From Calditrichota bacterium (GTDB taxonomy: Bacteria; Calditrichota; Calditrichia; Calditrichales; Calditrichaceae), in assembly GCA_003854985.1 (NCBI GenBank), contig RQOG01000061.1, positions 19,227-83,226 of the forward strand: 64,000 nucleotides of DNA, written 5' to 3'. Positions 1 through 64,000 of this stretch are shown here, in pieces. A model generated the notes under the pieces. The model searched no databases. It saw nothing but the letters and a program-made list of their open reading frames with translations, and was not told the DNA's origin. A program made the position numbers and the translations under genes. Each line of letters starts with the position of its first letter. The stretch's first letter is position 1.

Positions 1-330
1 AATTTTAAACCATTCTGTTAATTCTTTGTTTTTGAATATTTCAGAATTTGATGTTTTAACCTCATTCGTATCCAATGGACAAAGTTTATTTTTAGAAAGA
101 ATTTTAAGTAAATACAGCTTTCTGATCTTTTTTCTGAATATTTGTCTTCTGATTCCCCGGGCATTTGTACGGCTGGCATTCTTGGAAATTTCCCTTTGTC
201 CCATTCCTAAATCCACCACACCTTCATGAAATATTCTGCTGCCCATTCCTATTATCTTTTTTTCTTTATCTTCAATAATTGCCCAACCTATGGAATTTGT
301 ACCTAAGTCAAGTCCTAAAATCTTACCCAT
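1..330 (-). CDS. cas9: Cas9 endonuclease, N-terminal part (runs off left edge)
   Basis: The 110 visible codons start at the ATG at 330 and stay open to base 1. Residues 4-19 read ILGLDLGTNSIGWAII, the RuvC-I motif, with Asp8 as the expected catalytic aspartate. Residues 54-72 (RTNARGIRRQIFRKKIRKL) are the arginine-rich bridge helix that holds the guide RNA. The short segment between these motifs and the KNKLCPLD stretch after the helix resemble Bacteroidota-type II-C Cas9 proteins. Cas9 is the RNA-guided DNA nuclease of type II CRISPR immunity. A divergent tracrRNA lies directly upstream, which supports the call. HNH, REC and PAM-interacting regions, cas1/cas2 and the array must lie outside the window, so subtype and intactness are unknown. 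Confidence 0.93.
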   Translation of the reverse strand, partial: MGKILGLDLGTNSIGWAIIEDKEKKIIGMGSRIFHEGVVDLGMGQREISKNASRTNARGIRRQIFRKKIRKLYLLKILSKNKLCPLDTNEVKTSNSEIFKNKELTEWFKI

Positions 331-360
331 TTTATTTCTCCATCTTTATAAATATTGCAT

Positions 361-460
361 TGTTTTAATTTTTATTGTATTATTTAAACGCATCTTGTCA
401 CAATAAGGCTATATGCCGTAGACATTATGTCTTGAGCCCCGCTTAGGTGGGGCTTTTTTT
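361..460 (+). ncRNA. tracrRNA of the type II CRISPR-Cas system
   Basis: Read on the plus strand, divergent from cas9. The segment at about 368-404 ending in CTTGTCACAAT is the likely anti-repeat and is followed by AAGGC, as in known II-C tracrRNAs (compare the ACAAUAAGGC of Neisseria). Three stem-loops follow: GGC/GCC at 407-409 and 415-417, AGACAT/ATGTCT at 420-425 and 427-432, and AGCCCC/GGGGCT at 435-440 and 449-454 with a T-run. The cognate CRISPR repeat should begin close to ATTGTGACAAGATGCGTTTA. The 5' end is a guess: no convincing promoter could be fixed in the AT-rich stretch before 370. Confidence 0.85.
435..460 (+). terminator. Rho-independent terminator of tracrRNA
   Basis: A perfect 6-bp stem AGCCCC/GGGGCT with an 8-base loop is followed directly by seven T. 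It forms the last hairpin of the tracrRNA. Confidence 0.9.
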
Positions 461-462
461 AT

Positions 463-880
463 ACCAATTTATTTTTTTTGCTTAATTTTTTAGAAAACAT
501 CATAGTTGTTTCCTAAGAAAGGATTTTATAAAGAAGTGTATTTTGCAAAAAAATGTTATATCCTCTAAATCTAAAAAAGGTTTTATAACATTTTTTAATT
601 ATTATAGAAATGTTTTACGTCCATCGCAAGTAAAATTAATAAAGTTTAATATGCTTTTAAAACGAGTTGCCTTATTTTTAGTCCATGCTTCTTCCATCGT
701 TGTTCCTAAAGTCTGTTTAAAAACCTTATTTGGTTTCTTATACATTCTGTATTACAATTTTCTTTCTGCCACTTTCCATTTTAATTACTGATTTAATAAT
801 TTAAAGCCACCTGCCGCTAATTTATCGCCTCCTTCCCGTTCTCAGACGGATTCTTCCTCTTCTCAAGGCGCGCCGCGACA
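463..880. other. AT-rich non-coding debris between tracrRNA and an A2M remnant
   Basis: No recognisable gene. The only readable frame that looks protein-like is a 47-codon minus-strand ORF at 602-745 (starts MYKKPNKVFKQTLGTTMEEA). It has no ribosome-binding site and I do not recognise it. Plus-strand frames are repetitive and hydrophobic with no SD. There is no CRISPR repeat pattern here, so the array is not next to the tracrRNA on this side. Confidence 0.5.
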
Positions 881-1153
881 TTTGAGCCCGTGACTTTGCT
901 CTCCGGATACAGGTATAAAAGCAAAATTGGCTATTATGAAAGCATCAAAGATGCGTCTATAAATTTCTTTTTTGATTATTTGCCGCAAGGAAAACATGAA
1001 ATCGAATATTTATTATGGGTAACTCATGGAGGAAATTTTGAAAACGGGGTAGCCACCGTTCAATGCATGTATGCGCCGGAGTTTACCTCTCATACAAATG
1101 GTTTAAAAATTCAAGTGAGCTATGAATTAAATTCCAAACCAAGTTCGGAATGA
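881..1153 (+). pseudogene. C-terminal remnant of a bacterial alpha-2-macroglobulin family protein
   Basis: The frame encodes the last ~90 residues of a bacterial alpha-2-macroglobulin. The terminal domain is recognisable by YYESIKDASINFFFDYLPQG, then EIEYLLWVTHGGNFENG, then TVQCMYAPEFTSHTNG. Intact family members run to about 1,500-2,000 residues and trap proteases in the periplasm. Here everything upstream is missing: the frame is open only back to a stop at 818, and residues before 881 do not look like the family. The GTG at 890 has no proper SD, so this is probably not expressed. The remnant suggests that a larger gene was cut when the CRISPR locus or another insertion arrived. Confidence 0.75.
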
Positions 1154-1288
1154 CATATTCTTGTCATGCTGTTTAAAGGACTCCTTAATAATCTCTATTA
1201 ATGAATTCAAAATGCCTTTATTTGTTTTGAACTAACCGGACTATTTCATAAATTTTTCCCGTTTACATTACTAATACGGAGAAGTACT

Positions 1289-3226
1289 ATGCCTCAGAAC
1301 CTGATCGAAAAGATCGTACAGAAATACGCCGTAAACTGGCCGAAAGATAAGGAAGTTCATGCCGGCGACTATATCACCATCCGCCCGGCTTATGTGATGA
1401 CCCACGATAACACCGGCGCGGTGATCCCCAAATTCTATTCCATCGGCGCTAAAAAAATCGCCGATCCCGATCAGGTTGTGCATACATTAGATCATAATAT
1501 CCAGGACACCAGCGAGAAAAACCTGGCCAAGTACCGGAAAATCGAAGAATTTTCCCGCTCCATGGGCTGCCATTTTTTTCCTGCCGGCAGAGGCATCGGC
1601 CACCAGATCATGATCGAGGAAGGATTCGCCTTTCCCGGAACGCTGGCCGTGGCTTCGGACAGCCATTCCAATATGTACGGCGGCGCGGGCTGTTTGGGAA
1701 CGCCTATCGTGCGCACTGACGCGGCGGCTATCTGGGCGACAGGTAAAACCTGGTGGCAGGTTCCGCCCGTAGCCAAGGTGGAACTGACCGGAAAACTGCC
1801 TGCCGGGGTTACCGGCAAAGATGTAATCATCACTCTGGCCGGATTTTTCAATAAAGATGAAGTGCTGAATCATGGCCTTGAATTCTGCGGCGAAGGCGTA
1901 AAATCGCTTACCTTCGATCACAGGCTGAGCATCGCTAATATGACCACGGAATGGGGCGCCCTGGCCGGAATATTTCCGATCGATGAAACAACCATAAACT
2001 GGCTGAAGGCCCGCTCGAAGCGGTTAAATCCTGCTGGAAAACCGGCGCATCCGCGCATTAACATGCAACGGATAGAAGCACTTCAATCCGATATGCCCAA
2101 AGCCGACGCCGGCGCTTTTTATGCAAAAACCATTCAGCTGGATCTTGGTTCGGTGCGTCCCCATGTGTCCGGCCCGAATTCGGTTAAGGTTATGACGGCG
2201 GTCAGTGAAATCCGCAAACAAAACATAAAAATCGATAAAGCCTATTTAGTGTCGTGCGTGAACAGCCGGCAGGAGGATATCGCCGAAGCCGCCGCGATTA
2301 TGAAAGGTAAAAAAGTGGCGCCGGGCGTAAAATTCTATATTGCCGCCGCCTCGAGCGAAGTGCAGGCGGACAGCGAAAAAAGCGGCGACTGGCAGGCGCT
2401 TTTGGATGCCGGAGCCATTCCCCTGCCCCCGGGCTGCGGGCCCTGCATCGGCCTGGGCGCCGGTCTTTTGGAAGACGGCGAAGTCGGCATCTCCGCCACC
2501 AATCGTAATTTTAAAGGCCGTATGGGTTCGCCCAATGCACAGGCTTATCTGGCTTCTCCCGCGGTCGTGGCCGCATCGGCCATAAGCGGTAAAATTGATC
2601 TGCCGTATGAAATGGATGATCGGAAACCGGTGGGCAACATAACGGTTAACGAACAATCCCCTGTTGAAAAAACCATCCTGGAAATAATCGACGGTTTCCC
2701 CGGACTGATTTCCGGAGCCCTGATTTTCTGCCACCAGGATAACCTGAACACCGACGGCATCTACCCGGGAAAATATACCTACCTGGATGATATTACACCG
2801 GAAAAGCAGGCGGAAGTGGTTATGGAAAACTACGATCCGCAGTTTTCGCGCCTTGCTGAAAAAGGAGATATTCTGGTCGGTGGATTTAATTTCGGAACCG
2901 GAAGCTCGCGCGAACAAGCGGCCACAGCCCTGAAATATAAGGGTATTCAGGCGGTTATTGCCGGATCGTTCAGCGAAACCTATAAACGCAACGCCATCAA
3001 CAACGGTTTTTTAATCATTGAATCGCCGGAGCTGGTCAATGATCTTAAAAGCCGGTTCGGAACCAGCCAATTAACGGTTAAAACAAATATCACGATTGTA
3101 ATTGATTTTAAAAACTCCATCATTACAGCCGATGGTAAAAAATATCCGTTCGGCGCGGTCGGCCGGGCGGCGCAGGAGATTATCGTTGCCGGCGGGCTGG
3201 AAAACTGGGTAAAAATCCAGATGTAA
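1289..3226 (+). CDS. Homoaconitase-like aconitase-family hydro-lyase (Lys4 type)
   Basis: A 645-residue single-chain aconitase-superfamily enzyme with large-subunit domains followed by the swivel domain (near residues 470-645, with GGFNFGTGSSREQA). The three [4Fe-4S] ligands are Cys323 (VSCVNSR), Cys383 and Cys386 (GCGPCIG). The N-terminal third, including GRGIGHQIMIEEG, DSHSNMYGG and IWATGKTWWQVPPVAKVE, follows fungal mitochondrial homoaconitase (Lys4) more closely than AcnA or AcnB. The family hydrates cis-homoaconitate in alpha-aminoadipate lysine synthesis, but bacterial relatives may act as aconitase or isopropylmalate isomerase, and no other lysine gene is nearby. The SD GGAG lies before the ATG. 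It sits 25 bp upstream of the GH16 gene and may be cotranscribed with it. Confidence 0.85.
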   Translation: MPQNLIEKIVQKYAVNWPKDKEVHAGDYITIRPAYVMTHDNTGAVIPKFYSIGAKKIADPDQVVHTLDHNIQDTSEKNLAKYRKIEEFSRSMGCHFFPAGRGIGHQIMIEEGFAFPGTLAVASDSHSNMYGGAGCLGTPIVRTDAAAIWATGKTWWQVPPVAKVELTGKLPAGVTGKDVIITLAGFFNKDEVLNHGLEFCGEGVKSLTFDHRLSIANMTTEWGALAGIFPIDETTINWLKARSKRLNPAGKPAHPRINMQRIEALQSDMPKADAGAFYAKTIQLDLGSVRPHVSGPNSVKVMTAVSEIRKQNIKIDKAYLVSCVNSRQEDIAEAAAIMKGKKVAPGVKFYIAAASSEVQADSEKSGDWQALLDAGAIPLPPGCGPCIGLGAGLLEDGEVGISATNRNFKGRMGSPNAQAYLASPAVVAASAISGKIDLPYEMDDRKPVGNITVNEQSPVEKTILEIIDGFPGLISGALIFCHQDNLNTDGIYPGKYTYLDDITPEKQAEVVMENYDPQFSRLAEKGDILVGGFNFGTGSSREQAATALKYKGIQAVIAGSFSETYKRNAINNGFLIIESPELVNDLKSRFGTSQLTVKTNITIVIDFKNSIITADGKKYPFGAVGRAAQEIIVAGGLENWVKIQM

Positions 3227-3251
3227 AAACGGCTTTTTAAAAGGATCCAAT

Positions 3252-4025
3252 ATGATATTCTATATTTACCTAATCAAAGCGGCTTTAATAACCGTTTTCG
3301 TCTTTTCTCTTATATCCTGCAAAAAGGATCAGACCGGGCCGGACGTAAATGCCGTTCAGGTTATCAGCGACACCCCATCTTTTGTGGAAGACTTTAATGA
3401 TCCTGACTGGGAAAACAACAACGGCGCGACGGTCTGGCACCAGGCGTCCTGGATGCAGAACGGAACGCAAATGGACGTTAACCGCTGCCAGGCCATTGAC
3501 GGAAAACTTACGCTCACCGTTTTACCCGGAGAACCATATCGGGGCGGTTCGATCCAGACCCGCAAAGACGACTGGGGATACGGCCGCTGGGAAGCCCGCT
3601 TAAAACCGTCGAATGTGCCGGGCACCTTGAATTCCATGTTTACCATGGACTGGAACGGTGCAACTTATGAGGAAGTTGATATTGAATTTCTGACCTATAC
3701 TTTCGGCGAAAATGAAGGTGAAGTTCATTTTGCCCTGCATGAGGAAGGCCAAACCAATTACTGGTGGCAAGATGCGCCGCTTGATTTTAATCCATCGGAC
3801 GGATTTCATATTTGGGCTATCCAGATACTGCCCGATTCCGTAAGCTGGTATGCAGATCAAAAACGGATACGGACAGTTGTTTATAATGATCAGTTCAGAC
3901 TGACGTCGCCTTATCAGTTCTTTTTTAACGCCTGGACAAAGGAAACCTGGATTTACGGCCCTCCCGCCGATACCGCCATTTATGAAATTGACTGGGTCAA
4001 ATTTTATCCTGCCATAGAAAATTAA
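3252..4025 (+). CDS. Glycoside hydrolase family 16 lipoprotein
   Basis: A 257-residue protein with a lipoprotein signal (hydrophobic stretch then LISC, Cys23), so it is membrane-anchored on the periplasmic or outer face. The GH16 catalytic signature E-x-D-x-E is present as EVDIE: Glu141 is the likely nucleophile, Asp143 the helper and Glu145 the acid/base. The sequence around it (YGRWEARLKP before, the FHIWAIQILPDSVSWYAD segment after) fits the concanavalin-like fold. Family members cleave beta-1,3 or beta-1,3-1,4 glucans, agar or related polysaccharides; the substrate cannot be read here. The SD AAAAGGATC precedes the ATG, 25 bp after the aconitase-family gene. Confidence 0.85.
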   Translation: MIFYIYLIKAALITVFVFSLISCKKDQTGPDVNAVQVISDTPSFVEDFNDPDWENNNGATVWHQASWMQNGTQMDVNRCQAIDGKLTLTVLPGEPYRGGSIQTRKDDWGYGRWEARLKPSNVPGTLNSMFTMDWNGATYEEVDIEFLTYTFGENEGEVHFALHEEGQTNYWWQDAPLDFNPSDGFHIWAIQILPDSVSWYADQKRIRTVVYNDQFRLTSPYQFFFNAWTKETWIYGPPADTAIYEIDWVKFYPAIEN

Positions 4026-4081
4026 TCTTTACCGAAACTTATCATAATTTCCTGAGTTTGAGATAACTGATTTTTATTTAA

Positions 4082-4258
4082 TTACCGATAAAAATTAAGA
4101 ATAAATATCAAACTGGATCACAACCGGGAAAAAGCGCTTTTATAAATTACGCCAGTGTAATCAACGACATTTTAATATCTGATTATGAATTCAACCGAAC
4201 CATTATGCGCTGCCGTTTTGAGGTTATGGAAAATATCGCGGCTGTTCTTAACCGTTAA
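4082..4258 (+). pseudogene. Possible remnant of an unidentified coding sequence
   Basis: A 58-residue open frame with no good start codon lies between two real genes. Its second half (FINYASVINDILISDYEF, then NRTIMRCRFEVMENIAAVLN) looks like a protein C-terminus and the bases become less AT-rich there. I do not recognise the family. It may be the tail of a decayed gene, or chance. Confidence 0.3.
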
Positions 4259-4279
4259 ATCAAAAGTTCCGGGTAAATA

Positions 4280-5341
4280 ATGTATCTGTCCAAACCAAAT
4301 ATCTTGTTGTTTTCTGCCGGCCCTTCTCCGGAAAAAAGGATTTTAAACGTATTTAATAATGCTCAATTTCAACTGGAAACGGTGCATTCTAAAGAAGCCT
4401 GCCTGGAAGCCCTGGAAAACGGCCAATTTGACCTGTTTATTTTTTTTGCGCAAAAATCTGTTCCGCATCTGACTGATTTTTTAAACAATATACATAGTTA
4501 CTCCCCCACTATGTTAACCTGTTGCCTGGGACCATTTGAAAGCAGTAAAAATATCTCCATGGATTTTAACCTGGATTATAAGGTGATTAAAGAGGGTAAA
4601 TATTTTGATCAGTATATGCGCAACATGGCTTTCCTGGCTCATAAAATACAGACACAGTCTGATCTTTCCGCTATTCTGATCCATGATTTAAGATCGCCGA
4701 CGCAGAGTATCATCAATTACCTGGAATTATTGAATAACCAGGTATTCGGCGAAATGAATGAAGGCCAGTTGAGAATGATCGGTAACGCTCTTAAACTAGG
4801 GGAAAACCTTATTCATTTGCTTGAAGAATTAAGTCTGGTGCATGTGTTCGAAAGAAAAGAATTTGTACTCTACAAATCGCCTTTGAATCTAAAAGAGTGT
4901 TTAAACCGCGTATTAAAATCACTTTGGATTCAGGCGGATAAAAAAGAAATAAAATTTGTGCCGCAGATTCCGAATGTTTTACCGGAGATTACCGCCGACG
5001 GCCCGCGGCTGGAACGGGTGCTGTTTAATCTGATCACCAACGCTATAAACTATACGCCGCAGCGGGGCGTCATTCGTATTATCGCTGAAACCGGCGAATC
5101 CGCAAAACACGAATCCGGTATTATCTTCCGGGTGATCGATTCCGGACCTGGTATCCCCGAAGAAGAACTGGAATACATTTTTGACAAATATTACCGGGTG
5201 CTTGGAAAAGTCCGTAAACACAAAGGATTCGGATTGGGACTCTACATCTGCCGACTGATTGTCGAAGCGCATGACGGCAGGATCGGAGCGGTTAACAACC
5301 GTGAAGGCGGATCAACCTTTTATTTTTCCCTGCCCGTCTGA
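4280..5341 (+). CDS. Sensor histidine kinase with a degenerate receiver-like N-terminus
   Basis: A 353-residue cytoplasmic protein. Residues 1-115 have an alpha/beta pattern like a response-regulator receiver (NILLFSAGPSPEKR... DLFIFFA), but no conserved phosphoacceptor aspartate is clear. A HisKA domain follows with the H-box HDLRSP (His135), then the ATPase domain with the N-box NLITNAINYTP, G1 DSGPGIPEEE and G2 GFGLGLYICR. There is no membrane segment, so the stimulus is probably cytosolic or comes from a partner protein. No response regulator is adjacent, making this an orphan kinase. It is the last recognisable gene before the kelch/T9SS gene, with a 178-bp gap. Confidence 0.88.
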   Translation: MYLSKPNILLFSAGPSPEKRILNVFNNAQFQLETVHSKEACLEALENGQFDLFIFFAQKSVPHLTDFLNNIHSYSPTMLTCCLGPFESSKNISMDFNLDYKVIKEGKYFDQYMRNMAFLAHKIQTQSDLSAILIHDLRSPTQSIINYLELLNNQVFGEMNEGQLRMIGNALKLGENLIHLLEELSLVHVFERKEFVLYKSPLNLKECLNRVLKSLWIQADKKEIKFVPQIPNVLPEITADGPRLERVLFNLITNAINYTPQRGVIRIIAETGESAKHESGIIFRVIDSGPGIPEEELEYIFDKYYRVLGKVRKHKGFGLGLYICRLIVEAHDGRIGAVNNREGGSTFYFSLPV

Positions 5342-5519
5342 CATAAAAACACTATCCATTTAACTGTAATTTATATCCCTCCCCAACCGCACCTATCAGT
5401 TTTTAACCACTTTTATTTTCCTTTTAAATCATAAGATTTACATACCGATTATAGAACTATGTTTGATAAGGATTTATACAAAAAAAATAAGAATAGAACA
5501 AAACCAATCAGGGGGACAC

Positions 5520-7016
5520 ATGTTTACAATTTCCAAAACCATTTGTATGCTGACATTATTTGCAACTTTCATTTATGCTCAAAGCTTTTCTCCGGAATTC
5601 ACCGCAGGCCCGGATATGAACATAGCCAGAATGGGCCATTACACCGTAACTTTTGATGACGGCGGTGTATTGCATGTCGGCGGTCGTGGAACCGGTTTTA
5701 CTTCACTTAATACCAGTGATCTTTTTACCACCGGTCCGGATACTTTTGTCATAGATACAATGAATTACCCGCATGACTTTGGCGCCGTAGCCCGTTTGAA
5801 TAATGGTAAAATTCTCATCGCCGCCGGTGCGGCAAATTCAGGTGTGGCGCCGGGGTATAACACAGCGGAATTATATGATCCCGAGACTGAAACCTATACG
5901 CCGACCGGCGCTTTAGTTTATGCCCGGATGAATGTGGCCGCCGCCACGCTGAACAACGGCAAAGTGCTGATTGTCGGCGGCTGGTATAATGTAACAAGCA
6001 GCGCTTACGGTGAGATATACGATCCTGAGGCCGGTACTTTTTCTGCAACCGGCGCCTTAAATACGTCAAGAGCGAATCCGATTGTTCTGCCTGCTGAGGA
6101 CGGCGGCGCTATTATTATCGGCGGAAGCCCAACCTACGGCGGAAATACCATCAAGCAGGTCGAATATTATAACCCGGGATTGAATACATTTACCGTCTTA
6201 AAAGACTATTTATTTTCCGAGCAGGATCCGAACTGGGTTCCGATGAATAATGATTCCTATAACCGCTTAATGGATGTACAGAAAATCGATGATAATAACT
6301 ATTTATTAATGGCGTATGATAATTCATCAGCCGATTCCACGTGTTACACCTTATTTACAGTGAATACGGATGATAAAACTATTACTAAATTTAATACAAA
6401 AAATAAACTGGCCAATTCCAAAACCCATAGTTTTTATGCGCCGGTTGTCGACAGGATTAACAACGTAGTCTATTTGCCGGCAATAAAAGCAGGCATTGAT
6501 CCTACGGAACTTGATCTATTTGCTCTTAATTTATCCGACAGCACGGTTACCATGTCTGATACAACCTATACTTTTCCTGCTGCGTATTACCTTACTTATT
6601 CATCGTTCCAACTTTTAAATGATGGCAGAATTCTGAACAGCGGCGGGCATTCTCAAACCGGTTATAACACCAATTTTTCACCGATTCCTAATACACTTTT
6701 TATCGAGCCAAAATGGGAATCTACCGTTATTCGTAATAACAGCCGGACTGCCGGTAATTTTATGCTTATCGATAATTATCCCAACCCGTTTAACAGCAGC
6801 ACAACGATTCAATTCAGTCTGGCAAAAAACGGATTGGTAACCATAGATATTTTAAATATTCTGGGCCAACTGGTAAAACGGCTCGATATGGGAGAGTACA
6901 CCAGGGGAACCCATACCTTACAATGGAACGCCGGTTCTCAGCCCTCAGGTATATATTTTTGCCGCCTGGCTACGACGGAAGGTGTAAAAGTGCGCAAACT
7001 TTCCCTGATAAAATAG
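5520..7016 (+). CDS. Secreted kelch-repeat protein with T9SS-type sorting domain
   Basis: A 498-residue protein. The start at 5520 is preferred over an in-frame ATG at 5463 because AGGGGGAC lies just before it and a normal signal peptide follows (ISKTICMLTLFATFIYAQS). Kelch-like blades recur through the first 350 residues (NNGKILIAAG, AELYDPETETYTPTGAL, NNGKVLIVGG, GEIYDPEAGTFSATGAL, NDGRILNSGG), indicating a beta-propeller. The C-terminus from NYPNPFN is a type A sorting domain for the type IX secretion system, ending VRKLSLIK. The protein is probably exported to the cell surface or medium; the ligand is unknown. A strong hairpin terminator follows. Confidence 0.85.
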   Translation: MFTISKTICMLTLFATFIYAQSFSPEFTAGPDMNIARMGHYTVTFDDGGVLHVGGRGTGFTSLNTSDLFTTGPDTFVIDTMNYPHDFGAVARLNNGKILIAAGAANSGVAPGYNTAELYDPETETYTPTGALVYARMNVAAATLNNGKVLIVGGWYNVTSSAYGEIYDPEAGTFSATGALNTSRANPIVLPAEDGGAIIIGGSPTYGGNTIKQVEYYNPGLNTFTVLKDYLFSEQDPNWVPMNNDSYNRLMDVQKIDDNNYLLMAYDNSSADSTCYTLFTVNTDDKTITKFNTKNKLANSKTHSFYAPVVDRINNVVYLPAIKAGIDPTELDLFALNLSDSTVTMSDTTYTFPAAYYLTYSSFQLLNDGRILNSGGHSQTGYNTNFSPIPNTLFIEPKWESTVIRNNSRTAGNFMLIDNYPNPFNSSTTIQFSLAKNGLVTIDILNILGQLVKRLDMGEYTRGTHTLQWNAGSQPSGIYFCRLATTEGVKVRKLSLIK

Positions 7017-7055
7017 GAAATAAAATTAAAATCTTTAACACTCCTCCAATGATGG

Positions 7056-7090
7056 TGCTCCGGAAAAATTTATTCCGGAGCATTTTTATT
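7056..7090 (+). terminator. Rho-independent terminator after the kelch gene
   Basis: A 10-bp perfect stem TGCTCCGGAA (7056-7065) / TTCCGGAGCA (7073-7082) with a 7-base loop is followed by TTTTTATTTT. It ends the transcript of the kelch/T9SS gene. Confidence 0.85.
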
Positions 7091-7196
7091 TTAAAATTCT
7101 TTGCACGTTGAAAATAAATAACTAATAAGATGCGTTATTTTTGACGAGCATTGAATTATAGGTAAAGTTTTAAATTGTTTTAATCAGAGATAAAAA

Positions 7197-7430
7197 ATGA
7201 AAATTCAGATCATGGCGGAAGACGGTGAAATCTTAGAGACCATTGAGAATGTTCAGAATTACCTGATGTCGCAGCATTCTATGGGTGTTTTGATGGATCA
7301 GCTTCTCGAAATATATAAAACCAAATACGCTCAATACATGTACGAAAAATATAAAAGAGACCGGAGAAGCGGAGAAGACCGGCGTCATATATCTCTCTCT
7401 ACCGATGCGCTTGATCGACGGGAACAATAA
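7197..7430 (+). CDS. Small charged protein, unknown function
   Basis: A 77-residue protein I do not recognise. The first 50 residues are a helical, moderately hydrophobic stretch (IQIMAEDGEILETIENVQNY); the tail is very basic and acidic, with YKRDRRSGEDRRHIS and DALDRREQ. The RRxxxDRR pattern resembles the linker seen around PilZ and small signalling proteins in delta-proteobacteria-like genomes, but no PilZ domain is present. It has its own intergenic region on both sides and faces the DUF4395 gene tail to tail. Codon use looks normal, so I take it as real. Confidence 0.5.
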   Translation: MKIQIMAEDGEILETIENVQNYLMSQHSMGVLMDQLLEIYKTKYAQYMYEKYKRDRRSGEDRRHISLSTDALDRREQ

Positions 7431-7461
7431 TCCGCCCTTTTCCGATTCCATGTCAGAGTCT

Positions 7462-7947
7462 TTACGCTGCTTTTTTACCGGGGAATCTGATTACACAATC
7501 CTCACATAATTCATCTTTGATTAACTTCATTTTAATAAGCAGACCGTATAATTTACACCCGGCGCAAAAACCGAAGGCCGATTCAAGAAATGAAAAAAAA
7601 GCCAAAACCGCTAAAGTAATATTCATATATCCTGTAAGGTCAAATATATGAAAAATCAGGGTGGACAGGCTGAGCAGAAACCCGATTAATGCGGCGAATC
7701 GTTTAGGATTAACCCTGTTAAAATTATTAATAAATGACAAACGAGGCGCAATAGTTTTACGGGCAATAAGGGCCAGAATGCTTATTTTAAAATAACCAAG
7801 CGTTCTGATTAAAAAGTCATAAGCAAGCAGGCCGATTAATATATAGGAATTGTAAATCATGGCCGCCAGACTCAGGATAAAGACCAGGAATGCCGTAGCG
7901 CGCACCCCGGAAGCAGGGATGGTAAAAAATTTATTTTGATGTTTCAT
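7462..7947 (-). CDS. DUF4395 family membrane protein
   Basis: A 161-residue inner-membrane protein with four hydrophobic segments (about 12-45, 80-100, 102-125 and around 128-140). The family pattern is clear: an early FxRxLGYF-like motif (FLIRTLGYFKIS), a basic loop (IARKTIAPRL... FNRVNPKRFAA), and the C-terminal CxxC motif GFCAGCKLYGLL followed by CEDC. DUF4395 proteins often pair with thiosulfate/sulfur-transfer or thioredoxin-like genes and the CxxC suggests a thiol role, but none is adjacent. The function is not established. Confidence 0.85.
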   Translation of the reverse strand: MKHQNKFFTIPASGVRATAFLVFILSLAAMIYNSYILIGLLAYDFLIRTLGYFKISILALIARKTIAPRLSFINNFNRVNPKRFAALIGFLLSLSTLIFHIFDLTGYMNITLAVLAFFSFLESAFGFCAGCKLYGLLIKMKLIKDELCEDCVIRFPGKKAA

Positions 7948-8166
7948 GGTTTATCTCCGACTATTTTTGTTCAGTTTTATAACGGCAATTACCGGTAACG
8001 CCCTTCAAAGATTCTCATAGTTTTATCTCATTCTCTGTGTGACTGATTAATTGTAACCCGTACCCGCGAAGAAATATTTCTTGCCTTGTTTGTTGGAAAA
8101 CATAAATTGAATAAATTGCAGACAACACATACTGATGATAACAGATAACCAGACAGGATAAAATTT

Positions 8167-9702
8167 ATGCGGACACCTGAACGTTTTCTTCTTGTTATTT
8201 TCGGAGGTTCAGGGGACCTGACCTCCCGGAAATTAATCCCCTCCATTTACAGTCTTTTCAGACAAAATCTTTTACCGGATCAATTCGGCATTTTAGGATT
8301 GGGAAGAAAGGATTTTAACGACGATAGTTACCGCCGGCATTTACGGAATGGCATTAAAGCGGTCGGATACAGGCGTCAGGAGGATGAAGAAAAATGCAAC
8401 AATTTTCTAAAGTCAGTTTTTTATCACCGGTTCGATATGGGAAAAGATGATGATTATCCCGGTTTAAAAAAGCGGATAGAAGAAACGGAAAAACGACAAC
8501 ATATCGATGGCAATTATATGTTCTACCTGGCCGTTCCTTCCGAATATTATATACCGATTACAACCAACCTGGCCCGGCATAATCTGCACAAAGCACCGGA
8601 TAAAGACAACTGGCGCCGGGTGATCATCGAAAAGCCCTTTGGTAGTGATTTACAAACAGCCAAAGACCTCAACCGGCATTTATCAGGCATTTTTAATGAA
8701 GAGCAGGTATTCAGAATCGATCATTACCTGGGTAAGGAAACCGTACAGAATATTCTGGCCTTTCGTTTTGCCAACGGTATTTTTGAACCCTTGTGGAATC
8801 AAAACTATATCCATCATATTGAGATCACTGCGGCGGAAAATTCAGGCATCGAAGATCGCGGCGGTTATTATGATTCCGCCGGCGCCCTGCGGGATATGGT
8901 ACAAAATCATCTGTTGCAGATTGCCGCCATTGTGGCCATGGAGCCTCCCGCCCTGTTTAATGAAAAAGCGGTGCGCGATGAAAAAATGAAAGTATTTCAG
9001 TCTTTCCGGCCGCTTACTAACGAAGATACCCGGAATTCTGTCATCAGGGGTCAGTATATCGAATCCCGGGTACGCGGGAAAATGGTTAAAAGCTACCGGC
9101 AGGAAAAAAGTATCCCCGCCGATTCGATGACCGAAACTTTTGTTGCCGTAAAATGTTACATTGACAACTGGCGCTGGAACGGTGTACCATTTTTTGTTCG
9201 CACCGGCAAAAGATTGCCGGCAAGAGTGACCGAAGTAATTGTGCACTTCAAAAAAACGCCCCATCATTTATTTAAAATGATTGCGGATAATTTAATAATC
9301 GAGAATCAACTGATTCTTAGAATTCAACCGGACGAGGGAATATTATTGAATTTCGGAATGAAAATGCCCGGCGCAGGTTTTAAAATTAAAAAAGTCGGCA
9401 TGGATTTTCATTATTCCGATCTCGCCGAATCCACTATTCCCGAAGCCTATGAAAGACTTTTATTAGATGCTTTTGCAGGCGATAACACGTTATATGCCCG
9501 GGCTGACGCGGTGGAAGAATCCTGGAAAATTATCGATCCTATTATTTCTGCGTGGGAAAATGATCCTGAAATTAAATTATACGGTTACCCGGCGGGAACA
9601 TGGGGACCGAAAGAAGCCAGAAATCTATTTGATGATCCTTCCATGGACTGGCGTTATCCCTGTAAAAACCTGACCGGGGAAGAAACCTATTGTGAATTAT
9701 AA
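8167..9702 (+). CDS. zwf: Glucose-6-phosphate 1-dehydrogenase
   Basis: A 511-residue enzyme of usual length that oxidises glucose 6-phosphate to 6-phosphogluconolactone with NAD(P)+, the first step of the oxidative pentose phosphate or Entner-Doudoroff route. The nucleotide-binding motif is GGSGDLTSRK (residues 13-22). The substrate-binding, catalytic signature is RIDHYLGKE (183-191), with the conserved EKPFG motif just before it. An SD AGGA lies 8 bases before the ATG. The next gene, pgl, begins within about 20 bp and catalyses the next step, so the two form an operon. Confidence 0.97.
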   Translation: MRTPERFLLVIFGGSGDLTSRKLIPSIYSLFRQNLLPDQFGILGLGRKDFNDDSYRRHLRNGIKAVGYRRQEDEEKCNNFLKSVFYHRFDMGKDDDYPGLKKRIEETEKRQHIDGNYMFYLAVPSEYYIPITTNLARHNLHKAPDKDNWRRVIIEKPFGSDLQTAKDLNRHLSGIFNEEQVFRIDHYLGKETVQNILAFRFANGIFEPLWNQNYIHHIEITAAENSGIEDRGGYYDSAGALRDMVQNHLLQIAAIVAMEPPALFNEKAVRDEKMKVFQSFRPLTNEDTRNSVIRGQYIESRVRGKMVKSYRQEKSIPADSMTETFVAVKCYIDNWRWNGVPFFVRTGKRLPARVTEVIVHFKKTPHHLFKMIADNLIIENQLILRIQPDEGILLNFGMKMPGAGFKIKKVGMDFHYSDLAESTIPEAYERLLLDAFAGDNTLYARADAVEESWKIIDPIISAWENDPEIKLYGYPAGTWGPKEARNLFDDPSMDWRYPCKNLTGEETYCEL

Positions 9703-9723
9703 GTGAGTTTATTCGGGATAGTT

Positions 9724-10452
9724 ATGAGTGATTCAAATATACATGTATTTGAAAATCAACAGGCATTAGTCAGAGCCATTGGCCGCCAGTTTTTAAAATA
9801 TGCCGCCCAGGCCTCAGAACAGCAGAAACCTGTTTATACCGCCTTGTCCGGCGGAACTACGCCGAAAGCGTTATTTGAGCATCTGGCCTGGCGCGGTCAA
9901 CAGGTAGACTGGCAGAATTTTCATTTTTACTGGGTCGATGAACGGTGCGTTCGACCGGGGCATGAAGAAAGTAATTTTGGTATGGCCGAACAATTATTTT
10001 TTTCAAAAATCAAAATCCCCGCGGTTAACCTGCATCGAATCCGGGGAGAATCGGATCCGGAAACTGAAGTAGAACGGTATACCCGGGAAATTGAACAGCA
10101 TGTGGAAAAAATATCCGGCTGGCCGGTGTTTGACTGGATATTACTCGGATTGGGCGAAGACGGCCATACCGCTTCCCTGTTTCCCGGCGATGACAAAGCG
10201 CTCGATGCGCAGAGTATCTGTGTAACGGCAAAACATCCGCATAGCGGACAAAACCGGATTTCATTGACCCTGCCGGTGATCAACAGAGCCAGGCATATTT
10301 CCTTTATGGTCAGCGGAACGGAGAAAGCGAAAATAGCTGATCGGGTCATAAAATATAATCATCAAAACCCTGATCTGCCGGCCGCCAGAGTAAAGCCGAT
10401 GGAAGGCATTATAGAGTGGTATCTGGATGCACGGGCCGCTTCCCTGCTCTGA
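9724..10452 (+). CDS. pgl: 6-phosphogluconolactonase
   Basis: A 242-residue cytosolic hydrolase (SugarP isomerase-like / DevB family) that opens 6-phosphogluconolactone to 6-phosphogluconate. Recognisable blocks are ALSGGTTPKALFEHL, FYWVDERCVRPGHEESNFGM and LGLGEDGHTASLFPG. I chose the ATG at 9724 because GGGA precedes it at good spacing and the N-terminus then fits the family; a GTG at 9703, touching the zwf stop, would add seven residues. It lies directly after zwf in the same operon. Confidence 0.95.
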   Translation: MSDSNIHVFENQQALVRAIGRQFLKYAAQASEQQKPVYTALSGGTTPKALFEHLAWRGQQVDWQNFHFYWVDERCVRPGHEESNFGMAEQLFFSKIKIPAVNLHRIRGESDPETEVERYTREIEQHVEKISGWPVFDWILLGLGEDGHTASLFPGDDKALDAQSICVTAKHPHSGQNRISLTLPVINRARHISFMVSGTEKAKIADRVIKYNHQNPDLPAARVKPMEGIIEWYLDARAASLL

Positions 10453-10498
10453 ATAGCTTTCTTTTGGATATACATTTAAATATTATCAAAAAGGAAAA

Positions 10499-11305
10499 AT
10501 GATGAACGATCTGCAGAAGAACATCACCTTGTCCCTGGACGGAGAACAGACGGAATTATTTAACTACTTCCCCTATCTGATGCAGGATTTATGGGAAATC
10601 GGTTCTTCACCGGAACAAATAATAAAACTGATGTGTGAGCATGGTCTGGATAAACCAACCATACGAATACTCGATCTGGGCTGCGGGAAAGGTTCCATAT
10701 CTGTCAGAATCGCCAAAGAATTCGGCTGCCGGGTGCACGGCATCGACGGTATGGAAGCATTCATTGATGAGGCCAGACAATGGGCGGTAAAATACCAGGT
10801 GGACCATTTATGCCGGTTTGAAGCCGGCGATATCAGGGAAGCGGTTAAAAAACTGCATAACTATGATATCGCCATTCTTGGCTCCATCGGTCCGGTTCTG
10901 GGCAATGTCCGGGAGACCCTGGAAAAAACAGGCGCCTGTCTGAAACCGGATGGTTATATCATTCTTGATGACGGATATTTTCCCGACGGATATGCCGCAA
11001 ATGAGGAAGACATTCCGCCCCGAAGCGTTTATTTTTCTCAGATTAATCAGGCCGGATTTGAGACGGTGGCCGAATATATTCCCGATGATGATGATATGAA
11101 ATCGTCCGATGCGTTTATTTATCACCATATAGAAAAAAGAGCGCAGGAATTAATCCGCGAATATCCGCAGTATGAACTATTGTTCGAAAACTACCTTAAA
11201 AGCCAGAGAGAAGAAAACGAACGACTGGAAAATGAAATTATATGTTCCTTGTTATTGCTGAAAAGAAATAAATCATTGAACATTAATTATTATCGATATT
11301 GTTAA
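10499..11305 (+). CDS. SAM-dependent class I methyltransferase
   Basis: A 268-residue protein with a Rossmann-type methyltransferase fold. Motif I is ILDLGCGKGSISVRIAKEFG (about residues 57-76), the acidic residue after strand 2 lies in GCRVHGIDG, and the post-motif region includes EAGDIREAV and DIAILGSIG. The substrate is unknown. Two adjacent ATG codons at 10499 and 10502 follow AAAAGGAAAA; either may be used. The gene lies 46 bp after pgl and may be in the same transcript. The last residues (NKSLNINYYRYC) are odd and basic, possibly a slightly extended C-terminus. Confidence 0.85.
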   Translation: MMNDLQKNITLSLDGEQTELFNYFPYLMQDLWEIGSSPEQIIKLMCEHGLDKPTIRILDLGCGKGSISVRIAKEFGCRVHGIDGMEAFIDEARQWAVKYQVDHLCRFEAGDIREAVKKLHNYDIAILGSIGPVLGNVRETLEKTGACLKPDGYIILDDGYFPDGYAANEEDIPPRSVYFSQINQAGFETVAEYIPDDDDMKSSDAFIYHHIEKRAQELIREYPQYELLFENYLKSQREENERLENEIICSLLLLKRNKSLNINYYRYC

Positions 11306-11468
11306 GGTAAGGATAAAGATTTCCATATTTCCCCTGCGGGATAAAAATATTGGCGGTGAACATTGATATTATCCCCGAGCTTTGTCCGCGCTTTTAATGT
11401 ATTGTCCTTTCAGGGGATGATTTTATTTCCGAATAATTATATTGGTGTCTTCGCCATTGAATCTTTTT

Positions 11469-12986
11469 TTACTCACCAAGACGCCGCAGTTCCTTTTCCG
11501 CCTGTAATTTTAAACGAAATGAATCCGTATCCATGGCTTCTGTGTAATGCGTTCGGGCCAGCGCTTTATTACCGGCATCGCGATAGGTATGGGCAAGATA
11601 AAAATGCGTCCAGGAAATCAGCCATTCCGGCTCTTCAATACCCGAATTCAGAACAAGATGAAACGCCTTTTTTGCATCCTCGTATTTTTTCTTTTGTAGA
11701 TAAATTTTTCCGTAATAATGATGAATTTTACCTTCCGTAACCTTCTTTTCATCACCGGATCGATTTTTCAGCCCGGCCATGAGTTCATCTAATAAAGCTT
11801 TTGCCCGATCAGGCTGATTGTTATTGGTATAATTTTCAGCGATAATCATTTTTATATCTTCGGGAGAATAAGGATTTTCCAGTCTTTCCTGCGCTTCTCC
11901 ATAAGACCATTCGCTGTAATTTTCTTCAATCTGTTTGTAATATTTAACCGCTTCTTCCCTGTTGCCGGTAATTTCCAAAGTTCTGCCTAAGTTTAACAGA
12001 CAGTTTGAATAAAACCAAGACCGGTCTTCTTCTTTCTCTTTGCTGTTTTCGATAACCTCTTTATAATATTTAACGGCTTCCTTAAACTGATTTCTCTTAA
12101 AATAGATCTCGCCGGAATGAAACAAGGCCTGGTTGGTAATAAGCTGAAAGTCCGGATCCCTGTTCTTTAAGATTTCATTAAAGATTTCCAGAGCCTGATC
12201 ATCCAGGCCCATATGGGCATAAACCCAGCCAATGGATATTTTAAAGGCAGAATTATTGGGATACTGGCGGTTAAGTTCTTCGACCAACACCAAAGCTTTT
12301 TCATATTCATGCTCAAGGCGCATATAAATGGTGCTTAAAAAAATCCGGGCTTCATTATTGGTCAGAAGGCCTTTATCAACGGCTAAATGCAATTCCCGGA
12401 GACCCTGTTCTTTTTCGCCTTCAATACCTAACAGAAAAGAGAATATTTTAAGAAATCGGGGAACGGTTGCCGCATAGTAGTGATAGATGCCCAATCCCAG
12501 GTAAGCATCGTAATACTGTGGATTGATTTCCACCAAATCTTCCAGATAGTTTTTACCTTTCTTCCCATTCCAGTAGGCGCTCCAGTAATTTCTTTTGATG
12601 GCGTAATAACGGCCGAGATTCCCGTAAATGCCGCCCAGATAAAACAAACCATCCTGATCATTTTTATTTTTTTCATGATATTTTTCCGCAATTTCCGCGG
12701 CATGCAGGGAAACGGCTTCGAATTCATCCCCCAATTCTTCGGACCGGAAATTCCTGGTAAATTTCCAGAATAAAACCGCCGTCTTCATAAAATACCCGCT
12801 TGGATGAGATGGATCCCTGGCAATTAATTTATCAAACTGCCGAACCGCTTCGTCGAATTTCATATTGAAGGTAAAATCTAATCCTTTTGTAATCAGCGTA
12901 TCAATGGTTACGGCTTTTACCGATGAAACGGAGAGACAGAAGAATAAAATCATTAAATAGCTAAGTCTTATTATCATACCAGGCAT
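11469..12986 (-). CDS. Secreted TPR-repeat protein
   Basis: A 505-residue protein with an N-terminal signal peptide (IRLSYLMILFFCLSVSSVKA), so probably periplasmic. Tetratricopeptide repeats cover most of the length, for example FDEAVRQFDKLIARDPSHPS (near 40-60), YEKALVLVEELNRQYPNNSA, FKEAVKYYKEVIENSKEKEE and YEDAKKAFHLVLNSGIEEPE. TPR arrays are protein-protein scaffolds; no catalytic domain is visible. A second in-frame ATG lies three codons in and could be the true start. It is transcribed divergently from the CsgG-like lipoprotein gene and tail to tail with the methyltransferase gene. Confidence 0.8.
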   Translation of the reverse strand: MPGMIIRLSYLMILFFCLSVSSVKAVTIDTLITKGLDFTFNMKFDEAVRQFDKLIARDPSHPSGYFMKTAVLFWKFTRNFRSEELGDEFEAVSLHAAEIAEKYHEKNKNDQDGLFYLGGIYGNLGRYYAIKRNYWSAYWNGKKGKNYLEDLVEINPQYYDAYLGLGIYHYYAATVPRFLKIFSFLLGIEGEKEQGLRELHLAVDKGLLTNNEARIFLSTIYMRLEHEYEKALVLVEELNRQYPNNSAFKISIGWVYAHMGLDDQALEIFNEILKNRDPDFQLITNQALFHSGEIYFKRNQFKEAVKYYKEVIENSKEKEEDRSWFYSNCLLNLGRTLEITGNREEAVKYYKQIEENYSEWSYGEAQERLENPYSPEDIKMIIAENYTNNNQPDRAKALLDELMAGLKNRSGDEKKVTEGKIHHYYGKIYLQKKKYEDAKKAFHLVLNSGIEEPEWLISWTHFYLAHTYRDAGNKALARTHYTEAMDTDSFRLKLQAEKELRRLGE

Positions 12987-13221
12987 TCCAGTTGTTATCC
13001 TGTTCTGTTTTGTCAGGCTAATTTATACAGTTCCCTTCACAAACCAAAATCAAATACTATATTAATTGAACGGCAAAATTAAATCATTTATTCGCTTAAA
13101 GAAAGTAAAGGTTCAGGAAATTTAGAAACTCCTTGTATTACTGCTGATTAATTCATATAATTACGGACATTATCGGTATAATTTGCTGATTTATTCGTTC
13201 AGACGAACATGGAGAAACCGC

Positions 13222-14343
13222 ATGTCAGAGCCATTGATAAAAAAAGTCTTTTCCCGTTCGGGTATGTTTTCTTTATTGGTTTTATCATTGATATCCCTGT
13301 ATTGTTCGGGATGTTCACCCAGGCATATTATACCTCCCAATCAGCCTGATTATGGCTCCAAACATGCCGATTTTTCCGATGTTGAATTATTCCTGACCAA
13401 ATTCAATGTTATCAATAAAAGCAACAAAGACAACGACCGCGATGTGTATCTGCTGCGCAGCGGATTTATTTCTTATATCGAAGCGCAGAATAAATTTAAA
13501 CGGGTATACGATTCCGAACAGACCATAAGAATGCCCGAGAGCAACCGCTACCTCTTGCTGGAAATCAATATTGATCCGTCCTATTCCAAATGGCGCACCT
13601 GGCTGCTCGATCTTCCCTTTTTCTATCCCGCGTTAGGCATATGGCCGCTTACGCCCATGTGGGGCACGGCGAAGGTATCCGTCTCCGCCCGTTTAATAGG
13701 CGCAGACGAGCAGGTTATAGATGCCACATCAATGGATGAAGAAGACGGTTATTTCGTTTTATTTTATTCATGGTACAGGCCGGGCATTATAGAAGACGCC
13801 CTGCAGACTTGCTATGAAAATGTTTTTAAAAAACTCAGCAAAAAATTAAGCGAAAACCGCAATGCCATAATCGCTTATATCGATAACCTGCCCGTTCAAT
13901 ACCCCGCACGCAAATCGGATCAGCTTGTATTTGTTAAAAATGATCAGGCTTCGAGTATTGCCATTCTGGAGTTGGATGGTATCGGTATCGCCGAACCGGA
14001 CGCTTTTGCCTTAAGCAACCGGCTGATCACGGAAGTCTTTAAGACCGGTTATTTTAATGTCCTGGAACGGGAAAAAATGAATGAAATCCTGAAGGAACAG
14101 GGTTTTCAAATGTCGGGCTGCACCTCTTCCGAATGTATGGTTCAGGCCGGAAAACTGCTTAATGTCCAGCAGATACTCGGCGGCAGCGTCAGCAAGGTCG
14201 GAGGTTACTATTCCGTCGAACTCAGACTGATTGATGTGGAATCCGGACAGATTTTAAAAGTCTCCAACGAAGATGTGCAGGGTAATATTGAAGATGTGCT
14301 GATACAAGGTCTAAAACAGGCGGTATATAAACTGATTCAGTAA
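13222..14343 (+). CDS. Lipoprotein with C-terminal CsgG-like domain
   Basis: A 373-residue protein. The ATG at 13222 is preferred because GGAG lies 7 bases upstream; the longer frame from 13183 lacks an SD. The N-terminus is a lipoprotein signal (LVLSLISLYCSGC). Residues to about 240 are unique, with aromatic-rich segments (DLPFFYPALGIWPLTPMWG). The C-terminal ~130 residues follow the CsgG/FlgO-type fold: SSIAILELDGIGIAEPDAFA, VLEREKMNEILKEQGFQ, LLNVQQILGGSVSKVGG and LRLIDVESGQILK. Such proteins sense or form outer-membrane export complexes. It stands alone, followed about 110 bp later by the potassium channel gene. Confidence 0.75.
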   Translation: MSEPLIKKVFSRSGMFSLLVLSLISLYCSGCSPRHIIPPNQPDYGSKHADFSDVELFLTKFNVINKSNKDNDRDVYLLRSGFISYIEAQNKFKRVYDSEQTIRMPESNRYLLLEINIDPSYSKWRTWLLDLPFFYPALGIWPLTPMWGTAKVSVSARLIGADEQVIDATSMDEEDGYFVLFYSWYRPGIIEDALQTCYENVFKKLSKKLSENRNAIIAYIDNLPVQYPARKSDQLVFVKNDQASSIAILELDGIGIAEPDAFALSNRLITEVFKTGYFNVLEREKMNEILKEQGFQMSGCTSSECMVQAGKLLNVQQILGGSVSKVGGYYSVELRLIDVESGQILKVSNEDVQGNIEDVLIQGLKQAVYKLIQ

Positions 14344-14453
14344 TTCTCAGTATTTCTGTTAAAATTCTTATTATTAAATTTAATAAAATCGTATATTGAG
14401 ACGGTTTTATTAGATACCGATTACAATCAAAACAATTAACCAGCGGACGCAGG

Positions 14454-16118
14454 ATGCAATCACTTACCGGGCAGTTATATCATTTTTTTAAGAACCGGAT
14501 AAGCCAAAGAAATTTGAAACTACTTATATCATTTGTTATCAATCTATCCGGCCTAATCATTTTTAACGTTATCCTCTTTATTTATCTGATGAAATTAGAA
14601 GGACAGGATTATAGTTTCTGGAATGGTCTGTACTGGATTCTGACTATTTTTACAACTCTGGGATTAGGCGATATTGTATTCACATCGACTTTGGGTCACC
14701 TTTTTACCATATGGGTATTAATCAGCGGAATGACGGCTTTGTTTGTATTGACGCCCTATGTTCTATATCAATTCTTTCAATCAGAAACCAGGGCGCCGCG
14801 TAATTTATATTCGGGAACTAAGAACCATATAATCGTTATCGGTTACAACATGATAACCCAGGCCTTAATTGACTATTTTATGAGAACCGGACAATCTTAT
14901 GTTTTAATTATTTCCGAGCTTAAAGAGGGTCTTCAGCTTCATGATAAGGATCTGTGTGTTGTTGTTGGAGATATATATGATGCCGAAACCTATAAAAATG
15001 TCCGGATTGACCATGGTATAATGGCCGTCGCGGCAGGCAATGATATGGCCAATTCGAATATAGCATTAACCATCAGAGAAACCAATGAAACCATTCCAAT
15101 CATAGCCACATCATCTCCCGGACAGGAAAAAATTTTAAAAGCCGCCGGCTGTACCTATGTAATTCCACTGGATATGATGATTGGTAAAAGTCTGACCAGA
15201 AGAATACTCACGGGCAATGCCATTGCCCATCCGGTTGGCGTATTTGAGAAATTTATAATCGCTGAATCCTCGATGGTGAATACGCCGGTTATCGGCAAAA
15301 CATTAAAGGAAGCCAATTTACGGGAAATTTGCGGGATTAATGTAATTGGAATCTGGGACAGAGGCCGGTACCATCATGCCGGAGCAGATACCATAATCAG
15401 GAAAAATTCTATTCTCGTGCTGGCCGGCACCAGAGATCAAATTGATACCTATAACGCCTTATTTTGCATTTATAATGTCAGCGATCCGGCGGTAGTAATA
15501 ATCGGCGCTGAAAACGTAAGCGCTTCCGTGGCAAAGGAGCTTGAAAAAAGACAAATTAATTATGAAATCCTTGATATTCCTCTTATAGACTCAGGATCAG
15601 GAAATGAAAAACAGAACCAGGTTTTTGAACTCGAAAAAATGTTACAACAAATAAAAATAAAGAAATTAAACACCGCGATTATTACTACGGAAAACGATGA
15701 TATTAATATTTTTCTAACTCTGAGTCTGCGTGAACTGCGGCCCGATATTCAGATTATCAGCCGGACGATTTCAGAAATGAATGTATCAACATTATACAGG
15801 GCCGGCGCAGATTTTGTGATTTCTTATGCGACCCTGGGCGCCAGCGCCATAGCCAACATCATTCGCGGCGGCGATTTACTGATCCTTACGGAAGGATTGA
15901 ATATTCTCAAACTGGATACGCCTGCTAAACTAGCCGGAAAAAAGATTATGGAAAGCGCTATCCGCCAAAAGACCGGATGCAGTATTATTGCCATTCAATA
16001 CGATGACTCTTTTTTAGTTAATCCCGGGCCGGAAGAAATTCTGCCTAAAAAAAGTAAAATTTTCATTATAGGAAACATAGAAGCGGAAAAAGAATTTTAT
16101 AAATATTTTAAAAACTAA
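14454..16118 (+). CDS. Two-TM potassium channel with two RCK (TrkA-N/TrkA-C) units
   Basis: A 554-residue membrane protein. TM1 spans about 22-46, the pore helix and filter 55-75, and TM2 80-108. The filter reads TTLGLGD (67-73) where classical K+ channels have T-V-G-Y-G-D; similar filters occur in bacterial TrkA-linked channels. The first RCK nucleotide-binding domain starts at NHIIVIGYNMITQALIDYF, the second near PAVVIIGAENVSASVAKELE, each followed by a TrkA_C-like segment (GKTLKEANL... and GKKIMESAIRQKTGCSIIAI). RCK domains gate the pore with nucleotides or Ca2+. A small membrane protein gene follows 14 bp downstream, probably in the same operon. Confidence 0.9.
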   Translation: MQSLTGQLYHFFKNRISQRNLKLLISFVINLSGLIIFNVILFIYLMKLEGQDYSFWNGLYWILTIFTTLGLGDIVFTSTLGHLFTIWVLISGMTALFVLTPYVLYQFFQSETRAPRNLYSGTKNHIIVIGYNMITQALIDYFMRTGQSYVLIISELKEGLQLHDKDLCVVVGDIYDAETYKNVRIDHGIMAVAAGNDMANSNIALTIRETNETIPIIATSSPGQEKILKAAGCTYVIPLDMMIGKSLTRRILTGNAIAHPVGVFEKFIIAESSMVNTPVIGKTLKEANLREICGINVIGIWDRGRYHHAGADTIIRKNSILVLAGTRDQIDTYNALFCIYNVSDPAVVIIGAENVSASVAKELEKRQINYEILDIPLIDSGSGNEKQNQVFELEKMLQQIKIKKLNTAIITTENDDINIFLTLSLRELRPDIQIISRTISEMNVSTLYRAGADFVISYATLGASAIANIIRGGDLLILTEGLNILKLDTPAKLAGKKIMESAIRQKTGCSIIAIQYDDSFLVNPGPEEILPKKSKIFIIGNIEAEKEFYKYFKN

Positions 16119-16132
16119 AAACGATATCATTT

Positions 16133-16711
16133 ATGAAACCGATGGAAAAATATCTGGCAATTTTCCTGCTTTTAACCGGTTCCGCCATTATAGTAATCCG
16201 GGCTATTTTATTAATTGCAGGAAAAACAGATGATCTAACAATAAACCTGGCAGGCTTTCTTTGCCAATGGCTGTCGGACATAATATTACTTGTCCTAAGT
16301 TTTAGTTGCGCCCTTTTACTGTTAAGGAAGAAGTTAAAAATCAAATTAGTCGTCTTTTTAAATCTAGGATTGCTTTTATGCTCGACCTTTCTTGCGCTGA
16401 ATAATTATGCCGTCGTCGTATCTGAACCGGTTATATCAGCGATTATACTTCTTTTATTCCTGTGCGGTCTGTTCTTTACAATAAAGGCGCTGCAACAGTA
16501 TTATGTAATTGGTATGTCCAGAGGACAGGGTAAATTATTCAATTACCTGTTTCTGTTTTCGGGCATTATGATATATTATCTGCTCAATCTTACGGGTAAT
16601 CATCTGCAAAACGGGCAGACAGGATATTTGATCACGGATGTATTTATCCTGGTCAATCTAATTTATTTTTCCATAGCGGGACTGAAAAAAGCCGCTTTTA
16701 CCATTGGCTGA
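16133..16711 (+). CDS. Small multi-spanning membrane protein, unknown
   Basis: A 192-residue protein made almost entirely of hydrophobic helices, about six, for example YLAIFLLLTGSAIIVIRAIL, WLSDIILLVLSFSCALLLL, FLNLGLLLCSTFLAL, ISAIILLLFLCGLFF and LFNYLFLFSGIMIYYLL. No conserved family motif is recognised. An ATG three codons downstream is an alternative start. Its position 14 bp after the channel gene suggests cotranscription and perhaps a role with that channel; this is inference only. Confidence 0.6.
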   Translation: MKPMEKYLAIFLLLTGSAIIVIRAILLIAGKTDDLTINLAGFLCQWLSDIILLVLSFSCALLLLRKKLKIKLVVFLNLGLLLCSTFLALNNYAVVVSEPVISAIILLLFLCGLFFTIKALQQYYVIGMSRGQGKLFNYLFLFSGIMIYYLLNLTGNHLQNGQTGYLITDVFILVNLIYFSIAGLKKAAFTIG

Positions 16712-16790
16712 ACATATTTTTTCCGCGTTTGGCAAATATTTTTTCTGTTTATTCAGTTGATATATATAAATCGAAAAACCGGAGCAAAAT

Positions 16791-17753
16791 ATGAGTAACC
16801 TTAATAATACATCAAATAAAGTTTTAGTTGTCGGCGCGGGTGCGGTAGGCTCTACTTTCTGCTATGCCCTGGCCCAGAGCGGACTGGCCAATGAGATTGT
16901 GTTAATCGATAAAAATATGAATCTGGCCCGCGGTCAGGCGCTTGACCTGGTTCACGGTCAGCCGTTTTTTCCCAACGTGGACATCCGGACGGGCACGCCG
17001 GCCGATTATAAGGACGCCAGTGTCATTGTTATTACCGCCGGAGCGGCGCAGAAACCGGGAGAAACCCGCTTACAGCTTCTGCAGAAAAATACCGCGATCA
17101 TGATAAGCATTGTGGATGAAATTAACGGTCAGAATTCACAGGCGGTATTGTTGATTGTCAGTAATCCCGTTGATATTCTTACCCATGTGGCTTTAAAACA
17201 TTCGGGTTGGCCGAAAGGGCGGATTATCGGATCGGGCACGGTTTTGGACAGCGCCCGGCTGCGGCATCTTTTAAGCCGCCATTGCAGTGTGGACGTACAT
17301 AATACTCATGCTTACATTTTAGGCGAACACGGCGATAGTGAATTTGCGGCCTGGTCCATGACTAATATCGCCGGAATTCCCATCAGGGCATTCTGTGCGT
17401 CCTGCGGTCGGTGCGCAGACTGGAAAAAGGAACTGGATGATATCGAAACCGCCGTAAGAAAATCCGCCTATCATATTATTGATTATAAAGGCGCCACCTG
17501 TTTTGGCGTGGGCATGGCCCTGGTGCGTATTGTTTCCGCCATCCTGAGAAAACAGCGCAGCGTATTAACCGTTTCCACTTATCTGGACGGGGAATTCGGG
17601 TTAAGCGGGCTTTGCCTGAGCGTTCCGGCAATTGTCACAGAAAACGGCGCGGAAAAAATCATGAATATTAATCTTACCACGGAAGAAATGCAGGCCCTGA
17701 ACCGCTCGGCGGAAATATTGAAGGAATCCATGGCCCTGCTGGAACATAAATAA
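16791..17753 (+). CDS. ldh: L-lactate dehydrogenase
   Basis: A 320-residue NAD-dependent enzyme interconverting pyruvate and L-lactate. Rossmann motif VVGAGAVGSTFCYAL is near residues 13-27. The specificity loop reads AGAAQKPGETRL, with Gln as in lactate rather than malate dehydrogenases. SNPVDILTHVALKHSGWP follows, and the catalytic histidine lies in GEHGDSEFAAWS. The region EHG...CASCGRCADW carries two extra cysteines not usual in the family. AGCAAAAT upstream gives only a weak SD. It is the last conserved-looking gene before the AT-rich accessory island. Confidence 0.93.
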   Translation: MSNLNNTSNKVLVVGAGAVGSTFCYALAQSGLANEIVLIDKNMNLARGQALDLVHGQPFFPNVDIRTGTPADYKDASVIVITAGAAQKPGETRLQLLQKNTAIMISIVDEINGQNSQAVLLIVSNPVDILTHVALKHSGWPKGRIIGSGTVLDSARLRHLLSRHCSVDVHNTHAYILGEHGDSEFAAWSMTNIAGIPIRAFCASCGRCADWKKELDDIETAVRKSAYHIIDYKGATCFGVGMALVRIVSAILRKQRSVLTVSTYLDGEFGLSGLCLSVPAIVTENGAEKIMNINLTTEEMQALNRSAEILKESMALLEHK

Positions 17754-17756
17754 AGA

Positions 17757-18012
17757 TCAATAACGAATACCGAATATCCAATGATGATGTTAGAAATAAC
17801 CAGAACCAATCGTGTTCGTTGATCGTCATCGTTATCGTAATCGGCTGTTCATCTCCGGCAAAAATTCTTCCCTGATCAGCGTTCGGCATTTGATATTTGA
17901 AATTAAAAGATGCTTGTCGAATATCGATTAGCTAATAATGATTTCAGATTTAAACAGACCTCATCGTGTTAGTTTATCGTACATGTCATCGTAATCGCTA
18001 TCGGGATCGGAT
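17757..18012 (+). repeat. Dispersed intergenic repeat, copy A
   Basis: This stretch contains AATACCGAATATCCAATGATG, then TCGTCATCGTTATCGTAATC, then CGGCATTTGATATTTGAAAT, then GAATATCGATTAGCTAATAA. Variants of each recur in copies B to F. It starts a few bases after the ldh stop. No coding potential. Confidence 0.8.
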
Positions 18013-18363
18013 TATATTGATAACTTTCTATGCATCATCCACATCCAGTCCCATATAGTCAAAAAACAACGATTTTTCCCCTGCCCTAAGAATTAGGGAA
18101 GGGGATTAAGGGGTAGGGTATTTTATCGTCATGCTCAGATTTGCCTGCTCATTTCGCCCCATGATTAAAATCATGGGTTACTAACATTTAAGTATCGTTG
18201 ATCGTTGTCGTGACCGGCAATGCGCATCAAAATGCGAAAAAAAATCCTTCGGTAATCAGCGTGTATTGATTCAGCCAAAATAATTCTTTGAGTAAACCGG
18301 GATAACTACCGGTCAATACAATATTATACCTGTTAATATTAATCACTTATTTATAAATCATAG
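18013..18363. other. Intergenic stretch with hairpins and repeat copy B
   Basis: No gene. A perfect 9-bp palindrome CCCATGATT/AATCATGGG lies at 18158-18166 and 18169-18177, and an imperfect C-rich hairpin (CCCTAA.../TTAGGG) near 18085-18106. A short, decayed repeat copy B (GTTGATCGTTGTCGTGACCG, then a weak match to the TCGGCGTTCG core) is at about 18195-18262. Nothing here looks translated. Confidence 0.6.
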
Positions 18364-18392
18364 TTGACAAATGTAATTATATATGCTATCAT
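18364..18392 (+). promoter_or_regulatory. Sigma70-like promoter of the toxin-antitoxin operon
   Basis: TTGACA (18364-18369), a 17-base spacer and TATCAT (18387-18392). The expected start of transcription falls at about 18399, the A of the toxin start codon, so the toxin message would be leaderless. Confidence 0.65.
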
Positions 18393-18398
18393 TTAACC

Positions 18399-18833
18399 AT
18401 GATTGTCACAGTTGATACCAACGTTATTTTTTCAGCGCTTTATAGTAATAAAGGCGCTTCTCATTGTATTTTAAGATTAATCCTTGATGAAAAAATAAAT
18501 TTAGCGATCTCAACGCAGATTTATTTCGAATATTACGATGTTTTAATCCGTAAAAGCAGTTTAAAGCAGTTAAATTTATCGGTTTCTGAAATAGAAGACA
18601 TTCTGGATTTACTGGCTTTGCTTTCTCAGAAATATCATATCTATTATTTATTAAGGCCCAATCTTCCTGATGAAAGCGATAATATATTTGTGGAATGTGC
18701 ATTTGCCAGTGATAGTAAATATTTAATTACCGGTAATATAAAAGATTTCAAAAAAAGTGAATTAAAGGGCTTTAACTTTAAATTAGTAATGCCTGGCGAG
18801 TTTTATAAACTATGGAGTATAAAAAATGAGTAA
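18399..18833 (+). CDS. PIN-domain toxin (VapC/COG1569-like)
   Basis: A 144-residue putative endoribonuclease. The PIN fold signature is visible: VTVDTNVIFSALY at the N-terminus (first acidic residue), YFEYYDVLIRKS (the conserved Glu), then LPDESDNIFVECAFAS and KYLITGNIKDFKK (third and fourth acidic positions). Such toxins cleave RNA and are held inactive by a partner. The next gene overlaps it by 8 bp and encodes an RHH antitoxin, giving the less usual toxin-first order. A promoter abuts the start codon and no SD exists. The pair opens the accessory island, just ahead of the cassette array. Confidence 0.85.
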   Translation: MIVTVDTNVIFSALYSNKGASHCILRLILDEKINLAISTQIYFEYYDVLIRKSSLKQLNLSVSEIEDILDLLALLSQKYHIYYLLRPNLPDESDNIFVECAFASDSKYLITGNIKDFKKSELKGFNFKLVMPGEFYKLWSIKNE

Positions 18834-19089
18834 TACTCAGGTAGTAACCTTGAGAATGCCTAAAGAGCTAAAACGTCGTCTTGACAGAGAAGCAAAATAT
18901 CAGGGTGTATCGATAAATCAACTTGCTAATTATTTGGTAAATATTCAATTAACACATTTGGAATCTGTTTCCCTGTTAGAGTCAAGGCTGGAGAAGAAAT
19001 CTATCCGTTCTTTAAAAAGGAAGGTAAAAAGAACGATTGATAATGTACCCGAAAGAAATGTGCCATCCTGGGATTCGGTCAATGAATGA
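18826..19089 (+). CDS. Ribbon-helix-helix antitoxin
   Basis: An 87-residue protein. Residues 4-35 (VVTLRMPKELKRRLDREAKY, then GVSINQLANYLV) are a ribbon-helix-helix DNA-binding domain of the CopG/HicB kind; the basic C-terminal part probably wraps the PIN toxin. Its ATG lies inside the last codons of the toxin gene (8-bp overlap), so translation is coupled. The product likely neutralises the toxin and represses the operon promoter. No attC-like site was found directly after it, so I cannot say that the pair is a cassette. Confidence 0.85.
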   Translation: MSNTQVVTLRMPKELKRRLDREAKYQGVSINQLANYLVNIQLTHLESVSLLESRLEKKSIRSLKRKVKRTIDNVPERNVPSWDSVNE

Positions 19090-19120
19090 TGAAGTAGTTG
19101 GTTTTGTGGGCTTCGAAATT

Positions 19121-19446
19121 CTGAAATCAGCATTAGATATTGGAAATTAAAAAAAATGAATGTCGACTATCGATTAGCGAATAATAAATCATGAGGGAAT
19201 GGAAAGCTTGCAAACTTCGGCATTCAGCGTTAGGCATTTGATATTTGAAATTAAAAGATGAATGTCCAATAGCGAATATCCAATGACGAATAATGAAGGC
19301 GGATGACCTCATAAAGCTGGTCCAGATGTTTTTTACTGAAAATTTGATTTTATTATGAAAACCTTACAGGTTATTTATTTGTTTATATAAGGATTGATAA
19401 TACAAAGGTGTTTTGATATATTAAGAAAAAATTCTTACTAATATAA
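19121..19446 (+). repeat. Dispersed intergenic repeat, copy C
   Basis: It contains TATCGATTAGCGAATAATAA, GGCATTTGATATTTGAAATT and AATGTCCAATAGCGAATATC followed by AATGAAGGCGGATGACCTCA. It then has the AT-rich 3' part GATTTTATTATGAAAACC ... TTTTGATATATTAAG ... TTCTTACTAATATAA, ending at the cassette boundary GTTATGTG (19447). Compared with copy D it lacks about 100 bases in the middle. It fills the gap between the antitoxin gene and the lipoprotein gene; no gene in it. Confidence 0.85.
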
Positions 19447-19530
19447 GTTATGTGTTTATTTTCAAATAAATATTTACTATTACATTTCTTAAATATGAAA
19501 ATCATATTCACATACTTAATGAGGTATAAA

Positions 19531-20028
19531 ATGCAATATTTTAAATTCTTTTTTATTGTTTTGGTAGTATTTATAGGCTGCCAGCCAAATACCAAGACTG
19601 AGCCTTTTGATTTAGAGGCTGCAAAAAAGGTTGTCAACACTCAATTAGACAATCTTCACCAATCTTCGAAAGCCAAGGATATTAGTTTCTTAAGAAACAT
19701 GTTCACTGATGACGGCCTTTGTTTAGGAACCGATCCTGGAGAATTTTGGGACAAAGAACAAGTTATAAATGTAAACTTGCATATGTTTGAGGATGAATCT
19801 ATGGTATTCGATTACTCAATTGATAAACGTGAAATACGATTTAATCCGGATGGGAACTCAGCAATTTGTGTGGAACAATTTACTTGGAATTCGTTTAGTC
19901 AGAAGATTCCCCTTCGTTTAGTAACTCATTTCATAAATATTAACAATGATTGGAAGTTGGATTTTGTCAGTTGGAGTTTGATACCTCTAAATGCTGATTT
20001 AGTCAAATTAAACAAGGCACTGGAGTAA
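19531..20028 (+). CDS. NTF2/SnoaL-like lipoprotein (cassette gene)
   Basis: A 165-residue protein. The start at 19531 is chosen because AATGAGG precedes it and a lipoprotein signal follows directly (FKFFFIVLVVFIGC). Longer frames upstream run through the repeat and cassette end. After the anchor, residues 35-155 fit the SnoaL/DUF4440 NTF2-like fold: LEAAKKVVNTQLDNLHQSSK, DISFLRNMFTDDGLCLGTDP, GEFWDKEQVINVNL, then a beta-rich half ending NNDWKLDFVSWSLIPLN. NTF2-like proteins may be enzymes or small-molecule binders; no catalytic residues can be assigned. It lies between cassette boundaries at 19447 and 20279. Confidence 0.7.
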   Translation: MQYFKFFFIVLVVFIGCQPNTKTEPFDLEAAKKVVNTQLDNLHQSSKAKDISFLRNMFTDDGLCLGTDPGEFWDKEQVINVNLHMFEDESMVFDYSIDKREIRFNPDGNSAICVEQFTWNSFSQKIPLRLVTHFININNDWKLDFVSWSLIPLNADLVKLNKALE

Positions 20029-20050
20029 TAGTTACATTAAATACTTTTAT

Positions 20051-20123
20051 ATCGTGTAAAAACCTACGCATCATTTAATTCAACCTTGAATTAAATGAAT
20101 GTGTTGGATTTTGTTTTTACGAT
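20051..20123 (+). terminator. Long imperfect hairpin after the NTF2-like gene
   Basis: An outer stem ATCGTGTAAAAAC (20051-20063) / GTTTTTACGAT (20113-20123) encloses a perfect 12-bp hairpin CATTTAATTCAA (20072-20083) / TTGAATTAAATG (20086-20097) with a CC loop. It could end the transcript, though no clean T-run follows; it may also belong to the structured end of the cassette. Confidence 0.45.
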
Positions 20124-20162
20124 CATTAACATCAATTAAAATTTTTAAGCATTTAATGCACA

Positions 20163-20285
20163 CTAAAACCTTGTTTACAGCGGATCGCTAAAGCGCTCCG
20201 CGAATTCCGCGTGGACGCGGAATTCAAAAACACAACATTCGGGACAGTCGTTCTTGTCCCGTGGCCGCTGAAACAGACGTTAGCA
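20163..20285 (+). repeat. attC-like recombination site 1 (end of NTF2-like cassette)
   Basis: Left inner arm TGTTTACAGCGG (20172-20183) pairs with right inner arm CCGCTGAAACA (20265-20275), leaving one unpaired A at 20177, the extrahelical base typical of attC. The outer boxes are CTAAAAC (20163-20169) and GTTAGCA (20279-20285). Between the arms are three nested hairpins: GCGGATCGC/GCGCTCCGC (one mismatch), the perfect 11-bp GAATTCCGCGT/ACGCGGAATTC (20202-20212, 20215-20225) and CGGGACA/TGTCCCG. The crossover is expected at G^TTAGCA. The left outer box is a poor match, which lowers confidence. Confidence 0.65.
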
Positions 20286-20302
20286 GTTTAAAGAGGGCGG
20301 AA

Positions 20303-20659
20303 ATGCAAAATTATAATTCAAACATTGTAAAAGGAAATCATGCTGAAGAAAATGATCTCAGAACATTTTTAGATGGCAGTGTACGTTCTACCGTTTTACT
20401 GCGGTCCTGTGCTGTTGGCTTAGGGACTTACAACCCGGGGTGGAAATGGAGTGCTCATGCCGGAGCACAAACAGGAAAATCTTCAGAGAACCACATCGGG
20501 TATATTTTATCCGGAAACATGATAGTAAAAGATTCAAATGGAATTGAAATAGAAGTCGGTTCTGGTGAAGCTTTTGAGGTTGGCCCCGGGCATGATGCAT
20601 GGGTCATCGGTAATGAGCCTTGTATCGCACTTGATTTTATTCCAATAAAAAACTGCTAA
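20303..20659 (+). CDS. Cupin-domain protein (cassette gene)
   Basis: A 118-residue protein; the ATG at 20303 follows AGAGGGCGGAA and lies just inside the cassette boundary at 20279. The single-domain cupin fold is seen in GWKWSAHAGAQTGKSSENHI, GYILSGNMIVKDSNGIEIEV and GSGEAFEVGPGHDAWVIGN; the His in SAHAG and GPGHDAW are candidate metal ligands. Small cupins like this resemble cupin-2 proteins such as those binding sugars or acting in detoxification; the substrate is unknown. Its TAA stop lies inside the attC left box GCTAAC, as often seen in integron cassettes. Confidence 0.8.
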   Translation: MQNYNSNIVKGNHAEENDLRTFLDGSVRSTVLLRSCAVGLGTYNPGWKWSAHAGAQTGKSSENHIGYILSGNMIVKDSNGIEIEVGSGEAFEVGPGHDAWVIGNEPCIALDFIPIKNC

Positions 20660-21149
20660 CAATGCAGTCAAGAAGATTTGCTGTTTTTCTTGCCGATTGA
20701 AAGTCTATAGTTTTAATAGTCTTCACACCCTATTGTCTATAGGCACCATTAACCCGCCAACCCTTTATCGTCATCGTTGTCGTGACCGGCTGCACTTATC
20801 CATAAAAAAGCTTTCACCAATCGGCGTTCGACATTTGATATTGGAAATTAAAAGATGAATGTCCAATAGCGAATATCCAATGACGAATAATGAAGGCGGA
20901 TGATCTGACGAAGCTGGTAAAATAATTTTTTTCTTCATATTATTCAAAGTAGTTATTCCTGATATGATTTAAATGGTTGAACGACATAAAGATAAACAAC
21001 TATGATTACAGGATATATTAATAATATTTTCCTGAAAAAGTGATTTTATTATGAAAACCATACGGGTTAAGTACCTATTTATTTTAAGATTGATAATAAA
21101 AATAGATTTTGATATATTGAGAGCAAATTCTTACTAATATAGGTTATGC
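20651..21149 (+). repeat. attC-like site 2 (end of cupin cassette), apparently split by repeat copy D
   Basis: AACTGCTAAC (20651-20660) is the exact complement of GTTAGCAGTT (20279-20288), the start of the same cassette. A left inner arm (20666-20682, AGTCAAGAAGATTTGCT) can pair with AGCAAATTCTTACT (21122-21135), leaving C and GA unpaired. The right box is GTTATGC (21143-21149). Spacers of 5 and 7 bases fit attC geometry. The loop is about 440 bases and contains repeat copy D, so either the site is very long or a repeat inserted in it. Confidence 0.55.
20765..21142 (+). repeat. Dispersed intergenic repeat, copy D
   Basis: It runs from TTATCGTCATCGTTGTCGTG through CAATCGGCGTTCGACATTTG, ATTGGAAATTAAAAGATGAA and CCAATGACGAATAATGAAGG to an AT-rich 3' part shared with copy C (GATTTTATTATGAAAACC, TTTTGATATATTGAGAG, TTCTTACTAATATAG). 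It ends exactly at a cassette boundary, GTTATGCAC. No gene. Confidence 0.85.
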
Positions 21150-21254
21150 ACTTTAAGATTATAATTTTCAATTAATAAGAACATTAAAAGTATAAGTTTC
21201 ATTCTTTTCTAAAAGTTACATAATTCTTAAAACAAAGGAGAAGACATGAATATA

Positions 21255-21470
21255 TCGTCGGTTGACAAGCCCCGTTTAGAACCGTAATTCTAAGCGGAGC
21301 GGAAAAAGGCTTAAGGCTGTATCATTATCGTGGGACACGGATCCCGTAAAGGAGACTGGTCAGGCCTTGAGCGTCTGTCGCCATAGGGCATGTTAGACCC
21401 TGAATAGGAGTGTGGCACAACCGACAAGAATTCTGCTCTAATATGATAAAACCAAAACAATAGGAGGAGC
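21255..21470 (+). ncRNA. Putative bridge RNA of the IS110 element
   Basis: The 5' non-coding end of IS110-group elements encodes a bridge RNA that pairs with target and donor DNA. Here a stem-loop CCGTTTAGAA/TTCTAAGCGG opens the region (21272-21297), followed by further GC-richer, self-complementary stretches up to the transposase SD. A TTGACA box lies at 21262 with a weak -10 seventeen bases on. The placement rests on family knowledge; the guide loops were not resolved. Confidence 0.5.
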
Positions 21471-21477
21471 AGAGACC

Positions 21478-22488
21478 ATGAGTTATATAGGAGTTGATTT
21501 ACACAAGAATAATTTTCAGGTATGCTATATTAATGGTCAACAGAAAAAGTTTTCTCATTATAGTATTCATGACCTGGAAAAGTTTAAAGAGACGTTAAAT
21601 AAGGAAGATCACCTGGCGGTAGAATCGACGGGTAACACGCGTTACTTCATGAATCAGGTAAAAGAGGCTGTAGGGCGTGTTGTAGTGGTAAATCCCCGCC
21701 AGTTTAAAGTAATTAGTAATTCGGTAAAGAAAACAGATAAACAGGACGCGGAGCAGCTTGCACTATTTCTGAGCAAAGATATGCTTCCGGAAGTACGCAT
21801 GAAAGATGAAAAACGCAGTCAGTTAAAAAGCCTGGCCAACACACGTGATAAGTTGGTAAAATTACGCACGGCGTTAAAAAATAAAGTGCACAATATTTTG
21901 AACGCCCATGGCATTGTTACCCCGCGCGAAGCGTTTAGCAGCAATAAAAGTCTGGATGGTTTAAAAGATTATGCGGTAAATGAACTGGCCCATCTTGAGA
22001 TAGAAGTGATAGTCAGCCAGATTCGTTCTTTAAATGAAGGTATAAAAAGACTGGATAAGCAGATTGAAGACGCTGGTAAAGACTTAGACGGTTTTGAAAA
22101 CATCACCAGCATAAAGGGTATCGGTAAAAAAAGTGGAACGATTCTATTGAGTATCATAGGCGACATAAATGATTTTGCCGATCCGGGTAAACTGGCCTCC
22201 TTCTTCGGTGTTGTTCCGCGTATAAGCAATTCCAATGAGAACATTCATCAGGGACGCATAACCAAACAAGGCAGCAAGCTGGGTAGAACAACTCTTGTCC
22301 AGTGTACGTTAATCGCCATAAGATATTCGGATTATCTGAGAAGTTTCTATGAACGGCTAAAGCTAAAAAAAGGAAGCGGCAAGGCCATAATAGCCACAGC
22401 CCGCAAGTTTTTAGATATTATTTATATGACCTTAAAAAATAAATTAATCTTTGAAGATTTCCCTAATTTCGTGTTGAAATCTTCATAA
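21478..22488 (+). CDS. IS110-family transposase (DEDD/Tnp_20)
   Basis: A 336-residue recombinase of normal length. The N-terminal RuvC-like DEDD domain starts YIGVDLHKNNFQVC (first Asp), has VESTGNTRYF (Glu) and TDKQDAEQLALFLSKD (two Asp). The C-terminal transposase-20 domain includes ITSIKGIGKKSGTILLSIIG, LASFFGVVPRISNSNE with the conserved catalytic serine region, and TKQGSKLGRTTLVQCTLIA. The gene looks intact. AGGAGGAGCAG provides a strong SD. With the bridge RNA it catalyses excision as a circle and RNA-guided insertion. Confidence 0.95.
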   Translation: MSYIGVDLHKNNFQVCYINGQQKKFSHYSIHDLEKFKETLNKEDHLAVESTGNTRYFMNQVKEAVGRVVVVNPRQFKVISNSVKKTDKQDAEQLALFLSKDMLPEVRMKDEKRSQLKSLANTRDKLVKLRTALKNKVHNILNAHGIVTPREAFSSNKSLDGLKDYAVNELAHLEIEVIVSQIRSLNEGIKRLDKQIEDAGKDLDGFENITSIKGIGKKSGTILLSIIGDINDFADPGKLASFFGVVPRISNSNENIHQGRITKQGSKLGRTTLVQCTLIAIRYSDYLRSFYERLKLKKGSGKAIIATARKFLDIIYMTLKNKLIFEDFPNFVLKSS

Positions 22489-22517
22489 TACTAAAGATTT
22501 TATCATAGGAGAATATT

Positions 22518-25442
22518 ATGGGTAAGCATTTTAGGTATTTTACTATTTTCATTATTTTAATAATTGTGGAATCCCATGCTACTGATTATTTGACCAATGC
22601 CATTTCATGGAAGAACTGTTGCCAAGCATATAATCAGGGTTATCCAGCTGAAGATTTTCAGACAAATTTTGTTGGTGACTTTAATGGTGATGGGCTTGAG
22701 GATAAACTTTATATGTGCAGTGGAAAATATTGGGTAGCCTACACTGAGAATAAATCAACCTATGGAGTTCAAGGTTTTTCCGGCGAAAGTTGGACAAAGG
22801 AAATAGTATTTGATAGTAATTCTGAATTTGAAAGACGTGCAATAGGTGATTTTAATGGAGATGGCGCAGATGATATTCTGATTATTAGGGCATATTCAAA
22901 CAACATTAAATTGGAAGTTGCTCTTTCAGTACAAAAAAGATTAGCTAACTCAGCTGGACCATATGGCCAATATATAGATGTATCTGATGGTAGTTATTTT
23001 TTTAAACCTAATGAAGTATGGGGAACGACAATAACCGCATTTAAGAGTGCATTTGAAAACTCATTTGTTAAAGACGCAAAATTAAATAAAGTATATATTG
23101 GTGATGTAACTGGAGATGGTTTGGATGATATTGTAATTCTATATTATAATAAATATATCTATGTAATAAAATCTGTATATACACCAAATTTTTCTACTTC
23201 TGGTGCAGATTTTGCAAATTATTCTTTCTCAAGCCATCAATACAAATTAAATCTTGGGAGTTATGTAGATGAATTTTTTCTTGGTGATTTTAACGGTGAT
23301 GGTTACGATGATATTACGTATACAAAAATATCACCATATAATAACAATTTCTATATAGCCTTAAATAAGGGTAAAGATTCAGATACTAGTCCCGGTTATT
23401 TTTCAACAAATGAATTTACAGGAGCATTCTATTCACCATATGATGCAAGTGGTAACCACGGTTCATTGTCCATTTCAAATTTTCCATTGCACTTTATTTC
23501 AGATTTTAATGGTGATGGATTAGATGATAAACTTTATCTATGTTCAAGTAAATACTATATCTCACTTTCGAAGATTAGTCCGGATGGAAAGCCTTATTTT
23601 CAAAGTGAGATAATTTGGGGTGCTATTGATTGGTCTAACTATGGCAGAAGTTATATTGGCGATTTTAATGGAGATGGATTTAATGATATTCTAAATGCAA
23701 GGACAAACTCTACATGGGATGTTCGACTTGCAGATAAAGAAGCTATTTTTGATAATGCTACATTTGCACAAGATGGACATAACGGTGAAGCCAGAATGGA
23801 GAAAATAGTAGCCTGTTGGATGTTTCCTTTTACTTACCTTTGGCCAGAAAGAGGATGGAGTGCATTTGGTTACCATCCAAATGAGAGATATATGTCAGGA
23901 TTCCCATATATCACTCCCATAATAAATTGGGGTTCAACTGATTTTCCCTTAATTGAAACAAATTCAGCAACTTGGATTGAAGGACCTTATTCTTATTTGG
24001 ATTTCACTAATAATCCCCTATCATATTCAACGGAAGATGTTTTAAAAATGCAAATTGAGTCTATTATTAAATCCGGTATTAAAGTAATCGTCGTAGATGT
24101 AACTAATGGTTTTATCGATGTGGATGAATTTAATCATCAAGCATATGATAGTAGTGGAGATAGTACTAATTATAGTAATGTAAGAGAAGCATTGACAAAT
24201 ATATTCGAAATTGTAAAAAATAATAATTTAGATATAAAAATTGCAGTAGGACTTGGCAAGGAATTTTGGGGAAGATTCGAATTGAAACCACATAGCTATG
24301 ATCCGTTTATACCTTGTTATGGAAATGCAAATTTAGTAATAGGTTGGGAAGCTCAAAGAAGTAGACAGAGAATTGCTTTGGATAAAATTGAGTTAGATTA
24401 TATTACTCCTTATAATGACAAATACTTTTACTATCAAGGTAAACCACTCGTAGTCACCTATGTTATACCATCTCGTGATTTTCCAATGACAGCTGATGGC
24501 TATCTTCAAGAGACAATCCCAAGAACATTTTTTCCTGATTTTAATGTTAAAATTGCTCTGAGTGCAAATAGTACATATGCATGGTTTAGAGGGAACAATG
24601 CTATATTCCAAAACGGCTTGGATAATACAAATTATTGGAGTTGGGGCTCTGAATTACTTAATAATAATATTTATGGGGCTGATTCTAAAACTGCAAATTT
24701 TCCAAGTTATTCCAATGAAAAGTTACCCTATAATGCAGAATGCATGTCTGTAATGCCGGGTAGAACCATGGTTTGGCACAATCTAACAGACAGGGATGGT
24801 AATGGTGTGCCTCGATGGGCAGATAATAATAGCAATCATTACTTTGAATCCTGGAAATCTGTAATAAATGCCGATCCGCGTATTGTCTTAATATGTGACT
24901 GGAATACATGGGGTGAAGCGACTTCTATTGAAGCATGTACAACAGGACCCGGTAAAACCTGGTATGAAAGTGATGGCTGTACACCAGATCCCGGGTATGA
25001 TGATGCACAAGACATACAACTGTTTAGGAGCCCTTGGCACAATAGTAGCGGTACTAATGATCCATTCTTTTATCAAAATTTAACTAAAGATTTTTCAGAT
25101 TATTTTGTTGGTAATACTTATACTCCACCAGTATTAAGTAAAGCAAATTTTAACGAAAACTTAATAATTGAGAATCCAATATCTTTTGAGCTAAAACAAA
25201 ATTATCCGAATCCATTTAATCCAATCACAAAAATAGAATTTTCAATTCCCGAAGATTCAGATATTTATTTAAAAATTTATAATGTTTTGGGTCAGGAAGT
25301 TTATTTTTATCATAAAGACAATTTACTAAAAGGATATCATACAATTAATTTTGATGGATCGAATTTATCAAGTGGTCTTTATATTTATACATTTAAGGCA
25401 GGCAAATTCGAAAAGAAGATGAAAATGTTATTGGTTAAATAA
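22518..25442 (+). CDS. Large secreted FG-GAP / glycosidase-like protein with T9SS sorting domain (cassette gene)
   Basis: A 974-residue protein with a signal peptide (FRYFTIFIILIIVESHA). Residues 50-420 hold six FG-GAP/VCBS-type blades, each with a Ca2+-binding DxNxDGxxD loop (DFNGDGLED, DFNGDGADD, DVTGDGLDD, DFNGDGYDD, DFNGDGLDD, DFNGDGFND), predicting a beta-propeller. Residues about 430-880 resemble the TIM-barrel of GH71/GH99-like enzymes (IKSGIKVIVVDVTNGFIDVD, LDIKIAVGLGKEFWGRF, RIVLICDWNTWGEATSIE); the exact family and catalytic acids are not certain. From QNYPNPFNP on is a T9SS type A sorting domain. TAGGAGAATATT gives the SD, right after the IS110 element. It is AT-rich like its cassette neighbours. 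Confidence 0.8.
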   Translation: MGKHFRYFTIFIILIIVESHATDYLTNAISWKNCCQAYNQGYPAEDFQTNFVGDFNGDGLEDKLYMCSGKYWVAYTENKSTYGVQGFSGESWTKEIVFDSNSEFERRAIGDFNGDGADDILIIRAYSNNIKLEVALSVQKRLANSAGPYGQYIDVSDGSYFFKPNEVWGTTITAFKSAFENSFVKDAKLNKVYIGDVTGDGLDDIVILYYNKYIYVIKSVYTPNFSTSGADFANYSFSSHQYKLNLGSYVDEFFLGDFNGDGYDDITYTKISPYNNNFYIALNKGKDSDTSPGYFSTNEFTGAFYSPYDASGNHGSLSISNFPLHFISDFNGDGLDDKLYLCSSKYYISLSKISPDGKPYFQSEIIWGAIDWSNYGRSYIGDFNGDGFNDILNARTNSTWDVRLADKEAIFDNATFAQDGHNGEARMEKIVACWMFPFTYLWPERGWSAFGYHPNERYMSGFPYITPIINWGSTDFPLIETNSATWIEGPYSYLDFTNNPLSYSTEDVLKMQIESIIKSGIKVIVVDVTNGFIDVDEFNHQAYDSSGDSTNYSNVREALTNIFEIVKNNNLDIKIAVGLGKEFWGRFELKPHSYDPFIPCYGNANLVIGWEAQRSRQRIALDKIELDYITPYNDKYFYYQGKPLVVTYVIPSRDFPMTADGYLQETIPRTFFPDFNVKIALSANSTYAWFRGNNAIFQNGLDNTNYWSWGSELLNNNIYGADSKTANFPSYSNEKLPYNAECMSVMPGRTMVWHNLTDRDGNGVPRWADNNSNHYFESWKSVINADPRIVLICDWNTWGEATSIEACTTGPGKTWYESDGCTPDPGYDDAQDIQLFRSPWHNSSGTNDPFFYQNLTKDFSDYFVGNTYTPPVLSKANFNENLIIENPISFELKQNYPNPFNPITKIEFSIPEDSDIYLKIYNVLGQEVYFYHKDNLLKGYHTINFDGSNLSSGLYIYTFKAGKFEKKMKMLLVK

Positions 25443-25501
25443 ATTATAATTCTAAAGTAATAAAAATTTATAGTACTCTAAGTTATTAATAATAGCGCAT
25501 T

Positions 25502-25609
25502 GTGCATAACAAGGGCATTAACGGCGACTGGATCAGCCGCCATTCTATTACGAAAAGTTCATGGGCTTGGAAAGGTCATCGGCCAGCGCGTTATGCCCCA
25601 GCCGTTAGC
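25502..25609 (+). repeat. attC-like recombination site 3 (end of glycosidase cassette)
   Basis: GTGCATAAC (25502-25510) is the exact complement of GTTATGCAC at the cassette start (21143-21151). The 19-base left arm at 25513-25531 pairs with the 16-base right arm at 25583-25598 over 16 base pairs, leaving three unpaired bases on the left side (T at 25518/19, G at 25523/24, A at 25527), the hallmark of attC. The right box GTTAGC is at 25604-25609. Loop 51 bases. Confidence 0.85.
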
Positions 25610-25620
25610 TTTTTAGGAAT

Positions 25621-26007
25621 ATGAAGATATATTCTATATTATTAACAATTATTTTTGTCTTGCTATTTTTTTGTGAACAGGATAAAAAGTCTGTGCATTT
25701 TCGTCCACCTCATCCCGATAGTATAGGTGTTGGAACAGCAGAATATTTGCAAGGCGAAAAACAAGCAAATTTAGATTTTAAAAATGATAATTCTAAATTC
25801 TATCTCGTTGGATTAATAAACTTAAATTCTCTGAGTGCTGAAAATATGAGGAAAGAATTTAAAAGTAAATATAATATTGAACTAAGCTTTGAAGTCTGTA
25901 CGGGGGGAAGTGCATATAAAAACGGGTATAATAACACAATTAAAAAATTAGTTGAAAAGAAGCATGAAATTAGTCTCAAAAAAGAAGTTCATGAATGGAT
26001 AAATTAA
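25621..26007 (+). CDS. Small putative lipoprotein, unknown (cassette gene)
   Basis: A 128-residue protein starting 12 bases inside a cassette (boundary at 25604), with TTTTTAGGAAT as SD region. The N-terminus is a signal peptide with a lipobox-like end (IIFVLLFFCEQDKK). The rest has no recognised family: a loop with HFRPPHPDSIGVGTAEY, a beta strand FYLVGLINLNS and a basic helical tail ending HEWIN. The gene is very AT-rich. Genes of unknown function are the rule in integron cassettes, so its context is informative even though its role is not known. Confidence 0.65.
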   Translation: MKIYSILLTIIFVLLFFCEQDKKSVHFRPPHPDSIGVGTAEYLQGEKQANLDFKNDNSKFYLVGLINLNSLSAENMRKEFKSKYNIELSFEVCTGGSAYKNGYNNTIKKLVEKKHEISLKKEVHEWIN

Positions 26008-26012
26008 ATATT

Positions 26013-26040
26013 AAAAGCTAACACCTTTTAAAAGGACTTT
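26013..26040 (+). repeat. attC-like site 4, left half
   Basis: AAAAGCTAAC (26013-26022) is the exact complement of GTTAGCTTTT at the start of the same cassette (25604-25613). The stop codon lies 6 bases before it. A right half would be the ...CTAATATAT|GTTAGT end of repeat copy E (26622), about 600 bases away; inner-arm pairing between them is weak, so the site may be damaged. Confidence 0.6.
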
Positions 26041-26185
26041 GTCATTAGGAAAACAGTACTCCCGTAAAAAATCTCTATATTTTTTAAATATATACCATCA
26101 ATTTTTTCCTTGAACCATAATTGACAAATAGCATTTGCCTTTCGAATAGCCATTGCGGCTGACCAGACTGGCCTTTAGAAATAAT
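26041..26185. other. Intergenic stretch before repeat copy E
   Basis: AT-rich, with no gene or clear hairpin. It joins the left half of attC-like site 4 to repeat copy E. Confidence 0.5.
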
Positions 26186-26621
26186 ATCGAATATCGATTA
26201 GCGAATGATGATTTCAGATTTAAATAGATCCCATTGTGCCCGTTGATCGTCATCGATATCGTTATCGATATCGTAATCGGCTATTCTTCTTCAGTAAAAA
26301 GGCTTCCGCCAATCGGCGTTCGGCATTTGATATTGGAAATTAAAAGATGAATGACCAATAGCGAATATCCAATAACGAATAATGAAGGCGGATGACCTGA
26401 TAAAGCCAGTTAAGCAATTTTTTCTGTATGTTATTCAATAACAGCATGATTGATATAGTTTAATGGCCTGATAAATATTTGCTGCCATAAACAATATAAA
26501 AAATTTATTCTGAATAAAGTGATATAAAATAGTAATCCGGGTATTCTAAGTATAATTTACACAGGTAATTGTTAGCGGTAATATCTTTTATTATATTGAG
26601 ACTAAATTCTTACTAATATAT
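26186..26621 (+). repeat. Dispersed intergenic repeat, copy E (longest)
   Basis: It contains ATCGATTAGCGAATGATGAT, a strongly ATCG-periodic stretch (GATCGTCATCGATATCGTTA), CAATCGGCGTTCGGCATTTG, ATTGGAAATTAAAAGATGAA and AATAATGAAGGCGGATGACC, then an AT-rich end TTCTTACTAATATAT. It stops exactly at the next cassette boundary, GTTAGTTTGC (26622). Its first part is shared with copy A, its second with copies C and D. Confidence 0.85.
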
Positions 26622-26647
26622 GTTAGTTTGCTTTAGGAGTAAATGAT

Positions 26648-27571
26648 ATGTCTTCATTGGTTCTTGAATTACAGAATGAAGCAATAGATTCACAAAAATC
26701 TGTTGTGAGTTTGTTACGTAAAGCCCTTGTTATTTCAAGAAAATTAAATTTAGTAGATTTTGATAACTGGATAAATAATGAACTAAATGGTTATTCAAAA
26801 GGTGATGAAATTCCTGAATATCGTAGGGTTCAAGGAGATGTAAAAGCATTCAATCCATACAATGGAATGTGGATGCCTATAGTATGTGAGGATTCAAAAA
26901 AAGCGGAATTTATGTCAACCAGAATGATTGGTCAGAAAATTACTGAATTAGAAAAAATTGATTTAAAAGGTGATTCTGGAGTATTACATGTTCCATTTGC
27001 TAAAAATATAGAAACTAAACTAATGAATAGCATGGATCTACATTCTAAACCAGTGCTCATCGTTCCATCAACTTCAGTGCATGGAATTATTGAATCAGTT
27101 AGAAATATTTTACTAAACTGGGCATTAAAATTAGAGCAACAAGGTGTTTTAGGTGAAAATCTAATTTTCAATGAAATTGAAAAGACGACAGCATTATCGA
27201 ATCAACAAATTAATATAACTAATTTTCAGGGTATTTTAGGAGATGTGACAAACAGTTATGTTGAACAATCAAATTTACAAAGAATCACAAAAAATGATTT
27301 TGAATCACTTAAAAAATATTTGATTGATCAATTGAAACTTAATGCTGAAGATGTTTCAGAGCTTGAAAAAGCAATTAAGAATGATCCAAAACCAAAAACA
27401 AAAGAAAAATTCGGTTCGTATGTATCGAAGTGGCTAGGTAAAATTATATCGAAATCTGCTGAAGGTCTGTATAAACTATCGTTAAACTCAGCCGCAAGTG
27501 TTCTTGGACAAGCAATCTGGACATATTATGGTTTTTTGCAAACTAACCAATCGCTTAAGACATTATGTTAA
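26648..27571 (+). CDS. AbiTii-domain abortive-infection protein (cassette gene)
   Basis: A 307-residue protein. The first ~190 residues match the AbiTii domain: SLVLELQNEAIDSQKSVVSL, LLRKALVISRKLNLVDFDNW, NELNGYSKGDEIPEYRRVQG and a later IIESVRNILLNWALKLEQQG followed by GVLGENLIF. AbiTii is half of the lactococcal AbiT anti-phage system; proteins with only this domain are scattered in defence loci. The C-terminal ~100 residues carry helices and a possible membrane-active segment (LSLNSAASVLGQAIWTYYGF). TTAGGAGTAAATGAT gives the SD. The last codons run through the attC left box, so the C-terminus may have been reshaped by cassette recombination. Confidence 0.85.
   Translation: MSSLVLELQNEAIDSQKSVVSLLRKALVISRKLNLVDFDNWINNELNGYSKGDEIPEYRRVQGDVKAFNPYNGMWMPIVCEDSKKAEFMSTRMIGQKITELEKIDLKGDSGVLHVPFAKNIETKLMNSMDLHSKPVLIVPSTSVHGIIESVRNILLNWALKLEQQGVLGENLIFNEIEKTTALSNQQINITNFQGILGDVTNSYVEQSNLQRITKNDFESLKKYLIDQLKLNAEDVSELEKAIKNDPKPKTKEKFGSYVSKWLGKIISKSAEGLYKLSLNSAASVLGQAIWTYYGFLQTNQSLKTLC
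27538..27562 (+). repeat. attC-like site 5, left half (end of AbiTii cassette)
   Basis: GCAAACTAAC (27538-27547) is the exact complement of GTTAGTTTGC at the start of the same cassette (26622-26631). It is followed by CAATCGCTTAAG, the usual layout of an attC left side. The right half seems lost to the IS remnant downstream. Confidence 0.65.
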
Positions 27572-27641
27572 AAAGTAATTGATGATGCGCGCACTCCTTT
27601 CATACTTTAGAGACAAAAAAGTGTTTAAGAAAGGAGTTATC

Positions 27642-27860
27642 ATGCAAACGCAAAATCGTTCTTTGAATTTTAGCGGTCAGACTTTTTATATCGGCCTGGT
27701 GCTTGTTTTTAGCCCGTCAGTAGCCGGGTAGGCCGGATCAGCCGTTGATTCAATTCCGAAAAAAGTGCATCGGCACAGCGCAGTCATGTGCCGCGCCATT
27801 GGGCTGAATGCGGGGGCTGCCGGGGAAGAAACGCCACAGCGGATATTAAGGGCAGCCTGA
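27642..27860 (+). pseudogene. Internally deleted IS110-family element
   Basis: ATG at 27642 with SD AAGGAG opens a 29-codon frame MQTQNRSLNFSGQTFYIG..., the N-terminus typical of another IS110 subgroup (usually continuing into a DVHKK box). It then runs into unrelated sequence and a TAG at 27729. The following GC-rich stretch to about 27860 looks like the right-end non-coding part of such an element. The body of the transposase gene is missing. It differs from the intact IS110 at 21240. Confidence 0.65.
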
Positions 27861-28111
27861 GATAGAGATTTATCTTTAGGATAAAATTATACTTTCTGCA
27901 AACCAAAGAAATTTCCCATATAGCTGAAAAAAATATTTAAAATTAATTTCTTTCTTTTATGAAATTGAATTATTATATTAAAAATGTAAACCGGAATGAA
28001 TTACAATTAACTTATCGCAATGGCCATTAACAATTCAAAAATATAATTAACATAAAGTCACAAAGACATTTTTTAAGATATAAAAAATAACTTCCTTTTT
28101 TTGGAGGTAAA
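27861..28111. other. Intergenic region upstream of the FG-GAP/T9SS pair
   Basis: Very AT-rich; no gene. TTTTTGGAGG just before 28112 is the SD of the next gene. A promoter could not be fixed. Confidence 0.5.
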
Positions 28112-29818
28112 ATGAAGGTTATTTTGATTTTTCTTTTATTTATATTTTCTGCTTTATATGCAGATCATATACAAGACGATATTGAACGCTATAAAGATAA
28201 AGGTAATATTAAAATAGAATATATAGAAGACTACAGCATTAAGATAATAAACACAAAAACAGGAAATACAAAATATGTCAATATTAAGAATACTAAAAAT
28301 ATTGACTTAAATAAGAATGTTTCCACCCAGATATTTGATCTGCCCAATATACCTGTTTCACTTTATGAACATCGTTATATTTACAAATCCAGAATATTGA
28401 TTGGGCAAAGTTATGGGTATCCAATGGTGTTCGGAGATTTTAATAATAACGGGAAATTAGATATAGCCGGATTATTTAAACTTGTTCAGGATTATGAAAT
28501 TGGTCAGGCCGGCATATTTGAATTACAGGAAGACAGTAGTTTTACACAGCAATACTTGTATGCATATTCAGATTCATCTCTTCAACCGCTTTCCATTACT
28601 GATTTGGATAAGGACGGTCTATTAGAACTAAACATTAAGAGGGGCCAGACATTCCGCAATTATGAACAGGCTTATCCTGATACTTTTCCCACGGATAGTG
28701 TTTTCGACCATCGCATGTGGCAGGTATCCGGCATGGTTGGTTCGGAAACATTTTGTTATATAGACTATGATTCGCTGATGGATGTGGCCTATGTAGGCGA
28801 TGATACGTTAGCCCCCTCGGGCAATAAACTCTATATTGCCGAATACAAACCTGAATTAAATAATTTTGTGCAGGTCGGCCGGTTTCCTTTCCCGGAATGG
28901 CGGGTATCCGGAATAAGTATAGGGGATTTTGACGGTGACAATCATAAAGAAGTTGTTACAGGCAGCATTCACGGCGACATATACGTGGTGGAGAATACCG
29001 GTGATGACAGCTATACACAGACATTCACCTCAACCATCAGCACATCCAATGCCTATCTGAATTGCACAACCAATGATATCGACCATAATGGAAAAATTGA
29101 GTTTTTCATTGGCGCATCATCATACTGGTCTGATGAAAGCGCTACGCGCGTCTGCTGGTTTGAAGCTGATGGTGACAATAATTATGTGATTGAGCGGGAA
29201 GTATTTTTAAAAGGAACCGGTGTATTGGGGACCACTGAGATGTATAATTATGATGTAAACGCCGATGGCGTCGATGACCTTGTTTTTGCCTTTGAACACT
29301 ATGTGGTTATTCTTGTCTGGAATAACAGTAGACAGCAATTTGAATTATTTTATCTGAACCATATTGATTTAGGATATAGCATGATAGAAAGCGTTATTGT
29401 TTATAATGTTTATAACGATAAAAATCCTAATCTTTTTATTACAGTGGAAGATGCATGGCATTACCCTCGTCTTTCGACATTTTATTATAAACCGGATTTA
29501 ACAACCGGTTTTCAAGGAGAGAGTAATAAACTCATATCCGAATATCGCTTAGAACAAAACTATCCTAATCCATTTAATAACGCATCCGTTATTCCATTTT
29601 ATTTACCAAAATCATGTATAGTGTATTTAACCATTTATGATTTAACCGGAAAGGAGGTGAAAAAACTAATTAATAATCAGAAATTATTTCAGGGAAAACA
29701 CCAGGTTACATGGAATGGTCAAAATAATAAGGGGAAGGAGGTAAGCAGCGGATTTTATATTTTTCAGCTTAAAACAGATGATGTAACACTAGTGAAAAAA
29801 CTTTTACTTATTAAATAA
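28112..29818 (+). CDS. Secreted FG-GAP-repeat protein with T9SS sorting domain
   Basis: A 568-residue protein with a short signal peptide (VILIFLLFIFSALYADH). Beta-propeller blades with Ca2+ loops include VFGDFNNNGKLDIAG (about 108-122), DLDKDGLLELN, IGDFDGDNHKEVVTG, DIDHNGKIEFFIG and DVNADGVDDLVFA. From QNYPNPFNNASVIPFYL on is a type A T9SS sorting domain ending LVKKLLLIK. No catalytic domain is visible; such proteins act in adhesion or carbohydrate binding. A strong SD GGAGG is present. The next gene starts 15 bp after the stop and has the same architecture type, so the two are an operon. Confidence 0.85.
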   Translation: MKVILIFLLFIFSALYADHIQDDIERYKDKGNIKIEYIEDYSIKIINTKTGNTKYVNIKNTKNIDLNKNVSTQIFDLPNIPVSLYEHRYIYKSRILIGQSYGYPMVFGDFNNNGKLDIAGLFKLVQDYEIGQAGIFELQEDSSFTQQYLYAYSDSSLQPLSITDLDKDGLLELNIKRGQTFRNYEQAYPDTFPTDSVFDHRMWQVSGMVGSETFCYIDYDSLMDVAYVGDDTLAPSGNKLYIAEYKPELNNFVQVGRFPFPEWRVSGISIGDFDGDNHKEVVTGSIHGDIYVVENTGDDSYTQTFTSTISTSNAYLNCTTNDIDHNGKIEFFIGASSYWSDESATRVCWFEADGDNNYVIEREVFLKGTGVLGTTEMYNYDVNADGVDDLVFAFEHYVVILVWNNSRQQFELFYLNHIDLGYSMIESVIVYNVYNDKNPNLFITVEDAWHYPRLSTFYYKPDLTTGFQGESNKLISEYRLEQNYPNPFNNASVIPFYLPKSCIVYLTIYDLTGKEVKKLINNQKLFQGKHQVTWNGQNNKGKEVSSGFYIFQLKTDDVTLVKKLLLIK

Positions 29819-29833
29819 TCCGGAGATAGAACT

Positions 29834-31504
29834 ATGTTAAAAACTTCTTTCATTTTTACGTTGTTGCTAAGTTCGCTTTTATGGGCACAAACCTGGCAAA
29901 ACACTGTAAATCTTAATGTTGCTGCAGGAAGCTACGAACGTATTGCTTTACATACAGATGCAGCAGGCAATCATTTATTGGTGCAGACAGATAACCAGCT
30001 AAAATATTATTTATATGATTACAACGGTTCTGAAATTCGTAGTTCAGTGATTGAAAATTATACAGAATCAACTCGTTTAAATGCGATTGCCGGAGCGAAT
30101 GGTAAAATTTATGTTATTTATAAAAAAGCAGACAAGATTAAATCAAAAAGAACCACAAATAATGGCGTATCCTGGTCTGGACTTTATGATATTACCATGT
30201 CCTATTCCACAAGCGATGGTTTGGATGCGATTGCAGATGAAAATTCAGTATATTTAACGTGGTCAGAACGAACAAGCAGCCCAAATCATTATGAAACGAA
30301 TTACATGAGGATTGGCCACACTAATAATCAATGGACAGATTTCAAACAGGTGACGGATGAGACAGGTAAAGAGGGCGGCCTTCCATCGGTAGCTTTGTCC
30401 CCAAATCGCGTATCTGTTGGATTTACACAATTAAATTCTTATGGAACATCAGGAGATGTTTATTTAAGAGAAAAAGTAGATGACAGCTGGCAAAGTTCAT
30501 CATATGCTTGGCTTGGAGTTCAGGGAACTTTTGTGAATGATAACAATCTAACGCATTTATTTGTTTATGATCATGGCGATATACCCTTACCTTACGGTGA
30601 ACCGGATTATATGCTTAGTCATGTCTATAAAAACATAGGAGGAGGCTACTGGTCATATCAGTATTATACAACTTTACAGAATTATGGAGAAGGAAATATT
30701 CCTGATGAAACTGAAAGATCCGATATTGCAATAACAGCTAATAATTATACGCATATAGTATATGAAGGAACAACTTATAAAATGTGGAATGGCTCAGAAT
30801 TTGTTAATACGTACACGTTCGGTAACGGTAATAATAATAGAATCAGTTCGAATGGAAACGATATTTATGTTGTCTGGATTGAGAATGGTTATGTTCGTTT
30901 ACGTCAAATTGATTATGCCCCTGTTGTTCCGGCAAATTTTAGCGCTACAACCGAAAATCAACATCCGAAAATTACCTGGTCTGCAAATAAAGAAGCTGAT
31001 TTGTCTCATTATGAAGTCTGGAAAAAGAAAAATAGCGGAAGCTGGTATCTACAAACTACAACAACCAATAATTACTATACCGATACAGAAGAAACTATTT
31101 GCTGGCAGGATTTCGCTTATTATAAAATTCGAGCAGCAGATGAAAATGACAATAAATCTGATTTTACATATTATGTTATGTTTACGGTTTTTGGCAAGAG
31201 AGTAATTTATGAAGATATAGTTCAAAAAAATGATTTGCCGGATTCATACCAATTATCTCAAAACTATCCTAATCCTTTTAATCCTTCAACGACAATTCGC
31301 TTTGGTTTGCCAAATGCAGAAAATGTTCTACTTCAGATTTATAATGTAAACGGGCAATTGATTTCAACTCTTTTTAACGGATACCTAGAAGCAGGATATC
31401 ATAATGTGGAGTTTTATGGTCAAAATTTAAGTACAGGTATTTATCTTTACAAACTTACAACTAGAAGTTTTACCTCAGTAAAACGCATGTTATTAGTAAA
31501 ATAA
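29834..31504 (+). CDS. Secreted sialidase/BNR-like propeller protein with Fn3-like and T9SS domains
   Basis: A 556-residue protein. Signal peptide FIFTLLLSSLLWAQ. Residues 25-340 look like a sialidase-type propeller, with repeated short strands and Asp/Ser turns such as TTNNGVSWSGLYDI (an Asp-box-like motif) and IYVVWIENGYV. Residues 355-440 form a fibronectin-III-like module (APVVPANFSATTENQHPKIT ... YYKIRAADENDNKS). From QNYPNPFNPSTTIRFGLP on is the type A T9SS sorting domain ending SVKRMLLVK. No enzyme activity can be assigned. Two strong hairpins follow the stop and end this operon. Confidence 0.8.
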   Translation: MLKTSFIFTLLLSSLLWAQTWQNTVNLNVAAGSYERIALHTDAAGNHLLVQTDNQLKYYLYDYNGSEIRSSVIENYTESTRLNAIAGANGKIYVIYKKADKIKSKRTTNNGVSWSGLYDITMSYSTSDGLDAIADENSVYLTWSERTSSPNHYETNYMRIGHTNNQWTDFKQVTDETGKEGGLPSVALSPNRVSVGFTQLNSYGTSGDVYLREKVDDSWQSSSYAWLGVQGTFVNDNNLTHLFVYDHGDIPLPYGEPDYMLSHVYKNIGGGYWSYQYYTTLQNYGEGNIPDETERSDIAITANNYTHIVYEGTTYKMWNGSEFVNTYTFGNGNNNRISSNGNDIYVVWIENGYVRLRQIDYAPVVPANFSATTENQHPKITWSANKEADLSHYEVWKKKNSGSWYLQTTTTNNYYTDTEETICWQDFAYYKIRAADENDNKSDFTYYVMFTVFGKRVIYEDIVQKNDLPDSYQLSQNYPNPFNPSTTIRFGLPNAENVLLQIYNVNGQLISTLFNGYLEAGYHNVEFYGQNLSTGIYLYKLTTRSFTSVKRMLLVK

Positions 31505-31506
31505 AA

Positions 31507-31610
31507 ACTGCCTGCTAATATAGAATATTCAAAAGAATATTCCGAGCAGGGCAGCTCTTCAGCAGGCAGTTTAAAGGAGATTAGCCATTGAGGTTAATCT
31601 CCTTGTTTAA
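31507..31610 (+). terminator. Double hairpin terminator region
   Basis: ACTGCCTGCT (31507-31516) / AGCAGGCAGT (31561-31570) form a perfect 10-bp stem around an inner GAATATTC/GAATATTC palindrome. A second perfect 10-bp stem AAGGAGATTA (31574-31583) / TAATCTCCTT (31595-31604) follows, then GTTTAAT. This likely ends the two-gene T9SS operon. The remaining bases to 31885 are AT-rich with no gene. Confidence 0.7.
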
Positions 31611-31885
31611 TAAAAGGTTATATAAACATTTAATTCTATTGTGTCAATATATTTATCGAGGAATTACATCAAAACAAAAATAAATGGTTTTAAAATTCTA
31701 CACATATATATTTTTCACTAAAAATCCCCTGCCAAATAAATTACCCCACTGCATCAAACAGGCCTTTTCAAAATACAGTCAAAAACCAGTTCTTCCGTCT
31801 ATCAATTATCTGCCGTTTATTTTCTTGCAAACGGCGGCTTATTTTTTAATATTTTAGCGGTATTATTTTCCCGGGAAAACCAACC

Positions 31886-32953
31886 ATGAAAAAAACCACC
31901 CGAAAATATTTTCTTAAATCCCTTTTTACATTCTATATCCCGGGCTTTTTTCTGTCCCTGGCCGCTCCCACTTTTGCCTTCTGTAAAAAAATTACATTTC
32001 CGGATATGCCGTCCGGGAAAAACAGGATTTTCGAGCCGGGCTATCTGAAACTGCACCGTTCCGGCGAACTGAAAAAAAGAGGCCGGGAATTATGGCAAAG
32101 AATGAAGTTCTGCGATCTTTGCCCGCGGGAATGCGGCGCCAACCGTTTATCGGGCGAAAGAGGATTCTGCGGCGCCAATGACAAGGTGGAAATCTATTCC
32201 TATCATCAGCATTTTGGCGAAGAAGCGCCGCTGGTGGGCAAGGGCGGATCGGGCGCCATTTTTTTAAGCAACTGTAACCTGCGCTGTGTGTTCTGTATAA
32301 ACTGGGAAATCAGTCAGGGCGGAGAAGGACGGCCGCGCACCCTGGAAGAAATGGCCAATATGATGCTGCATCTGCAGGATTTAGGCACTCCGAATATAAA
32401 TATCGTAACGCCTACGCATTATGCCGCGCATGTGGTTTTAGCCCTGGACATAGCGGCTTCCAAAGGTCTGCACGTGCCGCTGGTTTATAATACCAGCGGC
32501 TGGGAAAAGGTGGACATCTTAAAATACCTGGACGGTGTGGTAGATATCTATCTGCCTGATTTTAAATACGCCGATAGTAAAATGGCTGCGAAGTACTCGT
32601 CCGGCGCGGATACCTACCCGGAACTTACGAAATCGGCTTTATTGGAAATGAACCGCCAGGTCGGCGTCGCCAAACCAGCTTCCGACGGCCTGATATACAG
32701 AGGATTAATGATTCGTCACCTGGTGATGCCCAACAACGCCGGCGGATCGGTGGAAGTGATGCAATGGATTGCGGAGAATTTACCAAAGGATACTTTTGTT
32801 AATATTATGTCCCAGTACCGGCCGATGTATAAAGCTTCCGAATACAGGGAAATCAACCGCAGGATAACCCGCGCTGAATACGCGGTTGTGGTGGAAGCGG
32901 CGCAAAGAGCCGGACTCACCAACCTGGAAATCCAGGGATATCCGCTGGAATAG
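31886..32953 (+). CDS. Radical SAM protein of the PflX/COG1313 type with an export signal
   Basis: A 355-residue protein. The radical SAM cluster motif CX3CX2C is Cys130, Cys134 and Cys137 (SNCNLRCVFC). A second cysteine set, Cys76, Cys79, Cys83 and Cys95 (CDLCPRECG ... RGFCG), matches the N-terminal ligand region of COG1313 proteins, which resemble pyruvate-formate-lyase activases. TPTHYAAHVVLALDIA and the LVYNTSGWEKVDILKYLDG segment are also typical. The first 31 residues (TTRKYFLKS then a hydrophobic core ending PTFA) look like a Tat-type export signal, unusual for a radical SAM enzyme. The partner glycyl-radical or target protein is not nearby. Confidence 0.85.
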   Translation: MKKTTRKYFLKSLFTFYIPGFFLSLAAPTFAFCKKITFPDMPSGKNRIFEPGYLKLHRSGELKKRGRELWQRMKFCDLCPRECGANRLSGERGFCGANDKVEIYSYHQHFGEEAPLVGKGGSGAIFLSNCNLRCVFCINWEISQGGEGRPRTLEEMANMMLHLQDLGTPNINIVTPTHYAAHVVLALDIAASKGLHVPLVYNTSGWEKVDILKYLDGVVDIYLPDFKYADSKMAAKYSSGADTYPELTKSALLEMNRQVGVAKPASDGLIYRGLMIRHLVMPNNAGGSVEVMQWIAENLPKDTFVNIMSQYRPMYKASEYREINRRITRAEYAVVVEAAQRAGLTNLEIQGYPLE

Positions 32954-32990
32954 AAGGTTGTACTTCCGGCAGAGAGCATCCTTCCTAATC

Positions 32991-33656
32991 CTATCGCGCT
33001 ACGCCATCCCAGACCGGCCTGCCGAGAAATTGCGAAAGCGTCAGGGCATCTTCCCGCAGGCGTTTTATATTGCCGTGATCCACCACATTTTTGCGGCTGC
33101 CGTCTTTTAAGACCAGATTCAGTTCATAGCTGTAATACGAACTTTTACTGCTCCTGACATGCTCGGCTATAATCTGCAGGGCGTGAATCTGGTTAAGTTC
33201 GGTGAATTTATCCGGATACGTATGGCCTATACCGAAATCAACTTTCTTCCTGCCCTTCCAGAAATAGCCATACATGTTATCAAAAACAGCCGGACTGCCC
33301 ATAAACACCATCAGTAATGAGCCGACCAGAGCAAAAACGCCGCCAATTATTATCATAAACAGGTTATGTCCTTCCCATTCAAATCCCTGTTCATAAAGCA
33401 TATGAAGGCCTCCGACCATTACGCCTAAGCCAGCCAGCATGAATATGGAAAAGAAAATATAAGCGAAGACCGTAGGCCGGAATTCAACTCTGTTGGTACC
33501 GATCATAACCAGTTTATGGGTGCGGAAATTCGATCCGCCGCTTTTTAAAGGCGTCCAAGCCGTTTGTGCGGCCAAAGGATCGTTAAACCGTTCAAAATCC
33601 ACCGAAACGGGATTTCTGCTTAACTGTTTCAGCTTATCAACGATTTTATTCAGCAT
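32991..33656 (-). CDS. Membrane protein of unknown function
   Basis: A 221-residue protein with two membrane spans (about 62-85, FAYIFFSIFMLAGLGVMVGG; and 95-118, LFMIIIGGVFALVGSLLMVF). A cytosolic or periplasmic C-terminal domain follows, with KVDFGIGHTYPDKFTELNQI and a repeating charged/aromatic pattern ending GRPVWDGVAR. The layout, two spans then a beta-strand-rich domain, resembles small DUF3592-like or PH-like membrane proteins, but I cannot name the family. It ends near the radical SAM gene, tail to tail, and begins 12 bp downstream of the CotH gene's stop, so it may be cotranscribed with that gene. Confidence 0.6.
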   Translation of the reverse strand: MLNKIVDKLKQLSRNPVSVDFERFNDPLAAQTAWTPLKSGGSNFRTHKLVMIGTNRVEFRPTVFAYIFFSIFMLAGLGVMVGGLHMLYEQGFEWEGHNLFMIIIGGVFALVGSLLMVFMGSPAVFDNMYGYFWKGRKKVDFGIGHTYPDKFTELNQIHALQIIAEHVRSSKSSYYSYELNLVLKDGSRKNVVDHGNIKRLREDALTLSQFLGRPVWDGVAR

Positions 33657-33667
33657 AGCATTTATCC

Positions 33668-36600
33668 TTATTTGATATAGACCATTTTAACAGCCGCCTG
33701 ATACGATTTGGACTTCATCAGCACATAATAAACGCCGCTTCCTACCTTTTGTCCGGTATTATTTGTTCCGTTCCATTGGATGGTATAGACGCCGGCGGGC
33801 TTTTTTTCCTTAAAGAGCGTTACAACTTCCCGGCCTAAAATATCACAGATTTTCAGCGTAACAAATTCATAATTTTTAAGTTGAAATTCGATATTGGTGC
33901 TTGGATTAAAAGGATTAGGATAATTCTGCTTCAGAAGAAACTGATCCGGAATAACCTGATGAACCGACGCAATGGCGGTATAGGTGGAATTTTTTCTGCC
34001 CGGCGTTCCATAACCTGATGAGGCTCCCCAGTTTTCCGCCAGCGCGTTATCGCGCGAAGGATTCAGCAATTCCAGCGTTGGTCCGCCGCCATTGGGGGCA
34101 GATGGCCAGGGATCGTCCGTGCCGAAGGTCAAGGAATCCAGCAGGACATCGTATTCATTCCTGATTGAAATATACTCGCCGTCGCTGCTTAAACCGTATC
34201 CCAGGTTACCCGTAAAGTTTTTTACCTGCGGAAACTGCGTTTTGAAAGCGGCCGTATCCCTGCAGATCACCAGGAAGCTGTCCGCTTTAATAACCATTCC
34301 CGCCGGAAAAACAAAAGGATCCGCAGGATCAGAGTCGGTCAGGCAGTATCCGCTTATGTCCCAGTCCGCGGAAGAAAAATTATAAATTTCGATCCAGTCT
34401 TCCGAATCCCTTGCCGGTGTGGACTTATAATTGATTTCATTAAGCACCAGTCTGCCCGGTTCATCATCGGGAATAAAATTAGCGCTAACAGCGCCGTCTC
34501 CGTTTAACCATAATTCGATCTGTGATTCCGCGGCGCTGCTCTGCCCCGACCAGCCGTTAAATTTATATCCGAGAGCAGGTATGGCCGTTAAAGTTACCGG
34601 AACATCATTAAAATATATACCGGACCATGAATAAGCAGCGGGTATAACCGTATTGATTTTTATTTTACCGGCGCCCGAAGGCATAACGTTCACATTCAGT
34701 TCGGAGCATCCCGAAAGGCCGAATTTCCCGCAAACATGCGAGCGCATATATCCAGGACGATTCACGGCAAAATCCCTGAATATCTGAACATATCCATACC
34801 ATGAGTCAAAACTGCCCCACCATATTCTCCCGCCTTGCGGACTCCACCAATGTTCCTGCGACCACATCTGGTAATCGGATTGCATTTCTTCTTCCATTAA
34901 ATCGGCAATGGAGTCAATTTTAGCAACTACAACATCCGGCAGAAAAATGGTATTCATGTGATCGGCAAACCGGTTAATAAAGGCATGCTTAAATTCTTCG
35001 TTCTCCAGCAAATGGCGGATAAGAAAGGTGGACCATTCCGGATTTCCATGATGATTGGGAGTTGGCGTGGGACTGGTTGCGAACGCCAGGGTATTATAAT
35101 CATAGCCATTGGTGCCTCCGCTGCCATAGGCATTGATGCCAAATCCCCAGTCGGTATCATACAGCAGCCAGCGCCACCTGCCGCCCTCTTCTTTCGGCCG
35201 CCAGAATTTTATATTATTTCCCGGCCAGTCCCGGTTGTCAAAGTATATTTCAGCGGCATAATAATCGATAAAATTATCCACCTCCATCAGCGTTTTGACA
35301 TAGTTATAATTACCCGCAACCGACATATCATTATTTTCAAGAAAATCAAGAAGATGCAGGTAATGCTCATCATCGCCTTCCACTACCTGACCGTCAGATT
35401 CCAGAATATCAACGTTGTCAGGATCGATGTCAAAATGGGCCGCCAGGTAGTCTTCATTTATTTTTTCCCGCATGTTCAGAATGCCCCAGTAAACGCCGTT
35501 CATATAAACAACGCAGGGCTGGAACGCCTGTGTTTCCAGATCAAGGCTTTCCACCAGATCCTGCATCATACCGTCGGCAAAGCGGCTGCGGTCCCAGTCA
35601 TTGGCGGAATTACGCAGAATAAATGAAGTGAATTCATCAATGGGAAGATTATGGAAAAGTTGATAGGTCAGTTTATCCGCGCCATACCGGCCCCGTAAAA
35701 AAAAGGACATGGATTTTTGCGGCCGGGCTCTGCTCCATCCGCCATGGATTTTCGTACCGCCGTCAAAACGAAAAGCCGGCGTCCCGTCTTCTTTAAAATA
35801 TTCCACATGAACGGGACGTTCCCAATCCTCCCAAAAATTCGCCCCCTCAAAAGGATTTTCATCAATATAGGAATCGCCTAAAACATAAATCCCGTAATCC
35901 GTATCCCACAGATTATAAGGATCGGTGACCAGAGAAATAACGGGTAATTTATCCAGTGAGCGAAACAAATAAGAATTTGTTATAATTCTTCCCGGAAACA
36001 GACCTTCGCCCAACACCCTTGCTCTTATTACCACATCGGAAGTAACCGGAACCGGGTTGGTATATAAATCGGATGATTCATCCGGTTCAGAACCGTCTAA
36101 TGTATAATATATCCCGCTGCCAGGATCGGCTGAAAGCGTAACCGAAAAAGCGCTGCTGAACAAACCGCCCGGAGGATCAAAATATACTTCACCCGCCACC
36201 TGCTCATAGCCGGTTGTATCATTGGCAAAACCCGGCGTAGGCATATCAAAATACGCCAGCGTACCGGAACCGTCCGGTTTATGCCCATATGAAATATCCG
36301 CGCCGCACGAAGGAAAAATCAACAAGTCTTCCACCGCGCCCGTACTGTCGGATAAAACCAGCATTTCGCCCGAAGCACTGAGTTTAAAATTGGTATGCAG
36401 AACAGCCGGCAACAGGTTCAAAATGTCCGGGCTTCCCGCAGGGTTGTCGGGCAAGCGGTTCAATCCCAAAGTAAGAAAAGGTATCAATGATAAATCTGAT
36501 GAACCGGTGTTGTAATTATGCACCTCTATGGCCAGAACATTTTCGCCTTCGGTTAAGATTCCCGACAGATCGCCTAAATCGAATTTATCCGGTACGCCGC

Positions 36601-37276
36601 CGCTGTATATTGTAGCCTCATGATCCCAGTTATCGGCGGGATCGTTCCAGGCCGGCGGCGTTCCGGGAACGCCAATATTCGACCGGGCAATTTCAACACC
36701 ATTCAAATAAGCCACAAACGCATCGTCAAAATCCACGTGCAGCAAGACCTTAACGATGGTTTCCAGAGAATCGATGACAAAGGATTTGCGGATAAAAACC
36801 GACATGGTTGCTTCTACTTCCGTGGCATCATCCCCGTCGCCGTAACCAAACCCGGAAGGGCCTGCCGCCCAGGCATCGTCATTAAACACGGGTTCGCGCC
36901 AGTTACCGGGCACATCGCCTGAACCGATTATGTATTTCCAATCGTCACCCTGGGTGATGATGGTTTCCCAGTGCGCGATAAATTCCTTCCGGTCTTTATC
37001 GGAGGCAAATATCAGCAAATGGCCGTAAGCCGGGATAGTAACATCGGGAAACTGCCATTTATCCGCATTGTTTGAATCATCAGATATATACCAGTTCTTC
37101 AGAGAAACCGCCATATCCGAAGGGTTATAGATTTCAAACCAGTCCGAATAATCATTATCCTCATCCATGACGGTATAGGTATTGGAGGACATGACTTCAT
37201 TAATTTTAAGTCCCTGGGCATTCAGAATCCCACACAGGGCAATAATGCAATAACCGATCAGATTATGAAGTTTCAT
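33668..37276 (-). CDS. Secreted CotH-kinase protein with lamin-tail, chitobiase-like and T9SS domains
   Basis: A 1202-residue protein with a signal peptide (IGYCIIALCGILNAQ). Domain order: lamin-tail domain at about 24-88 (LKINEVMSSNTYTVMDEDND), a jelly-roll-like region at 110-260, a chitobiase/Hex C-terminal-type module near 370-440 (IYYTLDGSEPDESSDLYTNP), then the CotH kinase-like domain at about 460-790 (DGGTKIHGGWSRARPQKSMS, MNGVYWGILNMREKINEDYL and WRWLLYDTDWGFGI). A second lamin-tail domain (LVLNEINYKSTPARDSEDWI) and a T9SS type A sorting domain from QNYPNPFNPSTNIEF follow. CotH domains can phosphorylate proteins or glycans outside the cell; the substrate here is unknown. SD AGGAAG. Confidence 0.88.
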   Translation of the reverse strand: MKLHNLIGYCIIALCGILNAQGLKINEVMSSNTYTVMDEDNDYSDWFEIYNPSDMAVSLKNWYISDDSNNADKWQFPDVTIPAYGHLLIFASDKDRKEFIAHWETIITQGDDWKYIIGSGDVPGNWREPVFNDDAWAAGPSGFGYGDGDDATEVEATMSVFIRKSFVIDSLETIVKVLLHVDFDDAFVAYLNGVEIARSNIGVPGTPPAWNDPADNWDHEATIYSGGVPDKFDLGDLSGILTEGENVLAIEVHNYNTGSSDLSLIPFLTLGLNRLPDNPAGSPDILNLLPAVLHTNFKLSASGEMLVLSDSTGAVEDLLIFPSCGADISYGHKPDGSGTLAYFDMPTPGFANDTTGYEQVAGEVYFDPPGGLFSSAFSVTLSADPGSGIYYTLDGSEPDESSDLYTNPVPVTSDVVIRARVLGEGLFPGRIITNSYLFRSLDKLPVISLVTDPYNLWDTDYGIYVLGDSYIDENPFEGANFWEDWERPVHVEYFKEDGTPAFRFDGGTKIHGGWSRARPQKSMSFFLRGRYGADKLTYQLFHNLPIDEFTSFILRNSANDWDRSRFADGMMQDLVESLDLETQAFQPCVVYMNGVYWGILNMREKINEDYLAAHFDIDPDNVDILESDGQVVEGDDEHYLHLLDFLENNDMSVAGNYNYVKTLMEVDNFIDYYAAEIYFDNRDWPGNNIKFWRPKEEGGRWRWLLYDTDWGFGINAYGSGGTNGYDYNTLAFATSPTPTPNHHGNPEWSTFLIRHLLENEEFKHAFINRFADHMNTIFLPDVVVAKIDSIADLMEEEMQSDYQMWSQEHWWSPQGGRIWWGSFDSWYGYVQIFRDFAVNRPGYMRSHVCGKFGLSGCSELNVNVMPSGAGKIKINTVIPAAYSWSGIYFNDVPVTLTAIPALGYKFNGWSGQSSAAESQIELWLNGDGAVSANFIPDDEPGRLVLNEINYKSTPARDSEDWIEIYNFSSADWDISGYCLTDSDPADPFVFPAGMVIKADSFLVICRDTAAFKTQFPQVKNFTGNLGYGLSSDGEYISIRNEYDVLLDSLTFGTDDPWPSAPNGGGPTLELLNPSRDNALAENWGASSGYGTPGRKNSTYTAIASVHQVIPDQFLLKQNYPNPFNPSTNIEFQLKNYEFVTLKICDILGREVVTLFKEKKPAGVYTIQWNGTNNTGQKVGSGVYYVLMKSKSYQAAVKMVYIK

Positions 37277-37691
37277 TAAATTAATCTTCCTTTCGCTTTA
37301 CTATAATCTTCGTATAAACTACTTATATCTGAATAATTTCCGGCAAACAGGTTTAATTGTAACCATGTTTAAGAAATTATTTCTGACCTGACGCACGATG
37401 TATTATAAAAATAAATTATTACAAAAAAAATTATTTAAACTGAATTATTCCTGAATATCTCATGCAGAAACGCTGTTCTAAACCATGCCATACGGCAAAA
37501 TAGTCGAATAAATATAAACAAGAACCGACTTTTTAACAGCCAAAAGAATTAACCGGCATCATGATTCCGCATTAAAAGAATAGCTAAAAAATATAATTTA
37601 TCTTGCCCTAAATGGAGACCTGTACTTATATTGGAATCCATTATAATACTGCGCAAATTGAATATATCAAATAAGCGAAAGGAATAACAGG
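37277..37691. other. Divergent intergenic region
   Basis: No gene. It must hold promoters for the CotH gene (minus) and the esterase gene (plus). A TATAAT box at 37642-37647 would give a leader of about 40 bases for the esterase, but its -35 is not convincing. No repeat or hairpin stands out. Confidence 0.4.
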
Positions 37692-38582
37692 ATGAAACGC
37701 TTTAGCCCTTTTTTTAAATATTTTATTATCATCGTTCTTGCGGCCATTTTTTCCGGGGCAGGCTTAACCGCCCAGGAACGGCACTTCACGCTCAACAATA
37801 CACAGATGATCCAGCTTAAATCGGACTTAACCGGACGCGAACATGAACTAATTATTATTCTACCGGCCAGCTATAAAGAATCACCCGACAAATCGTATCC
37901 CGTACTCTATTTTATGGACGCTTATTGGGATACGCCTCTACTTAACTCCATACACGGACAGTTGGTATATGACAGAGTTATCCCCGAATTAATCATGGTC
38001 GGATTTTCCTATCCGGGCGAGAATGTTAATTACGGCGATTTGCGCAGAAGAGATATGGCGCCGGCGGATACTTCCCGAATAGGCGGCGCAGGTAAATTTC
38101 TGCAGTTTATCGAAGAAACGGTTATCCCATATGTAGAATCTCATTACCGGACGGATAAAAAGGTACGGGCGATTTCCGGCAATTCGTTAGGCGGCTTTTT
38201 TACCCTTTATGCGATGTATGCCAAACCCGGACTGTTCAACTGTTTTATCGCCATCAGTCCGGCCGTTGCCATTGCCGATCAGTATCTTTTTAAAATGGAC
38301 GACGCTTATGCTTCTGAAAATAATTCGCTGGCGGCACGACTATTTCTTTCCCATGGCAGCGCCGAATATAAACCATTTCGCGATCCGATTATCGAATTTG
38401 AAGCTAAAATTGCCAAACGTAATTATAAAGATTTTGCCCTGCTTAATTATGAAATTGAAGGCGAACGTCATTCCGGCGTTAAGTCCGAGGGGTACAGCCG
38501 CGGCCTGCGCTGGATATTCAGGGATATCGTTCCCGAAGGTCCCGGCGGTCTGGAGCGCGAATTCAGGGGCATTGAAGACTAA
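37692..38582 (+). CDS. Putative esterase (esterase D / enterochelin-esterase-like alpha/beta hydrolase)
   Basis: A 296-residue exported protein; residues 1-27 form a signal peptide (YFIIIVLAAIFSGAGLTAQ). The alpha/beta hydrolase nucleophile elbow is GNSLGGFF with Ser165, a G-N-S-x-G-G variant common in COG2819 esterases. YPVLYFMDAYWD marks the oxyanion side and GERHSGVKSEGYSRGLRW near the C-terminus carries the catalytic His. Such enzymes cleave acyl or siderophore esters; the substrate is unknown. The SD AAAGGAATAACAGG lies before the ATG. A hairpin terminator follows. Confidence 0.85.
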   Translation: MKRFSPFFKYFIIIVLAAIFSGAGLTAQERHFTLNNTQMIQLKSDLTGREHELIIILPASYKESPDKSYPVLYFMDAYWDTPLLNSIHGQLVYDRVIPELIMVGFSYPGENVNYGDLRRRDMAPADTSRIGGAGKFLQFIEETVIPYVESHYRTDKKVRAISGNSLGGFFTLYAMYAKPGLFNCFIAISPAVAIADQYLFKMDDAYASENNSLAARLFLSHGSAEYKPFRDPIIEFEAKIAKRNYKDFALLNYEIEGERHSGVKSEGYSRGLRWIFRDIVPEGPGGLEREFRGIED

Positions 38583-38599
38583 AAAACTTTAGGGCTTTG

Positions 38600-38645
38600 G
38601 AAATCAGGCGGTTTTCGCAGGCTGTCTGATTTCTATTTTGATTTT
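38600..38645 (+). terminator. Terminator after the esterase gene
   Basis: Stem GAAATCAG (38600-38607) / CTGATTTC (38626-38633) with a GC-rich inner part, followed by TATTTTGATTTT. Confidence 0.6.
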
Positions 38646-38807
38646 GCAGGATAATAATAAAAGCGTTATATTCGCTTTAACCATTAGTAGTTTTTTATTT
38701 TATTTAGAGTTTTTTAAAGTAAGTTTTTATGTAATAAAGAATATTATATATGATACTTTTTCCAAAATACGGACAAATCAATATATATTATTAGGAAAGG
38801 AGTTTTT

Positions 38808-39758
38808 ATGTTAAAAATACTTATAACTCTATTGATCAGTATAGTTTTTATATTTACCGGATGTCATAAAGCAGTTATTAAAGTACAGCCTATAGATGAT
38901 AACGTTCAAAAGAGCCAGGCAGTTATTCAAGAAGAAAAGAATTCTCACGTTTTAAAAAGAAAAGTAGCAATTGCACGTTTTTCCAATGAAACAACATATG
39001 GAAAAGGCATTTTTTATGATGGTGAAAATGATCCATTAGCCAAACAGGCTATGGATATTCTTTCAGCTAAATTAGGCAGTACTGATAAGTTTATTCTTTT
39101 AGAAAGATCTGATCTTGATTTGATAAAAAATGAGAAGGAACTTGGCAATATCAAAAATCTTGACATTTCTGCTGACTACCTAATTATAGGTTCAATATCT
39201 GAATTTGGTAGAAGCTCAACAAGTGATGTTGGCATTTTCTCAAGAACTAAAAAGCAAACAGCAAGAGCAAAGGTTTATATTCGGCTTGTAGATGTATCAA
39301 CAGGACAAATTATTTATTCCGAGGAAGGTGAAGGGGAAGCAAATTCAGAAGCTGGAACTGTTCTTGGAGTTGGGAATAGAGCAGGATATGACTCTGCACT
39401 AAATGATAAAGCTATATCTGCGGCAATCTCAAAATTAGTGAGTAATTTGGTCTCAAATCTTCTAGAAAAACCTTGGAAATCTTATATACTTAACAATGAT
39501 AATAGTAACATTATTATTTCAGGGGGTAAAAGTCAGGGCATTAATATTGGTGATACATTTTTAGTTATTGAAAAAGGAGATAGTGTTTTAAATCCACAGA
39601 CTAATATGATGATTGAATTACCAGGAAAAAGTATTGCAAAAATAAAGGTTGTTTCTTTAGCCGGAGACACAATTCAAAATGAAATATCGGTTTGTACGTT
39701 GGTTGAGGGTAATATTATAGAAGATTATAGTAAAATGTATATTCAAGAGATTAGATAA
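38808..39758 (+). CDS. CsgG-family lipoprotein
   Basis: A 316-residue outer-membrane lipoprotein (signal LISIVFIFTGC). The CsgG fold is clear: KVAIARFSNETTYGKGIFYD, LGSTDKFILLERSDLDLIKN, ISADYLIIGSISEFGRSSTS, ARAKVYIRLVDVSTGQIIYS and ISAAISKLVSNLVSNLLEKP. The C-terminal ~90 residues form a beta-rich extension (SQGINIGDTFLVIEKGD) also found in CsgG-like proteins of this operon type. In curli systems CsgG forms the export pore; this relative may form a pore or scaffold. GGAAAGGAG is a strong SD. It opens an AT-rich four-gene operon with DUF4810 and DUF799 lipoproteins. Confidence 0.88.
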   Translation: MLKILITLLISIVFIFTGCHKAVIKVQPIDDNVQKSQAVIQEEKNSHVLKRKVAIARFSNETTYGKGIFYDGENDPLAKQAMDILSAKLGSTDKFILLERSDLDLIKNEKELGNIKNLDISADYLIIGSISEFGRSSTSDVGIFSRTKKQTARAKVYIRLVDVSTGQIIYSEEGEGEANSEAGTVLGVGNRAGYDSALNDKAISAAISKLVSNLVSNLLEKPWKSYILNNDNSNIIISGGKSQGINIGDTFLVIEKGDSVLNPQTNMMIELPGKSIAKIKVVSLAGDTIQNEISVCTLVEGNIIEDYSKMYIQEIR

Positions 39759-39768
39759 AGGAGAAATT

Positions 39769-40083
39769 ATGAGATTTATATTAATTTTTTTAACAATCCT
39801 TTTACTATTTACCTGCGGAGATTATGGATATATTCAAGAAACAAAACAAATACAAACAGAAAGTTTTTTAAGTTTTAAGGGTGACCTTGAAGGAGTATTA
39901 GTTAATATTGATGGTGAAAAAGAATTTGTTCCAGAAGCGAATCAAGACGATTTTTCAGATAAATATATATACAAAATTACACCTGGTACTCATAGAATAA
40001 AAGTTTATAAAAATAATACACTTATAATTGATGAAAAATTTTACATTGGAAATCAGGAGACAAAGGAGATTATTGTAAGATGA
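39769..40083 (+). CDS. Small lipoprotein in CsgG operon, unknown
   Basis: A 104-residue lipoprotein (RFILIFLTILLLFTC, Cys16). The mature part is a short beta-sandwich-like domain with LEGVLVNIDGEKEFVPEANQ and YIYKITPGTHRIKVYKNNTL, resembling PEGA or carboxypeptidase-regulatory-like modules that display a small beta domain. No precise family is recognised. It starts 10 bp after the CsgG gene and overlaps the DUF4810 gene by 4 bp (ATGA), so it is cotranscribed and translationally coupled. Probably a structural partner of the CsgG-type complex (inference). Confidence 0.7.
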   Translation: MRFILIFLTILLLFTCGDYGYIQETKQIQTESFLSFKGDLEGVLVNIDGEKEFVPEANQDDFSDKYIYKITPGTHRIKVYKNNTLIIDEKFYIGNQETKEIIVR

Positions 40084-40427
40084 AAAAATTTTTATTGTTC
40101 TTATTACTGATTTTTCTACTTAGCTGTACTCCAACTAAAGGAATATATTATTGGGGTGATTATTCATCATCATTATATAAACTCAAGAAAGAACCCAGCG
40201 ATGAAACTTTATTGAAGCATAAAATGGAGTTAGAAAACATATTTAAAAATGCACAAAAAAAGCGTAAAAAGATACCCCCAGGCTTATATTGTGAATATGC
40301 GTATATTCTTATTCAGCAAGGGCAAAAAGATGATGGTTTAAGATATTTTGCATTAGAAGTAGAAAAGTATCCTGAATCTAAAATATTTATTGATAGAATC
40401 ATACAACAGATTCAAACACAGGAGTAA
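40080..40427 (+). CDS. DUF4810 lipoprotein
   Basis: A 115-residue lipoprotein (FLLFLLLIFLLSC). The mature part follows DUF4810: YYWGDYSSSLYKLKKEPSDE, then a helical segment and IPPGLYCEYAYILIQQGQKD. The two-helix layout resembles half a TPR, often placed beside CsgG and DUF799 proteins. The function is unknown, though linkage is conserved in many Gram-negative genomes. ATG overlaps the stop of the previous gene and the next gene begins 3 bp after its stop. Confidence 0.85.
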   Translation: MKKFLLFLLLIFLLSCTPTKGIYYWGDYSSSLYKLKKEPSDETLLKHKMELENIFKNAQKKRKKIPPGLYCEYAYILIQQGQKDDGLRYFALEVEKYPESKIFIDRIIQQIQTQE

Positions 40428-40429
40428 CC

Positions 40430-41161
40430 ATGATCAAAATTATAAAAATTTCATTACTCGTTATAATTATGACATCAATTAGTTTCATTTCTTGTAATCC
40501 AACTATGACAAAATTAGATGCTTTCCCTAAAATGTATGAAGAGCAACCTGTAAGTGTATTAGTCTTACCGCCGATAAATGAAACTACTGCCGCAGAAGCA
40601 ACTGATTACTATACAACTACAATTGCAGAACCGCTTGCAGAATCGGGATTTTATGTTTTTCCAATCGAGGTAATTAACCAGATATTACAGGAACAAGGTT
40701 TATACGAAAATATTGATTATGAAAATCTTCCTATAGCTAAATTTTGGGAATATTTTGGAGCAGATGCTTTATTAATTACAAAAATTCTTAAATGGGATAC
40801 TTCTTATTATGTAATAGGTGGAAATGTAACTGTTTCTATTGATTTTCAGCTAATGTCTACGAAAACTGGCGAAATTATCTGGAAATACAATGGCACAATT
40901 CAGGTTGACACATCAGGTGATTCAGGAAATGCTCCTGGATTTGCCGGTTTACTAGCTTCAGTAATTACAACCGCTATACAGACAGCCGCGACTGATTACG
41001 TTCCTCAGGCTAAAAAGGCAAATATACAAGCCTTACAATCAATTCCCGTTGGCAAATATCATTCTCAACATAATAAAGATCAAAATAGAAAGGTAGTGGA
41101 AAAAAGGAAAGTAGATCAACATCCTAAAGGTGAAGTAACTACAAAAGAAAATAAAAATTAA
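40430..41161 (+). CDS. DUF799 (GNA1162-like) lipoprotein
   Basis: A 243-residue lipoprotein (IIMTSISFISC, then N-P-T). The DUF799 family pattern is visible: PVSVLVLPPINETTAAEATD, YYTTTIAEPLAESGFYVFPI, EVINQILQEQGLYENIDYEN and FGADALLITKILKWDTSYYV. GNA1162 of Neisseria has a TolB-like alpha/beta fold and has been linked to secretion across the envelope. The C-terminus is long, charged and probably disordered (KDQNRKVVEKRKVDQHPKGE). It ends the four-gene lipoprotein operon with CsgG and DUF4810. Confidence 0.88.
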   Translation: MIKIIKISLLVIIMTSISFISCNPTMTKLDAFPKMYEEQPVSVLVLPPINETTAAEATDYYTTTIAEPLAESGFYVFPIEVINQILQEQGLYENIDYENLPIAKFWEYFGADALLITKILKWDTSYYVIGGNVTVSIDFQLMSTKTGEIIWKYNGTIQVDTSGDSGNAPGFAGLLASVITTAIQTAATDYVPQAKKANIQALQSIPVGKYHSQHNKDQNRKVVEKRKVDQHPKGEVTTKENKN

Positions 41162-41187
41162 ACTTCGCATGAAATAATTTATATGGA

Positions 41188-41478
41188 ATGGGCTATTACA
41201 CACCGGGTCATACATTTAGTACGCCGGGCGGCACCTTCTCTATGCCGGTAAGTTTTGGGGGAGGTGGATCATCGGAATCGCTGAACGCCATTTTTGAATT
41301 TATCTTCTACGATTATAATAAAAGTGACGTGATCGCTTACGGCAGTTCCGGCGCCGGCACAGGATTTCTGCTCGGGATGACACAATCAACCTGGAATACA
41401 ACCTTTGAGCGTATTGCGAATGAATTATTTAAAAATACGCCCTTTACATGGTTATCAGCCAAACGAAAGCGCCGGTAG
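41188..41478 (+). pseudogene. Probable gene fragment
   Basis: A 96-codon frame right after the DUF799 gene, richer in G+C than its neighbours. It has a Gly-rich start (SFGGGGSSESL) and a readable core DYNKSDVIAYGSSGAGTGFL, then WNTTFERIANELFKNTPFTW. It lacks a signal peptide and a good SD, so I take it as the C-terminal remnant of a longer exported protein rather than an intact gene. The family is not recognised. Confidence 0.4.
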
Positions 41479-41594
41479 TTTAAACTATGATTTCAATTAT
41501 GGGGCTGGATGAGATTGAATAGATAAGGATTATTAAGGGGTTGGAGAATAGAGTATTAATTATCTATAATTTAACATAGGAATTATGAAATACT

Positions 41595-42431
41595 ATGATT
41601 AAATTGAAATTCAGACAAAGCGCCTTAACTTTTGAAAGTTCTGCTTTTCAAATTAATTATAAAATTGAAGAAATTATAAACAGGCAAATTTTTCTGGATT
41701 TTAGGTCAGTTACATTTATTGATCCATTTAGCATGCTATTTTTAAAATATTTATTGGATACACTATCTAAAAAGAATTTTGTTAAGATTACTTTTGACTC
41801 TCCTGATGTAATCAATTATTTGATTCGCATGTCTTTTAATAACCATTTTACATATAATCAAAATTTGGTATTCAATCCAGATTTGAATCATATACAAATC
41901 AGAAAAAAAGATTTATCAGATCGACTTATTGAATTGACAAATTATACTATCAATAATGATGATGACGTTGAACAAATAACGTTGCATATAATTGAAATTG
42001 TTTCTTCCAAAATTCAATATTATGATGAAATATCTGATGTGTTTCAAACTGCGATTTCGGAAACTATAAGTAACATTCAGGTTCACAGTACAAAAAATAT
42101 TGCCTGTGTTTGTTTACAGACCTATGGAAATTCAGTTATTATAGCTTTGGGTGATGATGGTATTGGTATTAAAGCCAGTCTAAAAAATGAAGCTATTAAT
42201 TTAAACGATGAAGATGCTATCGATAAAGCGTTGAAACCCTTAGTATCAGGACGCCCGGATGGTGGAGGAATGGGTTTAACTGAGTTGGTAGAAAAGATTA
42301 AAAATAGAAATGACTGTTTAGGAATAAGATCTGGCAGTGGGTATATATTTTTAGAAAATGGTATAATAAGAAAAGGAAAATGCGCTGGATTACCCGGTAC
42401 ACAGCTTATGATTAAACTAAGTAAATGTTAA
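41595..42431 (+). CDS. STAS-like plus GHKL ATPase protein
   Basis: A 278-residue soluble protein. Residues 1-90 resemble a STAS-like fold (IFLDFRSVTFIDPFSMLFLK, then KKNFVKITFDSP). Residues 130-278 are a GHKL ATPase: N-box-like AISETISNIQVHS, G1 GDDGIGIKASL and G2 PDGGGMGLTELVEKI. There is no histidine phosphoacceptor, so it is closer to anti-sigma kinases (RsbW/SpoIIAB type) than to a sensor kinase. It converges with a DUF4325 STAS-like gene and overlaps it by 4 bp. The two domain types commonly co-occur as a switch; kinase-substrate interaction is inferred. Confidence 0.75.
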   Translation: MIKLKFRQSALTFESSAFQINYKIEEIINRQIFLDFRSVTFIDPFSMLFLKYLLDTLSKKNFVKITFDSPDVINYLIRMSFNNHFTYNQNLVFNPDLNHIQIRKKDLSDRLIELTNYTINNDDDVEQITLHIIEIVSSKIQYYDEISDVFQTAISETISNIQVHSTKNIACVCLQTYGNSVIIALGDDGIGIKASLKNEAINLNDEDAIDKALKPLVSGRPDGGGMGLTELVEKIKNRNDCLGIRSGSGYIFLENGIIRKGKCAGLPGTQLMIKLSKC

Positions 42432-42727
42432 GCAGCAAATTCAATATAAGGTGTTTTTTCAAGTATTTTGAATGCTGGTTGTCTCCACTTTTTAATCAAA
42501 TTCAACTGCTGTAAAACAACTTCATCCGGATCATATATTTTTACAATTTTCCCCATTTCAACTAATTTCCAGACAGACTCATCTAAAAAAGATGTAGACA
42601 CATGTTGAATATCCGAAAAATCAAGAAAGTATTCATTTTCATCTGAAACTATTAATTTACATAAAAGATCTTTACCCCTATTCCGAGTTAAACAGCTTTT
42701 TACGTAATCTTTTATAAGTACTCTCAT
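42428..42727 (-). CDS. STAS-like DUF4325 protein
   Basis: A 99-residue protein. The pattern fits DUF4325: VLIKDYVKSCLTRNRGKDLL, then EYFLDFSDIQHVSTSFLDES, where the D-F-S-x-I-x-x-x-S-x-S-F-x-D-E core is conserved, then IKKWRQPAFKILEK. STAS-like proteins of this type are thought to be partners of GHKL ATPases, as anti-sigma antagonists are. Here the partner is convergent and overlaps by 4 bp, so the two are not cotranscribed. The short upstream region is very AT-rich. Confidence 0.85.
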   Translation of the reverse strand: MRVLIKDYVKSCLTRNRGKDLLCKLIVSDENEYFLDFSDIQHVSTSFLDESVWKLVEMGKIVKIYDPDEVVLQQLNLIKKWRQPAFKILEKTPYIEFAA

Positions 42728-43016
42728 TATAAGTTAACCTGTATATAGTTATTATTTTAATTACTCGACATATATACAAATAATTAAAATCCATATTTGT
42801 GCCAAAACTCAACAAAAAGTTTAAAAAATTATAGTTAATTGTAGTAATAATTTAAAGAGCTGTCAAATTATTTTAGTATTTAACAATTTTGTTAATTTAT
42901 TTTAAGGAAATTATACAATTCTAAATAATATAGAAGCAACGATCTATTTTTTTTATTTTTGAATACGGATCCGTTAGGGAACGGACGCATCTTATAATGC
43001 GTTTCGGATTTTATAT
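42728..43016. other. AT-rich intergenic region
   Basis: No gene. It must hold the promoter of the DUF4325 gene. The segment ACGGATCCGTTAGGGAACGG near 42964-42983 is a GC-richer island before repeat copy F. Confidence 0.4.
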
Positions 43017-43066
43017 GAATTTTCCAATAACGAATGCCGAACACCGATTGGCGAAGGCTTTTTCTA
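43017..43066 (-). repeat. Dispersed intergenic repeat, short copy F (reverse)
   Basis: Read on the minus strand: AAAAAGCCTTCGCCAATCGG followed by TGTTCGGCATTCGTTATTGG. This is the core of copies D and E, here in reverse orientation and 16 kb away. It touches the 3' end of the ABC-2 permease gene. Confidence 0.75.
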
Positions 43067-43783
43067 AATAAACCGATGGCGCTTCTGCAGGCTATAGAGC
43101 GATACCAGAGAAAAAATCACCGTGCCAATTGCCAGCACAACCCGGTTATATAGTATTCTGTCCATCCAGATCATTTCACTGATATCGGTCGGATTTTCAA
43201 ATGGATTCAGGAACAGGTTCCACTGGCTTTCCACCAGCGGCCCGCTGAGAATAAAAAAAATCAGCATAATGATAAGCGTTACCGCCGCCGTACCCGGTCC
43301 GCTGCGCACCAAAGTTGAAATCATAAATGTTAACATACTCAGAAAAAGAAAAGGATACATTAACTGGTAAGCCATCTCAAAAATATTCATAGGAATAAAT
43401 ATCAGGTCAACGATCAGGCAGAAAACCAGGGTAATCAGTAATTCCACCAGCCCGACTATGGCCATACGCACCACCCAGATTTTATAGCGGTAATTGGGGA
43501 TACCGATAAGCACTTCCATCATTTTAGTGTCCATATCGTTTTGGATACCATAAGCGGTGGGATACAATAAAATCACTATCCCCGGCAAAAGCAGCATATA
43601 ATAGGCGGAATCGGGCAAAGGCATAACGGCATCCGTATTGTATGCAACCAATAAAATCAACAGAAATAAAACCAGTCCGGCCGCCGCCGCAAAATAGATA
43701 AATACGCCGGAAAAGATAATTTTAAGATTATACCGGACCAGATCGGCCAATAATTTATACCATATTTTTATTTCAGAGACCAT
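43064..43783 (-). CDS. ABC-2 type permease
   Basis: A 239-residue inner-membrane protein with six hydrophobic segments, such as FSGVFIYFAAAAGLVLFLLI, MLLLPGIVILLYPTAYGIQ, ELLITLVFCLIVDLIFI and VVLAIGTVIFSLVSLYSLQ. The Y-G-I-Q-N-D-M-D-T-K-M-M-E-V-L segment is the coupling-helix region of ABC-2 permeases of the CcmB/NosY kind. It overlaps the ATPase-bearing gene by 11 bp and is the last gene of the long export operon, so it most likely works with the ATPase domain fused to the RND part. Confidence 0.85.
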   Translation of the reverse strand: MVSEIKIWYKLLADLVRYNLKIIFSGVFIYFAAAAGLVLFLLILLVAYNTDAVMPLPDSAYYMLLLPGIVILLYPTAYGIQNDMDTKMMEVLIGIPNYRYKIWVVRMAIVGLVELLITLVFCLIVDLIFIPMNIFEMAYQLMYPFLFLSMLTFMISTLVRSGPGTAAVTLIIMLIFFILSGPLVESQWNLFLNPFENPTDISEMIWMDRILYNRVVLAIGTVIFSLVSLYSLQKRHRFI

Positions 43784-45911
43784 TGGTTATGCCGCTTTCT
43801 TTAATGTTTTTTCCAACCAGCCAAAGATAGGCATCTTCCAGCGAAGGTTTAATTTCCTTAGCCTCATCAGCCGGTTTGATCTCGCTGAGCCAGCGGACGC
43901 GCAGCATGTCTTCCACCCGGACGTGATGAACGACGGTATACTTTTTCGAAAAATCATCCAACGCTTCCGGCCTGATATTAACGCTCCAGACTTTGCCTTC
44001 CGCCAGGGCGGCCATTTCTTTGGGCGCGCCTACATAACGCATTTCCCCGCCATTCAGCACCGCCACCCTGTCGCACGAGCTGGAAATATCCTCAATAATA
44101 TGCGTGGAAAAAATAACCGCCCTGTTTCTGCTCAGTTCCACCAAAAGATTCCGGAAGCGGATTCGCTCCCTGGGATCGAGTCCCGCCGTGGGTTCATCCA
44201 CAACCAGAATTCTGGGCAGATGCAGCAGCGTCTGGGCGATACCGATTCTTTGGCGCATCCCGCCGGAGAACGAACCGATTTTTTGCGTTCTGTTTTCCTT
44301 TAAATGCACGGCGCCCAGAACATACTCGATGCGCTTTTTGCGAGTGGCCTCATCCAATAAACCTTTTAATATCGCCTGGTAATCAAGAAATTCATCCGGC
44401 GTCATGTTTCCGTAAATACCGAATTCCTGGGGCAGATAGCCGATCAATCCCTGCAGCTCTTCCCTGAATTCCATAGTGTTATAATTATTGATATGAATCG
44501 TGCCGAAATTCTGATCGAAAACGCCGCAGATGATGCGCATCAGCGTGGTCTTACCGGCTCCGTTCGGACCGAGAAGACCGAACATACCCTGCCCGATTTC
44601 CAGATTTATACCGGACACTGCCTTAAATGGGACTTTCTTTTTGCCGACAATCGGAATAGCTTGCACCAGACCATAAAACCGTTTGCGCATCCAGATGAAC
44701 CGGCCTTTCAGGCGCTGAATATTTACTTTTTCCCTGTGCAAACGGTTGGAAGTGGTATAAACGCTCAGGGCAAAATACCATATCAGTCCGATGATGATCG
44801 TTCCGGCTAAATTATCCCACTGGTAATAGAAAAATATCAAATTAAATAACGGAACGCCCCAGAAGACAAAATCAGGAATATATAGAAGTAATTTATGCAC
44901 CCGGCCGGCTTTCCCTTTTGTTGTAAAAGGTCTGATTACCCGGTTTATATAAAACAATAAATAGAAATACAGCAGGTGAACCAGCCAGAACTGCCAGGCG
45001 CCTCCGTCAAGATAAAAATAGATAAAATAAATTATAAAAACCGGAATAGCCGTTAGCCACAACCATTCCCTGATCGTGGCCTTTCCCGGTCTGTATTCAT
45101 CAATATTTTTCCTGAATTTACGCCAGTCCTTAACCAGTTTTCCGGGATAATCATAGACTTTATAAACATTTTTTATCTTAATATGTATGCGGGTTTCGTC
45201 TCCCAAAAGCTCTGTTTTGGCCTGCCGGGTCACCAGCTGAATAAAATAAACGGAAGCGGGCACCACAAATAAAGCAATAACGGTAAATAACATCTGGTAC
45301 AGCAGGCTGCCAATCTGAAAATATATATAGAGAAAACAAATCAGGTAGAGAACATATATCAGCAGCTTTATAACGGTTTTTAATTTCCGGAACCATTTGA
45401 TAAACGATTCCAGGCCGGAATAAACGGTTGGTAACAACACAAGTGTAAAAACGGTACTGAGCGATAGTCCGCCGATAACCGTTATGGCGAAAGGCGCGGC
45501 AATTTGCGTGACATATTCCGCCTGACCCATAGCCAGCGGCAGCATGGCGATAATGGTGGTGATGGCCGTAATAAAAATCGGCCGCAGCCTGGCCAGTCCG
45601 GAAGCGATCACCGCCCTGCTATAACAATAACCCTGCCTGCGTAGCAGACGGATATAATCAATAAGGATAATGCCATTATTAACCACAATACCCAGCAGAA
45701 TAAGAAAACCGATCAACGTATTGACATTCAGAAGCGGAATATTGGTAAATACAATAGCCAGCAATGAACCGATCGCCGCCAGAGGAATGGTAAACATAAT
45801 CACCGCCGGCGCTAAAAATGATTCAAAAACGGAGGCCAGAATCATATAGATTAGTAAAAAAGCGATCGGTATTAACAGGTAAAAATCGCCTAATTCGGTT
45901 TCTTCATGCAC
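43773..45911 (-). CDS. RND C-terminal membrane domain fused to an ABC ATPase
   Basis: A 712-residue product if translation starts at the GTG at 45911. Residues 1-185 are the last membrane half of an RND pump (IPIAFLLIYMILASVFESFL, LLGIVVNNGIILIDYIRLLR, GLARLRPIFITAITTIIAML). About 250 residues with six more spans follow. Residues 455-700 are an ABC ATPase: Walker A GLLGPNGAGKTTLM, signature SFSGGMRQRIGIAQ, Walker B ILVVDEPTAGLDP, H-loop FSTHI. Upstream, one in-frame TAA at 45966 separates it from the RND N-terminal part; without that stop the reading frame is continuous. Either the gene is split, the stop is read through, or the TAA is a mutation or error. Overlaps the following permease gene. 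Confidence 0.8.
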   Translation of the reverse strand: MHEETELGDFYLLIPIAFLLIYMILASVFESFLAPAVIMFTIPLAAIGSLLAIVFTNIPLLNVNTLIGFLILLGIVVNNGIILIDYIRLLRRQGYCYSRAVIASGLARLRPIFITAITTIIAMLPLAMGQAEYVTQIAAPFAITVIGGLSLSTVFTLVLLPTVYSGLESFIKWFRKLKTVIKLLIYVLYLICFLYIYFQIGSLLYQMLFTVIALFVVPASVYFIQLVTRQAKTELLGDETRIHIKIKNVYKVYDYPGKLVKDWRKFRKNIDEYRPGKATIREWLWLTAIPVFIIYFIYFYLDGGAWQFWLVHLLYFYLLFYINRVIRPFTTKGKAGRVHKLLLYIPDFVFWGVPLFNLIFFYYQWDNLAGTIIIGLIWYFALSVYTTSNRLHREKVNIQRLKGRFIWMRKRFYGLVQAIPIVGKKKVPFKAVSGINLEIGQGMFGLLGPNGAGKTTLMRIICGVFDQNFGTIHINNYNTMEFREELQGLIGYLPQEFGIYGNMTPDEFLDYQAILKGLLDEATRKKRIEYVLGAVHLKENRTQKIGSFSGGMRQRIGIAQTLLHLPRILVVDEPTAGLDPRERIRFRNLLVELSRNRAVIFSTHIIEDISSSCDRVAVLNGGEMRYVGAPKEMAALAEGKVWSVNIRPEALDDFSKKYTVVHHVRVEDMLRVRWLSEIKPADEAKEIKPSLEDAYLWLVGKNIKESGITNGL

Positions 45912-45965
45912 AACCTCAACGGCAATTCCGGCCGGAACTTGAAAGCTGGCAATAATCTCGTCAAC

Positions 45966-48476
45966 TTACCGGCGGGCGGCTTCCAGATAGGAGGCAGAAT
46001 TTTTTACTTCGCCGGTAAAAGAATAATTCACCTCCGCCTGGCGCTCCTGGTTAATGCGCCTGATCTGCCCTTTTCCTTCCGAATAAACAACGCGGCTGAT
46101 ATTGTCAAGACCATATTCGGCGCCGCCCGATCCCGTTAATTTCATGGTTTTCAGATGATCGATTGTTTTTTCCTCAAGCGACTCATCTGTGATGATCACA
46201 TCGTAATCTTCGTTATCAATGGTCATGGTAATTCCGGACGAAGTTTCTTCCTGAAATGCGGACAATTCACTCCGGATATCATTTAAGGTAATTCCGGCAT
46301 ATTCCATCAAGGTGCGGTCAAAATATAAATGTATTTCAGGGCGGTTCTGCTGGCTGCTGACCCGGGACATTTCCACCGACGACAGTTCTTCCAACTGGGC
46401 GTTAATATCCAATACCAGGGCATTAACTTTATCATAATCCGCGCCTTTGACAATTATTTTCTCCGTGCCTGAACCAATGCCCATAAAAGCGCCTACCGCG
46501 CCTCCTCCCGCCGGGCCTTGTCCGCCGCCGCGAAACCTGGCGCTGGATTCAGGCTGATCAAAACTGTAATCGATCTGCCTCACCTGGCGCGCTTTATCTG
46601 AAACAAGCTTCTTAACATCCCCCAGACTACGGTCTTCGATTTCGCTATAGTTTTCTTTCAGGTTGATGGTCAGAATGGCTTCTTCTTCATAAATCTGACT
46701 GATGATATCCTGTATTTCGCTGATTTCCGCCAGGCGTTCTTCGACCGAAGAAACAGCCAAATCCGTAGAAACCAGATCGGAACCGGCCGGCATTGTAATA
46801 TACAGATTCAGACTGCTCAGTTCCGTTTCCCTGCCGCCGGAAACCATCAGTACCATGGCCAGCCCCAGGGTAACAAAAAACAATATAATCGCCGATAAAA
46901 TTGTGAAAACCGGCCGGCGCAGGCCGGCTTTCAGCAGCACCATATAAAAACCGCCCGTTTTACCGGCCTGAACATATGACGTTAAATCCTTTTGATAGGG
47001 CAGTTTACTCAGGTAATAATGAGTGATCATGGGGATTAAAAAGAGCGCCACAACCAGGGAAACGCATAAAGCGGATATAATGGATATACCGACCTGGTTG
47101 CCTATCAGACGCAGAAGATATTCATCGGTAAAAATAAACGGCAGAAAAACGGTTATGGTGGTAAGCGTTGAAGCAATTATCGGCCGGATAACTTCTTTTG
47201 TGCCCTGCACCACCGCGCTTTCCGCATCCAAGCCTTTTTCATATAAACGGTAAATGTTTTCCAGGACCACAATGCTGTTATCGAGCAGCATACCTATGGC
47301 CAGGGCCATGCCCACCAGGGTAAGGCTGTTTAAGGTGATCCCGAAAAAATAAAAAAAGTTCAGCGATACCAGCACCGAAATAGGAATCGCCAGGGCAATT
47401 ACAGAAACCAGTCTTAAACGCCTGAGGAAAAACCACAAAATCAATACGGCCAGAATCCCGCCGTATAAAGCCAGTTGTTTGATCAGATCAAAATTCTTCT
47501 CTAACGTTTCGGAAGTGTCCGTCTCGATTACAATTTCCACATCCGAGCTTTCCAGCTTTTCATTCAGCTGATCAATGGCGCTTCTTACCTGGTGGGCCAG
47601 ACTGATGATATTAACCTGTGTGTCCCGGATAAGCTGAATGGTAATCGCTTCCTTACCATTTACCCGGCTCAGGGAGGTCTCCTCTTTTAACCCAAAATGA
47701 ATTTCCGCCAGATTTTTCAGGTATAGCGGGATCTCCGGATCAATGATGATATTACCGAGATCATCCGCCGTAATATAATCCGAAGTGATATCCACGGCGA
47801 ATTTTTTATGACCGGATTCCAATGTTCCCGCATAAATACGCATGGGATTATTAGACGCCAAAATGGATTGTAACCTGCCGGAAGTAATCCCGTAACTTTC
47901 CATCGCCTGTTTATTGACAATAATTTCAATTGATTTTTCCTGCCCGCCGAACAATTCCACTTTAGCGATGCCATCGATGGTTTCCAGTTTATCCAGGATT
48001 TCTTTTTCGGCGATATATCTCAGCCGGTCTACCCCGCCGCCGCCTCGTACCTGCAAGTTCATCAGCATGTTGTTAATCTGTTCGGTGTTGGCTTTAAACA
48101 CCTGCACGATAAAATCATCCGCCAGGTCCGCTTTCACTTTGTCGATTTTTTCGGTAAGACGCAGATAGGCATATTTCATATCGGCACTGACATTATAACG
48201 GACAAAAATCTGGCCGGAGCGGCGGTCGGCATAGGATTCAATCTCTTCAATGTCTTCAAGCGTGCCGATAGCTTCTTCCAGAGGAATTATGGCTTCCCGC
48301 TCCATATAGGCAGGATCCAATTCCTGCCTGCCCTGGGCACTGACCATCAGAAACGGCAGTTCCGCTTCGGGCAGCAGTTCAACCGGAATTCTGCTGTAAG
48401 AAATAACACCCAGGAAACTGATGCCCAGGAAAAACATACTGACTAACGTTTTGCGGTGGATAATGGCTCGTATCAT
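45966..48476 (-). CDS. RND efflux transporter, N-terminal two-thirds (ends at in-frame TAA)
   Basis: A 836-residue product from the ATG at 48476, five bases after the previous RND gene. It has TM1 (VSMFFLGISFLGVISYSRIP), the first periplasmic porter domains, the TM2-TM6 block with GMLLDNSIVVLENIYRLYEK (a single proton-relay Asp, as in SwrC/YerP-type pumps), TM7 and the second porter domain. It stops at ...SYLEAARR just where other RND proteins continue into TM8. The missing C-terminal membrane half is encoded in frame right after the TAA. Alone this product could not form a complete pump. Confidence 0.85.
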   Translation of the reverse strand: MIRAIIHRKTLVSMFFLGISFLGVISYSRIPVELLPEAELPFLMVSAQGRQELDPAYMEREAIIPLEEAIGTLEDIEEIESYADRRSGQIFVRYNVSADMKYAYLRLTEKIDKVKADLADDFIVQVFKANTEQINNMLMNLQVRGGGGVDRLRYIAEKEILDKLETIDGIAKVELFGGQEKSIEIIVNKQAMESYGITSGRLQSILASNNPMRIYAGTLESGHKKFAVDITSDYITADDLGNIIIDPEIPLYLKNLAEIHFGLKEETSLSRVNGKEAITIQLIRDTQVNIISLAHQVRSAIDQLNEKLESSDVEIVIETDTSETLEKNFDLIKQLALYGGILAVLILWFFLRRLRLVSVIALAIPISVLVSLNFFYFFGITLNSLTLVGMALAIGMLLDNSIVVLENIYRLYEKGLDAESAVVQGTKEVIRPIIASTLTTITVFLPFIFTDEYLLRLIGNQVGISIISALCVSLVVALFLIPMITHYYLSKLPYQKDLTSYVQAGKTGGFYMVLLKAGLRRPVFTILSAIILFFVTLGLAMVLMVSGGRETELSSLNLYITMPAGSDLVSTDLAVSSVEERLAEISEIQDIISQIYEEEAILTINLKENYSEIEDRSLGDVKKLVSDKARQVRQIDYSFDQPESSARFRGGGQGPAGGGAVGAFMGIGSGTEKIIVKGADYDKVNALVLDINAQLEELSSVEMSRVSSQQNRPEIHLYFDRTLMEYAGITLNDIRSELSAFQEETSSGITMTIDNEDYDVIITDESLEEKTIDHLKTMKLTGSGGAEYGLDNISRVVYSEGKGQIRRINQERQAEVNYSFTGEVKNSASYLEAARR

Positions 48477-48481
48477 AAGGT

Positions 48482-51400
48482 TTAATCGGTTTTCTTTCCG
48501 GGACGCAGGTAATCCAGCGCCAGATATACACACGGAATGACCATCAGCGTCAATAAGGTAGAGGTGATTAATCCGCCAATGACCGCCACGGCCATAGGCG
48601 CTCTTAAGGCGGCGCTCTCACCGAACCCGAACGTCAGCGGCAGAAGAGCCAGAATGGTTGTCAGGCTGGTCATAATAATCGGCCGGATTCTGTTTTGTCC
48701 GGCCTGCAAGATGGCTTCGATCCGCTCCATACCCGCATCGCGCAGTTTATTAATAGCGTCGACTAATATAATCGAATCGTTTACGGCAATACCGGCCAGC
48801 ATAATGATTCCGATATAAGCCATAATATTCAAAGGCATATTCAAAAAGAAAAAAGCAAGAATCGAACCGACCACCGCCAAAGGAATGGTCAGCAATATCG
48901 TAAACGGATGTATCAAGGATTCGAACTGGGAGGCCATCACCATATAAATGAGAATTATTGACAGTATCAGGGCAAATTTCAGATCGCCGAAGGATTCCTG
49001 GCGGCGCTGCTCTTCCCCGCCGATTTCCAGGTGATAACCGGATGGAAAAGGAAGGGACGCCAGTTGTTCCCGTACCGTATTCGCCGCTTTATCAAGGGCT
49101 AAATCGCCTTCCATTTCAGCGGATATACGCACGATCCGGCGCTGACGATTGCGCAGGATTTCCGATGGCGAATGGGTTATCAGGATTTTGCTGATTTCAT
49201 CCAGGCGGACCGGACTTTTGGCGGCTTTGATCTCCATAGCCGCAAGCTGGCTTAAAGAGGGTTCGGGAAGACTAACCCGGATCGTCTGCAATTCTCCGCT
49301 ATAATCCCAATCGCCGGCTTCCTGGCCGGTAAGATAGCCTTCCAGCTGCTGACCGATTTCCACAACATCCAGTTCGTATAAACCGGCCATCTTTCTGTCG
49401 ATGACAATATCAACCTGCGGTCTGCCGCGGTCCATACTGCTTTTTATATTGGATAATTCCGGAATCGCTTTTATTTTTTCTATTGCCTGCCCGCCCAAAT
49501 CATACAATATTTCCAGATCGTCGCCGATAATATCAACGACTAACGGCGCTTCTTCTATGCCAATCACGCTTTGCAAGGTGGTTTCGTCTTCGATAACCCG
49601 AATTTCGGCTTCGCTGAACGATTCCAAAGTTGTACGGATCGTTTTTATATTCCGTTCAAAATTTTTAATGCCGGATTCGGTAAAGAAAATATCCAAAACC
49701 GCCTGATTCTCACCCTGAGCAGATTCAGGACTTTCCAGCGAACTCAGTTGATCCGGTCCCGTCCGGATAAACACCCTTTCAAAATCGGAATCCAGGGCCT
49801 GCCGGCAAAGATTACTCATTTCCACCGCTACCTTATCCGTATAAGCCAGAGTCGAACCATCTTCCAAAGTGATTTCAATTTTCACATGTTCGGCGGAAGC
49901 CCTGGGCAGAAACTCACTGCCCAAAAAAGGCATTACGGCCAGACTGATCAGGATCAGGATAACCGTCAGAGCCATGACCAGGTTTTTCCTGTACAGAAAA
50001 TTTCCTAAAACTTTTTTATACCCGGGAAAACCAACCGATTTGAAATCAGGCAGAACGGTTGTGGTCGATTTTATAAGTTTCGAACTGAGCATCGGAATCA
50101 CCAGTATGGCCACCAGCAGGGAAGACAATAAAGAAAAGGCTACCGTCCAGGCTTGTTCTTTGAAAAGCATTCCGGCCACGCCATGAACATAGACTATAGG
50201 CAGGAAAACGATAATTGTAGTTATAGTAGAAGCCGTTATGGCCCCGCTGACTTCGGCTGTTCCTTTGATGGCGGCTTCTTCCGGCGTCTGCCCCGATTCA
50301 AGGCGGCGAAAGATATTTACGACCACAATGATGGCGTTATCCACCAGCATGCCCGCTCCCAGGGCCAGCCCGCCCAATGTGATAATATTTAAGGTCAGTC
50401 CGTTAAAATACATCAGGCAGAATGTAGCCACCACAGAAATGGGAATGGCAATGCTGATTACCGCTGTTGTGCCAATCCTTTTTAAAAAAACGAATAAAAT
50501 AATGACCGCTAAAAACATGCCGATCAGGGCGCTGTCTTCTACTTCGGCAATGGCGGAATTGATAAACCTTGCCTGATTATTGATAATGTCCAATTGATAT
50601 CCCGGAAGCGCTTTATTAATCGCCTGCAACGATTTCTCAAATTCTTCAACCGCCTTAACCGTGTTATAACCGGATTCCTTATAAATAGCCAGCGCCAGGC
50701 ACCGTTTATCCTCCAGGCGCACAATATTTTCCGGTTCGCTGTTTTTAAAATTAACCGAAGCAATATCTTTTAAATAAACCGGAATAACATCGCCGCTACG
50801 GCCCGCGGTTTCCGCTGCCTGTTTCTGCGTGACTATTATATTTTCTATATCCGCAAGATTCGCAAAGGAACCCATGCCTTTGATAATATACTTTCGTCCC
50901 ATTTCCGTGATGGAGCCGCCTGAGATACTGCGGTTATAGGACTGGATTTTAGAAGCCACCGTGGAGAGCGTTAAATTATGGGCTTCCAGCAGATACGGAT
51001 TGGTTTCAATTAATACTTCCCGGCGCTCATCACCCAATATTTCAACCGCCGCAATGCCTTCCAGCCGGTTGAATTCATTTTTAATGTAGTTCTCAGCCGT
51101 CTTTCTCAATTCATCCATATCCGATATTTCCGGATGATAAAAGGCCAGAATAAGAATGGGCTGGGCGTTCAAATCTTCCTGGGTCACTTCTATGCTGACG
51201 TCTGACAGGTTTTGGCCATAAGTGGAAATATTTTTCTGCAAGTCCAGAAAGGCTTCATCCATATCCGCATCCCAGTTGTATTCCACGGTAATCTGGGCCA
51301 AACCAACCCGGCAAGCACTGGAAACGCCGGCTACTTTTCTTAACCGCATCGCCAGCCCTTCCAGGGGATCGATAAACTGCCGTTCCATTTCTTCGGGCGG

Positions 51401-51565
51401 CAGCTCGGAGGCTTCGATCTTTATGTATAATTTGGGATTAACAAGTTCCGGGAATAAATCAACACCCAGCTTGACGAATGAAATCACACCAAGAAGGACA
51501 ACGCCTAACAACAGCATGGTGATCGTTACAGGAAACTTTACCGAAAATTCCGTTATTTTTTCCAT
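48482..51565 (-). CDS. RND efflux transporter (HAE/HME-like), complete
   Basis: A 1027-residue inner-membrane pump of full length. TM1 (ITMLLLGVVLLGVISFVKLG), porter domains, TM4 with GMLVDNAIIVVVNIFRRLES (proton-relay Asp followed by Asn), TM10 with IMLAGIAVNDSIILVDAINK and the late motif AGQNRIRPIIMTSLTTILAL are all present. It should export small molecules by proton exchange through the adjacent membrane-fusion protein and TolC. It lies between the MFP gene (13 bp) and the second RND gene (5 bp). Confidence 0.95.
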   Translation of the reverse strand: MEKITEFSVKFPVTITMLLLGVVLLGVISFVKLGVDLFPELVNPKLYIKIEASELPPEEMERQFIDPLEGLAMRLRKVAGVSSACRVGLAQITVEYNWDADMDEAFLDLQKNISTYGQNLSDVSIEVTQEDLNAQPILILAFYHPEISDMDELRKTAENYIKNEFNRLEGIAAVEILGDERREVLIETNPYLLEAHNLTLSTVASKIQSYNRSISGGSITEMGRKYIIKGMGSFANLADIENIIVTQKQAAETAGRSGDVIPVYLKDIASVNFKNSEPENIVRLEDKRCLALAIYKESGYNTVKAVEEFEKSLQAINKALPGYQLDIINNQARFINSAIAEVEDSALIGMFLAVIILFVFLKRIGTTAVISIAIPISVVATFCLMYFNGLTLNIITLGGLALGAGMLVDNAIIVVVNIFRRLESGQTPEEAAIKGTAEVSGAITASTITTIIVFLPIVYVHGVAGMLFKEQAWTVAFSLLSSLLVAILVIPMLSSKLIKSTTTVLPDFKSVGFPGYKKVLGNFLYRKNLVMALTVILILISLAVMPFLGSEFLPRASAEHVKIEITLEDGSTLAYTDKVAVEMSNLCRQALDSDFERVFIRTGPDQLSSLESPESAQGENQAVLDIFFTESGIKNFERNIKTIRTTLESFSEAEIRVIEDETTLQSVIGIEEAPLVVDIIGDDLEILYDLGGQAIEKIKAIPELSNIKSSMDRGRPQVDIVIDRKMAGLYELDVVEIGQQLEGYLTGQEAGDWDYSGELQTIRVSLPEPSLSQLAAMEIKAAKSPVRLDEISKILITHSPSEILRNRQRRIVRISAEMEGDLALDKAANTVREQLASLPFPSGYHLEIGGEEQRRQESFGDLKFALILSIILIYMVMASQFESLIHPFTILLTIPLAVVGSILAFFFLNMPLNIMAYIGIIMLAGIAVNDSIILVDAINKLRDAGMERIEAILQAGQNRIRPIIMTSLTTILALLPLTFGFGESAALRAPMAVAVIGGLITSTLLTLMVIPCVYLALDYLRPGKKTD

Positions 51566-51578
51566 TAATTTGTTCCGT

Positions 51579-52628
51579 TCAACGAATGATCTTTACCTTA
51601 GAATGATTTTGCAGGGTTTCGAATCCTTTGATAACCAGCCGTTCATCAAATTTCAGTCCTTCGACAACCTGCGCCTGTTTCTCATTTTCCAACCCGGTGG
51701 TAATAACCCGGCTGAGGGCTTCCTCTTTATTGACTATAAAAACGGTTTTCCCGCCCCGCTTGGTTAAAATAATTTCCTTCGGGATAACGATTACGCTGTC
51801 TAATTCTTCGATGACCGTCTGGAGTTTAACAAACATGCCCGGCCTTAGAATCAGATCAGGATTCTGGATGGTGATTCCCGCTTTAAAAGTCCTGGTATCG
51901 GCGTCGATTGCCGGGGAAGCATAATCCACCACGCCGTCCAGCGTATCTTTGGGAAGCGTATAATGCATGGCTTTAACAGGTTGGCTTTTCTTAATTCGGC
52001 CGATTTCTGCCGCAGGATAACTGACTTCAGCATATAACTGGCTGTAATCCATAACCTTTAAGAGGTTACTGCCGGTCTGCACCTCGCTTCCCCGCGAATA
52101 AAAAGGCAGGTCAACAATTACGCCGTCAAACGGCGCGCGTATTTCCAGTTTCCGCATTTGCAGCAGGGCGTTGTCATAGCTGTATTGCGCGTCCACATAA
52201 GTTCTTTCGGAATTTATGAGTTCGCGCAGCGTGACGCCGCCTTTATCGTAGAGGGACTTCTGCTTTTCATATTCGCGTTTGGAAATATCAAGATTCAGTT
52301 TTTCCGATTCCAGCCTGACCGAGCTGACATGTTCCGGATTTTCAAGACGGATGATCAGCGTTCCTTTTTTAACATAATCGCCCGGCGTATACGGTTTTTT
52401 GGTCAACGGATTGGTCTGCAGGAAATAGAATCCTTTTACTTCCACCGATAATTCCGCTTCTTTTACGGCCTGAACCGTTGCGGTATTATCCAGGTATTCC
52501 GCTATATAGGAAGGCTTGATTTCCATAATACTAACTGGCAGTTTGACTTCCAGTCCTGCGCTGCCTTCGTCACCGCCGCAGCTAAAAAGCAGGATAAAAC
52601 TGATGCCTATAATGATATTTTTTTTCAC
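51579..52628 (-). CDS. RND membrane-fusion (periplasmic adaptor) lipoprotein
   Basis: A 349-residue lipoprotein (IIIGISFILLFSC). The adaptor domain order is normal: a first barrel half and lipoyl half (SVEVKGFYFLQTNPL... YVKKGTLIIRLENPE), an alpha-hairpin (VRLESEKLNLDISKREYEKQ... LYDKGGVTLRELINSERTYV), the second lipoyl half (LEIRAPFDGVIVDLPFYSRG), then beta-barrel and membrane-proximal domains (LRPGMFVKLQTVIEELDSVI). It links the RND pumps to TolC. It follows the TolC gene by 24 bp. Confidence 0.95.
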   Translation of the reverse strand: MKKNIIIGISFILLFSCGGDEGSAGLEVKLPVSIMEIKPSYIAEYLDNTATVQAVKEAELSVEVKGFYFLQTNPLTKKPYTPGDYVKKGTLIIRLENPEHVSSVRLESEKLNLDISKREYEKQKSLYDKGGVTLRELINSERTYVDAQYSYDNALLQMRKLEIRAPFDGVIVDLPFYSRGSEVQTGSNLLKVMDYSQLYAEVSYPAAEIGRIKKSQPVKAMHYTLPKDTLDGVVDYASPAIDADTRTFKAGITIQNPDLILRPGMFVKLQTVIEELDSVIVIPKEIILTKRGGKTVFIVNKEEALSRVITTGLENEKQAQVVEGLKFDERLVIKGFETLQNHSKVKIIR

Positions 52629-52652
52629 AGATACTCTCCTGAATATTAAGCG

Positions 52653-54110
52653 TTATAATTCACCAAAAACGGGTTTATCCTTGCGAAAATCCCACAAGCT
52701 TTGAATTTTCAGATCAAGTATCGCCAGTCTGTAGGAAATAATGGCATTGCCCAGATCCAGCCTTTTTTCGGAAAGCTGCGTCTGATACAGATTCAGGTCC
52801 ATACTGGTCAGGTCCCCGTTTTTATATTTTTCAAGATTAATTTCATAAGTAAGCTCGGCTACTTTTACATTCTGCCGGGCAATTTTAACCTGGTTAAGCT
52901 CATTGAGGATTGTACGATACGCGCTGCGAATGGATATCTCGATTTCCCGCTGCTCTTCTTCCATTGAAATTTTCCGCTGTTCAACCGTGGCTTCGGCCGA
53001 TTTTACCCTGCTTTTTTTCTCGCCCCAGTCATATAAAGGAATATTAAAGCTGAGCGAAAAACTCTGGTTATCATCCGTCCGGTTGAAAATATCTTCTACC
53101 TGCTCATTAATGCCCGTTAAGCCGAATCTTAAGGATAAGTCTCCTCTGAATTCGTTAGTGGCCCCGGCCCGGATAACGTTATTCCGGGCATAAATAATAT
53201 CAATATCTCTCTGGCGCAATTCCATTCTGCTTTTAAGGCCGTATTCAAGCGCTTTATCGATATTAACCCGGATGGTATCCAGCGTAACATCGGTTATAAC
53301 ATCAATATCTTCCGCTATGGGCAGACCGAGTATCTTTTTTAACTGGTCGCGGTAGTTTTCGAGCGAAACGCGGTTATTTTCCACGGTTGACTGGCTGTTC
53401 AGTAAATTAAGCTCCGCCTGATAGAGTTCTTCCATGGCTGTTAATCCGGCGTCCACTTTATTTTTTACGATGGTATAGCTGTTTTCCGTATTTTTTAATT
53501 CATCCTGGGAAACCTGGTAAGCCGTTTTGGCCTGGTAAACTCTGTAGAAAGCCTGCGCCACCTGTTGTTCAAGCTGAAGTTCCTGAATTTTATAATCCAG
53601 CGCAGCGCTTTCAAAATCCAGCTCAATTTCCTTTAACTCAAGTTTGGCCCGGTTATAAGTAAAAAAAGGCTGATCAAAAGTCAGATAAAGATTGTTGCTA
53701 TAGGTTTTATTCGCATCATTGCTTGATTCATTGTAAAAATCCGTGTAGGAAAATTCATTGCGCAAAGCGATTGTACCGTCCGTCCATATCAGAGGCTGAG
53801 AGACTATAAATGTTCCCAGCGAGCGTTTGGTCTCGGAATAATACCAGGAGGATTCATATTCGTTAAATTTATTTTGCCGGTCATAATAGAAGGGTTCCAG
53901 CGTTAGGGAAAACCGGGATTTAAGATAAGCCTGCTGGGCATTAAGCTGCTGCTGGCTCCTTTCCAGATTCAACCGGGCCTGTTTTATCAAAGGGCTTTGC
54001 TCCCTGGCAATATCCAGCGCCTGGTCAAAATCCAGGTTGTTCTGCGCAAAGAGAGAGGCATTACAAATTAAGAGCAAACCGCACCACAAAATCATAAAAA
54101 ATATTTTCAT
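52653..54110 (-). CDS. TolC-family outer-membrane efflux protein
   Basis: A 485-residue protein with signal peptide (FFMILWCGLLLICNASLFAQ). Two outer-membrane efflux repeats are seen: LDFDQALDIAREQSPLIKQA near the N-terminus and a second long coiled half (KSAEATVEQRKISMEEEQRE, IARQNVKVAELTYEINLEKY, GDLTSMDLNLYQTQLSEKRL). It should form the trimeric outer-membrane channel for the RND (and perhaps ABC) parts of the operon. 29 bp after the ABC-2 permease/ectodomain gene. Confidence 0.95.
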   Translation of the reverse strand: MKIFFMILWCGLLLICNASLFAQNNLDFDQALDIAREQSPLIKQARLNLERSQQQLNAQQAYLKSRFSLTLEPFYYDRQNKFNEYESSWYYSETKRSLGTFIVSQPLIWTDGTIALRNEFSYTDFYNESSNDANKTYSNNLYLTFDQPFFTYNRAKLELKEIELDFESAALDYKIQELQLEQQVAQAFYRVYQAKTAYQVSQDELKNTENSYTIVKNKVDAGLTAMEELYQAELNLLNSQSTVENNRVSLENYRDQLKKILGLPIAEDIDVITDVTLDTIRVNIDKALEYGLKSRMELRQRDIDIIYARNNVIRAGATNEFRGDLSLRFGLTGINEQVEDIFNRTDDNQSFSLSFNIPLYDWGEKKSRVKSAEATVEQRKISMEEEQREIEISIRSAYRTILNELNQVKIARQNVKVAELTYEINLEKYKNGDLTSMDLNLYQTQLSEKRLDLGNAIISYRLAILDLKIQSLWDFRKDKPVFGEL

Positions 54111-54139
54111 AATCCAAACCTGCTTTTATAATAAGTTGG

Positions 54140-57100
54140 TTATTCTTTTACCCATTTAACTGCATCGGCAATCACGATAAGTCCTTCCGATTTGTCGCTA
54201 AGTTCAATTACGGCTTCACCTTCCGAAAAATAGTAACCGCCCAATTCCACCCAGCCTTTTTCCTTTTTTTCAATATCAATGGTTACCGTTTCCTGCCCGT
54301 CATCATGATAGACAATATATTCAAAATCCTGAACAATCCGCATTTCCTGCCGCCGCGGGCCAAACGAACCGGCAGGATCCTGTATATAAGCATAAGTTTT
54401 ATAATACCCGCTTTCCGGCAACTGACCCGTCCATTTTACTTTATTATCGCCCTGGCGGCCATGGATATAAAAAGCCGAGCTAATATATTTTCCGTAAAAA
54501 TCCTGCCCTTTAACCTTCTGCCAGACACCGGGAGGTCTCCAGAAGTTGAATTCGCCAAATTCATGGATGTCCCTGTCCCCGCCACCGTGGATCAGATTCA
54601 TGATAAGAGAAGCCGGCTGAATGTTAATTACTTTAAATCCCGTATCTTCATTATCTACAATAATTTCATTTTTCGCCTGCAAATCGAACAAAGGAATCTC
54701 TCTTTCACCGCTTAAAGGGGGACGGTTTTCATAAATTTGGGCATCCTCAAAACGAATGTCTCTGGTCAAAGGAATATTGACAGCCGCCACGCCGTCGATA
54801 AAAACAGAGCGCGGTTCAGCATCGAGAACGATACCGATTTCTTTGGCCGAATTACCGTCCATCCTTACGATATAATCCGGCATTTCCTCTTCGGTTTCAC
54901 CCATCATAAAAGCCCGGCGTCCGCCGAAACGAAAACTGATCTTAAACAATCCCAGTCTTGGCTCCGGATTTGCCGCTTTCATTTTAACCTGATATTTAAG
55001 TCTGTTGTTATAGAGTGTTTTATACATCTCCAAATCTTTATACAGGAAGCCGGCAAAGCCTTTGTCTGCGTACCATTCCGTAATAAGCAAATCCGTGTTC
55101 CTGTCCATTTTTTCCTGCCATTTATCCGTAATAAGGGCCGGATCGATAACGCTGAACCTGTTTTCCCGGATGAGATCCTGAATCTGCCGGTCAAATACTT
55201 CCGGCGTGGTATAAGATTGAACAAGATTGATAAGATATTCCCCTTTCAGCTTTAAAAAGGCCATCGTGTTTTCATTATCAAGACTATCGCGCAAGGCTTC
55301 GGCCAGGCTTTTATCACGAAAAGTTATGATGGCTTTTTCCGCGGTAGTTAATCCCTCGTTGAAGAAAGGCGGAGTCGAGGAGGCGCCGGTCAGTTTTTTA
55401 AGCAGGTAGGCTTCCAGGGCATTATACAGCAAAGGATAACCACCGGTTTTAATAGAGAAAGTATGCGAAAAGAACAAGGGCATCAGGTTGCCCCCGGGCT
55501 GATCATCAGCCAGATCATTCATAAAATTCCGACCGCCCCCCCGTTCCATAAAAACCTGGTTGATTATATTTCGAAAGGAAATGAGCTGTAATTCCTGTTC
55601 ACTCAGGGCTCTTTCCTGGCCAAACCGCATCATGCGGTTACCGCTCTGGTCAAAATCCAGGCTCGGGTATAACGCGCCTTTTTCCGCAAGCCAAACCTGT
55701 TCCGGGTGAACTCTGGGCGATTTTACCGAATGAATTTCTTCGAATGAAAAAAACTGAATGGGAATCTCCACCATATGCAGATTAGTAAACGGATATTCCA
55801 GCCCGAATCTTCTTTCGAAATCGGCCAGTCCGTCCCGGATCATATAATCCAGGGTATCCGAAATGGCGGTAAAATAATTATTGAAAATATCATGATCCGG
55901 AAGCACAGATACAACATAGTTAACGCTGTCAATGCTGCGGCTAAACTGAATATAAGGACCGATGACCAGGGATAGCTCTTTAAGGGGTTTATCCACCAAA
56001 AATTCGGTGAGACCGGGTTCAATGGCGCGGTTTGTTCCCTGGGCAATTACCGAAAGACCGGGATCGGTTTTAACGGTCAGATGAAAGCGGATAAACGATC
56101 CGCCGGTTTGTTCCGGAAAGGCTGCTCCCGGCGGCAATCCCGCTACCGGATACCAGAGCGCGTTTGGCGGAAGAAGAACAAAAGTGTTTTCCAAAAACGC
56201 ATATCGCTTATCCGATTTGTATAAAAACACGCTATGAAGCGACTCATGTTTTTCATCCGGAATACCGGCAAAACACACGGATTCATCAATTTTACCTTCG
56301 TATTCTATGGTTATAAATTTCAGTTTTCCCGAATGCCGGACTTCGATAAGATGGTGTGCACGTTGATATTTCAATGGCTGATGATCACTATGGATGGCCA
56401 GGATATGCAGGGCCGGATTCAGACTGAAAATATATTTTGCGTTCTGTACCGTCGTATTTTCCGCAAATTCAATTTCGGCCGATGCTTTGATTTTTTGGCC
56501 TGAATGTTCCAGGTTAATCCTCATAGCGCTGATTTCGGCTGCTTGTACACCCTGCCACTGTTGATTGAGTTGTCTGAAGATTTGACGGTTTTCCGAAGGT
56601 ATACCTGAAAGCTGCCAGTAAACCCCACCGAAGATAACCGATGAAATAAGGAATGTAATCCCGAAAACCAGCGACAGGCTGCGCACCGGTTTGCTTTGCG
56701 GAAGACGTTCATAATAATAACCGGCCAGCAGAATAAAGCCTAAACCCGCGCCCAAATAAATCAGCCGCTGTAAAATAACCATGTTTAAATTGCTGATCCC
56801 GATAAAATCCGAATAAACCAAAGGCAGGTATAGCCCGGTGAGATCAAAAATACCAAAAAACTTATCGCCCGTATAAATCAGGGAAATAGCAATCACGCCG
56901 AGCATCAGGAGAAAACTGACCGCCTGACTTTTTAAAAACCTGACCAGGAAAAAAGTCATGCCGATGGCAAACAGCGTCGCCGGCAGAATCATAATCAGCG
57001 GGTAAATCAGATACGGCGCCAGGGTGAAAGGGCTGGCGCCAATGGTAACCTGGATTATCGCGATAATCAGCAACATCAGGATATCAAGAAGAAGCATAAC

Positions 57101-57448
57101 ACAAACCACGCCGAGCGCTTTGCCGGCAACATATCCCGTATTGGTTGTTGAACGGATCAGGGTTACCTCGCTGCTGTTGACGCGTTCCTCCCTGCGGAAT
57201 GTATCGGATGCTAAAAAAATTATAAGTATGATCTGGCTGATATTCAGGAAAAGGACTATCACAAATGGCAGAAATGAGGATAAAGCCTTAAATGCCCAGG
57301 GCGTGGACACAAGGGTTGTATACATGATCAGGCTGAAACCGGTTAGCAAAACCAGAGCGGCGATGGAAAATATTCTGAAAAACCAGCTTCTCCATAATAA
57401 AATGATTTCATAACGGGCGTGTATCCAAAGCGTATTTTTAAAGAACAT
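54140..57448 (-). CDS. ABC-2 permease with large peptidase-M1-like ectodomain and golvesin-like C-terminus
   Basis: A 1102-residue protein; the ATG at 57448 is chosen because GGGGGA precedes it at 8 bases (an ATG six codons upstream has no SD). The first ~290 residues form an ABC-2 permease of about seven spans (WRSWFFRIFSIAALVLLTGF ... LVFGITFLISSVIFGG). Residues 300-900 look like an M1-aminopeptidase-type module, but the HExxH zinc motif is absent (the aligned area reads VEIPIQFFSFEEIHSVKSPR). The last ~110 residues match the golvesin C-terminal-like domain (SGYYKTYAYIQDPAG, KGWVELGGYYFSEGEAVIEL, IVIADAVKWVKE). It overlaps the upstream ATPase gene by 11 bp and so forms its transporter partner. 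Confidence 0.8.
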   Translation of the reverse strand: MFFKNTLWIHARYEIILLWRSWFFRIFSIAALVLLTGFSLIMYTTLVSTPWAFKALSSFLPFVIVLFLNISQIILIIFLASDTFRREERVNSSEVTLIRSTTNTGYVAGKALGVVCVMLLLDILMLLIIAIIQVTIGASPFTLAPYLIYPLIMILPATLFAIGMTFFLVRFLKSQAVSFLLMLGVIAISLIYTGDKFFGIFDLTGLYLPLVYSDFIGISNLNMVILQRLIYLGAGLGFILLAGYYYERLPQSKPVRSLSLVFGITFLISSVIFGGVYWQLSGIPSENRQIFRQLNQQWQGVQAAEISAMRINLEHSGQKIKASAEIEFAENTTVQNAKYIFSLNPALHILAIHSDHQPLKYQRAHHLIEVRHSGKLKFITIEYEGKIDESVCFAGIPDEKHESLHSVFLYKSDKRYAFLENTFVLLPPNALWYPVAGLPPGAAFPEQTGGSFIRFHLTVKTDPGLSVIAQGTNRAIEPGLTEFLVDKPLKELSLVIGPYIQFSRSIDSVNYVVSVLPDHDIFNNYFTAISDTLDYMIRDGLADFERRFGLEYPFTNLHMVEIPIQFFSFEEIHSVKSPRVHPEQVWLAEKGALYPSLDFDQSGNRMMRFGQERALSEQELQLISFRNIINQVFMERGGGRNFMNDLADDQPGGNLMPLFFSHTFSIKTGGYPLLYNALEAYLLKKLTGASSTPPFFNEGLTTAEKAIITFRDKSLAEALRDSLDNENTMAFLKLKGEYLINLVQSYTTPEVFDRQIQDLIRENRFSVIDPALITDKWQEKMDRNTDLLITEWYADKGFAGFLYKDLEMYKTLYNNRLKYQVKMKAANPEPRLGLFKISFRFGGRRAFMMGETEEEMPDYIVRMDGNSAKEIGIVLDAEPRSVFIDGVAAVNIPLTRDIRFEDAQIYENRPPLSGEREIPLFDLQAKNEIIVDNEDTGFKVINIQPASLIMNLIHGGGDRDIHEFGEFNFWRPPGVWQKVKGQDFYGKYISSAFYIHGRQGDNKVKWTGQLPESGYYKTYAYIQDPAGSFGPRRQEMRIVQDFEYIVYHDDGQETVTIDIEKKEKGWVELGGYYFSEGEAVIELSDKSEGLIVIADAVKWVKE

Positions 57449-58325
57449 CCGCGTATTCCCCCGCATAATCGGTTATAAAATGAACATAGGCATGTTCCAG
57501 ATTGGGTTCGATCTCTGTTCCGATCATTGAATTGGATACCACTTCCACCCGCCAGCCTTCCTCCACCGGAACGGTCGAGATAACCGCATATTGTTCTTTT
57601 ATCCGCTCCAGTTCATAATCATCCGCCACCATTGAAAAGGTATGGCCCCTGGCCTTTTCGATCAATTTCTCAGGCGCGTCATTAAACCCGACTTCTCCGT
57701 TAACAATCACAGCCATGTCATTGCATGAACTTGATATAGCGCCGACAATGTGCGTGGAAAGGATGATAATCCGGTCTTCCCGGCTCATTTCCGTTAACAT
57801 GCCGCGAAAACGTATCCGTTCTTCAGGATCAAGACCGGTGGTGGGTTCGTCGACAATCAGCAATTTGGGATCGCCGATAAGTGCCTGGGCAATGCCAAGC
57901 CTGCGTTTCATGCCGCCGGAAAGTTTATTGGCCATACGGTCGCGGACATCGAATAAACCGACCTTTTCCAACAGCTCATCAATTTTAGTCATGCGTGTAG
58001 AATGATTCTTCAATCCAGCCAGACGGGCGTTATAATCGAGAAATTCCCAGACGCGGACTTTGGGAAAGGTGTTGAAATCCTGCGGCAGATAACCCAGCAT
58101 GGAACGAATCTGTTTCCTGTTTTTCAAAAGATCATAGCCATCGATCATCACTTTGCCATAGGTTGGATTCAACAGTGTAACCAGTATGCGCATGAGCGTA
58201 GTTTTACCGGCGCCGTTTGGTCCCAATAATCCGAACATCCCGTTTGTAATGGTAAGATTTACATCCTTGAGCGCTGTCTTGCCATTCTTATAAATTTTTG
58301 TTAAGCCTTTTATTTCTATCTTCAT
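57438..58325 (-). CDS. ABC transporter ATP-binding protein
   Basis: A 295-residue ATPase of the CcmA/NatA type. Walker A is GLLGPNGAGKTTLM, the Q-loop follows in LGYLPQDFNTF, the signature motif is KLSGGMKRRLGIAQ, Walker B LLIVDEPTTGLDPEERIRF, and the H-loop LSTHIV. A ~70-residue C-terminal regulatory part follows (EYADVL end). It closely resembles the ATPase domain fused to RND in the gene at 43773, so the two are paralogues. It is the first gene of the export operon. Confidence 0.95.
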   Translation of the reverse strand: MKIEIKGLTKIYKNGKTALKDVNLTITNGMFGLLGPNGAGKTTLMRILVTLLNPTYGKVMIDGYDLLKNRKQIRSMLGYLPQDFNTFPKVRVWEFLDYNARLAGLKNHSTRMTKIDELLEKVGLFDVRDRMANKLSGGMKRRLGIAQALIGDPKLLIVDEPTTGLDPEERIRFRGMLTEMSREDRIIILSTHIVGAISSSCNDMAVIVNGEVGFNDAPEKLIEKARGHTFSMVADDYELERIKEQYAVISTVPVEEGWRVEVVSNSMIGTEIEPNLEHAYVHFITDYAGEYADVL

Positions 58326-58692
58326 AACAAATTAAATTTTCTTTAAAAAGTTAGACATCCAACATTCATTCTTTATTCCAGTTTAATACCGGATTCTGAA
58401 CCGAATTACCGAAAACATACGCTAATTTAATAAATATGTTATCAGTTCAAGATAATATTTTTAATGAAGCAAATTTACCGGTAAAAACAACGGGCATCAA
58501 ATAACAATCGTCCTGTCAGCATTACCAGGCGCCGGATACGGCTTTGGATGAATTACCGGTTCAAACGATATCTCCTGTCGTCAACCGGATAATTGATTGA
58601 AAAAATCATAAAAAAAAGTTGCAATTGAGAAATAAATATTTCAATTTATTATAGACCATTTTTTCACCCTAACTTTAAAAAATGGAGTCACT
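58326..58692. other. Divergent intergenic region with promoter candidates
   Basis: No gene. It separates the minus-strand export operon from the plus-strand aldehyde-oxidoreductase operon and must carry both promoters. The best candidate (see 58625) faces right. For the export operon no clear box was found. Confidence 0.5.
58625..58652 (+). promoter_or_regulatory. Candidate sigma70-like promoter of the oxidoreductase operon
   Basis: TTGAGA (58625-58630), 16 bases, TATTAT (58647-58652), predicting a start near 58659 and a leader of about 35 bases before 58693. Confidence 0.4.
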
Positions 58693-59292
58693 ATGAAATC
58701 TAAAGATATTTCCCGTAGAAAATTTATAAAAAATTTAGGCGGCGGTGTGATAGGCGCAGGGGTTGTGCTCAGCCACAAACCGCTTAAGGCCGAAGATCAA
58801 CCGGCAAAGGATGAAAACAAACAAAACCTTGCCCGGTTAAATCTGACGGTAAACGGCAAAAAGGTTTCGCTGGATATCGAGCCACAGACTACTTTAGCAC
58901 AGATGCTCCGGGAAAAATTAAAATTAACAGGAACCAAGGTGGTTTGTAATCACGGGGAATGCGGCGCCTGTACCGTGCTTTTAGACGGCAGACCGGTTTA
59001 TTCCTGCCACATGCTGGCTCTCGACGCCGAAGGAAAAGAGGTGATTACCATCGAAGGCCTGATGGAAGGCGAGAAACTGCAGCCGATCCAGGAGGCTTTT
59101 GTTAAGCACGACGGTCTGCAATGCGGATTCTGCACGCCGGGACAAATTATGGCGGCGCAGGGCATTCTGAACAAAAATCCCAGGCCGGATCGCTTGGAAA
59201 TTATGGAGGGCATGTCTGGCAATATCTGTCGCTGTGCGGCCTATCCCAAAATTCTTGAATCCGCCATTGCCGCTGCGGAAAAAGCCGAATAA
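58693..59292 (+). CDS. Aldehyde oxidoreductase, 2Fe-2S subunit with Tat signal (PaoA-like)
   Basis: A 199-residue iron-sulfur subunit of the xanthine-dehydrogenase family. The N-terminus carries a twin-arginine signal (ISRRKFIKNLGGGVIGAG), so the complex is exported folded to the periplasm. Two [2Fe-2S] clusters are expected: the plant-type ferredoxin cysteines in VVCNHGECGACTVLLDGRPV, and the C-terminal set in LQCGFCTPGQ and GNICRCAAY. These carry electrons from the Mo centre to FAD. The Tat signal on the small subunit and the four-Cys FAD subunit match PaoABC of E. coli. It is first in the operon, 33 bp before the Mo subunit gene. Confidence 0.92.
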   Translation: MKSKDISRRKFIKNLGGGVIGAGVVLSHKPLKAEDQPAKDENKQNLARLNLTVNGKKVSLDIEPQTTLAQMLREKLKLTGTKVVCNHGECGACTVLLDGRPVYSCHMLALDAEGKEVITIEGLMEGEKLQPIQEAFVKHDGLQCGFCTPGQIMAAQGILNKNPRPDRLEIMEGMSGNICRCAAYPKILESAIAAAEKAE

Positions 59293-59325
59293 TCAGGTTT
59301 TCACTCTTTTAAGAGAGGTCATAAT

Positions 59326-61626
59326 ATGGCAAATACGAAATTTATAAAATCAGAATTCTTCTTTGAAGAAGATGTTCGGGAAAGCGTCGCCGAAGTTCCC
59401 GTTGATAAACATCAGCCCTGGCCGGAAAACGAAAAACTGAAAGTGGTTGGCAAAGAAATTCCGCGCATTGACGGTTATGATAAAACCAGCGGCACGGCGC
59501 TTTATACCTTTGATATCAATTTACCGCATATGGCGCATGCCAAAATACTGCGTTCGGTATGGCCGCATGCCCGGATTAAATCCATCGACACTACCCAGGC
59601 TGAAAATCTGCCAGGCGTGTTAGCCGTAATCACCCATAAAAACATCCCGGAAATCAAATGGTTCGAGGATAGTTTTTTATTCGATACAAAAATCCGGTAT
59701 GAAGGCGAAGAAATTGCCGGCATAGCCGCAGAAACCGAAGAAATCGCCGAAAAGGCGCTTAAGCTCATTAAAATTGAAGTCGAAGAACTGGATTTTACCG
59801 TGGACCCGGGCCAGGCTATGAAAGAAACCGCGCCTAAAATTCATGAGGGCGGAAATATTGTCGGAGGAAATCCGTTTACATATGAACGTGGAAATTTTGA
59901 AGAGGGTATAAAAAACGCGGATGCCATTATCGAAGAAACCTATTCAACCCAGGTAGTCGTGCATAATCCTACGGAGCCGCACTGCAGCGTGGCCAACTGG
60001 GACGGAGATAAACTGACCGTGTGGGATTCAACGCAGGCAATTTTTACGGTGCGAGGCGTTGTTTCCAGGGCTTTGAATATCCCCGAAAACAATGTGCGCG
60101 TCATAAAAAAATATATGGGCGGCGGATTCGGCAGTAAATTAGCCGGAGGCAAATACACGGTTATCGCCGCTTTGCTGGCCAAAAAAACCGGGCGGCCGGT
60201 GCGCCTGACGCTCGATCGCCGCGAAATGAATCTTGCCGTCGGTAACCGGCCGGACTCCGTGCAAAGTTTAAAATTAGGAGCAAAAAAAGACGGAACTTTA
60301 ACCGCTATGTCTCATTATGCATATGGGTCTTCCGGGGCCTATCAGAGCGGCGCCGGCTGCAGCTGGCCTTTTCGCACCGTCTATCAGTGTCCCAATGTTA
60401 AAGTGGAAGAGTATACGGTTTATATCAATGCCGGACCGGGGCGGCCTTTCCGGGCTCCGGGCCATGTCCAGGGTACCTTTGCCATGGATTCAGCTATCGA
60501 TCTGCTGGCCGGCAGGATAAATATGGATCCGCTGGAATTCCGTCTGAAAAACTATGCGGAAAAAGACCAGGTTTATAACATTCCGTACACCAGTAAAAAA
60601 CTGCGCGAAGCCTATGAAGCGGGCGCAAAAGCCATCGGCTGGGAAAAACGTAATAAACAGCCGGGCGTTGGCACTGGCCGTTATAAAACGGGCATCGGTA
60701 TGGGCACGCAAATCTGGTGGGGAGGCGGCGGCCCACCGGCTTATGTAACCTTAAAACTCAACCGGGATTACAGCGTGGAAGTTTTGGCCGGGTCGCAGGA
60801 TCTCGGCACAGGCACGTATACGTTTGTCGCCCAGGTAGCCAGCGAAGTGCTGGAAATTCCCATGGAAAGAATTTCGGTAATCTTAGGCGATACCGGCGTT
60901 GTGCCTTATGGTCCCCCCAGCGGAGGAAGCGTAACTTCGCCTTCCATTAGTCCGGCTGTAAGAGATGCCGCCGAACAAATGAAGCAAAAACTGATGAAGG
61001 CAGCGGCGGCGGTTTTATCGTTAAAAGAAAATGATCTTGTTTATAAAAATGGAACCGTTTCTTCAAAAAGCGATCCTTCCAAAAGCATATTTTTAAGCGA
61101 TATCATGGGCAAGATCAATGAGCCCGTTTTAGTTACAACCGGAGCCAGGGAAGCCAACCCGGAAGGTTATATGATTCAAACGTTCGGCGCCCAGTTTGCC
61201 GATGTTGAAGTCGACACGCTGACCGGAAAAGTCCGGGTTAAAAAAATAGTGGCCGCGCACGATATTGGCCGGGTGTTAAATCGCACGCTGCTGGAAAATC
61301 AATTTCATGGCGGCATTATACAGGGTATAGGTTTTGCGCTGATGGAAGAACGGATTATCGACGGCAACACCGGCAAGGTGCTGACCACCAATCTGCATGA
61401 TTATAAACTTCCGCTGATAACGGATATGCCCGAGATTGAAGTGATTATCGTCAGCGAAGGCGATCCGATGATCAGCAATACGGGCGTTAAAGGCATCGGG
61501 GAACCGGCCCACATACCTACCGCGGCGGCGATTGCCAATGCCATTTTCAATGCCACCGGCGTTCAGATTAAAAGTACGCCGATGACCCCGGATAAAGTGC
61601 TTATGGCATTAAGCCAGAACAGTTAA
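59326..61626 (+). CDS. Aldehyde oxidoreductase, molybdopterin-binding subunit (PaoC-like)
   Basis: A 766-residue Mo subunit. It starts with the small N-terminal domain (VGKEIPRIDGYDKTSGTALY), then the Mo-pterin-binding modules (YMGGGFGSKLAGGKYTVIAA, GPGRPFRAPGHVQGTFAMDS, GSQDLGTGTYTFVAQVASEV). The catalytic glutamate expected near the C-terminus is Glu726 in GIGEPAHIPTAAAIAN. The family hydroxylates aldehydes or N-heterocycles, delivering electrons to the FAD subunit. No signal peptide is seen, so it should travel with the Tat-tagged subunit. It is read together with the upstream 2Fe-2S gene and the FAD gene 11 bp downstream. Confidence 0.93.
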   Translation: MANTKFIKSEFFFEEDVRESVAEVPVDKHQPWPENEKLKVVGKEIPRIDGYDKTSGTALYTFDINLPHMAHAKILRSVWPHARIKSIDTTQAENLPGVLAVITHKNIPEIKWFEDSFLFDTKIRYEGEEIAGIAAETEEIAEKALKLIKIEVEELDFTVDPGQAMKETAPKIHEGGNIVGGNPFTYERGNFEEGIKNADAIIEETYSTQVVVHNPTEPHCSVANWDGDKLTVWDSTQAIFTVRGVVSRALNIPENNVRVIKKYMGGGFGSKLAGGKYTVIAALLAKKTGRPVRLTLDRREMNLAVGNRPDSVQSLKLGAKKDGTLTAMSHYAYGSSGAYQSGAGCSWPFRTVYQCPNVKVEEYTVYINAGPGRPFRAPGHVQGTFAMDSAIDLLAGRINMDPLEFRLKNYAEKDQVYNIPYTSKKLREAYEAGAKAIGWEKRNKQPGVGTGRYKTGIGMGTQIWWGGGGPPAYVTLKLNRDYSVEVLAGSQDLGTGTYTFVAQVASEVLEIPMERISVILGDTGVVPYGPPSGGSVTSPSISPAVRDAAEQMKQKLMKAAAAVLSLKENDLVYKNGTVSSKSDPSKSIFLSDIMGKINEPVLVTTGAREANPEGYMIQTFGAQFADVEVDTLTGKVRVKKIVAAHDIGRVLNRTLLENQFHGGIIQGIGFALMEERIIDGNTGKVLTTNLHDYKLPLITDMPEIEVIIVSEGDPMISNTGVKGIGEPAHIPTAAAIANAIFNATGVQIKSTPMTPDKVLMALSQNS

Positions 61627-61637
61627 GGAGATTTCTG

Positions 61638-62606
61638 ATGAAAAATTTTAAATATATCCCGGCCGAATCGCTGGAAAAAGCCTCTCAAAAAAAGGACGAC
61701 TCTGTTCTCATGGCCGGCGGCACCGATCTTTTGGGAATGATAAAAGATGATCTCCTGACTCCGGAGACGGTTATAAATTTAAAAAGCCTGAAAGAACTGA
61801 AAAATATCCGTTATAATGCGGGCAAAGGATTGGAAATCGGCGCTTTAGCGACCATCACGGAACTGGCGGAAAACAGCGATGTACAAAAGCGCTTCCCTGT
61901 CCTGGTTCAGACGTGTAAGGAAATCGCCTCCCCGCAGTTACGGAATGTGGGCACGGTGGGCGGCAATTTGTGCCAGCGTCCGCGCTGCTGGTATTATCGC
62001 GGCGAATTTAACTGCCTGCGTAAGGGCGGCGATACCTGCTTTGCCGTCGACGGGGAAAACAAGTTCCATTGCGTGGTCGGCGGCGGTCCCTGTTATATCG
62101 TTCACCCGTCCGACCTGGCCGTATCTCTGCTGGCGCTGGACGCCAGTCTGGAAATCTTTTCCAATGGCAAATTAAAAACCGTGCCAATCGATGACTTCTT
62201 TATCCTTCCGGAACAGAACGAGACTAAAGAAAATATTTTAGAACCGGGCGAAATCGTCACAAAAATAATCGTTCCTGAAATACCCGCCGGTTCAAAATGC
62301 GCTTTTATTAAATTCAAGGAAAGAGCGTCCTGGGATTTTGCCGTCGTTTCTCTTGGCATACTGCTGAATACAAACGGTTCGACCATAAAGAACGGCCGGA
62401 TTGTTTTCGGCGGCGTAGCCCCGCGGCCATGGATTGACACGGCATTGAATACAAAGTTAACCGGCGCGGCCACGGATGAAAAAAACCTGAAATCGTTAGC
62501 CGATTCCGCCTTACTGGAGGCGGAACCTATGTCCAAAAACGATTATAAAATCATTCTGGTCAGAAATTTACTTAAGCAGGCTTTGATCGATTTGAGTAAA
62601 AACTGA
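61638..62606 (+). CDS. Aldehyde oxidoreductase, FAD-binding subunit (PaoB-like)
   Basis: A 322-residue FAD subunit. The FAD domain includes VLMAGGTDLLGMIKDDLLTP, KGLEIGALATITELAEN and QLRNVGTVGGNLCQRPRCWY. Between and after them lies a cysteine set (CQRPRCWYYRGEFNC, then GDTCFAVD and FHCVVGGGPC) like that which binds an extra [4Fe-4S] cluster in PaoB and 4-hydroxybenzoyl-CoA reductase. It closes the operon; gene order here is FeS, Mo, FAD, whereas E. coli paoABC has FeS, FAD, Mo. The electron acceptor is unknown. Confidence 0.92.
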   Translation: MKNFKYIPAESLEKASQKKDDSVLMAGGTDLLGMIKDDLLTPETVINLKSLKELKNIRYNAGKGLEIGALATITELAENSDVQKRFPVLVQTCKEIASPQLRNVGTVGGNLCQRPRCWYYRGEFNCLRKGGDTCFAVDGENKFHCVVGGGPCYIVHPSDLAVSLLALDASLEIFSNGKLKTVPIDDFFILPEQNETKENILEPGEIVTKIIVPEIPAGSKCAFIKFKERASWDFAVVSLGILLNTNGSTIKNGRIVFGGVAPRPWIDTALNTKLTGAATDEKNLKSLADSALLEAEPMSKNDYKIILVRNLLKQALIDLSKN

Positions 62607-62617
62607 ATTAATGATCA

Positions 62618-62656
62618 TGACGAGGCTGCCTCATATGCTTTTGAGACAGCCTTCTT
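62618..62656 (+). terminator. Terminator after the oxidoreductase operon
   Basis: GAGGCTGCCTCA / TGAGACAGCCTTC form an 11-bp stem with one mismatch and an 8-base loop, followed by a short T-containing stretch. It lies between convergent operons and may serve both. Confidence 0.55.
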
Positions 62657-62737
62657 GGAATGGACAACGCATAATCCTTAATCGTTTCAACGATTTTTTA
62701 TATATCAAATTGGCTTCAGCATCCTCTCTCGCTTCGT

Positions 62738-64000
62738 CTAAAACATCCTGGCAAAGGAAAACCCAACATAAAAGGCTTTCCTGTCTATACGCCTGGTAAA
62801 ATCCACCCGGCCGAATCCGAAAATACTGTTGACCGACAGGCCGATTTCATGAAGTTCCTTTTGACTGTCCGGATACCAGGATGGATAGTCTTTCGCTTTG
62901 TCCTCATCAATCCATGTCCGGCCGTGCGCGCCGTGCAGAATCAGCCCGATTCCCTTTTTGGCCAGATATTTGATCCCGAGCAGTTCAAACGGCGCCGTGC
63001 GGAAATTATGTTCCCAGAACAGCGCGGCATATTTATCGCTGCGAAGAGCTTTGCCGTTGAGCGTGCGGAAGACGCCAAAGGGCGAAAAGGCATACAAATT
63101 GCCGTCCAGCCCGCCAAACCGCTGTACAGGAAGATTGCCTGCGCTGTATCCGCCGATGATCTTTACATCCAAAACATTGGGCATCATCAAACGGCGCCGT
63201 AAAAAGGTCTTTAGCCGCCATTCGATTGTGCCCTCATAACGGGTAAAATTATAATCGCTTTGCAGAAATTCATCGGCGCTGCGCTCAATGGTAAATTCCG
63301 CATAGCGGTTGCCCACCGCGCCCATTGGCGTTCTTTCTTTTTCCCAGGCAATTTTTAATTCGGCGCTCCGTAAGATTCCGGGCGTTATCTGCGGATTTTC
63401 CCGTTGAATATAGGTTTTGCCCAGGATGTTCCAGTCGGTGGTTTTAATCAGGCTGCTGTGCCGTTCATGGTTAAAACCGGCCGTCATCGTCAGGTCGGCT
63501 TTGGAGCATTTATAAACGAAATCCGTGCGAAAGTGTTCACGCCAGTAGTAATCAAAATAATCGTCTTTGGCAAAAAGCGGCAAAACGCTGGTCAGCCAGA
63601 CGGGATAGATGGAGGAAAACTGCGCCTCCGTATTCGCTTCGTAACTGATTCCAGCGGTTAAATTTTTATTTTTTAAAAAACTAATAGCGGCGCCTCCGCC
63701 ATAGGCCCATTTTTTACTGCCCGTATTATAGGCTCCCAAAAAATTCAGTTTAATGCGCTTCGTCAGATCAAAGTTTGGCTTTAAACCGGCATGCAGGGCG
63801 TCTACCCGGTTATACCAGATCTGCAAATCGATATGATCCATAAATTTCCAGAAAGCGCTTTTTGTCGAATCATCCTTATCGCTTCCGTCGTCTATTTCAA
63901 CCAGTCCGGCCAGAAAACCGCTTGGTTTAAAAGCCTTTTCGATGGTCATGGCACTGTCTATGCCTTCATAGGCTTTATCCTCTTCAACCGTAAGCGGCAC
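62738..64000 (-). CDS. DUF5686-like outer-membrane protein, C-terminal part (runs off right edge)
   Basis: The visible 420 residues are the C-terminal part of a large outer-membrane protein; the gene's 5' end lies beyond 64000. The sequence is a series of amphipathic beta strands with aromatic girdles (WAYGGGAAISFLKNKNLTAG, ELKIAWEKERTPMGAVGNRY, FGGLDGNLYAFSPFGVFRTL, LHEIGLSVNSIFGFGRVDFT) and ends in Phe (YVGFSFARMF), typical of barrel proteins. The pattern (GLKPNFDLTKRIKLNFLGAY and RFGGLDGNLYAFSPFG) fits the DUF5686 family of Bacteroidota and relatives, which carry an N-terminal regulatory domain not visible here. Confidence 0.7.
   Translation of the reverse strand: MPLTVEEDKAYEGIDSAMTIEKAFKPSGFLAGLVEIDDGSDKDDSTKSAFWKFMDHIDLQIWYNRVDALHAGLKPNFDLTKRIKLNFLGAYNTGSKKWAYGGGAAISFLKNKNLTAGISYEANTEAQFSSIYPVWLTSVLPLFAKDDYFDYYWREHFRTDFVYKCSKADLTMTAGFNHERHSSLIKTTDWNILGKTYIQRENPQITPGILRSAELKIAWEKERTPMGAVGNRYAEFTIERSADEFLQSDYNFTRYEGTIEWRLKTFLRRRLMMPNVLDVKIIGGYSAGNLPVQRFGGLDGNLYAFSPFGVFRTLNGKALRSDKYAALFWEHNFRTAPFELLGIKYLAKKGIGLILHGAHGRTWIDEDKAKDYPSWYPDSQKELHEIGLSVNSIFGFGRVDFTRRIDRKAFYVGFSFARMF

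Follow-up and report, generated by a model that had tools for sequence, protein, structure and literature searches.

In the standard picture, an integron has one attI site, one promoter, and one array of gene cassettes. The promoter of the Vibrio cholerae integron lies 65 bp upstream of the crossover point (in the accessible text of PMC8876359), and IntegronFinder 2.0 recognises a CALIN where at least two attC sites occur without an intI gene nearby (the rule as worded in the available part of PMC9024848). Here, we analysed a stretch of 64,000 nucleotides of a Calditrichota bacterium (hereafter the window; contig RQOG01000061.1, positions 19,227 to 83,226). The reading that we favour, and regard as probable though well short of certain, is that it holds three of 23 scattered copies of a predicted attI site in a genome with one intI, and that this integrase loads the integrase-less copies in trans.

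The window has five cassette-like units on the plus strand, opened by GTT boxes at 19447, 20279, 21143, 25604, and 26622, as observed in a preliminary description of this DNA. Its claim that four of them close with the exact complement of their own start was borne out when we searched, for each start read back from the GTT, the longest exact complement up to 4.5 kb downstream and compared it with 300 shuffles per start: the matches span 11 nt for the unit at 20279 (ending at 20660, p = 0.000), 9 nt at 21143 (ending at 25510, p = 0.040), 10 nt at 25604 (ending at 26022, p = 0.010), and 10 nt at 26622 (ending at 27547, p = 0.027), with no such complement within 4.5 kb of the first unit (p = 0.497). 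Cassette 1 (19447..20278) encodes a SnoaL-like putative lipoprotein (19531-20028, Pfam SnoaL_3). Cassette 2 (20279..20660) encodes a cupin (20303-20659; Cupin matches below the Pfam cut-off), whose stop is the codon previously reported to lie inside a box, here the one ending at 20660. Cassette 3 (21143..25603) encodes an FG-GAP protein with a sorting domain (22518-25442), ahead of which it is interrupted by an IS110-type transposase gene (21478-22488) that starts 335 nt past the box. Cassette 4 (25604..26022) encodes a small putative lipoprotein without a Pfam match (25621-26007), and cassette 5 (26622..27571) an AbiTii-family protein (26648-27571; Pfam AbiTii 155.6 bits, also supported by PADLOC). 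The first genes of units 1, 2, 4, and 5 lie, as previously remarked, close to the boxes, at distances of 84, 24, 17, and 26 nt. We found 816 homologues of the cupin (of which the best 120 are listed) and 110 of AbiTii. That these units are integron cassettes is well supported.

Their upstream neighbours are of two kinds: an attC-like site precedes units 2 and 4, and a common repeat, missed in the preliminary description, precedes units 1, 3, and 5. The attC-like site of cassette 1 (20163-20285, plus strand) has both arms, and its first box is not an exact match to the start of the cassette. That of cassette 3 (25504-25610, plus strand) also has both arms. Bottom-strand folding, suggested earlier as a check, gave a clear signal for the former (z = -4.67) and a weak one for the latter (z = -1.34). 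Units 2, 4, and 5 have the first arm only, and a search for the second arm in cassette 2 found none. An Rfam scan of the window gave no match. Our custom attC scanner returned 90 matches, against 65 per shuffled set, and scored the two sites at 18.0 and 17.9, with shuffled sequences reaching 19.8; since it is not specific, it was used solely to locate arms, and with this caveat the window has two complete attC-like sites, separated by 5.2 kb. Two further blocks adjoin the cassettes on the plus strand. Block X (26023..26160) lies directly 3' of the AAC box, and contig C2 shows this junction at three sites. Block Y (27548..27735) breaks up the attC belonging to cassette 5 on the 3' side of the first arm, and similar blocks at three other places interrupt attC arms at the same position. 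Block Y is probably the terminal part of an insertion sequence. Its longest frame, whose start may resemble IS110 transposases, has no Pfam match, and no intact transposase was matched.

The origin of the common repeat became apparent in the rest of the genome. As previously stated, the window has no intI (no tblastn match with the genome's own IntI), and the whole-genome search then proposed yielded one profile match above the cut-off: an intact integron integrase gene on another contig, C93 (TIGR02249, 463.6 bits, cut-off 265), whose product aligns to 2a3v across residues 13-327. An integrase-like fragment on C4 was set aside, being a frame of 68 aa on a contig where we found no attI copy. 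The stretch from intI to its first cassette is the predicted attI site; the cassette starts at the G|TT of this site, GTTATACAGA, its end box matches the start over 10 nt, and its attC-like end folds on the bottom strand with z = -3.18. At E ≤ 0.001 the genome holds 23 copies of the site, the intI-borne one included, with no IntI match beside those of the 22 further copies whose surroundings were scanned. Three of these integrase-less copies are in the window (plus strand), immediately before units 1, 3, and 5: copy 1, of type A (19333..19446; model R1 75.3 bits, E 1.5e-20; alignment A1); copy 2, also of type A (21029..21142; 84.3 bits, E 2.2e-23), which together with its upstream stretch matches the intI-borne site at 84% identity across 257 bp; and copy 3, of type B (26508..26621; 81.4 bits, E 1.8e-22), a type with no intact intI of its own. 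Upstream of each copy lies, on the minus strand, a stub of the start of intI: 19296..19333 (coding nucleotides 916-954 of 987, 82% identical over 39 bp to the C93 gene), 20893..20945 (89% over 53 bp), and 26385..26436 (77% over 52 bp). With these copies and their stubs, the window holds three small attI-led platforms in a row, with two, two, and one cassettes. The preliminary reading of an integrase-less CALIN-like array is supported as to the cassettes and the lack of intI in the window; it misses the intact intI on another contig and the position of units 1, 3, and 5, which sit directly behind copies of the intI-adjoining site instead of attC.

The copies resemble each other as far as the G|TT junction, beyond which they diverge abruptly: identities are 83%, 83%, and 81% at -30..0 (within A, within B, and A against B; the last 21 bases helped select some copies, which biases towards conservation there) and 37%, 27%, and 32% at +3..+30. 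All 20 aligned copies have a TTGNNN-17-TATATY motif around 53 bp before the junction. In the window, the predicted promoters (plus strand) are TTGATA-17-TATATT at 19394..19422 and 21090..21118, and TTGTTA-17-TATATT at 26569..26597; each would transcribe the first cassette. Promoter-like sites as such are not enriched in the 9 kb scanned (40 against 42.3 in shuffles). Repeats with a conserved promoter-like motif could also be a dispersed element that is no integron site and precedes genes by chance, one copy having landed beside intI. We regard this as very improbable: G|TT marks the end of the copies, a matching end box and attC arms occur in the units behind several of them, and in six of the 22 further copies a stub of the intI start is left, with cuts no more than one codon apart (nucleotides 916-919).

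A number of arguments bear on whether the platforms acquired their cassettes after losing intI. First, copies sharing the flank across the intI cut have different genes downstream, which implies that their content changed after intI was lost. The genes behind the copies include AbiTii, an LmuA-like protein, BrnT and PIN toxins, and secreted proteins. Second, complements of at least 9 nt between start and end were found for 9 of 22 starts, a level reached by 6% of mismatched pairs; for C156, the start position used was one base too late. Positive starts make up 7 of the 20 at attI copies and 6 of the 19 at copies without intI; the latter may reflect insertion of cassettes at these copies. Third, types A and B are alike in the hexamers and, given the selection bias above, in the last 30 bp, despite identities down to 43-44% between and before them. 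The main rival, which we think possible and clearly less probable, is that whole integrons were duplicated with their cassettes and then lost intI, the solitary attI being remnants that capture nothing. It draws on the visible stages of intI loss (the stubs in this genome and, in relatives, an intI with a frameshift at G012:C13 and a fragment of IntI near G008:C94), and pseudo-intI following integron duplication has been described (in the available text of PMC2426708). GTT stands at the junction or at most 2 nt away in 14 of the 22 further copies, ATT or TTT in five, and neither in three; eight thus lack a proper GTT and some copies have decayed, and 13 of the 22 tested starts are without a strong end complement. 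The first and third arguments speak against this rival, although homologous recombination between platforms could also place different genes behind one flank. Under the trans-loading reading, cassettes would have entered by recombination of attI with attC, carried out by the single IntI on platforms that had lost intI, and every platform would then have its own first expression position. With one intI and 22 integrase-less copies, one enzyme likely distributes captured genes over many loci instead of gathering them in one array.

An artefact of assembly or binning, with copies drawn from other strains or organisms, is the least probable explanation. The assembly has 180 contigs and 1.51% contamination, and several copies lie near contig ends. 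Yet contigs C16, C2, and C87 each carry three copies heading different genes, and the cupin and AbiTii proteins of the window also occur, among the matches listed, on a contig that, at 161,793 bases, exceeds C16 in length. A search of a plasmid collection gave no match.

None of 14 other genomes of the family contains this attI. Integrase-less copies of other attI sequences were found in three of eight relatives (G008, G012, and G019), where 7 of 14 junctions were positive in the complement test, against 3.3%; the four starts tested in G008 had no strong end complement. Four of the eight, including G009, have only their own copy of their own segment. G001, in neither count, has around 30 matches to part of its segment, apparently a generic intergenic repeat that also explains the extra matches in G009. 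The dehydrogenase gene neighbouring the locus gave no synteny anchor for an empty-site comparison, since the five homologues found in relatives share only 32-41% identity with it. Among 12 outgroup genomes from several phyla, cyanobacteria included, each queried with its own intI-upstream segment, six (G022, G026, G027, G029, G030, and G032) have further partial self-matches of about 75 to 250 bp. The 13 stretches retrieved there have no IntI match, and the two aligned outgroups, G032 and G027, show no clear G|TT junction. Dispersed copies may extend beyond this order. Within it, we give roughly even chances to a distributed integron, i.e., one integrase serving promoter-bearing attI landing pads across the genome, having arisen repeatedly with different attI sequences, and overlooked by integron finders because they do not search for attI. 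Cassettes would then be spread over numerous small platforms, each expressed separately, rather than lined up in one array that is mostly silent.

If this is true, cassettes are freed from array order, one enzyme places genes at many expressed loci, and part of the inventory of lone cassettes and CALINs consists of attI-led platforms unseen by current tools. Our literature search found no description of dispersed integrase-less attI platforms. The closest systems resemble this one in part. CALINs (in the available text of PMC9024848) share cassettes without a nearby intI; the platforms in the window differ in being headed by attI copies and in having just two full attC-like sites. Pseudo-integrons from intragenomic duplication share the duplicated platform and decayed intI, but the accessible part of PMC2426708 reports them for intI genes, whereas here the attI core is in many copies and the cassettes differ despite one intI cut. 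Insertion sequences of the IS1111-attC group (in the portion of PMC11187229 available) recall block Y, which breaks attC arms in four places, each time at the same position, here without an intact transposase match. Finally, the sedentary chromosomal integron shares the IntI family, the intI-adjoining site, the G|TT cassette joints, the attC-like ends, and a promoter upstream of the crossover; it consists of intI, attI, a cassette promoter, and one array, whereas in this genome short sets of cassettes are each headed by one of 22 additional attI-like copies that lack intI.

The preliminary description proposed one integrase-less cassette array. The units stand: the five plus-strand GTT boxes (19447, 20279, 21143, 25604, and 26622) are real, and so are the four self-complementary ends, which match their own starts over 11, 9, 10, and 10 nt in units 2, 3, 4, and 5; the same start-to-end test found no such end box for unit 1. 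The reading as a single array without integrase holds only in part. A TIGR02249 profile search of the whole genome, a check suggested there, gave one match above the cut-off of 265 bits, on contig C93 (9549-10490, 463.6 bits), and the window consists of three short attI-led platforms (junctions 19447, 21143, and 26622) carrying two, two, and one cassettes. The C93 IntI can be aligned to the solved integron integrase 2a3v over residues 13-327, and its closest named relative (63%) is from a Calditrichia MAG, which probably places the source organism in Calditrichia as well. The predicted attI between this intI and the first cassette terminates in AAATTCTTACTAATATAG|GTT; that cassette begins GTTATACAGA, and its end box matches its start over 10 nt immediately before the contig end. 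On the same contig, four consecutive small minus-strand genes (locus L047, 5054-7556), with an attC-like site at 6468-6592, are perhaps another array.

Two arguments make it very probable that the repeats preceding the platforms are copies of attI. First, the repeat before unit 3, used as a BLAST query, matched the intI-borne site (84%, 257 bp) as well as other contigs, and a sequence-only model built from 18 copies has 24 matches in the source genome with E<=0.01, of which 23 pass E<=0.001; 14 other genomes of the family gave no match. Second, the copies form two types, A (resembling the intI-borne copy) and B, and in an alignment of 20 copies (11 A, eight B, one in neither group) the stretch from -30 to 0 relative to the junction shows 83% identity inside either type and 81% across the two, against 37% (A), 27% (B), and 32% (A versus B) at +3 to +30; copies additional to the BLAST matches were initially chosen with a pattern spanning the final 21 bases, which biases towards conservation there and not at the promoter hexamers described below. 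Between -90 and -30, types A and B are 43-44% identical. The 22 further copies have GTT at the junction or at most 2 nt away in 14 cases and ATT or TTT in five; the other three (C2m, C153, and C6) have neither. The predicted promoter (TTGNNN, 17 nt, TATATT or TATATC) starts 51 to 55 bp upstream of the junction in 20/20 aligned copies; as the copies are related, this reflects conservation rather than twenty separate discoveries. Across 9 kb, a general scan for promoters stayed at chance level (40 vs 42.3). Contig C2 (L058 and L212) carries three type B copies in tandem, each with its own genes, and the spacers from cassette end box to next attI have blocks in common.

Each cassette start was scored against its own downstream DNA and against that of the others. 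Self-matches reached 9 or more for 9 of 22 starts vs 6% of mismatched pairs, and for 7 of the 20 that lie at attI copies (window 21143 and 26622, C93, C17, C2a, C2b, and C3); for two of the nine, window 25604 and C17, two other starts score as well or better in the downstream DNA of these two, because similar boxes occur there. Bottom-strand folding, another check named in the preliminary description, gave z = -4.67 and -1.34 for the window sites with both arms (20163-20285 and 25504-25610) and -3.18, -3.68, -1.33, and -0.01 for four other full attC-like sites (C93, C17, C2a, and C3); folding energy by itself therefore backs three of the six. The half sites closing units 2, 4, and 5 gave -1.57, -1.88, and -1.55. 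The window cassettes encode SnoaL-like, cupin, FG-GAP, unknown lipoprotein-like, and AbiTii proteins. First open frames were taken behind 18 copies and scanned for 10, revealing two BrnT toxins, a PIN protein, a UvrD helicase matching GajB models, a CTD7 protein matching LmuA, a beta-helix secreted protein, a PEGA protein, and a weak DUF4145; two of the 10 had no match. Genes for a PIN toxin and an antitoxin of ribbon-helix-helix/HicB-like type (18399-19089) lie shortly upstream of the first window platform.

Six of the 22 further copies retain an intI coding remnant (nt 916-919 through 954-967 of the 987, roughly 13-17 codons close to the gene start), with cut points within one codon of one another. 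The left flank across this cut is common to the three window copies (84-92%), and a second one to C64, C17, C3, and C72 (75-89%). The genes behind the copies differ inside each group, and each flank occurs with both attI types. The simplest reading is that platforms that had already lost intI would have received or exchanged cassettes, hence by loading in trans; alternatively, homologous recombination between platforms may have produced part of the gene differences behind shared flanks. On balance, we lean towards one IntI serving the dispersed attI copies in trans.

Two blocks look like insertions targeting attC. Unit 4 has block X (26023-26160) directly behind its AAC box; the block recurs at C2:59476-59611, 55154-55290, and 61703-61730, behind the AAC boxes of different cassettes at the identical base. 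Block Y (27548-27735) splits the unit 5 attC after its first arm and recurs at L213 from 3195, C72:76-267, and C3:24103-24305, attC-like arms being broken after CTTAAG in all four places. The longest frame in block Y had no Pfam match; the C12 copy has a 180-aa frame with no match in Pfam whose start may resemble that of IS110 transposases. Within cassette 3, an IS110-type transposase gene (21478-22488) separates the cassette gene from the attI junction.

IntI exceeds the cut-off in 13/21 genomes of the order, the source genome included, and the intI-upstream segment of eight relatives (G001, G005, G008, G009, G011, G012, G014, and G019) was used as a query in its own genome. GTAC-rich palindromic motifs, possibly an SOS-type operator, lie just upstream of intI in the G005, G008, G009, and G019 segments. 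Among outgroup controls, 6/12 genomes had extra partial matches, with no clear G|TT junction in the two aligned (G032 and G027); the cyanobacteria G032 and G027 have multiple extra, inverted-repeat-rich copies of the region, and the stretches fetched around these (L256-L262) contain no IntI match. We found no description of dispersed attI in the open-access PMC literature, whose coverage largely leaves out subscription papers. In the order, G005, G009, G011, and G014 have no copy beyond their own by this query, and the roughly 30 hits to part of the G001 segment resemble a generic intergenic repeat; G008 has four extra copies, with an IntI fragment near one, G012 two and one adjoining a frameshifted intI, and G019 three clear ones (two, C9 and C2, of one attI and the third, C19, of its other attI) besides four that are weaker. 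A matching end box occurs at 7/14 junctions in relatives vs 3.3% of mismatched pairs, two of the seven sharing one cassette start; the count is 0/4 in G008, and 3/10 (G012 C436, G019 C9, and G019 C2) at junctions not adjoining an intact or broken intI. Homology stops at G|TT or within one base of it in the G008 and G012 copies and in the clear ones of G019.
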